Shown here piece after piece: positions 1 to 41,751 of a stretch of DNA of 41,751 bases. The number at the start of each line of letters is the position of its first letter. Positions within the stretch are counted from its first letter, which is position 1. A program made the position numbers and the translations under genes. Under the pieces are notes generated by a model. The model saw only the letters and a program-made list of their open reading frames with translations. It had not been told where the DNA came from and made no database searches. The stretch spans positions 1 through 41,751 of the forward strand of contig JAFNIQ010000011.1 of assembly GCA_017601395.1 (NCBI GenBank), written 5' to 3'. This stretch comes from Candidatus Brockarchaeota archaeon. Lineage in GTDB: Archaea; Thermoproteota; EX4484-205; JAAOZP01.

Positions 1-721
1 TGATTTCAGACACCTCTCCAGTGTCAACCCTTTTAACCCTTACTCCTTCCACGCGTTCCCCTCCCAGAATCTCCTCCACCACGCTGTTCCATACGAACTC
101 TATCTTTGGGTTGCTGAATGCCCTTTCCTGCAGTATCTTTGTTGCCCTAAGCTCGCTTCTCCTATGAATAACCTTAACTTTCTCCGCGAACTTTGTTAGG
201 AAGAGCGCTTCCTCCATTGCCGAGTCTCCGCCTCCCACGACCACCACAGTCCTGTCTCTGAAGAACGCCCCGTCGCAAACAGCGCAGTTTGAAACTCCTT
301 TCCCCCTCAATCTTTCTTCACCCTTTACGCCAAGCTCCTTGGGAGAGGCTCCTGTCGCGATTATAACTGCATGACTCTTGTAAGCAACCCCACCAGCAAC
401 TACTTTGAAAGGCCTCCCGGAGAAATCTGCGCTCTCCGCGTCTTCGAAAATCATCTCAGCTCCGAATCGTTGAGCCTGCTTCAACATATTATTCATAAGG
501 TCTGGCCCGAGTAACCCCTCCGGGAAACCCGGATAGTTCTCCACCAGAGACGTCAACATTAACTGGCCGCCCCAAGAGGATCCTGCGATAACGAGGGTTT
601 TCAGCCTAGCTCTGCCGGTGTATATCGCTGCAGTTAAACCAGCGGGTCCTGAGCCTATGATTATAACATCATACGTCTCGCCTGCTGGCTTTGATCCTAG
701 TACTAGAGGAAGGCTGCTCAT
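1..721 (-). CDS. trxB: Thioredoxin reductase (FAD/NAD(P)-dependent), C-terminus cut off by the window edge
   Basis: Hand translation of the minus strand from ATG at 721: MSSLPLVLGSKPAGETYDVIIIGSGPAGLTAAIYTGRARLKTLVIAG..., with the redox motif SNCAVCDGA and a second nucleotide-binding motif VVVGGGDSAMEEA. Absent from the ORF track because it runs off the edge. Confidence 0.93.
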   Translation of the reverse strand, partial: MSSLPLVLGSKPAGETYDVIIIGSGPAGLTAAIYTGRARLKTLVIAGSSWGGQLMLTSLVENYPGFPEGLLGPDLMNNMLKQAQRFGAEMIFEDAESADFSGRPFKVVAGGVAYKSHAVIIATGASPKELGVKGEERLRGKGVSNCAVCDGAFFRDRTVVVVGGGDSAMEEALFLTKFAEKVKVIHRRSELRATKILQERAFSNPKIEFVWNSVVEEILGGERVEGVRVKRVDTGEVSEI

Positions 722-771
722 ACTCCTCTGTTAACCAGTCTAAAATAAAAAGCTTTTCCAAACAAATGGTG

Positions 772-1080
772 CTAAACGCTTCCAACAGCCTTCTTCAAAG
801 ACTCGACCTTATCCTTCATACTTCTCTCCACATCCCTCCTATCATCTATTTTGACGATTGTTACGGCACGTTTAACACCGTGTTTGAAAACAGCCTCATG
901 CGCGACCCTTACCGCTTTCAAAGCCTCCTCAACACTCTGGGCCTCGAAAACGGTGCACATAGGGGTCAACTCATACTTAACCCCAATGCTTTCAAGCTCT
1001 CTTATTGCGTGAGCAAGTATTCTTGAAAGGCTTGTCCCCTCTCCAACCGGGACTATGCTGAACTCTACTACAACCACCAT
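772..1080 (-). CDS. MTH1187/UPF0045-family thiamine-binding-like protein
   Basis: 102 aa, MVVVVEFSIVPVGEGTSLSRILAHAIRELESIGVKYELTPMCTVFEA..., typical small ferredoxin-like fold pattern of this family. Confidence 0.85.
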   Translation of the reverse strand: MVVVVEFSIVPVGEGTSLSRILAHAIRELESIGVKYELTPMCTVFEAQSVEEALKAVRVAHEAVFKHGVKRAVTIVKIDDRRDVERSMKDKVESLKKAVGSV

Positions 1081-1237
1081 TTTTTCAAAATAAGTTAGTC
1101 CAGGGGCGGATAAGTTTTTCGCAATTCAAGGCTTTACGAACCTGTTTCAAAGCCTATTAGGCCTCAACAGCTGACAACAATCCCTTCCTCCAAGCCTGAG
1201 AATCAATCCTTTCTGTTTGACCAAAGGGGTGCCTGGT

Positions 1238-1293
1238 TACAATATGCCCCCATATATACTTGCCGCATATTTCCCCTCAGGGACTCGAAAAAG
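1238..1293. repeat. Direct repeat copy 1 (left boundary of the 7.2 kb block)
   Basis: TACAATATGCCCCCATATATACTTGCCGCATATTTCCCCTCAGGGACTCGAAAAAG. Matches 8441-8498 except for a short CCCCC versus CCCCTCC difference. Confidence 0.97.
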
Positions 1294-1377
1294 CTAGATT
1301 TGTTCTCAGAAAGGCGAGAAGGGTAAATTGGATTTTGATTCCAAAAAACACAAATATTGCTCTCTCATCTCCACCTG

Positions 1378-2031
1378 TTATCTTGATCGCCGCTTGGCCT
1401 TCTTAACCTCTATCCCCTTGCTTATCAGGAATTCGTTCATCATCTCCTCGTTTATGAACATCTCCCTAGCATCGGCGATTGCATCCACTCTTTTCATGAT
1501 CTCGTTGATCGTTTGTTCCTCATCCATCCCCGCCGAGTTGAAGGCAGTTTCGAAACCGGATTCGTAATCTATATCGAATCTCGTTTCAAAACCATATTTG
1601 TTGCTTATCCTCTTGGCCACTTCAGTGCCCCACATGTGCTTTTTGGCATAATATGCGATGCTCCTCTCCATTTTCAAGTACTTCTCGTACCTTCCCTGCC
1701 TGAAGTCCTCGATTATCCCCTCCTCTTCCTCGAGTTCCTCCTTATTGATCTTTTCTCTCTCTTCTTCGGTCCTAGCCCTCTCATACCTTCGCCTATATTT
1801 CTTGCTATATAGGTAATCCGATATTTCGCTACGGGTGTGCTCGGGACCAGCATCAACTATAACCCTCCCATCTTCGTATGCTGTGATAGAGATGTCGTAA
1901 ACACGACGTGACCTAACAATTATAAACCACTTCTCTGTGAGCGCAGGGCTAATTAGTTCGACTTTCTCACGTTCAAGCTTAAATCTCTCGGCCAGTAGGT
2001 TCCTCAACTTCTCCACGATGCTTTCGCTCAT
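1378..2031 (-). CDS. Hypothetical charged cytosolic protein, 217 aa; possible partner/immunity protein of the upstream giant protein
   Basis: ORF starts in the ATGA overlap with the stop of the 2028-6770 gene. No signal peptide or TM; highly charged. Confidence 0.8.
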   Translation of the reverse strand: MSESIVEKLRNLLAERFKLEREKVELISPALTEKWFIIVRSRRVYDISITAYEDGRVIVDAGPEHTRSEISDYLYSKKYRRRYERARTEEEREKINKEELEEEEGIIEDFRQGRYEKYLKMERSIAYYAKKHMWGTEVAKRISNKYGFETRFDIDYESGFETAFNSAGMDEEQTINEIMKRVDAIADAREMFINEEMMNEFLISKGIEVKKAKRRSR

Positions 2032-5000
2032 CCCGCTAGTTCACCCCTCGTATAGACTTCTATGAGCGGAGGTATGTCCGGTTCGCCGGCGAGGGCCCGT
2101 ACCGGATCATACGAGAAACCTATTGCGACGCCATACTGAACATCCTTATATTCATCGAGCTTAATATGCTCCTTAAGGTCCGTATTCTTTACATCATCAC
2201 ATAGCTTTTTCAAATCTCCTCCCCTTACTGTTGACTCCATCTCTATTATTGCTATTGTGTCGCCACTCTTAAATACCACTTTACCATTAACCACAATGTC
2301 CTTTAGGGCGAATATTTTACCATCGGGTTTCCTTTTTCCACCAATGTGTTGGAAATTCACGGTATCCCTAACCCTAAGGACTTCTAGCGGTATCCCGGTT
2401 TTCTTGGAAAACTCCGCGAGGATCATCTCTCGATAATCTATCCCCCTGTATCCAAGGATCACGATACGCTCCCCTGCTATACCTACCTGAGTTTTCACTT
2501 TGCTCAGATCATCGGCTTCGATTACTTGGCGGAGATAAGAGGATGTCTCATCATCTATCAGGACTATCCTTATGTACCGTATTTCGCTTGCACCATCGGG
2601 TACATGAGCTCCAAATCTATCAGTTCCACAGTATGCCATTTCGCCGTTATCATACTCCAAGATGACACCATACTTGCTCCCAATGTCTCTCTCAAGCTCC
2701 TTCAAGGCGTTATAGCCCAGCAACCTGAATAACTTCCTTTTCAATCCAACACATTTCTGGCCTTTTTCCAAGGGTGCCAGGTAGGAACGCTTGCCTGTCT
2801 GCTCATTGAGAGACTTAAAGTTGAAGCTATACTCAGCTAGTTTCGGTTTATCCTCTATGTCATCAAGATATCCTATCCTCATTAAATCTAACATACTATC
2901 TAGCTCAATTCTTTTAACGAGATAAGAGTTCCCTCCAATCCTGATCCTAACTTCTCTATCATCATAGAAGAAAATAACAAGGTTGTTGCCTCCTATGTCC
3001 TTGCCTTCTAACTCCGCGTGGACATGGATCCTTCCTCCCCAAATATCCGTATCCAGCTCAAACTTGAAACTCTTCCCACCGATCTTCATCTCGTTTTTGA
3101 AGAGATCAAGCTTTATTTCTATTCCGCCAACTGAGAATTCTCTTGGGAAGAAGAGCCTGTAGTCGAGAAACTCAGCCTTAGTCACTAAAATCTCTACCTC
3201 ATCACCCCCTATTTCATTCAACACTTGATCAACCTGATGCTCCGGTATACCCACACTTTTTGATCCCCTACTCTTAACCGGAAACTCCATCACCCCTTTC
3301 TTCTCCCCGCACTCCCAGTAGATCCTCGCCACATACGTCCCCGGACTAAGCTTATTGTCCTTCCCCATATTGAGAGCCCGATCCTCTCCCCTCTTCAGCG
3401 TAATCCTATGGGGCTCTCGAAACTCGAATACCTTTATTCCGGCGAGGAGTTCCTTCAGCCCGTCCGGCTTCTCGAGTATGCCTCCTATTTCCTTCATTCC
3501 AACCCCTGATGCGAGGAGCTTCTCCAAGCACCCGAGCTCATCGGAGCCTAACTTAGCCAGCTTCGGCGCTAGCTTAATGACCGCGTACTCAACCTCATTG
3601 CCTTCAGCGTTAAAAATCGAGCGTAACAGCTCGTCTACGCATCTCTTGCTTTTTTCACTGATGTTCTCTATCTCCTGGATGAACTTGTCCCAGGCCTCAT
3701 CGCTTAGCCTGCATTTTCCATACGCTCGGAGCAAGCCCAGAAAGGCTTCCTCGCTCAATCCAAGCTTGCCAGAAACATCCAGAGCGTCATCTAGGAATCT
3801 CCCGGTGGATTCAACCAGCGAGCTCAGCGATTCCTCATCATCCTTAATCCTATTCAGGTATTCTTTGAAATCACCGCTCTCTCCAGAGATCGCCAGTGAG
3901 GCGGCAATCCCCCTTGCCGTAAGCTTTCCAGCTATGATTCCAATATCCCATAATGGCGGGGTTATCCAGTTGTAGACTCCCTTCAAAAATTCCTTTATCC
4001 GTCCCGCGCGCGAAAGCAGCATCGGCCCATTGCTGAGGAACTTGTAGTAGATGCCAACGTAGGTGGCAAGCGATAGCGCTGACCCCACCAGCCTTCCTAA
4101 GGCCTTACCCTTCTCATACTCTCTCGCATCTTCATTACCAAAAGTTACTAGCAAATCCCTTACCGTCACGTCAGCGAGGAGGTCTAGCGCTGTGTCGCCA
4201 ACTATGTATCCTTGTTTCTCTTTAATCTTGCTCCTGAGTCCCTGGAATAAGTAATACGCGTTAAAGTATCCTGCATAAGCAGCCCTCTGGGAAAAGCCGT
4301 CGAGCTCTCCAGCTACTTCATCCATCTTTTTGTAGGCTGAGTAGGCCTCGAGGATCTCCCTGATGTTAGATGCTACCCCGACGGCGAAAAGGCTCGGAAT
4401 TACTGCTGAGGTTATAAGGTTCTTAACATATGCCAGGAGGGAGCCGCCCTTCGTCGGCACTGCTAGTATGACCATTATCGTCGCTGTTATGATTATCCCT
4501 GAAAGCTTCTCCTTTATTCCATCCCAGAAGCCTCTCCAGAACTCCGAGACCTCGCCTGTAGCATGGACCCGAAGGAATACGACGATCCTGCCCTGATATT
4601 TCAAGTAGATTAAGACCGGATGGCTTGCGCTCTTACGTTGAATGAGGCTCAGAGGGATTGAGCCATGGGCCGGAATGCTGAGAGCAATGTTCTCCGGCAG
4701 ATTCTCAGCTATTGGCCATTGGAGGATTTCGAGCTCGTAAACGATGTCCCATGCAGCGTAGTTCTTGACTAAAACTCCTTTGACTAAGTCCCCCTGATAC
4801 ATAAGTGGACGGTATACTAGCTCTATAGTTTTATCGTGCAGAACGCTGGCAATGGCTTTGTCCAGGTCCCATTTCTTAACCCCTGTATCCTCATACTTAT
4901 AGTCGTGATCCTCCCAGCTGCTATACTTAAGCTTCTCGTAAAAATCGTCGTTAACCGTCACGATTTCGGACTGGTTGAGAACTTCTTCCTTAACCAGCTT

Positions 5001-6770
5001 AATCTCATAGCTTGGTGGAATCTTACTGGGTTCTAGTCTTTCATCTTCATTTATGTGGAAGAGCTTCTTAACCTCGTCCTCCCTCAAAACCCTCTCATAA
5101 AGGAAGCCCGGCTTAACGTCAAGGAGCATATACCTTACTTCGGGGGCTTCGATGCTGCTCGCATTACCTAAAGTCAGCGTGAAGCCCTTGGGGGAAATGG
5201 GGATTAAGCTTAATCCACTGAAGAAACTTATAGATGAAGGCGCCAGGCAATTCTTCATCAGGTAGAGCTTAACGTGTGTCGCGCACCGGTAGCCGGGGAC
5301 GAAGACCCTCTTGGTTTCCTCATAGCCTTTAAACTCTATGAGGTATGTCCTCCACTCCTCCGGGGTTACAAAGTTTGTTGTCGAGATCGTCGTGAGTGAA
5401 GTACTGGTATGCCTCTTGCCCTCAAGATCGTGATAGACTGCTGTGACGTTGACTTTAGCGATCGGTGAGAGTAGCTTGGTTATCACGCTTCCCCGCCAGG
5501 TGTGCCAGACTCTTCCAACCCCCAGCTCTTTCTCCTCGACATCCCCGGTTACGAGCAGCTTAACACCCGTAGCCTCCTGCCCGCCGCTGTTGACCAGGGT
5601 TATTGTGAGGTTCGCAAACTTGGCTAGGGCCTCGGCTTCAACTTCAACCCTCAGCCTTGGGGCTTCTGGCAACACGGTAACAACGTAGGTTACTGTTTTC
5701 CCGCCGTTCCAGAACACTACATCTAGATTCTTAGGTTCAACGATGGCGAAGTAGATAGTAACCTGGTAAACTCCTGGTCTCTTAGCTCTAAGGTATAGAT
5801 GTGATGCTGGGCATCCTGAGCCGTATGGGAAGCCTACTGGAGGAGGGGCCCAAGCTTCAAACGCGTCTTCGTCGGAGAACCTCGCACCGAGCAAGACCCT
5901 GAAATCTCGAGCCTCCTGGGGGTTCCTTATCCGAGCGCTTATCGTTATTACATCCCCTATTTTGACCCTTGTCGGAGAGATCGAGGTGTCTACAACGAGG
6001 GGATCGTGGGCTGGGAGCAGAACTCTGAACTCGCTTACCTGAGATATCACAGCCTCACGTGTTTCCTCGAAGTGCCCGGGCACTGCGACGATGAAGCTCT
6101 CGAAGCCGAAGCTGCCTTGAGTCACGTTAGAGAAGAGCCCGATGTTTATCCTAGCGGTCTTGTTAAACACTTCCCCGGTCTTCAGGTCTAGGAACGTGAA
6201 AGTGTAAGCGTCAGGGTCAACGACCCTAACCAGATATGTCCTCCTCTTAGGATACCTGCGGAGGACGTAGAAAAGGCTTGTTCCGTTGCTCTCATACTTT
6301 ATTGAGCTTACGTCAACGTCTCTCCCCCGACCATCAACCACCTTATAGGGAATTTCTACGGATACGCTTCCATCGTCGCTTCGAATGATTCGAGCATCAT
6401 CATACTTCAGGATTATCGTGTAGTTCTTAAGCTCGTAGCCTATCCGCATTGGCAACCTCAGGGTATCATTAGCATCGATTATGGCCTGGCGAATCTCACT
6501 GTCAGAGCAGCCCGTCGAGACTAGTTGGGCTATGAAGAGCCAGAGCCTCTTAGCGAGCTCGACTGGAAACCCCTCGGGTATGATGAAGTTGGCCTCGGTC
6601 ACCGAGCCGCTCGGTATCCTCCCCTTCTCAAGCTCCTCCTCTATCCTCCTAAGGGTAGCTACCGCATCCGTCTCCTCCCCATGAGCTTGAAGGCGGAGTA
6701 TTGCATCGAAGTGCGAGGTCAGTATAAGGATCGAGATGATTATAGCCAGTGCCTTTCTAAGCATTCTCAC
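2028..6770 (-). CDS. Giant secreted/membrane multidomain protein, 1580 aa, with a C-terminal domain resembling a PD-(D/E)XK nuclease
   Basis: N-terminal hydrophobic signal (MRMLRKALAIIISILILTSHFDAILRLQAHG), extracellular beta-rich repeats, central hydrophobic segments (GIIITATIMVILAVP; LITSAVIPSLFAVGVAS), helical region, then beta-rich C-terminus with KRKPDGKIF...DTIAIIEMESTVRGGDLKKLCDDV. Confidence 0.88.
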   Translation of the reverse strand: MRMLRKALAIIISILILTSHFDAILRLQAHGEETDAVATLRRIEEELEKGRIPSGSVTEANFIIPEGFPVELAKRLWLFIAQLVSTGCSDSEIRQAIIDANDTLRLPMRIGYELKNYTIILKYDDARIIRSDDGSVSVEIPYKVVDGRGRDVDVSSIKYESNGTSLFYVLRRYPKRRTYLVRVVDPDAYTFTFLDLKTGEVFNKTARINIGLFSNVTQGSFGFESFIVAVPGHFEETREAVISQVSEFRVLLPAHDPLVVDTSISPTRVKIGDVITISARIRNPQEARDFRVLLGARFSDEDAFEAWAPPPVGFPYGSGCPASHLYLRAKRPGVYQVTIYFAIVEPKNLDVVFWNGGKTVTYVVTVLPEAPRLRVEVEAEALAKFANLTITLVNSGGQEATGVKLLVTGDVEEKELGVGRVWHTWRGSVITKLLSPIAKVNVTAVYHDLEGKRHTSTSLTTISTTNFVTPEEWRTYLIEFKGYEETKRVFVPGYRCATHVKLYLMKNCLAPSSISFFSGLSLIPISPKGFTLTLGNASSIEAPEVRYMLLDVKPGFLYERVLREDEVKKLFHINEDERLEPSKIPPSYEIKLVKEEVLNQSEIVTVNDDFYEKLKYSSWEDHDYKYEDTGVKKWDLDKAIASVLHDKTIELVYRPLMYQGDLVKGVLVKNYAAWDIVYELEILQWPIAENLPENIALSIPAHGSIPLSLIQRKSASHPVLIYLKYQGRIVVFLRVHATGEVSEFWRGFWDGIKEKLSGIIITATIMVILAVPTKGGSLLAYVKNLITSAVIPSLFAVGVASNIREILEAYSAYKKMDEVAGELDGFSQRAAYAGYFNAYYLFQGLRSKIKEKQGYIVGDTALDLLADVTVRDLLVTFGNEDAREYEKGKALGRLVGSALSLATYVGIYYKFLSNGPMLLSRAGRIKEFLKGVYNWITPPLWDIGIIAGKLTARGIAASLAISGESGDFKEYLNRIKDDEESLSSLVESTGRFLDDALDVSGKLGLSEEAFLGLLRAYGKCRLSDEAWDKFIQEIENISEKSKRCVDELLRSIFNAEGNEVEYAVIKLAPKLAKLGSDELGCLEKLLASGVGMKEIGGILEKPDGLKELLAGIKVFEFREPHRITLKRGEDRALNMGKDNKLSPGTYVARIYWECGEKKGVMEFPVKSRGSKSVGIPEHQVDQVLNEIGGDEVEILVTKAEFLDYRLFFPREFSVGGIEIKLDLFKNEMKIGGKSFKFELDTDIWGGRIHVHAELEGKDIGGNNLVIFFYDDREVRIRIGGNSYLVKRIELDSMLDLMRIGYLDDIEDKPKLAEYSFNFKSLNEQTGKRSYLAPLEKGQKCVGLKRKLFRLLGYNALKELERDIGSKYGVILEYDNGEMAYCGTDRFGAHVPDGASEIRYIRIVLIDDETSSYLRQVIEADDLSKVKTQVGIAGERIVILGYRGIDYREMILAEFSKKTGIPLEVLRVRDTVNFQHIGGKRKPDGKIFALKDIVVNGKVVFKSGDTIAIIEMESTVRGGDLKKLCDDVKNTDLKEHIKLDEYKDVQYGVAIGFSYDPVRALAGEPDIPPLIEVYTRGELAG

Positions 6771-7944
6771 CTACCTCCTCTCCACCTGTAGAAGCTGAAC
6801 TTGCATGGGATTTCCTCCCTAGGACAATGAACAAAAGGATCATGGAGAGACCTAAAAATCCCATTAAGAGCCTCATTAGGTTAAGCTCTTGAGCCAGCTT
6901 TTCAACTTCCCCAGCCTCCTTCAGCTGCTTCTTCTCATAAGCCTCAAGCGAGGCCTTCATAATCGTTATATCGGCCTCCTTACCTTCAAGCATATGTCTC
7001 AAGGTTTCCTGCTCCCTAGAGTTGTTCAGCATCGCCCTCAGAAACCAATTCTCATATCTAAGCCGGAGGTATTCTGAGAAGAGGGTTTCGCCGAGCTTAA
7101 TGACTAGGTTCGTGGTTGAGTTTAACGTCTTAGATCTCAGTACGAGCCCAGCCGGCTCCTTGAGGCCCGAAAGCTTTGGCCAATTAACCGTCACCTCGTA
7201 CAGCTCTCCCCTATGCATTACTTCACAATCCTCCGTTAGGAAACCCGTCTGAAGAGCTGCACTAACTTCAGTGACGTTGCTCGTAGCGATTACTCTGAAA
7301 AGGATCCTCAAGGATTCCTTCTCAAAGAAAATGGAATCGAGGATTATCTCGGCGAGGTCGGTTGCCTCTTCCCCCTTAACCCTTATCATCGCATTTCCCC
7401 CATCGAGCTTCCTCATCTCTTGTCTGTAACAATCGACGAGGAAGCTTCTGTCAGAGATCGTGTCGTTGTCGATGGCGATCCAGAGCTGAGTCTCGTTCGG
7501 CTCCAGCATGGGGTAAACGCAGACATAGAAGTTGCCCTCCACGATAACGCCCGGTAATGTAACCTTGGCCCAATCCAAGGTTGCATTCTTAAAGTAGTTA
7601 GGGATAGGAATGGAGACCTTGAAGACTACATTAAAATCATTATCCCTCACCTCTATGATGAAAGGTTTCTCGCCCTTAACTACAGCGAAGCCGTAGATGA
7701 GGACGGCTGTTATCCTCCACCTAAGGGCGGGAGGGGTGAATTTAACGGCTATCCCATTAGGATAGTAGTCGCTCCAGAAGCATTCCGCGCCACCATCGTC
7801 GTAACGTAACAATAGGCTTGAATCAGGATAAGCGTGTGAAGTTTGGGCTAACACCAATAGGATTGAAAGCACGGCTTTACCCACCGTTTGAGCTGCGGAT
7901 TTTACCTCTCCTCCAACTCCTAATTTATCAGCTTCGCTCCTCAT
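6757..7944 (-). CDS. Secreted protein with coiled coil and C-terminal TM anchor, 395 aa
   Basis: N-terminal hydrophobic segment AVLSILLVLAQTSHAYP, beta-rich ectodomain, coiled coil (EYLRLRYENWFLRAMLNNSREQETLRHMLEGKEAD...), C-terminal TM LLMGFLGLSMILLFIVLGRKS. Overlaps the next gene by 14 bp. Confidence 0.85.
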   Translation of the reverse strand: MRSEADKLGVGGEVKSAAQTVGKAVLSILLVLAQTSHAYPDSSLLLRYDDGGAECFWSDYYPNGIAVKFTPPALRWRITAVLIYGFAVVKGEKPFIIEVRDNDFNVVFKVSIPIPNYFKNATLDWAKVTLPGVIVEGNFYVCVYPMLEPNETQLWIAIDNDTISDRSFLVDCYRQEMRKLDGGNAMIRVKGEEATDLAEIILDSIFFEKESLRILFRVIATSNVTEVSAALQTGFLTEDCEVMHRGELYEVTVNWPKLSGLKEPAGLVLRSKTLNSTTNLVIKLGETLFSEYLRLRYENWFLRAMLNNSREQETLRHMLEGKEADITIMKASLEAYEKKQLKEAGEVEKLAQELNLMRLLMGFLGLSMILLFIVLGRKSHASSASTGGEEVGENA

Positions 7945-7967
7945 ATCATTAGAGGAGGCTTGAGGAT

Positions 7968-7980
7968 GTATTTTTATAGC
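7968..7980 (-). promoter_or_regulatory. TATA-box-like element for the three-gene operon
   Basis: Reverse complement GCTATAAAAATAC about 30 nt upstream of the ATG at 7944, consistent with a leaderless or near-leaderless archaeal promoter. Confidence 0.55.
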
Positions 7981-8000
7981 ATGAGGTAAGCGAAAATTTC

Positions 8001-8015
8001 CGCTGACAGTCAGCG
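8001..8015. repeat. Perfect inverted repeat CGCTGAC-A-GTCAGCG upstream of the operon
   Basis: Direct reading. Also bracketed by GGTAA (7985-7989) and TTACC (8021-8025). Confidence 0.85.
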
Positions 8016-8167
8016 AGAATTTACCGACGGAAGATTTATATCACTGTCCTCAGCAGGCTTGGCGAGTGCCATTCGAGCGCGAATTCTCGGGTGAATCAGG
8101 CGGATAAAGGCCACTAAAAGCGTGGGGGAAGCGATGATGGCTCACCGGAATTCTTCACTCACCAGCG

Positions 8168-8206
8168 GGTAAGCATCCGTTTACCCCAGGTAAATATCTG
8201 CTTACC
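8168..8206. promoter_or_regulatory. Twin dyad GGTAA-N8-TTACC, CCA, GGTAA-N8-TTACC (operator-like)
   Basis: GGTAAGCATCCGTTTACC CCA GGTAAATATCTGCTTACC: two 18-bp palindromic units which together form a larger palindrome. Confidence 0.7.
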
Positions 8207-8440
8207 ATATTCGGCCATTCACATTGCTGGGTTTTAAACCCTAACGCCCTTCTCCTAAATCCTTGAAAGGCACTTGGCGCTTTAGGAGACGTTGCTAAAC
8301 GAAGGCGAGAAACTAGCGCGCTATTGGATATCCGTAGCATTCCACATAAGGCGCGCGCTAAGCGGCTTCCAGTACGTAGCGAAGGCCAAAGAATCCTATC
8401 TTAGGGAAAAGAACATTAAGAAGTGAATAAGCCAGTATGC

Positions 8441-8498
8441 TACAATATGCCCCTCCATATATACTTGCCGCATATTTCCCCTCAGGGACTCGAAAAAG
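8441..8498. repeat. Direct repeat copy 2 (right boundary of the 7.2 kb block)
   Basis: TACAATATGCCCCTCCATATATACTTGCCGCATATTTCCCCTCAGGGACTCGAAAAAG, near-identical to 1238-1293. Confidence 0.97.
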
Positions 8499-8533
8499 TT
8501 GAAATAGCCCTTGCTTGGGATGAGGGCGTTAAG

Positions 8534-9733
8534 TTGAACCCTAGGCTTAAGGCTGCTCGCAGAGCTTTAGAGATAGAGGGCGAGAGCTCCTTCCTAGTGC
8601 TGGGTAATGCGAAGATGCTTGAAACACAGGGCAGGAGGATAATCCATCTCGAAATAGGTGAACCAGATTTTACAACCCCGGCTAATATAAGGGAGGCTGC
8701 GATAAGGGCGTTGAAGGAGGGGGAGACCCATTATACTCCTACGCCCGGCATGCTGGAGCTGAGGAGGGCGATAGCTGAGAAGACTGCTCAGGATTTCGGT
8801 GTTGAAGTATGTTTCGAAAACGTTTCAGTAACGCTAGGCTCCAAGGAGGCTATTTTCGCAGCTTTAGCCTCGATAGTGGAGGAGGGGGACGAGGTGATCT
8901 ACCCGAATCCAGGTTACCAGGCTTACGCGAGTGGGGTAATGTTCTTTGGAGGAAAACCAGTGCCCGTCAGGCTGAGGGAGGAGGATGAGTTTAGAATGAC
9001 TCCCGACGAGGTTAACCGGCTGGTTTCAGACAGGACTAAGGCGATAATCATAAATTCTCCCCAGAACCCGACTGGGGCGGTTTTAAGCAGGGATGACGTT
9101 AAGGGTATTGTGGAGATAGCTAAGGATGCTGGAGCATACGTTATTAGCGACGAGATCTACAGGTACATAATATACGATGGTTTGAAACACTATTCGCCTC
9201 TTCAGTTCGACGAGAATCTGGAGAACACTATAGTGGTAGACGGTTTCTCGAAATACTATGCTATGACGGGGTGGAGGCTGGGTTACGTGATTACACCGGA
9301 GCATTTAACAGCCCCTCTCCAGCTTGTTTTAAACCTGGTAACAGCATGCCCGTCTTCTTTCATCCAGATAGGGGGTTTAGAGGCTTTGAGAAACGGTTCT
9401 AATGCTGTCCGAGAAATGGTTGAACAGTATGCTATTAGAAGGGGGGTTGTCATTGAAGAGGTGTCTAAAATGAGTGGTGTTCACATGGTTAGGCCTAGAG
9501 GAGCCTTCTACGGGTTTCTCAACGTTAAGGAAATAATCGGTAGGGCTGGAATTAACAGTTTGAAACTGGCCTCTATTCTGCTTGAGAAGTACGGGGTTGC
9601 AGTGTTGCATGGATCAGCCATGGGGTCTTTCGGAGAAGGCTATGTTAGGATAAGCTATGCTAACTCTGTTGAAAACATAAGGAACGGGTTAAGAATAATG
9701 AGTAAAGCTTTTAACGAGATAGCCGGGTTCTAA
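8534..9733 (+). CDS. Pyridoxal-phosphate aminotransferase, class I/II (aspartate aminotransferase-like)
   Basis: HLEIGEPDFTTP, NSPQNPTGAV, SDEIYRYIIYDG, VDGFSKYYAMTGWRLGY. The ORF opens at 8423, but those first codons lie in or next to the direct repeat. The start given is a TTG just before the recognisable LNPRLKAARRALEIEG. Confidence 0.93.
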   Translation: MNPRLKAARRALEIEGESSFLVLGNAKMLETQGRRIIHLEIGEPDFTTPANIREAAIRALKEGETHYTPTPGMLELRRAIAEKTAQDFGVEVCFENVSVTLGSKEAIFAALASIVEEGDEVIYPNPGYQAYASGVMFFGGKPVPVRLREEDEFRMTPDEVNRLVSDRTKAIIINSPQNPTGAVLSRDDVKGIVEIAKDAGAYVISDEIYRYIIYDGLKHYSPLQFDENLENTIVVDGFSKYYAMTGWRLGYVITPEHLTAPLQLVLNLVTACPSSFIQIGGLEALRNGSNAVREMVEQYAIRRGVVIEEVSKMSGVHMVRPRGAFYGFLNVKEIIGRAGINSLKLASILLEKYGVAVLHGSAMGSFGEGYVRISYANSVENIRNGLRIMSKAFNEIAGF

Positions 9734-9742
9734 GCCTGTTTC

Positions 9743-10420
9743 CTACTCTAGCCTTGGAATGCTTTTCAGCATTCTCTCCAAATATATCTTGGCCAGTCTA
9801 ACGTAACGCCTATCGTTTAACAGAGCCATCAGCCTTAGACCACCGCCCGATTTCATCAGGATAACACTATTCTTCCCGGTGTACTCGATTTCCTCTATCT
9901 CCCCTATCTTTAAAACACTGCCGTAGCTTTCGAACAGTTCAAACTGCTCGCCTATGAAGGCGGCTAAAATGTCTTCATCCATGTCGATGCGTGAGCCGAA
10001 GCTTAAACACGTGACACCGTCAGGCAGTAGGACGCTTATTGAACTTATCGATCCCTTGGATTGCGAAATGCAGTTTTGCATGGCGCTTTCAACAACTTTA
10101 ACCCATTCGAAGGCTTTCTCATCCAGCATTTTCTCAGTCTCCTCGCTTGTAACGATGTCTTTCTGAATAGGCTTCGAAATGGTTAGCATTGGCTCCTCTT
10201 TCTTAACGGCTGCTTCCATAGGGGTGTTTTTCTCAACTGCTTGCAACGGCTTCTTCTCATCCACATCTTTTACATCCCGTTTAGAAACAGCCATTCTGTA
10301 GCGCGCTATGATTTTATCGAAGTCTGTTTTATCATCTTCAGCATCCTGCTCTCTTTCCACCATGGCTGGTAAACAATTGTAGACCTCTCTTATAAATTTT
10401 GCAATTATTCTTTCTTTCAC
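9743..10420 (-). CDS. Roadblock/LC7-like domain protein (tentative)
   Basis: 225 aa with low-complexity N-terminus and C-terminal SISSISVLLPDGVTCLSFGSRIDMDEDILAAFIGEQFELFESYGSVLKIGEIEEIEYTGKNSVILMKSGGGLRLMALLND, matching the alternating pattern of roadblock domains. Confidence 0.55.
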   Translation of the reverse strand: MKERIIAKFIREVYNCLPAMVEREQDAEDDKTDFDKIIARYRMAVSKRDVKDVDEKKPLQAVEKNTPMEAAVKKEEPMLTISKPIQKDIVTSEETEKMLDEKAFEWVKVVESAMQNCISQSKGSISSISVLLPDGVTCLSFGSRIDMDEDILAAFIGEQFELFESYGSVLKIGEIEEIEYTGKNSVILMKSGGGLRLMALLNDRRYVRLAKIYLERMLKSIPRLE

Positions 10421-10445
10421 TTTTTTACATACACGTTCTTATATA

Positions 10446-10480
10446 GTTCAGAACAGTTCAGAATGGTTCATTATGGTTTA
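10446..10480. promoter_or_regulatory. Phased tandem array GTTCAGAACA/GTTCAGAATG/GTTCATTATG/GTTTA (10-bp period)
   Basis: Exact 10-bp spacing of four GTTYA units, directly upstream of a TATA-like element (minus strand CTATATAAG) for the 9743-10420 gene. Confidence 0.65.
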
Positions 10481-10880
10481 TCTGCCTCCGTTATTTGTTC
10501 CAGTCGAAAGCTAGCTCATGCGTTAAAGTTTTTTCGAAAGATACGCGTAGTTTAGAATAATATTTAACCGGTTTCTCATAACTTTCTTTTCGATTCCTGT
10601 CTGTTTAAACTCCTACATACATATGGTGATGAGCATGAGTCGGTAGGAGAAAAAGCGATTTATAATTAAAAAAATTAAAAGTGTTTTAATCGACAACGAA
10701 GCGTAGCGGCAACTCGCCATATTCCTCCATTATCTATCCCAGGAATTCTGTTTCAGGTTATACTTGATATCTTATCGCCATGGATTCAAACAATAAAATG
10801 TTACTCTGGGGTTGCTTATCTAAAAGTTTTTTAATGAGCATGATAAACCGTTAAGTAAAAACAGTAAAGGGCTATTTACC

Positions 10881-11867
10881 TTGAACACGGCTGTTGAGAC
10901 TGTAAATCTGACTAAGTATTTCAAAGGGGACGGTGGGAAGGGGAGGATTGTGGCAGTCGACCATGTAAACCTTTCCATCAGGGAGGGTGAGTTTTTCGGT
11001 CTCTTGGGGCCAAACGGTGCTGGTAAAACAACTCTGATAAAAATTCTTTGCACACTGGTGATTCCTGACGGGGGCACTGCGAGGGTGGCTGGTTTCGACG
11101 TCGTCAAGGATGCTGAGAAAGTTAGGGAGTACATAGGCTGGCTGCACGGGGAAACGGGTGGGAGAGCCCTCTACTGGAGGCTTTCAGCAAGAGACAACCT
11201 AAGGTTCTACGCCTATCTGCAGAACATTCCTACAGACGTAGCCAGAAAAAGGATAGATGCCCTGCTCGAGTTCTTCGAGTTAGACAAGGATGCTGACAGG
11301 CTTGTGAAGGATTTCTCCACGGGCATGAAGATGAGAGTAATGCTTGCTAGGACGCTTCTTTCAAACGCGCCAATACTGTTGATGGATGAGCCGACTGTTG
11401 GGCTTGACGCTACTGGGGCAATAGAGACACGTAGGCTGCTTCAGGCTCTTTGCAAGGAGCTCCGTAAAACCATAGTTTTCACAACCCATAATATTTTTGA
11501 GGCTGAGAGGCTTTGCGACAGGATCGCTGTGATGAACCGGGGAAAAATTATTGCGGTTGACACGCCGCTCCGGCTGAGCGAAATAACGAGGAAGTACAGG
11601 GGTGTCGAGGTAAGGTTCCGCGGTTCCTCTGAAGAAGCGGTTAGGATCCTGGAGAGACTAGAGTTTGTGAAGAGGATTATGAGTGTTCAGCCCGAGGAGG
11701 ACTACACTGTCATAAGGGCTGAGGTTAAAGACGAGGAGCAAGCGTTGTCAGAAATTCCTAAGGCGTTCGGCACCAACGGGTTGAAAACCATAGGAGTTCA
11801 AATCGCTCTTCCAAGTCTTGAAGAAGTATTCTTAAACCTGACTGGTGGGGAGCATGAATCAGCCTGA
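10881..11867 (+). CDS. ABC transporter ATP-binding protein, DrrA/ABC-2 type
   Basis: Walker A GPNGAGKTT, signature FSTGMKMRV, Walker B ILLMDEP, H-loop TTHN. Confidence 0.95.
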   Translation: MNTAVETVNLTKYFKGDGGKGRIVAVDHVNLSIREGEFFGLLGPNGAGKTTLIKILCTLVIPDGGTARVAGFDVVKDAEKVREYIGWLHGETGGRALYWRLSARDNLRFYAYLQNIPTDVARKRIDALLEFFELDKDADRLVKDFSTGMKMRVMLARTLLSNAPILLMDEPTVGLDATGAIETRRLLQALCKELRKTIVFTTHNIFEAERLCDRIAVMNRGKIIAVDTPLRLSEITRKYRGVEVRFRGSSEEAVRILERLEFVKRIMSVQPEEDYTVIRAEVKDEEQALSEIPKAFGTNGLKTIGVQIALPSLEEVFLNLTGGEHESA

Positions 11868-12732
11868 AATCCTCCAGTTATTCAGGGTTGAGGAGAAGCG
11901 GAGCAAGTCTAGTTTAAGACAGCTCTTCGCAGTGGTTTGGGCCCAGCTTAAGATGATGCTCGCCTATAGGTCTTGGCTAGTGATGGATCTTTTAAGCACC
12001 CTTGCATCTGTAGTCATGTACTACTTCGTCGGCCTGCAGGTCGACCCGCACCAGCTTTCGCGAAGCGGCTGGGGAACTAGTTACCTCGCCTTCTCCCTGG
12101 TTGGAGTCGCAACCTCAAACTATCTTTGGGCATGCTTAACAAGGCTGAGCCATTCTATCCAGCATGAAATAAGAGGAGGAACTCTTGAAACAATCGCGGT
12201 AACCCCAATAAACATGCTCATGTTCTTCATAGGCCTAACGGCACGCGGATACCTAGTTAGCCTCATCTACTTGGTGGGGGTGTTCGCTGTCGGGGTTTAT
12301 GGACTTGGTGCAAAACTCTCGTTTACCCCTCAGTCGCTGTTCGTGTTCATAATCCTGTTTGTATTGATGCTTGTTTCAAACCAAGCACTAGGGTTAGTGG
12401 CTGCGGGAATAATAATGGTTTACAAGAGGGGTGACCCGCTAGTATTCATACTTGCAGCCGTCAACGAGTTTCTCGCCGGCGTCCTATATCCGTTGGAGCT
12501 GCTTAAACGCTTTCCAGCCTTACAGGTTCTATCAATGCTCTTCCCCTATACCTATGCCCTAGACGGTATGAGGAGGGTGCTGATACTGGGTGCCTCGGTT
12601 TTTGACGTGAACGTGTTGACCGACATCCTGGTTCTAGGTGTTTTCAGCATGCTGCTTGTCCCGCTAGGTTTAAAGATGCTGGGATGGGGTTATAATAGGA
12701 TAAGGAGGGAAGGGACTACTTCATCCTACTAG
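11854..12732 (+). CDS. ABC-2 type transporter permease
   Basis: Hydrophobic six-helix pattern with LAGVLYPLELL...LFPYTYALDGMRR. Start taken as ATG 11854 (MNQPEILQ). Confidence 0.9.
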   Translation: MNQPEILQLFRVEEKRSKSSLRQLFAVVWAQLKMMLAYRSWLVMDLLSTLASVVMYYFVGLQVDPHQLSRSGWGTSYLAFSLVGVATSNYLWACLTRLSHSIQHEIRGGTLETIAVTPINMLMFFIGLTARGYLVSLIYLVGVFAVGVYGLGAKLSFTPQSLFVFIILFVLMLVSNQALGLVAAGIIMVYKRGDPLVFILAAVNEFLAGVLYPLELLKRFPALQVLSMLFPYTYALDGMRRVLILGASVFDVNVLTDILVLGVFSMLLVPLGLKMLGWGYNRIRREGTTSSY

Positions 12733-12742
12733 GTGGTTAGAT

Positions 12743-13615
12743 TTGAAGGTTGAAGACATTGTTAAATACTTGGCGGAAAACATTCCGCGGGGAGGGGTTG
12801 GGCCCTTTGAGAAAGCTGTTGCCTTCATAATTAGGGATTTTAAAATCTGGTGGACGTATAAGCTTTGGATAACGCTTGATATTCTGAGCTCACTGACCTT
12901 TGTGGCAACATACTACTTCGTATCGATGATCATTACTCCGCAAGCGTTGATTGAAGCAGGGTATGCTGCAGACTTCCTCACCTTTTCAGTCATAGGCATC
13001 TCCGTGCAGCATTACGTTTTCACCTCCGTTTCAAGCCTTTCAGACGCGATAAGGGAGGAACAGTGGAACGGCACTATGGAGACAATACTTTCTTCAACCA
13101 CGAGCTTCAGGGTTTTTCTCCTAGGAGAGTCTGCTTTCAGGTTCATAATCGGCTCCTACTTCCTGCTTGCTTCACTCGGCATGGGGGTGCTTCTTGGTAT
13201 AAGGCTTGTCTTAAACCCTGAATCTATTCTCGCCGCATTCGTGTTAACCATACTGCTGGTGGCGAGCCACATGGTTATCGGGGTTCTCGGGGCTGCGATG
13301 ATACTCAAGCTTAAGCAGGGTGATCCCATAGTCTGGGCTTTCTCATGGTTAACCCAGCTTTTCTCAGGAGTCCTCTACCCCTTGGGGCTGCTGCCCGACT
13401 GGCTTAAATGGATTGGAAACGCGTTCCCGCTAACATACTCTCTAGACGGATTGAGAAGGTGTTTGATGAATGGTGAAGGATTAGACAGCCCCATGATAAT
13501 GGAGAATACTTTAAAGCTTATACTCTTCATAGTGGTCGTACTGCCTTTTTCACTATGGTTTTTCAAAAAGTCTTACGACTCGACGAGGAGGGAAGGAGCC
13601 CTAGGCCAGTACTAA
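12743..13615 (+). CDS. ABC-2 type transporter permease
   Basis: FSGVLYPLGLLPDWLKWIGNAFPLTYSLDGLRR. Paralogous to the preceding permease. Confidence 0.9.
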   Translation: MKVEDIVKYLAENIPRGGVGPFEKAVAFIIRDFKIWWTYKLWITLDILSSLTFVATYYFVSMIITPQALIEAGYAADFLTFSVIGISVQHYVFTSVSSLSDAIREEQWNGTMETILSSTTSFRVFLLGESAFRFIIGSYFLLASLGMGVLLGIRLVLNPESILAAFVLTILLVASHMVIGVLGAAMILKLKQGDPIVWAFSWLTQLFSGVLYPLGLLPDWLKWIGNAFPLTYSLDGLRRCLMNGEGLDSPMIMENTLKLILFIVVVLPFSLWFFKKSYDSTRREGALGQY

Positions 13616-13620
13616 AGGCT

Positions 13621-15561
13621 TCACGAGGCATCCTTTCTCACGCCGACGGCCACCGACTTGTAGTTTGGGGTAAACGTGTTGAAAGTATAGTTTAAGGGGA
13701 CAAGCCTGTTCACAGGCGTTTTCTCGGAGTGAATATACATCTTTATCGTTCCACTTATAACCGTGGCGTCCGCCTTAACCCTGACTTTAAGACTGCCACA
13801 GGGACTGGAAAGGATTATCGTCTCCCCGTCTGAAAACCCTTCTCTCTTCAAATCCTCAGGATTCATGTAGCATGCTTCAATATCCTTCCTGTTAGCATTC
13901 ATCAGGGTTTCGGATAGAGATGTGAGCTCATTGTGGAGAAAAAGGAGAGGTGTTCTAACAGCGACCATAATATAAGGGTATTTCTTGCTTACGGGATAAT
14001 CTACACCCTCGTAATGCACTGGAACATATCTCGTGAAAACGGGTTTCTTAGCTCCCCAACCGTCTTCACCACTGTACACTTCCTCCACGTTCACGTTCCT
14101 GTAGGCCGGGACGAGCTCAACTATTTCTCTGGAAATCTCTTTTTCATCACTGTAGGGAAAGAGTTTTTCGCAGCCAAAATATTTCGACAGCTCTTTAAAT
14201 ATGATCCAGGCCTGCTTAGCCTCCCCAGGAGGCTCCACTACCTTTCTGACTAGCCTTATGCGCCTCTCCCAATTGGTTATGGTTCCGTTTCCCTCGATCA
14301 GCATCGCTATAGGTAGAACCACGTTCGCGAAATTCACCGTGTAGTTGAAATGGTGGTGGAGGAGAACAATGAACATTTCCTTAAGCTTCTTATGGAGGCT
14401 TTCTAGGTCCGGGAGGGAGAGAGCAAGGTTAACATCGCAAGCGAAAACCGCTTTAACAGGGTTTAGATAAAGGGCTTGAATCATGTTTAACCCAGCTTCC
14501 TCGCTCAACTCCACCCCCCAAGCCTCCTCCAGCCTGTCCCTGGATACGAGGGAGGGCAGGAAGCCTGGTGGAACGCCTCCGACATCACCCATGCCCTGAA
14601 CGTTTATCTCACCCCTGCCTGAGAGCAATACGCCCCCCTTTAGAATCAGGAGGTTTAGAAGGGAGACAACGTTTAGAAAACCGTTTCTGCTCTGAGTCAA
14701 ACCCATTCCATGCATTATTCCGAAAGCCTTGGACGAATAAACTGTTTCGACAACTTTTTCGAAAAGCTCCTTCTCAATCCCACATATCTTCGAAACCCTT
14801 TCTGGAGTATATTCCGATACTGCTTCAGCAAGCTGTTCGAAACCCTGTATGCTCTTCCTATCCTCCGGAACCCCCTTCCTGATAAGCTCGTTTATCAAAC
14901 CGTTTATGAAAACTAGCTGCGTATCGGGTTTCACCTGAACATTAATGTCGCAAAACCTTGAAGTCTCGTTCAGAGGGGAATTTACACCTATAAGCTTAGT
15001 GCCCTTTGCTTTAGCCCTAACTATTCTGCTGAAAATAACAGGATAGTTTGAAGCAGGGTTTGAGCCTATGACCAGGATGAGGTCGCGCGTATCAGCTTCC
15101 TCAATCCTGCCGGGAGACCCGTTTATTCCGAACACCATGTTCAACGCACTTATAGTGTTAGCATGACAAAGCCTGGAGCAACAACCGTCAACATTGTTGC
15201 TCTTCAGAACAGCGCGCGCAAACTTCTGCATAACATACGCGTTTTCATTGCTTGTCTTACCTGATGGAATGAACAAAACCTCGTTTCCCTCAAGATCCTT
15301 CAGATGGTTGAAGATGAACCAGTATGCTTCATCCCAAGAAGCCTCCTTAAAATCCTCCTCCTTAGTTTCCCTTATCAACGGCTTGATTATCCTGTTTTTA
15401 CGGATAACTTCGTTAATAGTCAAGCCTCGGAGGCATGGGAAACCCTCGCTCACGTCATCATCCTTAACAGGCTCTACTCTAATGATTTCGCCTTTTTCCG
15501 CAACGTAGTTTAGTCTGCAGCCGACCCCGCAGTATATGCATTCCGATTTTACTTTCTCCAA
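13621..15561 (-). CDS. Formate dehydrogenase alpha subunit-like molybdopterin oxidoreductase (Cys type)
   Basis: N-terminal [4Fe-4S] motif CIYCGVGCRLN...FPCLRG; active-site-like DGCCSRLCHANT; VIGSNPASNYPVIFSRI; C-terminal molydopterin dinucleotide-binding region. Confidence 0.87.
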   Translation of the reverse strand: MEKVKSECIYCGVGCRLNYVAEKGEIIRVEPVKDDDVSEGFPCLRGLTINEVIRKNRIIKPLIRETKEEDFKEASWDEAYWFIFNHLKDLEGNEVLFIPSGKTSNENAYVMQKFARAVLKSNNVDGCCSRLCHANTISALNMVFGINGSPGRIEEADTRDLILVIGSNPASNYPVIFSRIVRAKAKGTKLIGVNSPLNETSRFCDINVQVKPDTQLVFINGLINELIRKGVPEDRKSIQGFEQLAEAVSEYTPERVSKICGIEKELFEKVVETVYSSKAFGIMHGMGLTQSRNGFLNVVSLLNLLILKGGVLLSGRGEINVQGMGDVGGVPPGFLPSLVSRDRLEEAWGVELSEEAGLNMIQALYLNPVKAVFACDVNLALSLPDLESLHKKLKEMFIVLLHHHFNYTVNFANVVLPIAMLIEGNGTITNWERRIRLVRKVVEPPGEAKQAWIIFKELSKYFGCEKLFPYSDEKEISREIVELVPAYRNVNVEEVYSGEDGWGAKKPVFTRYVPVHYEGVDYPVSKKYPYIMVAVRTPLLFLHNELTSLSETLMNANRKDIEACYMNPEDLKREGFSDGETIILSSPCGSLKVRVKADATVISGTIKMYIHSEKTPVNRLVPLNYTFNTFTPNYKSVAVGVRKDAS

Positions 15562-15677
15562 ACCGGTCTTGGGAGGAGGCGAGAGAAATATAAGTGTTTT
15601 ATAACATTCGTCTAGAATGCTTGCAGTCTTGATGTGTCCGGTGTTTAAGATTTATTAACTGATGTCTTTCAATCTAG

Positions 15678-16130
15678 GTGATGTTCAAGAAGATTCTGGT
15701 TGCAACAGATGGCTCTCCTACTTCAGATAAAGCTGTCGAAATGGGTTTAAAGATGAAGCTTCAGACACCCGAGATCGAGGTCTTAGTATTACATGTTTCT
15801 GAAGAGCTTTCGAAAACCATGGTGGAACCAAGTGTGGAACAGCCCTCTAAACTAGTAGTTCTCCCGGATTCCACTAGGATGAGCCTGATCAGGGAGAAGG
15901 ATGAGATACTGGAGAAAGCTAGAATAATAGCTGAGAAGATGGGCGTTAAAGTAAAGCTTTTCAGTAGGGTCGGTGATCCCGCGTCAGTCATAGTTGAGGA
16001 GGCCGAGAAAAGGGGGTGCGATCTTATAGTTGTTGGAGGCGAGGGGCTCGGGAAATCAGGGCGTATTCTCGGAAGCGTCGCAAGCAAAGTTGTGAACCGG
16101 TTCAGAGGATCTGTGCTGGTAATTAGGTGA
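15678..16130 (+). CDS. Universal stress protein family (UspA-like)
   Basis: FKKILVATDGSPTSDKAVEMG...GCDLIVVGGEGLGKSGRILGSVASKVVNRFRGSVLVIR. Confidence 0.95.
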   Translation: MMFKKILVATDGSPTSDKAVEMGLKMKLQTPEIEVLVLHVSEELSKTMVEPSVEQPSKLVVLPDSTRMSLIREKDEILEKARIIAEKMGVKVKLFSRVGDPASVIVEEAEKRGCDLIVVGGEGLGKSGRILGSVASKVVNRFRGSVLVIR

Positions 16131-16263
16131 GCCTAGAAGCTGTTAAGAAACAATAGCGCGCTTGCTTTAAGCATCTTTGTAGTTGAGAGTGATATTATCA
16201 GGGTTATTTGCATATTAGGCAGGAGCCACGTATTTTATGTTGTTTTACTACTGCAATGGGTTC

Positions 16264-16497
16264 TCATCTTTTCTGCAGCCTTGTCGATAACGTTTTTTCA
16301 TGAAGTTTCAGAGCTCCGACCGTAAACATGATTGTAAAGATAATCACCATCATGATGTCTACCCATTCCGGGAAAAAAGCGTTGCCTGTATAAAGCCGCC
16401 TCAAAAGGTCTGTGGGGTATGTTAATGGTGATACTGCAGCTATTGCTAATGTCCAGGTTGGAAGCTGCGCAAGTGGCACAAGTACTCCCGGTCTCAA
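16264..16497 (-). pseudogene. Remnant of an ABC-2 permease (C-terminal part only)
   Basis: MRPGVLVPLAQLPTWTLAIAAVSPLTYPTDLLRRLYTGN...: the usual C-terminal third of DrrB-like permeases with no N-terminal membrane domain upstream. Confidence 0.75.
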
Positions 16498-16518
16498 CCA
16501 TTGGGCCGGATTTAATCA

Positions 16519-16949
16519 TCAAGTCATCGGGCTCCCTGTCTCAACCATCTGACCACCGTTTATTATAGCAATCCTGTCGCAAAGCTCACCAGCCTCCTCC
16601 ACGTTATGCGTTGTCAGAAGGACTGTAACCCCATTCTTCTTGGCACTTATCACGTCGAGCCCAGACGTAGCTCGTCTAAGAGGAGTACCTTTGGCTCGCC
16701 GATTAGCGCGATAAGCATTCTGGCTTTAACAGGATCCTTATGAACATCGTAGCCCATTATCTTGGCCTCACCACTGTCAGGCCTTAGTATGCCTGTCAAA
16801 ATACGGATAGTCGTTGTCTTTCCGGCGCCGTTGGGTCCTAGGAAACCGAATATTTCTCCCCCTGTCACGTTGAAGCTAACGCCGTTCACAGCCGAGACGT
16901 TTCCAAACCTTTTATGTAGATTTAGGGCTTCTATAGCTATAGTGCTCAT
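16519..16949 (-). pseudogene. Decayed DrrA-type ABC ATPase with internal deletion and frameshift
   Basis: Intact Walker A (GPNGAGKTT), then MLIALIGEPKVLLLDE with the Q-loop/signature region missing. Frame then breaks at GLDVISAKK; the H-loop part (NGVTVLLTTHNVEEAGELCDRIAIINGG) sits in another frame. Confidence 0.85.
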
Positions 16950-16953
16950 GGAC

Positions 16954-17358
16954 CTATTCCTCTTGCGTTTGCCTATCCCTATCCTCAGCGAGAAGGAGGT
17001 TGACTAGGTTTTTAACCCTTCTAAGGTTTTCCAAGGAGTCTCTAAGATAGTCTAACCCCTCCTCAGTAATCTTATATTTTCTTCTCGCCGGTCCTCCGCC
17101 CTCAACATCCCATGAGGAAACCAGGAAGCCAGCATGCTCCATTCTCCTCAACAGACCGTATATCAAGGCCTTCGGAGCCTCAACATTGTATTTTTCCCTT
17201 AAGGCCCTGTATATTTCCGCTCCATATATTGAGCCGTTTTTAATCAAGTTTAATATCGATAAGTGTAGGAGTCCTCTTACAGGTACTTCTCTAAGACAGA
17301 TATGCTTCTCCTCTCCGTGGCACCACTTCCCGTGAGGATGCGTCTTCCCGCCACACAT
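16954..17358 (-). CDS. PadR-family transcriptional regulator with Cys/His-rich N-terminus
   Basis: LLHLSILNLIKNGSIYGAEIYRALREKYNVEAPKALIYGLLRRMEHAGFLVSSWDVEGGGPARRKYKITEEGLDYL; N-terminus MCGGKTHPHGKWCHGEEKHICLRE. Confidence 0.92.
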   Translation of the reverse strand: MCGGKTHPHGKWCHGEEKHICLREVPVRGLLHLSILNLIKNGSIYGAEIYRALREKYNVEAPKALIYGLLRRMEHAGFLVSSWDVEGGGPARRKYKITEEGLDYLRDSLENLRRVKNLVNLLLAEDRDRQTQEE

Positions 17359-17377
17359 TATACATCACCTACTTAGA

Positions 17378-17388
17378 TATGTTACATA
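17378..17388. promoter_or_regulatory. Palindrome TATGT-T-ACATA at the padR promoter, putative autoregulatory operator
   Basis: Lies between the TATA-like TTTATATATAAG (reverse complement, near 17389-17400) and the PadR ATG at 17358. Resembles ATGT...ACAT PadR operators. Confidence 0.5.
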
Positions 17389-17532
17389 CTTATATATAAA
17401 GGTTACTCTTCCCCTGGCAGCAACAATTTTTGGCTCAGTTTAACTATGTACTGGCATGCAATGGTAAAATAGAAAGAAAGGGGGTGCCTATTTTTTTCTA
17501 AAAAATGGCTTCAGCGTCTGTTTCTCGAGGAA

Positions 17533-18546
17533 TCATCTTCCCTCCCCTTCGTGAAATGGCTCCGCGTTTTCTTTAACGTAGTCCACCACCTCCTCCACAC
17601 GTGCAAACGCTAGTGAAACATATGTGTCTGCAGAACCATAGTAGAGGGCGATTCTGCCGCTTTCAGCATCAGTTAAAGCTGCACATGGAAACACTACGTT
17701 TGGAACAAAGCCGACTGTCTCATACTCCTTCTCCGGCGTTAACAGGTAGTCCCTACACCTGTAAAGAACCTTAGAGGGATTGTTAAGGTCTAGTATTGCT
17801 GCACCACAACTGTAAACATAACCATTGCACGTCAGGACCACCCCATGGTAGAAAAGGAGCCATCCTTCTGTTGTTTCGATTGGTACTGGGCCTGCTCCGA
17901 TTTTAAGCCCCTGCCACCAGCCTGTTCCCCCTCTTCCCATGACTCTCCTATGCTTGCCCCAGTGAATCATGTCAGGGCTCTCACTCAGGAAAATGTCTCC
18001 AAAAGGGGTGTGGCCAGCATCACTAGGTCTTGAAAGCATAACGTATTTCCCATTGATCATCCTCGGGAAGAGGACGCCATTTCTATTGAATGGGAGGAAA
18101 GCGTTTTCAAGCCTTATGAACTCTTTAAAATCCTTGGTCACACCTACTCCTACGGATGGGCCGTAAAAGTCCGTGCACCAAGTTATGTAGTAAGTGTCTT
18201 CTATCTTAACAACCCTAGGGTCGTATGCGTAGTTAGGCTGGTATATTCTTCCCTCACTATCCCTCCACGTGATCACCTCGTCTTCAATATCCCAAGAGAT
18301 GCCGTCGTCGCTCCAACCAACGTGAAGCCTAGCCTTACCATCCTTATGGTCCGCCCTGAAAACCCCTGCGAACCCTCCTTTGAAAGGCACTATGGCGCTG
18401 TTGAACACTCTGGCAGTGCTCCTAGTGGGGTTCCACTTGGTCAGAGGGTTCTTATCGTACCTCCAGACAACTCCCTCATAGCCTTCAGGCTTATCCTGCC
18501 AAGGGATGTTACTAAGGCTTTCTCCAATAATCCTTGCTCCACCCAT
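17533..18546 (-). CDS. Glycoside hydrolase family 130 (beta-mannosyl phosphorylase-like)
   Basis: FNSAIVPFKGGFAGVFRADHKDGKARLHVGWSDDGISW, YDPRVVKIEDTYYITWCTDFYGPSVGVGVTKDF, GWLLFYHGV, YYGSADTYVSLA. Confidence 0.92.
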   Translation of the reverse strand: MGGARIIGESLSNIPWQDKPEGYEGVVWRYDKNPLTKWNPTRSTARVFNSAIVPFKGGFAGVFRADHKDGKARLHVGWSDDGISWDIEDEVITWRDSEGRIYQPNYAYDPRVVKIEDTYYITWCTDFYGPSVGVGVTKDFKEFIRLENAFLPFNRNGVLFPRMINGKYVMLSRPSDAGHTPFGDIFLSESPDMIHWGKHRRVMGRGGTGWWQGLKIGAGPVPIETTEGWLLFYHGVVLTCNGYVYSCGAAILDLNNPSKVLYRCRDYLLTPEKEYETVGFVPNVVFPCAALTDAESGRIALYYGSADTYVSLAFARVEEVVDYVKENAEPFHEGEGR

Positions 18547-18660
18547 TCCTTAAACCACCGTTTTTTCAACGCGTGTAAAGTTATAAAACTTGGCTTGCGA
18601 AAGCTTTGGCTAACGGGGTTCAAGAGCTGGAATCGTTAATCCTGTAAGCCCAAGTAATCA

Positions 18661-19041
18661 TCATTTCTTCTTGAAGAAGAGCCAAGCGTTTTCCCCGGCT
18701 TTCTCAAACCTCATCAGGATGAAGCGTCCCCTAAGACGCTTTCCCCGTATTTCAACCTCTATGCTTCTATCTGTCCTCTTAACGAGGTCATAGTCGCCGT
18801 AATCCCATTTTTCAACCCTGCCCGAGCCATATTGGCCTTCAGGTATGACTCCCTCAAACTCGGAATATTCTATGGGATGATCCTCAACCTGTATCGCTAG
18901 TCTTTTCACACCGGGCTTGTCCTCCGGCTCCTTGGGTATGGCCCAGCTTTTCAGAACACCGTCCATTTCAAGCCTTAGGTCATAATGGAGGTGAGTAGCA
19001 GCATGCTTTTGAACAACATAAATCAGTTTCCTACGGCTCAT
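18661..19041 (-). CDS. Standalone LigD-type 3'-phosphoesterase (PE) domain protein
   Basis: [32 protein letters not shown]...[33 protein letters not shown]. Confidence 0.95.
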
Positions 19042-19062
19042 TTCCCAGACCTGGAGAAACCA

Positions 19063-20607
19063 TCATATGCTGCCCGCCGTCCTGTTCTGAATGATCCTTC
19101 GAAGGGTTTCCACACTGCTTTTCCGAGGAGTCCTTTTCTTAGTGTTCAGGTCGACACTGTAGAGTCCAAACCTCATGCTGAACCCATGCGCCCATTCGTA
19201 GTTGTCAGTCAAAGCCCAGTGGAAATATCCTCTTAAGTCGAGGCTTTTCTTACTAACGATCTCCTCGAGAACCCGCAGGTGTTCAACAATATACCTGGGC
19301 CTAAGCGTGTCTTCAGAGTCGGCGACACCGTTTTCAGTGATGAACATGGGTATACCGTATTTAGACATTTCGAACAGCGTCTCTGCAAGCCCCTCCGGGT
19401 AAAGCTCCCAGCCGAAATCCGACGTGGGCCTACCGTCAAGAGAAACATCTTTAGCCTTGCAGGTTAAGCCGTAGCCCTCCATAATCTCCGGAATCCCCTG
19501 GATGCCCATGAATAACTTTGCAAGAAGAGATTTTCTCCCCTTCACAACCATCCGCGTGTAATAGTTTACTCCAAGCCAGTCCAGCTTCCCCTCAAGATGT
19601 TTTTCAAACTCTTCACCTTCCCTAACCATGTTGAGATTCGTATCGACCCATCCTGATGAGACTGCCTGTATGAACAGGTTGTTGTGAACATGCCTCAGGA
19701 AACGTGAAGCATGCGAATCCTCCTCTCTGGAAGGGTCTAGCGGCATCACTGGAATGACGTGTTGAATAACGCCTATCGATGCTGGAAGTGGACTGTCTGG
19801 ATCAGCCCGTTGCCCGTCAAACTTCTTCAAGGCTTCGAAGGCTCTTGCATGTGCAACAATCATGTTCACCAGGACGCGTTTAAAATTTTTTAAAGCGTTT
19901 AAAGCGTTTGCTCTAACGCTCGGCGGGAACCCGCTTCCAACCATGAAATAACCCGTCTCCGCAACGATATTCGGCTCGTTGAAAGTAGCCCACATGTCAA
20001 CCCTTCCTCCAAGCCTCCAGGCTAAAAACGCAGCGTACTTAGAAAACTCTACGATCGTCTCCTGATCGTACCAGCCTCTAGGCCCCTTTCTAAACCCTGA
20101 GTCCCTCACGGCAATCGGGTCGTGAACCCAGATTGGAAGAGTGAAGTGGTTTAAACATACTATCACCTTAAACCCTTTCTCCCTAAGATTGTCAATAATC
20201 CTCTCGTAACGATTTAAAGCATCCACACTAGCCAGGTTTTCAAGCTTCTCCAGAGCCTTATCATCGATGTCGATTCTAACTATCCTCCCCTGCTTAGTCT
20301 CCACGTCAACCTTGACTTCAAAAGTATTCTTAGGGAATATCCTGCTCCACTCCACTCCAAGCCTGTAAGCGTTCATGCCCAGTCTCTTAGCCAGCTCATG
20401 GTCAGAGTCGTAAAGCTCCCAGTAGTTTACTCCGTTCTCGGGAAGATCGCCGCTAACAATCTTGCTTCTCACGTTTACTGGATCGTGAACCCATTTAAAC
20501 CAGTCAGTATTCGGGTCCACGTTTTCGCCGAGAGGGTCGCCCATTTCAAACTGGAAGCCTGCTTCTGAAACCCCCCAGAGAAAATCCTCTGGAAACATGA
20601 GCAGCAA
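19063..20607 (-). CDS. GH1 beta-glycosidase (archaeal LacS-like)
   Basis: FPEDFLWGVSEAGFQFEMGDP, MNAYRLGVEWSRIFP, WATFNEPN, GIPMFITENGVADSED, GYFHWALTDNYEWAHGFSMRFGLYSVD. Confidence 0.96.
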   Translation of the reverse strand: MLLMFPEDFLWGVSEAGFQFEMGDPLGENVDPNTDWFKWVHDPVNVRSKIVSGDLPENGVNYWELYDSDHELAKRLGMNAYRLGVEWSRIFPKNTFEVKVDVETKQGRIVRIDIDDKALEKLENLASVDALNRYERIIDNLREKGFKVIVCLNHFTLPIWVHDPIAVRDSGFRKGPRGWYDQETIVEFSKYAAFLAWRLGGRVDMWATFNEPNIVAETGYFMVGSGFPPSVRANALNALKNFKRVLVNMIVAHARAFEALKKFDGQRADPDSPLPASIGVIQHVIPVMPLDPSREEDSHASRFLRHVHNNLFIQAVSSGWVDTNLNMVREGEEFEKHLEGKLDWLGVNYYTRMVVKGRKSLLAKLFMGIQGIPEIMEGYGLTCKAKDVSLDGRPTSDFGWELYPEGLAETLFEMSKYGIPMFITENGVADSEDTLRPRYIVEHLRVLEEIVSKKSLDLRGYFHWALTDNYEWAHGFSMRFGLYSVDLNTKKRTPRKSSVETLRRIIQNRTAGSI

Positions 20608-20659
20608 TAACCCTGTGGAAATATAAACTTTAGAGGTTTAAAAGTTCCTAGCGGTAGGG

Positions 20660-21499
20660 TTAACGCCTGGCTTGAACAATAAACTTGCAGGCGGGATCCC
20701 CCTTAGCGATGCACTCCGCCTCCACTACGCTTACGCTTTCGTTCAAAACGTGTTTAAAAACCCCTGCTAAATATCCTCTGAAGAACTGGCTGAAGGCCTC
20801 CCCCTTCTTCCCTTTGAAAGGCAGGCATTCGAACAATTCTCTGACTATCAGTGTCGCTCCATCGCTGTTGAACTCAGCCACTTCAGCCATACACCATCCT
20901 TTAGCAGTTCTCTCCGCCAGTATCAGCTTTAAAGCTTCCAGCTTATTCATGGAATGCTTGTTCAAAACGCTCATCGCCTTGTCCTCCCCAGCTGACACCC
21001 CCATCTGGTATAGCACGACAGCCGCCCCGGTTCCAAACTTCTCGTAAAGACTTTCAACAATTCTTCCAAAGGTTTCAACTCTGAACGTGAAGCTTCTCTC
21101 GCCGGAAACAAGGAGTGGGAAGTGTAAGCTATCTATCATCAGCTCGTTAAACTTTTCATCAGAAACATTAACCTCTAAGACTCCTTCAATGCTCTCCAGA
21201 TCCGTGGCGATATCCTTTGCCTGCGCATCACTTTTTGAAATATCTATGAAAGCACCTATGAGAGCAGTGTCATCCTCCCTGCTTACCGTGTGGAAGCCGG
21301 AGAAAAGCCCAACCCTTCTTTCATAAAGAGTCCTAACAACCTTTATGAAAACTCCCGGCATTCTTCTCATCTTTACAGAGATCTCGATGAGTTTAGCATC
21401 AGGATGCTGCTCAGCACATAAAACTTCCTTAGGGTTAAGCTTCTCGCTCTTTCCACCGCCTAGTTTTTTAACAGGCTTCTCCTCCATGTTCCCCGTCAA
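20660..21499 (-). CDS. ACT-like plus V4R-domain regulatory/sensor protein
   Basis: N-terminal ACT-like MRRMPGVFIKVVRTLYERRVGLFSGFHTVSREDDTALIGAFIDIS; C-terminal V4R signature SVVEAECIAKGDPACKFIV. Confidence 0.8.
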   Translation of the reverse strand: MTGNMEEKPVKKLGGGKSEKLNPKEVLCAEQHPDAKLIEISVKMRRMPGVFIKVVRTLYERRVGLFSGFHTVSREDDTALIGAFIDISKSDAQAKDIATDLESIEGVLEVNVSDEKFNELMIDSLHFPLLVSGERSFTFRVETFGRIVESLYEKFGTGAAVVLYQMGVSAGEDKAMSVLNKHSMNKLEALKLILAERTAKGWCMAEVAEFNSDGATLIVRELFECLPFKGKKGEAFSQFFRGYLAGVFKHVLNESVSVVEAECIAKGDPACKFIVQARR

Positions 21500-21580
21500 A
21501 GCATCATTTTAACCATATAAACTTTCTTTTCAATCCTGGTAAAACAATTCCATGGGCTTTAGAATCGCGCTCTTTTTAAA

Positions 21581-21620
21581 GTTTAGCATGGTTTAAATAC
21601 GTTTAAAACAGTTTATAACA
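21581..21620. promoter_or_regulatory. Phased tandem array GTTTAGCATG/GTTTAAATAC/GTTTAAAACA/GTTTATAACA (10-bp period)
   Basis: Four GTTTA units at exact 10-bp spacing in the divergent intergenic region of the V4R protein and aldo/keto reductase genes. Confidence 0.65.
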
Positions 21621-21678
21621 CATATTGTTCGTAAAATCTTTAATAAGGCTAGTGTTTTTTTAAAAAATGTGATGCCTA

Positions 21679-22617
21679 TTGGAGTATGTTGAGTTGGGTA
21701 GAAGCGGTTTAAAGGTCTCCGTAATAGGCTTTGGCGCTTGGCAGGCCAGTGGGAAAGCTTGGGGTGCTGATGTTGAGGACGATCAAATAGTGAAGGCGAT
21801 AGTCAGGGCTAACGAACTAGGGGTTAACCTTATAGATACTGCTGAAGCATACGGCGGGGGGCATTCTGAGGAGGTTGTTGCCAGAGCGATAAGGGAGGTT
21901 GGAAGGGAGAACCTTGTCATCGCCACGAAGGTTCACGGCGGGCACTTGAGGTACGACGATGTTTTGAAGGCTGCTGAACAAAGTTTAAGGAGGCTCGGAG
22001 TAAGAGAGATAGACCTCTACCAGGTTCACTGGCCAGACCCGTGGGAGCAGGTTCCGCTGAAGCACACTATGCGCGCCATGGAGAGGCTTTACAAGGAGGG
22101 TAAGATAAGAGCCATCGGTGTTAGCAATTTCGCCGTCAGAGACCTGGAGGAGGCGAGGAGACACCTGTCTGAAGCAAGCATCGTTTCAAACCAGGTTAGG
22201 TATAACATGCTGCAAAGGGAGATTGAGGAGGAGGTTCTGCCCTACTGCAGGAGGGAGAACATAACGGTGATCGCGTACAGTCCTCTGGCTCAGGGAGCGT
22301 TAACCGGGAAGTATGGTTTAAGCAATAAGCCTTCAGACAATATTAGAAGGGGGAACAAGCTTTTCACGGATGAAAACCTTGCTGAGATAACTCGTCTCTT
22401 GAAAGTCTTGGAGAAGATCGCTAGGGAAAGGAGCAAGACTATTGCTCAGGTTGCTATGAACTGGCTCCTGAGGGAGGGGAATGTCGTGCCGATACCTGGG
22501 GCGAAGAACCCTGCGCAGGCAGAGGAGAACGCAGGCACAGCAGGCTGGAGGCTGAGCGGGCAGGAGCTCATGGAGATAGAGAGCGTTCTCAAAACATTGT
22601 CGTTAGACTTCTTCTGA
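21679..22617 (+). CDS. Aldo/keto reductase
   Basis: LGRSGLKVSVIGFGAW, NLIDTAEAYGGGHSEE, IDLYQVHWPDP, IRAIGVSNF; TTG start. Confidence 0.95.
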   Translation: MEYVELGRSGLKVSVIGFGAWQASGKAWGADVEDDQIVKAIVRANELGVNLIDTAEAYGGGHSEEVVARAIREVGRENLVIATKVHGGHLRYDDVLKAAEQSLRRLGVREIDLYQVHWPDPWEQVPLKHTMRAMERLYKEGKIRAIGVSNFAVRDLEEARRHLSEASIVSNQVRYNMLQREIEEEVLPYCRRENITVIAYSPLAQGALTGKYGLSNKPSDNIRRGNKLFTDENLAEITRLLKVLEKIARERSKTIAQVAMNWLLREGNVVPIPGAKNPAQAEENAGTAGWRLSGQELMEIESVLKTLSLDFF

Positions 22618-22680
22618 TTACCCTGAAATGGTGGCGAGAAGCGGGCGATTCGTAAAAGCCTGAAAATCTGTCTAGGCGAC

Positions 22681-23913
22681 TCAATTGCTCTTAATCCTTT
22701 TAGAAGAAGGCTTCTCATCCATCCTGATGAAGAACAACCCTGAAGCAAACCTTCCGGCTGCTGAAATGAAATAGCCTATTTGAAGGCTTAAACGTCTACC
22801 GATATGGAGGCTAATGAACTCGTCAACGTTCCCTCCAACAGCCGAGCCCGCGAAATGCGATATTCCAGTTATCATGTTGTATATGGAAGTCAGCTCGCCA
22901 ACACGGTCTTCAGGAATAACGTCTAGAATATACGGGAGGATTGTCGCATTGCCCACGGACAACATAATGCCGAGGTAAACGCTGAGGATGGCAAGGTGGA
23001 GAAAGCCTTGGGCGAAACAGTATGCTAATGGCACTGCGGTGAGCGAAACGTAATATAGAACTATTAGGGGCTTTTTGCCCTTTACGGCGGCCAAACGTCC
23101 CATGAAGGGTTGAGCAATCAGCGTGGCGATGGTTTGAATCACTGAGATGGCTCCGACTTCAGTCATGCTTAGGTTAAGGATTGACGCGGTAGTGATGGTG
23201 AAAAGGGGCCAAGCGTAAGACATGAAGAAACCCTGGAGTGCCGACATTTTTAGGAAGAACTTGAAATCGCTGCTCTCGTTTATTAAACCAGGTATGTCGG
23301 ATATTTTGAATACTGACATGATGCTTTTGAAGCTGGTTTCACGAATCCTGTCCTCCCTTATCATTAAGAGTATTAGGGACCCGGATAGGCTTACGGAGAC
23401 CGCTATCAAGGAGGGTGCTAGGAGGCTCCCCCCGGAGTAGTCTATAAGCCATCCTGAGAATGCTGTTGCAACCAGGCTTCCCAGGAGGGAAGCTATGTTC
23501 ATGTTTGAAATCACTATGCTTCTCGAAGAGGGCTGTGTAGCCTCCCTTAAAAGGGCGTTCCAAGCAGGGACTGCGGCGGAGCTCAGGAAGAAGTATAGTG
23601 CGACAAGGATTAGGAATGTTTTCGGCTCAGCCGTCAAAGCCATAGGTATCCAGATTAGTGATGCTGCAATGCTTGCAACAACTATGATGCTGACTCTTCT
23701 CCCAAGCATGTCGCTGAGCCTACCCCAGGGTACTTGGAGGCTGCTTACGAAAAGGTTGTTGAAAGAATGCATCCAGCCTATTTCTCCGGGAGAAGCCCCG
23801 ATTCTAGCGGCGTAAACATAAATGAAGGGGGTTACCATGCTGTTGCTCAGAGAGCTGGCGAAAGCCCTACCGTACATCAGTCTCAGCTTCTCCCTGTTTT
23901 CATCGCCAGCCAT
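22681..23913 (-). CDS. Major facilitator superfamily transporter
   Basis: Twelve-helix hydrophobic pattern with PWGRLSDMLGRRVSI and QPFMGRLAAVKGKKPLI. Start taken as internal MAGDENRE; the track ORF extends to 24027. Confidence 0.87.
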   Translation of the reverse strand: MAGDENREKLRLMYGRAFASSLSNSMVTPFIYVYAARIGASPGEIGWMHSFNNLFVSSLQVPWGRLSDMLGRRVSIIVVASIAASLIWIPMALTAEPKTFLILVALYFFLSSAAVPAWNALLREATQPSSRSIVISNMNIASLLGSLVATAFSGWLIDYSGGSLLAPSLIAVSVSLSGSLILLMIREDRIRETSFKSIMSVFKISDIPGLINESSDFKFFLKMSALQGFFMSYAWPLFTITTASILNLSMTEVGAISVIQTIATLIAQPFMGRLAAVKGKKPLIVLYYVSLTAVPLAYCFAQGFLHLAILSVYLGIMLSVGNATILPYILDVIPEDRVGELTSIYNMITGISHFAGSAVGGNVDEFISLHIGRRLSLQIGYFISAAGRFASGLFFIRMDEKPSSKRIKSN

Positions 23914-24084
23914 CAGAAGCAGCGGGGATAATCCGCGGCTTTTAAACTCTACTTTTAAACATGAAGTCCATATATAGTGCATACTCGTCTCCGGTAGAAA
24001 TGCTGTGTTTTTCGGACGCTTACTCAACGTGTTGCAAGCTAACTCTAATGTGTGACGAGCATGCGTAGTGCGATATGAATATAC

Positions 24085-24166
24085 GGGGCTGGCTTAATCA
24101 AGCCCTGAGGCCTATAGGATGGTCCCAAGTGGGATGAGCCGGAGCCTCTTCGCTAAGGCGGAGAGG
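24085..24166. ncRNA. Candidate structured RNA / hairpin cluster in a long intergenic gap
   Basis: Successive hairpins GGCTT-AATC-AAGCC, TCCC-AAGT-GGGA and CCTCTTCGC-TAAG-GCGGAGAGG (9 bp with one G-U), GC-rich in an AT-rich gap. Confidence 0.35.
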
Positions 24167-24236
24167 ATTTTAAAACTCTACTGTTGAAAGAGGGGTCCGT
24201 AAATCTTATTAAAAACCTCTTTCTAGCCCGGTTAAA

Positions 24237-25298
24237 ATGAGCAGGATCAAGGTGGGCATAGTTGGTTGCGGCGGAATAGCAAGGAGCACTCACGTTCCAT
24301 ACTATAAGAAGATTAGTGAAGTTGAAATCGTTGCCTGCGCCGACGTTGATTTTAACGCTGCAAGGAGCCTTGCTGAGGATTTTAAAATACCTAGGTATTA
24401 CACGGATTTCAACGATATGTTTGAGAAGGAGGAGCTTGATGCGGTAAGCGTCTGTACTCCGAACATGTTCCACAAGGATCCTACTGTCGCAGCGTTGAAG
24501 GCTGGTGCACATGTTTTGACTGAGAAACCTATGGCTGGTAACCTTAGGGACGCGATGGAGATGTACGAGGTATCTAAGAAGACGGGCGGAATCCTCATCA
24601 TAGGGTTCCAGACGAGGTTTAGGCCTGATTTAAACATTCTTAAAGACATGGTTAACGCTGGAGAGCTTGGTGAAATATACTATTCCAGAGCACTAGCCTT
24701 GAGAAGGTGGGGCATACCTCCGAAAAAAACCTTCATAAGTAAAACGCTTGCCGGAGCAGGCCCGTTGTTCGACATAGGTTGCTACGCGGTGGACTTTACG
24801 ATGTACATTATGAACTTTCCTGAACCTAAGTCGGCTTTTGGAGTATTATATACGAAGTTTGGCAATAATCCTGAAGCAGCTAAGCGGGGCTGCTGGGGTG
24901 GAACATGGAACCCGGTGGAGTTCGAGGTTGAGGATAATGCTTTTGCCTTAGTCAAGTTTAAGAATGATTTCACAATGCTTCTTGAGACGAACTGGGCCTC
25001 GTTCATAGATAGAGACAGATTTGGCGTTGAATTACTTGGGACGAAAGGCGGAGCCCGGCTTGACCCCCCAGAAATATACATGGAGATTCAGGGAGTTAGA
25101 GTAAATGTTAAGCCACAGGACCAGCCGCCCAACATAGATATATACGAAATGAGGATTAAGAAGTTCATAGAGTCTGTTAAAGAGGGCAGGCCATTGTTCT
25201 CTCCGGCCATCGAGGGCCTGAGGGTCCAAGCCATCCTTGAAGCAATATACAGATCCGCAGTTGAAGATAGACAGGTACCTGTCGAGTGGAGCTTTTGA
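24237..25298 (+). CDS. Gfo/Idh/MocA-family oxidoreductase
   Basis: KVGIVGCGGIARSTHVPYYKK, DAVSVCTPNMFHKDPTVAALKAGAHVLTEKPMAGNL. Confidence 0.95.
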   Translation: MSRIKVGIVGCGGIARSTHVPYYKKISEVEIVACADVDFNAARSLAEDFKIPRYYTDFNDMFEKEELDAVSVCTPNMFHKDPTVAALKAGAHVLTEKPMAGNLRDAMEMYEVSKKTGGILIIGFQTRFRPDLNILKDMVNAGELGEIYYSRALALRRWGIPPKKTFISKTLAGAGPLFDIGCYAVDFTMYIMNFPEPKSAFGVLYTKFGNNPEAAKRGCWGGTWNPVEFEVEDNAFALVKFKNDFTMLLETNWASFIDRDRFGVELLGTKGGARLDPPEIYMEIQGVRVNVKPQDQPPNIDIYEMRIKKFIESVKEGRPLFSPAIEGLRVQAILEAIYRSAVEDRQVPVEWSF

Positions 25299-25574
25299 AC
25301 GCGCTCCTGCATTAACCGCTAAGTGAACTCCGAAGCCTTTCAATGAGCTCTTCACCGTGATTTTACTCAAATCTTTAAGCTCTGTGATCACAAGTCGATA
25401 CTCGGTCTCTTCGTGGTGATCTTTTCAGTGCCACCGAAGGGGACGTGTGTTTCCAGATGGTTGTCTTCTCGGGTTATTAAGCCCTTCGTGGCAACGCTGC
25501 AGGCCACTATTATCATCGCTGGCATTCAGAACTATCGCGTTCATCAAAGTAATGCAACGCTATTTCAGGAAATG

Positions 25575-26591
25575 TTACACTCGTTTAATCAAGTATTCCT
25601 TTATGGATTCTGCTGCAATCAAACCGGATTTTAAAGCCGGCCCTATTAGAGAGGGGCCTGATTCAACGTCTCCGGCTGCGAAAACACCTTTCCAACTCGT
25701 CCTCCTCTTATCGTCCACGATTATCCTACCGTCTTCAGCCACGTGGATCTTGTCCGCGTTTTTCTTGAAGGGCGGGGTGGAACGCCCTCCAGTCGCTACT
25801 ATTACTGAATCTACTTCGAACACTTTCTCAGACCCGGGGACTGGTACGGGAGAGGGCCTCCCACTCTTGTCAGGAGGGCCGAGCTTAACATCCATTGTGA
25901 CCATCTGCCTAACCCTCCCATCTTCACCTTTGAATCCGACAGGGGCCTTAAGCTCAACTATTTTAACACCCTTCTCCTCAAGCATTTTAAGCTCTTTTTC
26001 ACCCGCCGGAGCCTCCCTCCTGGTCCTCCTGTACACTAATGAAACCTCCTTAACGCCGATTTCAAGAGCCAGGAGAGCCGAGTCTACTGCTGTTAAACCG
26101 GCTCCGATTACCGCCACGGAGCTCCCTAGGCCTGGGAGGCTTGAAGGCGGGGAGTAGCCGAACTTCGTCAAATAGTATTTTACGATATACGGTGCCGCGT
26201 GGAAAATGCCGTCGAGCTCCTCTCCTTCAACGTTCAGCCTCCGCGGCTCCCATGCTCCTGTTGCTATCAAAGTTGCATCATAATTCTCCACTATCTCGCT
26301 GAAATCCACGTCGAAGACCTCTGAATCGTGAACCTTCTTGCCGAGGTGAAAGTAAACCCCTTTCTCAGAAAGCTCCTTCACGCCTTCCCTGACCCCTTTC
26401 TTCGGTATTCTAAACTCAGGAATGCCGAATAAGAGTAGGCCTCCAGCCTCTGGCAACATGTCGTAAACATCAACCTCGACGCCTTCGCAGATTAAGAAGC
26501 CTGCTGCGGTTAACCCCGCTGGCCCAGCACCGATTATTGCAACCCTTCCCTTTAAGCGTGGAGCTACCTCTCTACATTTTATGAATTTCAA
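25575..26591 (-). CDS. FAD-dependent pyridine nucleotide-disulfide oxidoreductase, GltD/NfnB-like small-subunit type
   Basis: RVAIIGAGPAGLTAAGFLICEGVEVDVYDMLPEAGGLLLFGIPEFRIPKKGV, SVAVIGAGLTAVDSALLALEIGVKEVSLVYRRTRREAPAGEKE, GVFAAGDVESGPSLIGPALKSGLIAAESI. Confidence 0.92.
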   Translation of the reverse strand: MKFIKCREVAPRLKGRVAIIGAGPAGLTAAGFLICEGVEVDVYDMLPEAGGLLLFGIPEFRIPKKGVREGVKELSEKGVYFHLGKKVHDSEVFDVDFSEIVENYDATLIATGAWEPRRLNVEGEELDGIFHAAPYIVKYYLTKFGYSPPSSLPGLGSSVAVIGAGLTAVDSALLALEIGVKEVSLVYRRTRREAPAGEKELKMLEEKGVKIVELKAPVGFKGEDGRVRQMVTMDVKLGPPDKSGRPSPVPVPGSEKVFEVDSVIVATGGRSTPPFKKNADKIHVAEDGRIIVDDKRRTSWKGVFAAGDVESGPSLIGPALKSGLIAAESIKEYLIKRV

Positions 26592-26693
26592 GGCGTTTGC
26601 AGAAGTATTCTGTCTTAAAAAAACTTTTTGATACCGATATGCTTCTAGCGCACCCTATAATATTCGAGAGGAAAGGCTTATTACAGGGCTACT

Positions 26694-28334
26694 GTGATTT
26701 CCGCCATGCGTACAAACTACATATTTGTAACCGGGGGCGTTATCAGCGGGATAGGAAAGGGTATTACCGCAGCCTCGATAGGTAAGATTCTCCAAGCGAG
26801 AGGCTATAGAGTAACCGCCGTGAAGATAGACCCTTATCTAAACTATGACGCTGGCACCCTTAGACCAACTGAACACGGCGAGGTATGGGTTACTGAAGAC
26901 GCTGGCGAGATAGATCAGGACCTTGGACACTATGAAAGGTTCCTAGACATAAATATTCCTAGGAGGAACAATATTACAACTGGTCAAGTATACGGCGCGG
27001 TTATCGAGAGGGAGAGGAGAGGTGAATACTTAGGCAAGACTGTTGAGGTTATTCCGCATATAACTGACGAGATAAAACGCAGAATAAGGGCTGCAGCTGA
27101 GGAGGCGGAAGCCGATTTCACCATTGTCGAAATAGGGGGGACAGTCGGCGAGTATCAGAGTGAGATCTACTACATGGCTGCGAGAATGATGAAGGGTGAG
27201 GGCGACAGGGTGATATTCATACACGTAGCGTATCTTCCGATTCCCAAGCACCTGGGCGAGATGAAGACCAAGCCGGTTCAACAATCTGTAGAAAAGTTGG
27301 GTGAGCTCGGGATACAGCCTGATTTCATAATTTGTAGAGCTGAAGGCTTCATAGATGATGTGAGGAAGGAGAAGATATCAATATTCTGTAACGTGCCCAA
27401 AGACCATATTATCTCAAACCCAGACTTAGAGAACGTTTACGAGCTTCCGTTAATATTTGAGCAGCAGAACCTTGGAAAGAAGATCATGGAGAAATTCAGT
27501 ATGGGGCTGAAGGAACCTAAGCTTGACGACTGGAAGCAGTTCGTCGATGCTTTAAACAATGCTACGCGGAAAGTAAAGATAGGAATAGTCGGGAAATATT
27601 TCGAGACAGGTGGATACAGGCTTCCAGACGCTTATATTTCTGTAATAGAGGCGGTTAAACATGCTTGTGCAACCAATTTTGTGAAACCAGTATTAGAGTT
27701 CATAGATTCGACGGACTTCGAAAAGGATTCTGACAGGCTTTCGATTCTTGATGAGCTTAACGGGGTAATTGTCCCAGGCGGGTTTGGTACAAAAGGTATT
27801 GAAGGAAAAATAGCTACAATAAAGCATGTTAGGGTGAAGAAAATACCTTTTTTAGGCCTCTGCCTAGGGCTTCAGCTTGCTGTCGTAGAGTATGCGAGAA
27901 ACATTATCGGTCTTGAAAGAGCTAATTCAACGGAGTTCGACCCCGATACGCCTCACCCTGTTATAGATATTCTTCCGGAGCAGAAGGAAATATTGAAAGA
28001 ATCAAGATATGGGGCCTCAATGAGGCTGGGTGCATACCCTGCTGTTTTAAAACCTGGAACGCTTGTCTCTAGGCTTTATGGGGGGGCTTCAATAGTTTAC
28101 GAGAGACACAGGCATAGATATGAGGTGAACCCTAAGTATCATGAGGCCCTTCAGAACCACGGGATGATTTTTTCCGGAGTATCTCCGGATGGTAGGCTTG
28201 TGGAGTTCATAGAGCTCGATAACCACCCGTTCTTCGTGGCAACGCAGGCGCATCCTGAGTTTAAATCCCGGCCGCTTAAACCCGCCCCACTTTTTAAGGG
28301 CTTTATAGATGCCTGCTTGACACTCTTCTCTTAA
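26694..28334 (+). CDS. pyrG: CTP synthase
   Basis: TNYIFVTGGVISGIGKGITAASIGKILQARGYRVTAVKIDPYLNYDAGTLRPTEHGEVWV; glutaminase motif PFLGLCLGLQLAVVEYAR. Start may be the ATG at 26706. Confidence 0.98.
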   Translation: MISAMRTNYIFVTGGVISGIGKGITAASIGKILQARGYRVTAVKIDPYLNYDAGTLRPTEHGEVWVTEDAGEIDQDLGHYERFLDINIPRRNNITTGQVYGAVIERERRGEYLGKTVEVIPHITDEIKRRIRAAAEEAEADFTIVEIGGTVGEYQSEIYYMAARMMKGEGDRVIFIHVAYLPIPKHLGEMKTKPVQQSVEKLGELGIQPDFIICRAEGFIDDVRKEKISIFCNVPKDHIISNPDLENVYELPLIFEQQNLGKKIMEKFSMGLKEPKLDDWKQFVDALNNATRKVKIGIVGKYFETGGYRLPDAYISVIEAVKHACATNFVKPVLEFIDSTDFEKDSDRLSILDELNGVIVPGGFGTKGIEGKIATIKHVRVKKIPFLGLCLGLQLAVVEYARNIIGLERANSTEFDPDTPHPVIDILPEQKEILKESRYGASMRLGAYPAVLKPGTLVSRLYGGASIVYERHRHRYEVNPKYHEALQNHGMIFSGVSPDGRLVEFIELDNHPFFVATQAHPEFKSRPLKPAPLFKGFIDACLTLFS

Positions 28335-28640
28335 GCTGGAAGACCCTCTGTTTTTAAGCCTTAATGCTTCACCATACTGGTTCAGGCACCCGCACATGCT
28401 TCTTTGACTATTTTTCCTTCTTATGAAGGATATCGATTATTATTTTTGCTCTTGTCTATGATTTTCTTTATCTTGCCTATGGCCTCTTTAACGCGAAGCT
28501 ACTCCCAAGATGGAAGAAGTGCCTCCTGACCATTCTAAACTCTTTAGCGTAAAGCTTTGGGACCATGTTGTTCGAGTTAACTGTATCGTGCGTCACCACT
28601 TTTATTTTACATCTGAAAGCTAATAAAGTTAATTAACTTC

Positions 28641-30230
28641 TTGAATAATCTTAGTGAAAGCTTGGAGAAGGAGAAAGAGGAGGGGAATATAGAATATAAG
28701 CTTTTACTTAATGCAAGTGATGAAAAGAGGCTTCAACAGCTCGCCACCCAGTTGAACTATAGGCTTAACGAAGGCAGGGGGGAGGCTTTCTACGAAATAG
28801 GTGTAAGCGATGAGGGTGAAGTCGTCGGTCTCACAGATGAAGAGGCGGAAGAGTCTTTGAAGGCTTTAGATATGATAGCTAAGACGATTGGTGCCTCCTG
28901 CATGATTACTAGGGTTGAAAAGGGTAGAAGGGGGAAGGTGTTAGAAGTACTAATACGAAGAACCACGGATTTTCCGCCTGTTCAGGTTTCAGTAGCTCTC
29001 TTAGGAAATGTGGATTCGGGGAAATCTACATTAAAAGGGGTGTTGATATCTGGCAGGTTAGACGATGGTAATGGCGCTGCAATGAGCATGGTTGCGAGAT
29101 ATCTTCATGAGATTAAGTTTAGAAGATCCTCCTCCGTTTCAATCCACCTTCTAGGTTTTGACTCTAAAGGTAATTCGATAAATGATTCGCTGGGATCTTA
29201 CGATGAATCCAAGATTTTTCTGAACGGTTCTAAGATTATCTCCCTCATAGACCTGGCTGGCCACGAAAAATATTTAAAAACAACGATAAGAGGTATTCTT
29301 GGAAATCTGCCCGATTACGTTTGCATAGTTGTAGGAAGCAATGCTGGCCCTATAGGGACTTTTAGGGAACACCTCGGGTTGTCTGTTGCCCTAAAAATAC
29401 CTGTCTTTATCGTTGTGACCAAGATAGACATTACCCCGCCGGAGGTTCTTTCAAGGACTCTTAACGATATTGAAGCAATTCTAAAACTTCCTGGTGTTAA
29501 CAAGATACCGTTCCTGATTAAAAGCGGCAGCGATGCTTCTCTTGCGTCAAGGGTGATGCCGCATCTAAGGGTTTGCCCAATATTCTTGGTTTCAAACATT
29601 ACTGGAAAAGGTTTAGTTGAACTGAAAGCATTTTTAAATGCCCTTCCACCCAAAACGGATTGGGTTGAAAAATCCAATATGGAAACACTCTGTTTTATCG
29701 ATGAGAAGTTTTATGTTGAGGGTGTCGGCCTCGTTGTAGGCGGGCTCGTCGAGCAGGGGGTTGTTAAGAAGGATGAGATGCTTCTACTAGGGCCTTTCGA
29801 CGACGGCTCCTTCAGAACAGTGAGGGTTAAGTCTATTCATGTAAACAGGGTTCACGTGGAAAAGGCTACTGCGGGCCAAATAGCCGCTTTAGCAGTAACG
29901 AATGTTGACTACGATGAGATTAGGACTGGCATGGTTCTGCTAGACGTGGCGGCTAAGGCTTACGCGGTGAGACGTTTTACCGCTGAAGTTAGAATACTGC
30001 ACCATCCAACCACCATAATGCTGGGCTACGAGCCTGTTATACAGACTAGGACTGTTAAGCAGGCTGCTAAAATAGTCAGGATGAGGAAGCCTGCCCTGAG
30101 GACTGGGGACACAGATGTTGTCGAGTTTGAATTTATAAAGAGGCCTGAATACATGAGGATCGGCGACACCTTTATCTTCAGAGAGGGGAGAACCAGGGGA
30201 CTGGGTGTTGTTAAGAAGATTAACGCCTAG
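28641..30230 (+). CDS. GTPBP1/GTPBP2-like translational GTPase (EF-Tu superfamily)
   Basis: G1 ALLGNVDSGKSTLKGVL, G3 DLAGHEKYLKTTIRG, G4 VTKIDI; EF-Tu-like domains II/III. Confidence 0.9.
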   Translation: MNNLSESLEKEKEEGNIEYKLLLNASDEKRLQQLATQLNYRLNEGRGEAFYEIGVSDEGEVVGLTDEEAEESLKALDMIAKTIGASCMITRVEKGRRGKVLEVLIRRTTDFPPVQVSVALLGNVDSGKSTLKGVLISGRLDDGNGAAMSMVARYLHEIKFRRSSSVSIHLLGFDSKGNSINDSLGSYDESKIFLNGSKIISLIDLAGHEKYLKTTIRGILGNLPDYVCIVVGSNAGPIGTFREHLGLSVALKIPVFIVVTKIDITPPEVLSRTLNDIEAILKLPGVNKIPFLIKSGSDASLASRVMPHLRVCPIFLVSNITGKGLVELKAFLNALPPKTDWVEKSNMETLCFIDEKFYVEGVGLVVGGLVEQGVVKKDEMLLLGPFDDGSFRTVRVKSIHVNRVHVEKATAGQIAALAVTNVDYDEIRTGMVLLDVAAKAYAVRRFTAEVRILHHPTTIMLGYEPVIQTRTVKQAAKIVRMRKPALRTGDTDVVEFEFIKRPEYMRIGDTFIFREGRTRGLGVVKKINA

Positions 30231-30235
30231 TTTTT

Positions 30236-30922
30236 TCAAACGGGTTTAGTGAGGCCTACTAGGAGCACCCTGAAATGGTCTATTGAGTCTTCACACCTGT
30301 CGCATGTTTCTTCAATAGCCTTCAAAAACTCTGAGAGAAACAGGATTATCCTCGGGTCGACGTCCGCGTATTCGTCGCCCAAAAGCGTTTTCCTGGCTTG
30401 AGCGTAAAGCATGTCAACCCGCTTCTCTTCTTCTTCAACCCTGTCGCTTAAACGAACAGCTCTATCGTAATCCATTGATACTAATGCAGCCAAGGCGTCT
30501 CTAAGGCTTAGCGCGCATTCCCTTGTCTTGCTGCACATTTCCTCAATCTTCTCCTTAATGTCCTGTTTCAACCCGCTTAAGGGTAGAAACGTAAGTATTC
30601 TGCCTGCTCCGTGAGCATAGTCAGCAACCATGTCGACTTCCTTAGACAGCTCCATGAAATACTTCTTCATGTCTGGTGAAAGCTCGCTTCTAGCAATCTC
30701 ATCCATAACTCTCCTCCTGAGAAAATCCGCCTCCCTCTCCATCTGGTCCTGCCTCGCATACGTGATGCTCACCTCGTCTGTCTGAGCATTCATAGATGCT
30801 CTGGCGATGTTGAGAAGCTCGTCAACCGCTTGAAAAACCTTGGCCGCGTGAGACGCCAGTAGCTCGAGTGACTTCGCCTTCCTCCTGTCTTTAAGCCACT
30901 CCTCCAAGTCTCTATACGGCAA
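30236..30922 (-). CDS. DUF47/PhoU-like protein
   Basis: All-helical 228 aa with ARQDQMEREADFLRRRVMDEIARSELSPDMKKYFMELSKEVDMVADYAHGAGRILTFLPL. Confidence 0.85.
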   Translation of the reverse strand: MPYRDLEEWLKDRRKAKSLELLASHAAKVFQAVDELLNIARASMNAQTDEVSITYARQDQMEREADFLRRRVMDEIARSELSPDMKKYFMELSKEVDMVADYAHGAGRILTFLPLSGLKQDIKEKIEEMCSKTRECALSLRDALAALVSMDYDRAVRLSDRVEEEEKRVDMLYAQARKTLLGDEYADVDPRIILFLSEFLKAIEETCDRCEDSIDHFRVLLVGLTKPV

Positions 30923-30929
30923 TTCTAGC

Positions 30930-32006
30930 CTAATATAGCGAGATCTCGCTATATAAGTCTCTCCCCGGATGCTTATAGACTAGGACATGCTCCTCTGGAA
31001 GCCTTATGTTTACGGATGAGCCTTCTCCTAGTTGTGCAACATTAGAGTAGGGTTGTTTGACAATCATCCTAATGCCTTTGACATCGAGAATAAGCCGGCT
31101 GAACAATCCTTCCAGAGTTTTCTTCAAAACCCTCCCGCTAATGTGCCCCCCCAGCTCTATAAGCTCGGGTCTCACCATCACTATAACCTTCTCGCCTGCT
31201 TGAAATCCTGTGTTTCTAGCCGTGATCGCTAGGCCCCCCAGGTCTATCAGGGCAGTGTCCTCGTCGGCCTCAGCAACATTCCCCTCGAAAACATTGGACT
31301 CTCCCAAGAAATAGGCTGTGAAAATCTTCTTGGGATGCAGGTAGAGGTCTACTGGCGTACCGTCTTCAACTACTCGCGCCCTCCTCATAACTATTATCCT
31401 GTCAGACACCGCCATAGCTTCCTCCTGGTCATGGGTCACGTGGATAGCTGTTAAACCAAGGTCTTTAACGATTCTCCTGAGCTCGTATCTCAGCTCAGTC
31501 CTAACCTTCAAGTCTAAGAGCGAAAGGGGCTCGTCCAGGAGCAGTAGCCTAGCGCTTGATGCTAATGCCCTGGCTAAAGCTGTTTTCTGCTGCATTCCTC
31601 CGCTTAAAGACCTCGGATAATCGTGGTAGCGCTCGCTCAGCTTCATAAGCTCAAGCATCTCCAGTGTGGTTGTTCTCACAATGCTGTTGCTCAATCCCTT
31701 GGCCCTAGGACTATAGGAAACGTTTCCGCCGACGCTCATGTTCGGGAATAACGCGATGTTTTGAAACACGTATCCTATTCCTCTCTCCTCCAGCGGCTTA
31801 GCGTCGAAAAGCTTCCCGTCAACGTAAACATGGCCCTCGTAATCCCCTATTATGCCTGCGATTATTCTCAGCAGAGTTGTTTTTCCACATCCCGACGGGC
31901 CTATTATGGAGACATATTCCCTGTCCTCCACATTTATATTTACTTTATCCAGGGCTGTAAAACCCCCGAATTTCATGGTGACGTTCTCCACTTTAACACT
32001 GGGCAT
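30930..32006 (-). CDS. ABC importer ATPase (Fe3+/thiamine/spermidine type)
   Basis: IIGPSGCGKTTLLRIIAG, LSGGMQQKTALARALASSARLLLLDEPLSLLD, HVTHDQEEAMAVSDRI, C-terminal TOBE-like region. Confidence 0.94.
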   Translation of the reverse strand: MPSVKVENVTMKFGGFTALDKVNINVEDREYVSIIGPSGCGKTTLLRIIAGIIGDYEGHVYVDGKLFDAKPLEERGIGYVFQNIALFPNMSVGGNVSYSPRAKGLSNSIVRTTTLEMLELMKLSERYHDYPRSLSGGMQQKTALARALASSARLLLLDEPLSLLDLKVRTELRYELRRIVKDLGLTAIHVTHDQEEAMAVSDRIIVMRRARVVEDGTPVDLYLHPKKIFTAYFLGESNVFEGNVAEADEDTALIDLGGLAITARNTGFQAGEKVIVMVRPELIELGGHISGRVLKKTLEGLFSRLILDVKGIRMIVKQPYSNVAQLGEGSSVNIRLPEEHVLVYKHPGRDLYSEISLY

Positions 32007-32008
32007 TT

Positions 32009-33103
32009 TCAGACAGCCTCTATCTCTCCCGCCAAACCCATTGGCGGCTGCTTAAACAGGCGGGTTCTCTCCCTAGGTATGGATAGCTGGAAGCTTGCTC
32101 CAATCCTGAATTCCTCTTCGATGAATCTTGACAGCGGTATGTTAGCCGTTATTTTCAACCCCTCGGGGAGTTCGAAAACCAGCTTGGAAAAGCTGCCGAG
32201 GAAGTTGATCTCCTTGAGGCGTGCTGTTAAGGGTCCTCCCCCCACCTTTATGTCTTCACATCTTACGGCAGCCACAGCCAGCTCCCCCCTGTTGAAACCG
32301 TCACCGGACAATGCTTCAATAATCGTGCCGTTTCTAAGCTCCAGGGTGACGACCCGCCCGTCAACCCTTCTAACAATGCCTTCGAGGAAAACGCTTTCCC
32401 CCACGAAATACGCTGAGAAAACACTGTTAGGCTTGAAATAAACCTCCTCAGGAGAGCCAGTCTGGACGATTCTCCCGTTCCTCATCAGGATGAGCCTGTC
32501 TGCGAGGGATAATGCTTCCGACTGGTCGTGGGTTACATGGATCACCGTTAGGTTAAGCTCTTCAGCTATTCTGCTCAGCTCTCCCCTAACCTCCAGCCTA
32601 AGCCTAGCGTCGAGAGCACCGAGTGGCTCGTCTAGAAGTAGGAGTCTTGCCCCGGTCGCTAGGCACCTGGCCAGGGCCACCCTCTGCTGCATTCCTCCGC
32701 TAAGCTCCCTCGGGTAAGCGTTTGCCCATTCTCCGAGTTTAACTATTTCAAGAACCTCTGAGGCCTTCCTCCTAGCAGCCTCCTCCTCGAAGCCTCTTGC
32801 GGTTAAGCCGAAGCTTATGTTCTGGCTGACTGTCAAGTGGGGGAAGAGAGCATAGTTTTGATGCATGTAGACAGCGTTTCTTTTTTCAGCCGGTGTTCCA
32901 GTAACCCGCTTCCCATCTATGTAAACATCGCCTGAATCGGGTTCGACAAGGCCCGCTATGATTTTGAGGAGCGTCGTCTTACCGCTTCCAGTCGGGCCCA
33001 GGATGCAACTGTATTCCCCGTCGTCGAGCGTCAGATCTATTTCGTCTAAAGCAGTGATCCTCCCAAACCTTTTAGAAACCCTTTCTAAAACAACCTTAGG
33101 CAA
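32009..33103 (-). CDS. ABC importer ATPase (Fe3+/thiamine/spermidine type), second copy
   Basis: ILGPTGSGKTTLLKIIAG, LSGGMQQRVALARCLATGARLLLLDEPLGALDARL, HVTHDQSEALSLADRL. Confidence 0.95.
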   Translation of the reverse strand: MPKVVLERVSKRFGRITALDEIDLTLDDGEYSCILGPTGSGKTTLLKIIAGLVEPDSGDVYIDGKRVTGTPAEKRNAVYMHQNYALFPHLTVSQNISFGLTARGFEEEAARRKASEVLEIVKLGEWANAYPRELSGGMQQRVALARCLATGARLLLLDEPLGALDARLRLEVRGELSRIAEELNLTVIHVTHDQSEALSLADRLILMRNGRIVQTGSPEEVYFKPNSVFSAYFVGESVFLEGIVRRVDGRVVTLELRNGTIIEALSGDGFNRGELAVAAVRCEDIKVGGGPLTARLKEINFLGSFSKLVFELPEGLKITANIPLSRFIEEEFRIGASFQLSIPRERTRLFKQPPMGLAGEIEAV

Positions 33104-34769
33104 GCCCGCCGCCCCCCTTAGTGTAGATGTATCTGAAGATTACTAGGAGGATTATTGAGAGGAACATGAGCACCAGAGTGCCGGCACCGGCTTCAACCCT
33201 CATGTCGGGCGACTTAACCCATTCAACCAGCAATACTGAGACTGTTTTGAATGTTTTTGAAACTGCTAGCGTAGCGCCGGTTTCGTTCACGCTTCTCGTA
33301 AAGGTGAGGATTACTCCGGATAGGAAGGAGTACTTCGCAATCGGGAGCACGATTGACCTGAAGACTTTGAAGGGCGTGCCCCCAAGGGTTCTTCCCGCTT
33401 CCTCAAGTTCCACCGGTATGTCTTCAAGGACTGAAACCATTGTTGCAACCATGTAGGGATAGGTGATGCATAGGTGTGCTAGGAGAACAAGGATGAAGTC
33501 TGATATTCCAGAAGCCCCCCAGAAGAGGCTTAGTGAAACACCTAGGGCGACTGAGGGCATTATTATGGACGTAGTGCTCAAAGCCTCTAGAAGTCTTGAA
33601 ACTAGGCCTCCAAGCTTTCTCCTGGTGATTATCACCGCCGTCGGCAGGCTGAACACGACGTTTATCAAGGTTGTCAAGAGAGCTATTACGTACGAGTTTA
33701 ACACGCTTATCCAGTATGTGGACCATGCTCCTCTGAGGGTGAAAATTTCCCCCAGCAAGCCGTATGAAAGCATTAGAGGCATCCTAGCGAGAACCATGAA
33801 GCAAGCGGGCAGGAGTACTAGAAACAGGAAGATGATTATTGCAGACAGGTCTCTAACGCGGGTGACGCCTTCCCTGCTTAAAGCCGCCTCAATTCTGTAG
33901 GCTTTTCTAAAAGGCATTCTAAACTTGAAGCCGAAAAGCCTCAAACCCGCTAGTATTAGTATTGAGAGAACTATCAGCACGAGGCTTACGAAAACCATTG
34001 GCGGGACTAGGCCAGCATCTATAGATTTCTTTATAAACACTGGGCCGTTTTCAAAGCTCCCCGCAACCATTATCGTCGCGCCGGTTTCGGAGAGCGACCT
34101 TGCGAAAGACAGGATTAGTGAGGCGATTATTCCTGATTTGAGCATTGGGATTGTTATTGTCCTCGCGGTGGTGAAGGGGCACGCGCCCAGTGTCCTGGCT
34201 GCAGCCTCGTAAGTAGCCTCAATATCCATAAGCTTGCCGGCGAGAATCCTTACGACCACCGGGTAGGAGAAGGCGAAATGAAGGAGTAAAACAGTTATGA
34301 AACCCGGTGAAACCCCGGTGAAACCAATAATTGAGAAGGGCGTTTCCTCGCACCAGAGCAGGAGCGTCGAATAGCCCAGTATTACCGTCGGAACTATCAG
34401 GGGGAAATCCACTAGGGAATCCACGATGTTTAGCCACCGGTACTTCTTCCTGGCGATAATCCAGGCGAGGGGCAACCCGGCTGCTACGTCCAGCGCTGAG
34501 ACTATGCCGGCCATGATTATGGACGAGAAGACTGCTGAAAAGGATCTGTTCAGCAGCTCCGGGTTTGTCACTACATTCATGGCTGTGTCAAGCTTAAGCA
34601 GTATTCCGAGCAGAGAAGGGAGGAGAATAATGCCGAGGAAGAAGACTATTGAAGCCAAGTAAAGGGAGTAAGCGACTGTTTTTTCCTCGGAGAGCTTGTC
34701 CAGCCGAGAGATAACCCTCCGGCCAATCCCTCTAAACCGGCTGGTTTTTTCAGCTTCGACTGCTGGCAA
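33096..34769 (-). CDS. ABC importer fused permease (FbpB/ThiP-like, two permease domains)
   Basis: Two EAA-like loops: YEAAARTLGACPFTTARTITIPML and LEEAGRTLGGTPFKVFRSIVLPIAK. Confidence 0.93.
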   Translation of the reverse strand: MPAVEAEKTSRFRGIGRRVISRLDKLSEEKTVAYSLYLASIVFFLGIILLPSLLGILLKLDTAMNVVTNPELLNRSFSAVFSSIIMAGIVSALDVAAGLPLAWIIARKKYRWLNIVDSLVDFPLIVPTVILGYSTLLLWCEETPFSIIGFTGVSPGFITVLLLHFAFSYPVVVRILAGKLMDIEATYEAAARTLGACPFTTARTITIPMLKSGIIASLILSFARSLSETGATIMVAGSFENGPVFIKKSIDAGLVPPMVFVSLVLIVLSILILAGLRLFGFKFRMPFRKAYRIEAALSREGVTRVRDLSAIIIFLFLVLLPACFMVLARMPLMLSYGLLGEIFTLRGAWSTYWISVLNSYVIALLTTLINVVFSLPTAVIITRRKLGGLVSRLLEALSTTSIIMPSVALGVSLSLFWGASGISDFILVLLAHLCITYPYMVATMVSVLEDIPVELEEAGRTLGGTPFKVFRSIVLPIAKYSFLSGVILTFTRSVNETGATLAVSKTFKTVSVLLVEWVKSPDMRVEAGAGTLVLMFLSIILLVIFRYIYTKGGGGLA

Positions 34770-34903
34770 GCTCTGGCAACATTCGAAGACTAGTGTTTAA
34801 AACCTTTATGGTTGCGCAAGCTTCAAGCTAAATCTGATGCTAGGGTAAGTTTCTAGCAGAGGTCATGTGTTCTTTCGATTCTTAACCGGCTTACTGAAGA
34901 GTT

Positions 34904-35821
34904 TTAAAAAGATAGTAGAAGACCATAAACAGTTATTAACGGGATTCCAACCGTAAGCGTGAATCCTAGCAGTATTGTTGCAAACTCTAGGTCTAAGTTT
35001 TCAGCGGATGCATGCACAATCGTCATGAATGCTGGGGGGAGAAGAGCCACCATAACTGTAACTATTGATGCCTTCAAATTTAAGCCGAATAGGCTGGCTA
35101 GGGTTAATCCAGCCATGCCTCCAATAGGGATTTTAATGGCTGTTGCCGCAAGAACATGTTTAACAGTATTCTTCGACGGAAGCCTTATGAACGCGCCCAC
35201 CGCGATAAGCATTAAAACAATGTTTGTAAACGAGATGATGCTTGTAAATATCCCGAATGATTCCGGCAGCCGTAATCCGCAAAGGTTAGCTGTAAGGCCG
35301 AGGATTATCGAGAGAATATAGGGCTGTGTGAAAAGCCCTTTAACGCTGCTCTTTAGAGATATTTCTCTCCGGGAAGGGTTGAATCCTGATGCGACTAGAA
35401 ACGCTATTGAAAAAACGTACAGCGAGTTACCTATGTCGAGCAACGAGGCTGTGGCAACGCCCTCAGCGTTGAAAAATAGCTCTATAAACGGTAAACCTAT
35501 TATGCCGATGTTTAAAGTACTGCATCCCAGTATGAAAGCACCTCTCCTGGCCCTATCCATGTTCAGGCTTCTCGACGCGATGAACGCTATGGCTAGGAGT
35601 AGAAGGTTAAGCACCAGTCCGATTACTGGAAGCAAACAGTCCTCCAAGGATATTTTTACAGCGGCGAAGGAGCGAAAAACAATGATGGGCAGGAGGAGGT
35701 TAATGGATATTGATAAAAGTTTCTTACAAAACTCTTCACTAATCATGCTAAACCTTCTTAAGAGCATGCCTAGTGAAAGTAGCGCAACTATTACGAATAC
35801 CGTTTCAAACAGGCCCGGCAA
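34904..35821 (-). CDS. AEC (auxin efflux carrier) family transporter
   Basis: Ten-helix pattern with CSTLNIGIIGLPFIELFFNAEGVATASLLDIGN and FTQPYILSIILGLTANLCGLRLPE. Confidence 0.87.
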   Translation of the reverse strand: MPGLFETVFVIVALLSLGMLLRRFSMISEEFCKKLLSISINLLLPIIVFRSFAAVKISLEDCLLPVIGLVLNLLLLAIAFIASRSLNMDRARRGAFILGCSTLNIGIIGLPFIELFFNAEGVATASLLDIGNSLYVFSIAFLVASGFNPSRREISLKSSVKGLFTQPYILSIILGLTANLCGLRLPESFGIFTSIISFTNIVLMLIAVGAFIRLPSKNTVKHVLAATAIKIPIGGMAGLTLASLFGLNLKASIVTVMVALLPPAFMTIVHASAENLDLEFATILLGFTLTVGIPLITVYGLLLSF

Positions 35822-35908
35822 TGCTCAAGCCTCAGCCGAAGGTTTATTAAACCTTTAGAACGCTCTATGTAAAGAGATTGAAATTAAAGCTTTTTATAAA
35901 AACCGGTT

Positions 35909-36997
35909 TTGATTCTTACAGATAAAACTGCTATGAGGACTGGAAGAGGCGTAAGGGTTAGAAAGCTGTTTGGCGAGCATGTGCTGAGAATACTCAGGGC
36001 AAGAAACCTCGTTGACAATTCTCTCCTGATTAAAAGAAGAGGAGATTTTCTAGTTATACCTCTCGCCGGGGAGGTTGAGAGGGAAGAGTTGAGAAGGCTG
36101 GGTGTTGAAGCGGATTTAGTGGTTGAAGAGTTTGAGGAAGCCACCAGAATGCCAAGCCTATTCGAAAACCTTAAGGGTATTCTGTCCGAAGATGATCTCG
36201 AGATCATTCCCCGATCGTATGATGTGATTGGCGATGTCTGCATTCTTCAGCTTCCCAGAGCGCTTTACGATCGCCGCAGGATCATCGGGGAGGCGTTTCT
36301 AAAATCCATGAAGAACATTAGGATAGTGCTCAACAAGACTGAGCCTCTTTCAGGCGAGTATAGGGTTGGGGGGTACGAGGTTTTAGCCGGCGAAGGTGGT
36401 ACGGAGACAATCTACCGGGAGCATGGCTGCGTCTTCAAGCTCGACGTTTCAAAGGTTTTCTTCACGCCGCGGCTCTCAGCTGAAAGAATAAGAGTGGCCT
36501 CGCTGGTTAAACCTGGAGAGGTTGTCTGCGACCTTTTCGCTGGAATAGGGCCCTTCAGCATAATTATTGCGAAGAAAAATCCCAGCGTAAGGGTTCATGC
36601 TTGCGACATAAACCCACACGCCTACCAATACCTTGTTGAGAACATAAGGTTGAACAAGGTTGAAGACAGGGTTAAAGCATATCTGGGTGATGCTAGAGAA
36701 CTATCTGCGAGGGATTTGAAAAACGTTGGGGACAGGATTATTATGAACCTGCCGATGAGTTCTGAAATGTATCTTGATGCTGCTAGAAACGCGCTTAAAA
36801 AACAGGGGGGTGTAGTGCATCTCCACGTCTTCCTGGGAAAGAATACTGATCCTGTTGAAAAATATGCGAGTATCGAAGAATCGTTCAGGAAGCTTGACTG
36901 CGAAACAAGGCTCTTGTCGTCGAGAAGGATAAGGGAGGTTGCTCCCTTCAAATACCACTGGGGTTTCGACATAGAGGTTAAGCCGAAAAGCGGTTAG
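35909..36997 (+). CDS. trm5: tRNA (guanine37-N1)-methyltransferase, Trm5-like
   Basis: FKLDVSKVFFTPRLSAERIRVASLVKPGEVVCDLFAGIGPFSIIIAKK, ACDINPHAYQYLVENIRLNKVEDRV, RIIMNLPMSSEMYLDAA. Start may be internal (MRTGRGVRVRK). Confidence 0.94.
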   Translation: MILTDKTAMRTGRGVRVRKLFGEHVLRILRARNLVDNSLLIKRRGDFLVIPLAGEVEREELRRLGVEADLVVEEFEEATRMPSLFENLKGILSEDDLEIIPRSYDVIGDVCILQLPRALYDRRRIIGEAFLKSMKNIRIVLNKTEPLSGEYRVGGYEVLAGEGGTETIYREHGCVFKLDVSKVFFTPRLSAERIRVASLVKPGEVVCDLFAGIGPFSIIIAKKNPSVRVHACDINPHAYQYLVENIRLNKVEDRVKAYLGDARELSARDLKNVGDRIIMNLPMSSEMYLDAARNALKKQGGVVHLHVFLGKNTDPVEKYASIEESFRKLDCETRLLSSRRIREVAPFKYHWGFDIEVKPKSG

Positions 36998-37115
36998 CAC
37001 ACACGGTTTGCAGCAACCCCTTGCTAGAAGTAGAAATTCCGTTTACGATACTATTTTTCCCTCGCCTTCCTCATAATAATGAAAAGTGTGCGGGAACCGG
37101 ATGGAAACAGCTTCC

Positions 37116-37571
37116 TCAGGACTCTTCTATGACGTTACAAAACCTTTCAAATAGCCTTTCGGCTCTGGCTTTCATCTCCTTTGGGAGATGAGGGTCAGCG
37201 TCCAGAGTGCTTTCTTTATATTGTCTAAGACGGACCCTAATCCAGAAATAATCCTTTTTACGGAAAGCGTATTCGAGTTCAGCCTCCATTGCCGTCAGAT
37301 GCGCATCATAGATCATATTCCTCGGCGAATCCACGATTACACGTTTATTGATGGCCAGCGCTTTCTTCTTCAACTCGGTTATTTCCGCCAGCTCGTGAAC
37401 CAGCAGATACTCGTTGCCCAATACGTCTTCGAGAGTAATGGTGTCTCCGGAGAAGGTTTCTCCAGTCAAATAATCGTAGAATTCTCGACCTGAAACTTCC
37501 TCAGCTAAATAACCGATGGATCTAAGCGCTTCCCTGGCTTTTTCAATTTTATTTTCAATCTCCTGCAACAA
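37116..37571 (-). CDS. Conserved-looking hypothetical protein, 151 aa, helical
   Basis: Intact ORF with its own intergenic regions. VDSPRNMIYDAHLTAMEAELEYAFRKKDYFWIRVRLRQYKESTLDADPHLPKEMK reads as a real protein, but I cannot name the family. Confidence 0.75.
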   Translation of the reverse strand: MLQEIENKIEKAREALRSIGYLAEEVSGREFYDYLTGETFSGDTITLEDVLGNEYLLVHELAEITELKKKALAINKRVIVDSPRNMIYDAHLTAMEAELEYAFRKKDYFWIRVRLRQYKESTLDADPHLPKEMKARAERLFERFCNVIEES

Positions 37572-37631
37572 AATCGAAATGTGAACTGGAGGCTGATCTT
37601 AAAAGCTTTCCGGCTTCGATTAAAAAGAGGC

Positions 37632-38699
37632 CTAGAACCCACTGGTCTGCATTAGCAAAGCCTTATCCAGGTTTATTTTGACAATAACCTTTCTTCCTAT
37701 CATTCCGGATATGGCTTGATACTGGTGGAAATCGTTTCCTGAGCATTCAATCATGCCTTGGCTTGTTTTCACGCGCGTAACCACGTTTCTACCTGCAAAC
37801 ATGCTGTTTAAAAGCTCGCCCTCCAGCATGCCTTCCCCCTCTAAGCTTATTGAAGCGTCTTCAGGTCTAAATAGGACAGTAACCTTCACATCAGCCTCCG
37901 GCCCATGCCACCTGGTCCTAAACTCGCCTCTCGGGAAAACAAGCCTAAAGGTTCCCGAGCCTAGGTATTCCGCCATTGTCTCAAGCCTGTTTACGAACCC
38001 TAGGAACCTCGCAGTCTTCTCCGTAGGGGGCTTCGCGTACATCGTCTGCGCATCAGCGTAAGCGTCTATGGTGCCGTCGAACATTGTGGCTATGAAGTCG
38101 CCCATGGCGAATGCTTCAAGCTGGTCATGCGTAACATATACTGTCGTAATGCTAAGCTTCCTCTGAATCGTTCTTATCACGCTAGATATCTCCGCCCTTA
38201 ATCCAGCATCCAGAGCAGTAAGCGGCTCATCCAAGAGCAGCAGCTTAACCTCGGAAGCTATTGCCCTGCCTATCGCAACCCTTTGCTGCTGCCCCCTGCT
38301 CAGCTCGTGGGGCCGCCTCTCTTCAAGCCCGGAGAGTTCAACAAGTTCCACAACCTCCTTAACCCGTCTACCGATTTCCTCCGGCCTCTTGCCTCTGGCC
38401 TCCAAGGGGAACGCTATGTTCTCTCTTACCGTAAGGTTTGGGAACAACGCTGGGCTTTGAAAAACCATCCCGACTTTTCTCTCCCTTGAAGGTAATTCAG
38501 TCACATCCTTTCCGTCGAAGAAAATCCTGCCGGAATCAGGCTTAAGGAGCCCCGCGAGTATTCGAAGCGTGGTTGTTTTGCCGCATCCACTGGGGCCCAG
38601 GAGGACAAGTATTCTCCCAGACGGGATGATGAAGCTGACACCCTTTAACGCTTCAACGCTTCCAAACTTTTTCCTCAGACCCTGTGCTTCAAGCCTCAT
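37632..38699 (-). CDS. Thiamine-type ABC importer ATPase (ThiQ/FbpC-like)
   Basis: LLGPSGCGKTTTLRILAG, LSRGQQQRVAIGRAIASEVKLLLLDEPLTALDAGL, VTHDQLEAFAMGD. Same operon as the TPP-riboswitch gene. Confidence 0.93.
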   Translation of the reverse strand: MRLEAQGLRKKFGSVEALKGVSFIIPSGRILVLLGPSGCGKTTTLRILAGLLKPDSGRIFFDGKDVTELPSRERKVGMVFQSPALFPNLTVRENIAFPLEARGKRPEEIGRRVKEVVELVELSGLEERRPHELSRGQQQRVAIGRAIASEVKLLLLDEPLTALDAGLRAEISSVIRTIQRKLSITTVYVTHDQLEAFAMGDFIATMFDGTIDAYADAQTMYAKPPTEKTARFLGFVNRLETMAEYLGSGTFRLVFPRGEFRTRWHGPEADVKVTVLFRPEDASISLEGEGMLEGELLNSMFAGRNVVTRVKTSQGMIECSGNDFHQYQAISGMIGRKVIVKINLDKALLMQTSGF

Positions 38700-40316
38700 T
38701 TAAATCAGCCTCAGCCTCTCCCTTGAGAACTGTGACCCGGCTGTTTCAACAAGGATCACAAGCATCGTGAGGAGCGAAGTCAGGGCTAGTGCAAGGTTAA
38801 GCCTCCTGTAGTCTATCAGCAGGTTAACGGCCACTGGGAGCGTCATCAGATTAAGCGTGCTGAAAAAGGTTGAGAAGGTGAAGTCGCTTAAGGACGAGGA
38901 GAATCCCATTAGGAGTGACGCGACCACGGCTGGAATTACAAGAGGTATTTCAACCTTTACCAGCCTGAAGAAGGCTGTTGCACCATGGGCATCGGCAGCC
39001 TCACGGTATTCCTTAACCATCCTGCTCCAAGAGGCTTCGATAATTCTCGCCGCAAGCGGCACCACTATGGCCGACTGGCCTATGGCTATGAGGATCCAGC
39101 TTCCATAGAGCCTTACGATACCGAAGCCGTAGGAAAGAAGTATTCCGAGGGCGAGGGATGAGCGGGACATGGTCAGGGGCAGGGCCATAAGTATGCTTAC
39201 GGCTTTCTCCAGAATACCCCCTGAAAGCTTTGAAGACCATACTATTGCGACGGAAAGCAGGGTTGAAACGGCTGAGACGATTAACGCTATTGATAGGCTT
39301 TGAAGGAGAACCTCGTCGAAGCTTAGGCCGAAGCCGAATTTAAAATCGTAAAGCTCTTTGAAAAGCTCCAGGAAGGAGTCGCCCAGCTTCAAAAACGGGC
39401 TGATAACCGGTATTGCAACCGGTGCAAGCTCGAAAACATAGATGAACACCACGTAGGCGGCGAGAAGAATCCCGCCGGGGCTGGAGAAAAGTCTCGAAAC
39501 AGGTTCCTCAACAGGATGGCTAGTTGAGAAGGGAGTATAGTATTTTTCCCTGAAAAGTATGATTATGATCGACACTAATAGTGTTAGCAATAGTTGAAGC
39601 AGGGCTATGGATGATGAAAACGGCTTAAACTTGGCAGCGTATATCTCGACCTCAAGCGTTGTAAACCTTCCCCCCACGAGCATTGGCGTCGAATAGGTTA
39701 TGAATGAGAATGCAAAAACAAGAAGCGAGGCAGCACCCATATACGGTGTTAAAAGGTTTAAGTAAACGGTTTTAAAAACTCGTAGAGTCGAGCCTGAGAA
39801 AACCCTTGCCGCATCCACGAGGTCTTGATTCACAGAGGAGAAGCCCTGTTCGAGAATAAGCGTTGCCAGTGGAACATAGTATATTACGTGCGCAAGTACA
39901 ACGGCCCAAATCGAATAAAGGATTTTAACAACTGGTTCACCGGTTGCGAACAGTTGAGAGAGGAGAGAGTTAACAATACCCTTTTCTCCAAGCAGCACTA
40001 TAAGGCCCTCCGCTATGGTGAAGGCGGGGACGAAGAAGGTTGTCAGCAAAACATACTCTAAGGCCCTCTTTCCTTTAAACGAGTATTTGGCTAAGAAGAA
40101 TGCTAAGGGTAAAGATAGTATGAGGGTAAAAAGTGTGGAGAGTAAGGCTTGCGCAAGAGTCCCATAGAACAGCCTGTGAATGTAATCATCGCTCAGAACA
40201 CGTATGAAATCATTTTGGTTCACGTTGCCTATTAGAAAGAACAGAGGTATTATGTAGAATAAAAAGAGGAATATAAAGAATGGCGTTAGGATTAGAAGCC
40301 TCTTGGCTGGGCTCAT
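38700..40316 (-). CDS. Thiamine-type ABC importer fused permease (ThiP-like)
   Basis: Two permease domains with EAA-like loops LVDAARVFSGSTLRVFKTVYLNLL and YREAADAHGATAFFRLVKVEIPLV. Start chosen at MSPAKRLL; the ORF extends to 40340. Confidence 0.92.
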   Translation of the reverse strand: MSPAKRLLILTPFFIFLFLFYIIPLFFLIGNVNQNDFIRVLSDDYIHRLFYGTLAQALLSTLFTLILSLPLAFFLAKYSFKGKRALEYVLLTTFFVPAFTIAEGLIVLLGEKGIVNSLLSQLFATGEPVVKILYSIWAVVLAHVIYYVPLATLILEQGFSSVNQDLVDAARVFSGSTLRVFKTVYLNLLTPYMGAASLLVFAFSFITYSTPMLVGGRFTTLEVEIYAAKFKPFSSSIALLQLLLTLLVSIIIILFREKYYTPFSTSHPVEEPVSRLFSSPGGILLAAYVVFIYVFELAPVAIPVISPFLKLGDSFLELFKELYDFKFGFGLSFDEVLLQSLSIALIVSAVSTLLSVAIVWSSKLSGGILEKAVSILMALPLTMSRSSLALGILLSYGFGIVRLYGSWILIAIGQSAIVVPLAARIIEASWSRMVKEYREAADAHGATAFFRLVKVEIPLVIPAVVASLLMGFSSSLSDFTFSTFFSTLNLMTLPVAVNLLIDYRRLNLALALTSLLTMLVILVETAGSQFSRERLRLI

Positions 40317-41338
40317 CCGGTTTTTACCTCTCTCCTCCACCTTTCAAGCCATTGTTCAACGCTTCCCGCAATCTCAACGTTGAAGGCTACTTTCTCCAAA
40401 GGTATCGGGGCATAGCTTAACAACTCGACAGAAGCCTTTGGGTTAACAGGATACATGTATCCTTCTGGTGCAACAAGGTTCTGCGCCTCTGTGCTTAAAA
40501 CGAACTCTATGAACTTCTTAGCTATCTCGGGATGCTTAGCGTTCTTAACCAGAGCTATGCCCTCCCTATAGACGAAGCCCTCGACAGCCATGCTTGTAAG
40601 GCTAGGGGTCTCCTCGTAGCCCACGTCCGTGTTAAACATGGGTCCGATTGCAACCTCGCCGTTTTTCAACGCTATTATGGACGAGGTCCAGCCTGAGGGA
40701 TGCGTCTTAATGTTTTGTTCAAGCTGCTTTAGGAAGCTGAATCCTTCTTCAACACCCTTGACCGATAAAACCCATACTAGGAAAGATAAGCCGGTTCCGC
40801 TTGAAGTCGGATCCTGATAGAACACTAGACCCCTGTACTCAGGCCTAATCAGGTCGTCGAGTCTCTCGGGCGGCGGGATGCCTAGTCTGGCGATAATGCT
40901 ACTGTTGAAAGTTATTATGACGTAGCCCTTGTCCATAGGTATGACTGTGCCCGTATTATCCCATATTTCCTCCGCAGGTATCAGTGAAATGTTCTGGGGC
41001 CTATAGGGCTCTAAAACACCCGCGTCTATCAGGGTCTTCGCGTAGAATTCGGGAACACCCATTATTACGTCAGCCACGGGACTATCCTTCTCAAGGATGA
41101 GCTTGTCTGCAATCTCGATCGAACCCATGCCGTAGCTTACGAAAGTCACGTTCACATCCGGATGCCTGTTTTTAAACTCTCTAACAAAAGCTGTTGCGAG
41201 GCCAGATATTCCCCTAGGCCCGTAAATTATCAGGGTGTCTTCAAGCTTGGGCTGACTGAGTTGAAGATACAGTATTGAAGACACTATGGCGAACACTGCA
41301 ACCACTATAGCCAGTATTGCTCTCCACCCTATTCTCAT
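40313..41338 (-). CDS. Thiamine-type ABC importer substrate-binding protein (ThiB-like)
   Basis: N-terminal signal/TM AILAIVVAVFAIVSSILYLQ, then LIIYGPRGISGLATAFVREFKNRHPDVNVTFVSYGMG; periplasmic-binding fold. Preceded by a TPP riboswitch and a strong SD (AAAGGAGGTGGTG). Confidence 0.92.
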   Translation of the reverse strand: MRIGWRAILAIVVAVFAIVSSILYLQLSQPKLEDTLIIYGPRGISGLATAFVREFKNRHPDVNVTFVSYGMGSIEIADKLILEKDSPVADVIMGVPEFYAKTLIDAGVLEPYRPQNISLIPAEEIWDNTGTVIPMDKGYVIITFNSSIIARLGIPPPERLDDLIRPEYRGLVFYQDPTSSGTGLSFLVWVLSVKGVEEGFSFLKQLEQNIKTHPSGWTSSIIALKNGEVAIGPMFNTDVGYEETPSLTSMAVEGFVYREGIALVKNAKHPEIAKKFIEFVLSTEAQNLVAPEGYMYPVNPKASVELLSYAPIPLEKVAFNVEIAGSVEQWLERWRREVKTG

Positions 41339-41384
41339 TTTTCACCACCTCCTTTCATACGGGGCGGTAGAAGAAGGAGCGTCA

Positions 41385-41484
41385 GGTAGCTTCCCTCCGC
41401 CAGCATTACCTGGTTCAGGTTCAGGGGTCGACCCCCATGCAGGGTCCTCTCAGCCGGGCTTCCCCAGCTCCCCCAGCTACCGCC
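41385..41484 (-). promoter_or_regulatory. TPP (THI element) riboswitch upstream of the thiB-like gene
   Basis: Minus-strand RNA: GGCGGTAGCTGGGGGAGCTGGGGAAGCCCGGCTGAGAGGACCCTGCATGGGGGTCGACCCCTGAACCTGAACCAGGTAATGCTGGCGGAGGGAAGCTACC. Has CUGAGA, ACCC..GAACCUGA and UAAUGCUGGCG..GGGA signatures; P1 = GGTAGCT/AGCTACC. Confidence 0.96.
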
Positions 41485-41751
41485 GTTAAGCTTCTCATCG
41501 TGATAATTTGTTTATAAATATTACCTTCTCCATTAGACTTGAAAACATTAAATAGTGTTTTGCTGTTACAAACGGGTAGTTGAATACTTCACTGGTCTAG
41601 AATAGCTTATTAAGGATATCTTGGTAATGAAACGCTGAGGCCGTCGGCTGTTAAATCGAAACGATTATCTGAGAAGTTTGGTTCTGTTTTTAGATAAATA
41701 AAGGATGGTGAAATGAAGGTGTTTAGTCTAGAGTTTTGAACCCATGAGTTT

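What the first reader, a model, noticed from the sequence alone, without database searches (positions are those of the whole stretch)
1238..8498. Near-identical ~57 bp direct repeats bracket the three-gene cassette
Seen: TACAATATGCCCC(Y)CATATATACTTGCCGCATATTTCCCCTCAGGGACTCGAAAAAG occurs at 1238-1293 and 8441-8498, identical except for a 2-bp indel, with unrelated flanks. The cassette plus non-coding DNA lies exactly between them, and the right copy abuts the aminotransferase. Inference: this is the footprint of an insertion or site-specific integration (attL/attR-like) or a long target duplication; recombination between copies would excise ~7.2 kb. No integrase or transposase is visible inside.
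Basis: partly seen in the sequence, partly recalled or inferred. Interest (0 to 1): 0.7.

Follow-up and report, generated by a model that had tools for sequence, protein, structure and literature searches.

The report
Toxin-like gene cassette with duplicated target
The matching ~57-base repeats are a duplicated piece of the host's own DNA, left when a 7.1-kilobase toxin-like three-gene cassette, one of many scattered through this group of uncultured hot-spring archaea, was inserted beside an aminotransferase gene without any visible transposase.

Summary
In detail: 1238-1293 and 8441-8498 are one 58-bp sequence, identical except for a 2-bp gap, and found nowhere else in this genome or in 60 relatives. 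Three same-genus genomes carry the empty site: TrxR, thiamine-binding gene, ONE copy of the sequence, aminotransferase. The repeat is therefore duplicated target DNA (the aminotransferase promoter region), not an end of the insert. The cassette (A 395 aa, B 1580 aa, C 217 aa) belongs to a multicopy, genus-restricted family. B has a conserved secreted/membrane body and swapped C-termini; the window's C-terminus models as a PD-(D/E)XK nuclease, and C models as a secretion-chaperone-like partner. The layout is polymorphic-toxin-like. Five other copies are bracketed by different, unrelated target duplications: pheS/pheT junction, tRNA-Asn, rpl2 end, a nitroreductase start, and the end of a 247-aa gene. 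Sizes run from about 43 to 145 bp, with one complex 220-bp case; 0 of 688 control intervals showed this. Targets share no core and inserts share no ends, which argues against site-specific integration or classical transposition. [quoted passage not shown] A foreign-looking tract beside one copy suggests capture of incoming DNA by recombination anchored on one flank.

The parts
1238..1293 (.). Left copy of the target duplication (56 bp; has lost 2 bp relative to the right copy and to empty site G003)
   Evidence: contiguous with native TrxR/thiamine-binding side in relatives
8441..8498 (.). Right copy of the target duplication (58 bp, ancestral form); upstream/promoter region of the aminotransferase with a TATA-like CATATATACTT
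   Evidence: contiguous with native aminotransferase side in G003, G004, G007. Promoter role inferred from sequence
1294..8440 (.). Inserted segment, 7147 bp, absent from the empty sites
6757..7944 (-). Gene A, 395 aa: N-terminal signal-like segment, soluble domain, coiled coil, C-terminal transmembrane segment (read from sequence)
   Evidence: conserved in all fuller copies; no Pfam or NCBIfam match
2028..6770 (-). Gene B, 1580 aa: conserved secreted/membrane body (about residues 1-1090) and polymorphic C-terminus
   Evidence: no Pfam, NCBIfam or PADLOC match
2031..2600 (-). C-terminal domain of B (residues 1391-1580), predicted PD-(D/E)XK nuclease fold; this copy reads E-x-E (IIEMES) where many relatives read E-x-K
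   Evidence: pLDDT 91.5; top PDB match FokI E 2.9e-3, then mostly PD-(D/E)XK-fold nucleases and the nuclease-like Prp8; weak FokI_cleav_dom E 0.06, PDDEXK_9 E 0.0035 in one relative
1378..2031 (-). Gene C, 217 aa, overlaps the end of B; partner (immunity or chaperone) candidate; predicted fold resembles type III secretion chaperones
   Evidence: pLDDT 90.9; 3cxj E 1.6e-3 prob 1.00; ExsC E 3e-2 prob 0.97
7969..8002 (-). Conserved cassette promoter (GGAAATTTTCGCTTACCTCATGCTATAAAAATA)
   Evidence: near-identical upstream of A in C1, C20, C105, C147; promoter role inferred
8168..8206 (.). Two adjacent 18-bp palindromes GGTAA-N8-TTACC, candidate operator
   Evidence: in 8 genomes found only at cassette-family promoters (C1, C53, C105, G003:C52); reversed-pattern control 0
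8260..8316 (+). Remnant of the N-terminus of the divergent ArsR-like HTH regulator gene of the full-length locus
   Evidence: DNA homology to L029/L030/C1 ends at about 8316
772..1080 (-). Left native neighbour, thiamine-binding (PF01910) protein
8516..9733 (+). Right native neighbour, class I/II aminotransferase (conserved part)

Best explanation
The repeats are a 58-bp target duplication left by the insertion of a 7147-bp polymorphic-toxin-like cassette upstream of the aminotransferase gene in an uncultured archaeon (same-genus MAGs are deposited as Brockarchaeota, Thaumarchaeota or Crenarchaeota). SHOWN: the empty site has one copy; the cassette is one of many family members; at least five other members are bracketed by their own unrelated target duplications of about 43 to 145 bp (one complex, 220 bp with an inverted 123-bp block); inserts lack common ends. 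INFERRED: the cassette has no recombinase of its own and is captured from DNA of other strains by illegitimate recombination, probably with one flank anchored by homology and the other joined upstream of the anchor, which duplicates the stretch in between and keeps the target gene intact. INFERRED: A-B-C encode a surface-exposed system whose B C-terminus is a swappable nuclease effector and whose C is its cognate partner. The confidence given is for insertion with target duplication of a mobile family; for the one-sided-homology joining step alone it is about 0.45.
For: Empty sites in G003, G004, G007. Repeat unique to this site. Multicopy family in 7 of 8 genus genomes and none of 53 other relatives tested; a scan of about 85,000 species genomes found only same-genus MAGs. 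Other target duplications: pheS/pheT, adjacent in the seven other genus genomes; 247-aa gene, uninterrupted in six relatives; tRNA-Asn, 90 bp at 97.8%, intact in G005; rpl2 end, differing by gaps only; nitroreductase start, 68 bp, one copy in three relatives. Control 0/688. No shared core or ends. 5' homology ends at different points per copy. Foreign-looking material: C147 gene end 20/238 differences to G005 versus 4/450 further in, p = 8e-7; C20 copy carries 196 bp of a gene 85% identical to the native one; the nearest cassette copies in this genome are only about 80% identical although the two target copies have no substitutions, so the donor is not among the copies seen.
Against: The joining mechanism is not observed; at the window locus no close relative with the left flank exists, so a foreign tract cannot be tested there. 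The C102 tract is partly non-coding and may simply evolve faster. Several cassette copies show no flanking repeat (L033, L034, L098-L100), through age or another route. All genomes are draft MAGs; the tRNA-Asn duplication is split over two contigs, and the tandem rpl2 repeat spans an N. Nuclease and chaperone folds rest on models with weak PDB matches (E about 1e-3), and this copy has E-x-E in place of E-x-K.
Confidence: 0.8

Rival explanations
1. Site-specific integration: an integrase acting in trans recombines a cassette circle with chromosomal att sites, and the repeats are attL/attR.
For: Direct repeats at both borders; one copy sits at the 3' end of tRNA-Asn, a classic integration site.
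Against: Six bracketed members use six unrelated target sequences of different length; longest shared words are 6-9 bp. No integrase in the insert. The 5' ends differ between copies.
Confidence: 0.05
2. Transposition by a transposase (own or in trans) with an unusually long staggered cut, giving fixed-end inserts and long target site duplications.
For: Clean target duplication of 58 bp in the window and 59 bp direct at C147, about 54 bp at pheS/pheT.
Against: Lengths also reach 68, 90 and 145 bp; no terminal inverted repeats or shared ends; inverted 123-bp block at C147; no transposase.
Confidence: 0.07
3. Replicative template switching (MMBIR-like): a broken fork copies the cassette from elsewhere and re-enters the target upstream of the exit point, duplicating the stretch in between.
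For: Variable duplication length, arbitrary insert ends, the inverted templated 123-bp block at C147, the extra 103-bp tandem copy at rpl2.
Against: No donor at high identity in the same genome. The foreign-type gene end beside C147 is better explained by recombination with incoming DNA.
Confidence: 0.3
4. The repeat is a duplicated regulatory element (promoter) unrelated to any insertion.
For: The sequence contains the presumed aminotransferase promoter.
Against: Relatives have one copy and no cassette at the same place, with synteny intact on both sides; other copies of the cassette carry different repeats.
Confidence: 0.02

Closest known systems
Insertion with long target duplication (Nobusato et al. 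2000, as described in PMC1643837 and PMC3031569)
   Same: Gene complex inserted between long, variable direct duplications of the target, recognised by comparison with an empty allele; associated with nuclease genes; no transposase; linked inversions are reported for restriction-modification genes, and an inverted block is seen here at C147.
   Different: Described in bacteria (H. pylori) for restriction-modification genes; here an archaeon and a polymorphic-toxin-like cassette, with six independent cases in one family.
Homology-facilitated illegitimate recombination (PMC3240628), a term also used in work on T6SS effector-immunity exchange in Vibrio cholerae (PMC5361080)
   Same: One end homologous, other end illegitimate; would explain the foreign-type tract on one side and orphan partner genes left in arrays.
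   Different: Anchor tract shown at only one coding locus here (C147), not at the window locus; no transformation data for this lineage.
Polymorphic toxin systems, Tox-REase type (PMC3482391)
   Same: Long exported protein with swapped C-terminal nuclease domain, adjacent small partner gene, orphan tail+partner modules, strong copy-to-copy polymorphism.
   Different: No recognised trafficking domain or Pfam family; the 2012 survey reports such systems as absent from most archaeal lineages; toxicity and immunity untested; K of the E-x-K motif missing in this copy.
VARTIG modules of Thermococcales (PMC8416519)
   Same: Archaeal hypervariable large surface protein plus variable downstream genes, compared with polymorphic toxin systems.
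   Different: VARTIG is defined by Ig domains and restricted to Thermococcales; here no Ig-domain match in Pfam, a nuclease-like tail, dispersed copies with target duplications.

Membership tests
Insertion with long target duplication | Empty allele with a single copy of the repeat in a related genome | tested here: met
   G003, G004, G007
Insertion with long target duplication | Duplication longer than transposase-generated ones and variable between cases | tested here: met
   43, 58, 59 (220 complex), 68, 90, 145 bp
Insertion with long target duplication | No mobility enzyme in the inserted segment | tested here: met
Insertion with long target duplication | Insert is a restriction-modification gene complex (usual cargo) | tested here: not met
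   No methyltransferase; B/C are not an RM pair
Integrase-mediated element (attL/attR) | Common att core between insertions | tested here: not met
Integrase-mediated element (attL/attR) | Integrase gene in the element | tested here: not met
DDE transposon / insertion sequence | Fixed ends or terminal inverted repeats | tested here: not met
   (no inverted repeats), variable 5' ends
Polymorphic toxin system | Conserved N-terminal body with polymorphic C-terminal toxin domain | tested here: met
   C-terminal domain fold. Toxicity itself not tested
Polymorphic toxin system | Cognate partner/immunity gene directly downstream and orphan modules | tested here: met
   (C follows the B tail at most nuclease-type copies; orphans L032, L072, L074, L113)
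Polymorphic toxin system | Partner neutralises the toxin | not testable with these tools
   needs experiment; C model resembles secretion chaperones, so a chaperone role is equally open
PD-(D/E)XK nuclease | Fold plus D ... E-x-K catalytic residues | tested here: inconclusive
   Fold predicted with confidence, top PDB matches mostly of that fold but weak; D invariant, E nearly invariant, K present in only some of 16 relatives and E in this copy
VARTIG | Ig domains in the large protein | tested here: not met
   no Pfam match in B

The most novel reading that the evidence does not exclude
The cassette drives its own spread: the DNA-cleaving effector it encodes makes widely staggered breaks, in its own or a neighbour's genome, at which cassette DNA from lysed or mating cells is captured, so that a cell-killing system is at the same time a selfish mobile element without a recombinase.
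Probability: 0.07. Interest if true: 0.88.

Novelty: new variant of a known kind. Interest (0 to 1): 0.62.

Why it matters
Insertion with long target duplication has been inferred mainly for bacterial restriction-modification genes, and its mechanism is open. Here one gene family in one archaeal genus supplies six independent examples, most with empty sites, including a junction with an inverted block and a foreign-type anchor tract, which gives material to separate the candidate mechanisms. It also points to an unannotated, rapidly diversifying polymorphic-toxin-like system in archaea where such systems were thought rare, with a candidate shared operator (paired GGTAA-N8-TTACC) that may place scattered copies under one regulator.

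Tried and rejected
Viral contigs: no relative of gene A. Constant 58-bp duplication, suggested by the first cases (58, 59, about 54): rejected after finding 68, 90 and 145 bp. Common integration core: rejected. Left-end homology (1294-1420) to other copies: nothing beyond chance. Foreign tract at the window locus: no sign, but no close relative holds the left flank. C118/C155 contig overlap of exactly 77 bp: treated as an assembly k-mer overlap, not as a target duplication. Sigma-70-type promoter scan is not informative for archaea. The 2019 survey of archaeal toxins was not held in the library. Searches failed on input form.

Full report
OBSERVATION. The two repeats exist as described: 1238-1293 and 8441-8498, 58 alignment columns with one 2-bp gap and no substitutions. 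The sequence has two copies in the 2.14-Mb genome, both here, and none in 60 related genomes. Control intervals with spacing 1.3-7.1 kb outside cassettes gave 0 of 688 with a direct repeat at E <= 1e-6 (intervals overlap, so they are not fully independent).

EMPTY SITE. The aminotransferase to the right and the thiamine-binding and thioredoxin-reductase-like genes to the left are direct neighbours in G003, G004 and G007. G003 shows it best: window 2-1260 and 8441-12000 map to one continuous stretch that overlaps only in the repeat. Aligned, the relatives have a single copy; left-hand homology runs through the left copy and right-hand homology starts at the first base of the right copy. The right copy keeps two bases (TC) shared with G003 that the left copy lacks. 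So 58 bp of target DNA were duplicated around a 7147-bp insert. The duplicated stretch carries a TATA-like element and lies just upstream of the conserved start of the aminotransferase, so the gene kept its upstream region.

THE CASSETTE IS A FAMILY. Gene B has further full or partial copies in this genome on contigs C105, C147, C118, C20, C54 and C107, and in six of the seven other genomes of the genus, and in none of 53 more distant relatives. A scan of about 85,000 species genomes returned only loci from three same-genus MAGs, deposited as Brockarchaeota DRTY-6.bins.80, Thaumarchaeota SJ3.Bin56 and Crenarchaeota SKW236. A longer form carries an ArsR-like HTH gene, two unknown genes and a RecA/KaiC-like ATPase upstream of A (G003:C52, G006:C184); G000:C1, G005:C17 and G004:C7 keep the upstream genes with degenerate or missing A/B. 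The window copy retains only the promoter, the paired palindromes and a stub of the HTH gene; homology upstream of A stops at different points in different copies (8316 here, about 8206 in C105, 8145 in C20, 8041 in C147), so the inserts have no common 5' end.

WHAT IT ENCODES. The body of B (to about residue 1090) is conserved at 50-80% between close copies, whereas C-termini are replaced wholesale. The window-type tail occurs with a C-type gene at many loci, including orphan tail+C modules and tandem C genes. The tail models at pLDDT 91.5. Its best PDB match is FokI (E 2.9e-3), and most other top matches are PD-(D/E)XK-fold enzymes (MGME1, lambda exonuclease, arenavirus endonuclease, HinP1I) or Prp8, which carries a related fold (own knowledge); each match alone is weak. 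The D is invariant and the E nearly so, but the K of E-x-K is not conserved and is E in the window copy, so activity of this copy is uncertain. C models at pLDDT 90.9 and resembles type III secretion chaperones (ExsC, CesT, SycE) and an uncharacterised archaeal protein. The three proteins match no defence or other known family. 'Polymorphic-toxin-like' is therefore an architectural statement; toxicity and immunity are inferred.

OTHER TARGET DUPLICATIONS. (a) G004:C4: the cassette separates pheS from pheT, adjacent in the seven other genus genomes, with 43 bp clearly duplicated and 54-63 bp by overlap of flank alignments. (b) G000:C147: inserted at the end of a 247-aa gene that is uninterrupted in G005, G003, G006, G004, G007 and G002; 59 bp direct, preceded by a 123-bp block inverted and a 40-bp block direct. 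(c) G000:C54/C102: 90 bp at the end of tRNA-Asn at 97.8%, single in G005:C42. (d) G007:C7: 145 columns at the end of rpl2, differing only by gaps, plus a tandem 103-bp copy across an N; relatives show one match for this stretch. (e) G003:C34: an orphan tail+C module at the start of a nitroreductase gene, 68 bp at 78%, single in G005, G000 and G004. The targets share no word longer than 9 bp and the inserts share no end sequence.

MECHANISM. These facts exclude a shared att core and argue against transposase-defined ends. Two observations point to incoming DNA. At C147 the 238 bp of the gene next to the cassette differ from G005 at 20 positions against 4 in the preceding 450 (p = 8e-7), while the outer part of the displaced copy on the other side matches G005. 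The C20 copy is joined to 196 bp of a gene 85% identical to the native one elsewhere in the genome. A similar tract beside tRNA-Asn (27/350 versus 6/600) is partly non-coding and weaker evidence. In the window the two target copies show no substitutions although the nearest cassette copies in the genome are only about 80% identical, so the donor is not among the copies seen. I favour capture of foreign cassette DNA with homologous recombination on one flank and illegitimate joining on the other (about 0.45), with replicative template switching as main rival (about 0.3). For the window locus itself the joining step cannot be resolved with the data held.

COMPARISON. The pattern matches 'insertion with long target duplication', described for restriction-modification genes in Helicobacter, with variable long duplications and links to inversions (PMC1643837, PMC3031569). 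It differs in host domain and cargo. Homology-facilitated illegitimate recombination is described in PMC3240628, and the term is also used in work on effector-immunity displacement in Vibrio (PMC5361080). Polymorphic toxins with restriction-endonuclease-fold domains are described in PMC3482391, which reports such systems as absent from most archaeal lineages; VARTIG (PMC8416519) is an archaeal analogue but is Ig-based.

SIDE RESULT. A pair of adjacent 18-bp palindromes (GGTAA-N8-TTACC) occurs in the eight genus genomes only upstream of this gene family (G000 C1, C53, C105; G003 C52), with no hit for the reversed control pattern. It may be the operator of the ArsR-like regulator of the full-length locus, acting on scattered copies.

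Noticed in passing
window 8168-8206; G000:C1:31804-31842, G000:C105:1357-1417, G003:C52:71602-71640: Adjacent 18-bp palindromes GGTAA-N8-TTACC found only at promoters of this cassette family in 8 genus genomes; candidate shared operator.
   Followed up: partly
L024 (G000:C147) 12873-13092: Right-hand copy of the duplicated target contains a 123-bp block in inverted orientation, 99% identical to the left copy, between blocks that are only 88% identical.
   Followed up: partly
L026 (G000:C20) 3639-3833: 196-bp fragment of a gene, 85% identical to the native gene at G000:C7, joined to the 5' side of a cassette copy: looks like carried-over donor flank.
   Followed up: partly
G005:C38:1 (L040): The contig of the closest relative starts inside the duplicated 58-bp sequence next to the aminotransferase; the same site may be occupied or repeated there too.
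   Followed up: no
window 8317-8426: Short open stretch ending ...AKAKESYLREKNIKK*, reminiscent of the C-terminus of C-type genes; possible remnant of another partner gene upstream of the HTH stub. Not tested by search.
   Followed up: no
L029:3574-7021, L030:11931-15375, L069:7127-10580: Conserved genes of the full-length locus: two unknown proteins and a RecA/RadB/KaiC-like ATPase, conserved even where A and B have decayed (G000:C1, G004:C7).
   Followed up: partly
L103 (G007:C7) 11508-11714: Tandem 103-bp copies of the rpl2 3' end around an N beside a cassette copy; real extra duplication or scaffolding artefact.
   Followed up: no

Follow-up and report, generated by a model that had tools for sequence, protein, structure and literature searches.

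The locus examined here raises the question of whether a giant archaeal protein with a nuclease-like C-terminus is a polymorphic toxin or a surface protein of some other kind. The window (the whole 41,751-nt stretch of DNA that was analyzed) is one entire contig of a 2.14-Mb, 156-contig genome that matches the Candidatus Brockarchaeota MAG GD2_1, from a hot spring at 61.8°C in the GuDui geothermal area, Tibet (PMC8065059). An earlier note on this DNA had described a 1580-aa open reading frame (ORF) at positions 2028 to 6770. That exact, uninterrupted 1580-codon ORF is present on the minus strand (the note's fields gave no strand) with a GTG start at 6770, and the plus strand over the same interval carries stop codons throughout. 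An ORF of this length that is also conserved in several genomes is not a product of chance.

The giant gene is the middle of three minus-strand genes, preceded by a gene for a 395-aa, predicted membrane-anchored partner (6757 to 7944) and followed by one for a 217-aa cytosolic protein (1378 to 2031). Its overlaps with its neighbors, 14 nt on the upstream side and 4 nt on the downstream side, make the three look like one operon; the small gene that the note had reported after the giant is thus accounted for. The giant itself begins with a signal-peptide-like helix (residues 1 to 30; 6681 to 6770), again as the note had it, followed by a beta-sandwich-rich ectodomain (residues 31 to 740; 4551 to 6680), a central helical, partly hydrophobic module (residues 741 to 1090; 3501 to 4550), a linker or pre-toxin region (residues 1091 to 1363; 2682 to 3500), and a C-terminal PD-(D/E)XK nuclease-like domain, the predicted toxin (residues 1364 to 1580; 2031 to 2681). 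The three window proteins matched nothing in Pfam, NCBIfam, or PADLOC at curated cut-offs, and a PDB sequence search with the whole giant, like the phage and plasmid searches, returned zero matches.

The giant belongs to a multigene family: its own genome has 29 matching stretches, spread over 19 contigs, six of the seven congeners also gave matches, and one weaker match lies elsewhere in the order. When a carrier profile was applied to 300 genomes of the phylum, full carriers were confined to the genus, while the central module alone went beyond it. Carriers that are ~50 to 75% identical nevertheless end in unrelated C-terminal domains. The earlier note had proposed looking for a constant N-terminus and a variable C-terminus among homologs, and had counted a C-terminus as conserved as the rest against a toxin; among close paralogs, identity was ~60 to 85% over the first 720 residues and ~10 to 35% over the last 200, making the C-terminus the least conserved part, and tips were swapped between carriers of the same family. 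One congener's giant (L043) is 68% identical to that of the window over residues 3 to 1079 and has an unrelated C-terminus, locus L049 joins a window-type C-terminal domain to a divergent carrier common to L059 and L061, and L053 resembles the window giant closely only in residues 721 to 1080. These patterns make the giant a mosaic with three or more units. The MAG assemblies have many contig breaks at carrier and tip genes, leaving the copy number of the family in this MAG uncertain; in G000, contigs C20, C54, C107, C118, C105, C51, and C154 start or stop in or near family members. At the end of C20 (L028:1-2268), carrier residues 1 to 689 are fused in frame to tip residues 1489 to 1553, either an internal deletion or an assembly chimera.

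The pairing of tips with the gene that follows them was counted over 17 loci with a readable downstream gene, 8 of which carry the window's type of tip (type A) and 9 of which carry others. A member of the 217-aa family (immunity family A) followed all eight type-A tips and none of the nine others, a split with a chance probability of 1/C(17,8) = 4e-5. Type-B tips were followed in 6/6 loci by a second family, immunity family B, which is unrelated to family A and also occurs after one type-C tip (L058), an exception to one-to-one pairing at the superfamily level. Mantel tests were conducted on the ten loci with all parts. Similarity of tips correlated with that of downstream genes (rho 0.87, p=0.0002), while neither tips (rho −0.07, p=0.70) nor downstream genes (rho −0.02, p=0.53) followed the carrier; as the loci are related to one another, these p-values serve as guides rather than exact values. 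The 217-aa protein has no signal peptide and no transmembrane helix, no Pfam model matched its family, and the family was found in 10 of 12 genomes of the order and in 0 of 49 others searched. Predicted immunity proteins range in pI from 5.8 to 9.2 where acidic values would be expected, so no DNA-mimic argument can be made. The 217-aa gene is the predicted cognate immunity gene, and its co-segregation with the tip lends weight to the earlier proposal of an immunity gene behind the toxin.

Tip and antidote also occur as pairs with no carrier in the fetched flanks (L050, L054, L105, L106, and L108), and antidote genes are found in tandem and fused (L029, L048, and L106). The type-A domain is further joined to other N-terminal modules, on carriers of 2445, 2379, 2339, 843, and 824 aa (loci L095, L096, L097, L103, and L099). 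Orphan cassettes, tandem antidotes, and the presence of one domain on several carriers are criteria by which polymorphic toxins have been recognized (PMC3482391). At L048:3472-6450 (G002:C22), a broken type-A tip precedes a tandem of three antidote domains, of which a single 453-aa ORF contains two as a fusion; this resembles a polyimmunity locus. A second type of carrier, 2340 to 2445 aa long (L095:6042-13379, L096:3605-10744, and L097:54-7073) has a hydrophobic N-terminus, a type-A tip, and, where readable, an upstream gene of ~490 to 500 aa. A third, shorter carrier of 824 to 843 aa (L103:3292-5823 and L099:8702-11176) has the type-A domain at its end and the N-terminus MGQFSAELNY, with no obvious signal peptide.

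The C-terminal motifs quoted in the earlier note are exact, with D1483 in KPDG and E1510-x-E1512 in IIEMES. Homologs in the genome collection were gathered by a single-sequence scan, and 14 homologs of the window's C-terminal domain make up alignment A1. Here, Asp1483 (2322 to 2324, minus strand), the predicted first catalytic acid, is invariant; this D and E1510 are among the invariant or nearly invariant residues, and a GxxGE-like helix precedes both. Glu1510-Met-Glu1512 (2235 to 2243, minus strand) is an ExE variant of the ExK motif, whose third position is K in most relatives, E in the window copy and a few others, and T in one; ExE also occurs in the diverged copies L054, L056, and L041. 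The AlphaFold model of the domain is confident (pLDDT 93.4) and places helix, strand, D, strand, hairpin, strand with ExE, helix, and strand in PD-(D/E)XK order, giving the alpha-beta-beta-beta-alpha-beta core with D before a strand and (D/E)xK, here ExE, on the next core strand. This order and the ExK of most relatives support the nuclease-like C-terminus described earlier; they do not fit the non-nuclease fold lacking a conserved D/E/K site that the note had held would speak against it.

In Foldseek searches of the PDB, the leading matches to this model were all of the restriction-endonuclease kind (arenavirus endonuclease, NucC, BstEII, HindIII, DXO1/Rai1, and a HerA-associated nuclease), and with E values of 0.16 or worse (no PDB match fell below 0.1) and TM-scores near 0.2 these are suggestive only. 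A viral fold library gave a similar picture, its best match being unnamed (E 0.006). One family member matched Pfam PDDEXK_9 at 6.7e-4, below the curated cut-off, and the window domain's own Pfam match was FokI_cleav_dom at 0.065; no Pfam or NCBIfam toxin or immunity model matched the C-terminus or its relatives at cut-off, and a PDB sequence search with the C-terminal profile gave nothing meaningful. In alignments, the other tips also appear nuclease-like, with E, D, and ExKHG motifs in type B, which has a weak NucS match (E 0.1), and D and E/Q/DxK/R in type C. In hhalign comparisons, the ExK strand alone aligned between types A and B and nothing aligned between A and C, so the tip types cannot be joined by sequence. 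The motifs suggest that all tips are PD-(D/E)XK domains, of which types A, B, and C may be independent clades.

The upstream 395-aa protein combines a signal-peptide-like N-terminal segment (clearer in paralogs than in the window copy), a beta-rich ectodomain, a Lys/Glu-rich stalk, and a strong C-terminal transmembrane helix at residues 356 to 374. Homologs of it are placed upstream of carriers at paralog loci, and its similarity tracks that of the giant's ectodomain (Mantel 0.885, p=0.0003) and not that of the C-terminal tip (Mantel 0.07, p=0.28). No secretion or processing machinery was identified beyond this protein. The AlphaFold model of the carrier is poor (mean pLDDT 59); both the beta-rich ectodomain described in the earlier note and an all-helical middle appear in it, at low confidence. 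Foldseek matches to this model were multi-Ig/alpha-2-macroglobulin-like, and with TM-scores near 0.1 and so poor a model they are compatible, at most, with a beta-sandwich ectodomain. A fold assignment for the carrier was dropped on account of the model.

The central hydrophobic segments that had been noted lie at residues 756 to 774 and 779 to 797, as two moderately hydrophobic helices, with a weaker third at 893 to 911 within an all-helical region. This central module is conserved across carriers and is a candidate membrane-insertion or translocation module, a delivery role that is speculative given the poor carrier model. Residues ~736 to 1010 have counterparts in a different archaeal family, where the ectodomains are unrelated, and the last ~160 residues of the linker are more widely shared than the toxin tip. 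In G193, from another archaeal family, two giants (L125:4385-9673 and L124:3675-6884) share with the window giant the central hydrophobic module only; they have unrelated ectodomains (in L125, with a stalk rich in Thr and Ser) and type-C tips, and each is followed by a ~180-aa gene of its own, these two downstream genes being similar to each other.

Just outside the operon lies a 47-nt direct repeat on the plus strand, with a left copy at 1247 to 1293 and a right copy at 8452 to 8498, inside the 5' end of an aminotransferase gene (8423 to 9733). These are its only two copies in the genome, and they are 98% identical. In congener G003 the flanks join through a single repeat copy (G003:C34; L128 and L133), constituting an empty site, and in G004 (C7) and G007 (C5) the two flanking genes are likewise neighbors. 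The 7.2-kb module was therefore either acquired here or lost in those congeners. G005, the nearest congener, has a 98% identical aminotransferase and contigs that break at the corresponding spot; a close copy of the giant was not detected in that genome. No recombinase was seen between the two repeat copies.

Overall, we conclude with a probability of roughly 0.87 that the locus is a complete archaeal polymorphic toxin system with a C-terminal PD-(D/E)XK nuclease and a cognate antidote. The grounds are read from sequence: the three-gene layout, exchangeable C-termini, co-inheritance of tip and downstream gene, and orphan cassettes, together with the nuclease motifs and element order and the wholesale gain or loss of the module among congeners. 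The candidate polymorphic toxin of the earlier note is strongly supported, with "toxin" and "surface effector" standing as predictions of function. We infer secretion, display, delivery, toxicity, nuclease activity, and neutralization along the following lines. The 395-aa membrane-anchored partner and the secreted giant would display the C-terminal nuclease at the cell surface or outside the cell. A related cell that has no matching antidote would be reached by contact; the carrier would insert its helical hydrophobic module into the membrane of that cell, letting the C-terminal domain through to the interior to cut DNA (or RNA). Producer and kin would be spared, as the 217-aa protein in their cytosol would bind the nuclease that it matches and block it. 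Tip and antidote move as one cassette, recombining onto different carriers. A bolder reading, which we hold only tentatively, is a self-contained, archaea-specific killing system of three independently exchanged cassettes that works without a dedicated secretion machine; these would be the ectodomain with its partner (recognition), the helical hydrophobic module (delivery device), and the nuclease with its antidote.

Could the giant instead be a variable surface protein, such as an adhesin, a self/non-self marker, or a DNA scavenger, whose nuclease is extracellular, for instance breaking down environmental DNA, and whose downstream gene is merely co-transcribed? The signal-peptide-like N-terminus and Ig-like ectodomain would suit such a protein, as would its multicopy and variable nature, seen also in the VARTIG modules of Thermococcales (PMC8416519). 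However, it is the nuclease tip, not the ectodomain, with which a signal-less cytosolic protein co-segregates, and the 217-aa family has orphan and tandem copies; since an extracellular nuclease needs no cytosolic antidote, the 217-aa partner makes this explanation improbable. A purely structural protein was rejected, as its C-terminus would not then have the motifs of a nuclease and be paired with a gene for a cytosolic protein.

PD-(D/E)XK nucleases are frequent among defense effectors, and three membrane-spanning helices, the third at 893 to 911, would leave the C-terminus in the cytosol. The giant might then act in abortive infection, with the ectodomain sensing virus, the nuclease acting in the producer's own cytosol, and the 217-aa protein controlling it. 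We regard this as very improbable, as there was no PADLOC match, the 843- and 824-aa carriers of the same domain have a quite different N-terminus, and cassette exchange, orphan cassettes, and spare-antidote arrays are hallmarks of polymorphic toxins (PMC3482391) rather than of known defense systems. A narrower doubt accepts the polymorphic toxin family and holds that the window copy is catalytically weakened or dead, as ExE replaces ExK at 1510 to 1512. Yet BamHI naturally uses ExE, the variant recurs in the three diverged copies listed above, and both the ORF and the immunity gene are intact, which leaves this a rather unlikely case.

The locus thus read as a polymorphic toxin system resembles the bacterial systems with restriction-endonuclease-fold toxins, REase-1 to REase-10 (Zhang et al. 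2012, PMC3482391), in its long, predicted secreted carrier with a constant N-terminus and an exchangeable C-terminal domain predicted to be a toxin of that fold, its immunity gene directly downstream, its standalone toxin-immunity cassettes, and its tandem immunity genes. It differs from them in that no RHS, filamentous hemagglutinin, or PT-VENN domain is recognizable in the carrier, a dedicated gene for a membrane-anchored partner has co-evolved with the ectodomain, and the tip and 217-aa families have no Pfam or NCBIfam toxin or immunity match at cut-off. The three-gene logic of partner, giant toxin, and immunity with an exchangeable nuclease tip recalls CDI (CdiB-CdiA-CdiI), although the first gene here encodes a transmembrane-anchored protein rather than an outer-membrane TpsB transporter and the host is archaeal; at Pfam and NCBIfam cut-offs, no TpsB, two-partner-secretion, or filamentous hemagglutinin domain was found in the three window proteins. 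Among archaea, predicted contact-dependent toxins with nuclease toxins and Ig-containing carriers (Makarova et al. 2019, mBio, as outlined in PMC8416519) are alike in kind, a likeness drawn from that description rather than from sequence. Like VARTIG modules (PMC8416519), the window encodes a giant, predicted secreted Ig-like protein with a C-terminus diversified by recombination in a single archaeal lineage; in VARTIG, however, it is an Ig domain that varies, and no nuclease toxin is identifiable, whereas the variable part here is a PD-(D/E)XK-like alpha/beta domain with a paired cytosolic protein.

What is new is a large, shuffled Brockarchaeota family with its own carriers and with tip and immunity families for which the searched libraries have no model. 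Polymorphic toxins have been called rare in archaea (PMC3482391), and those of archaea were, as of 2021, predicted and not experimentally characterized (PMC8416519). In this lineage the set is large and shuffled, its toxin-antidote pairs are clear, its predicted nucleases fall into several distinct types, and at least two of its immunity families are absent from those libraries, so that pairs can be selected directly for expression tests. The mosaic also makes it possible to ask which of the modules is responsible for target recognition, which for membrane crossing, and which for killing.
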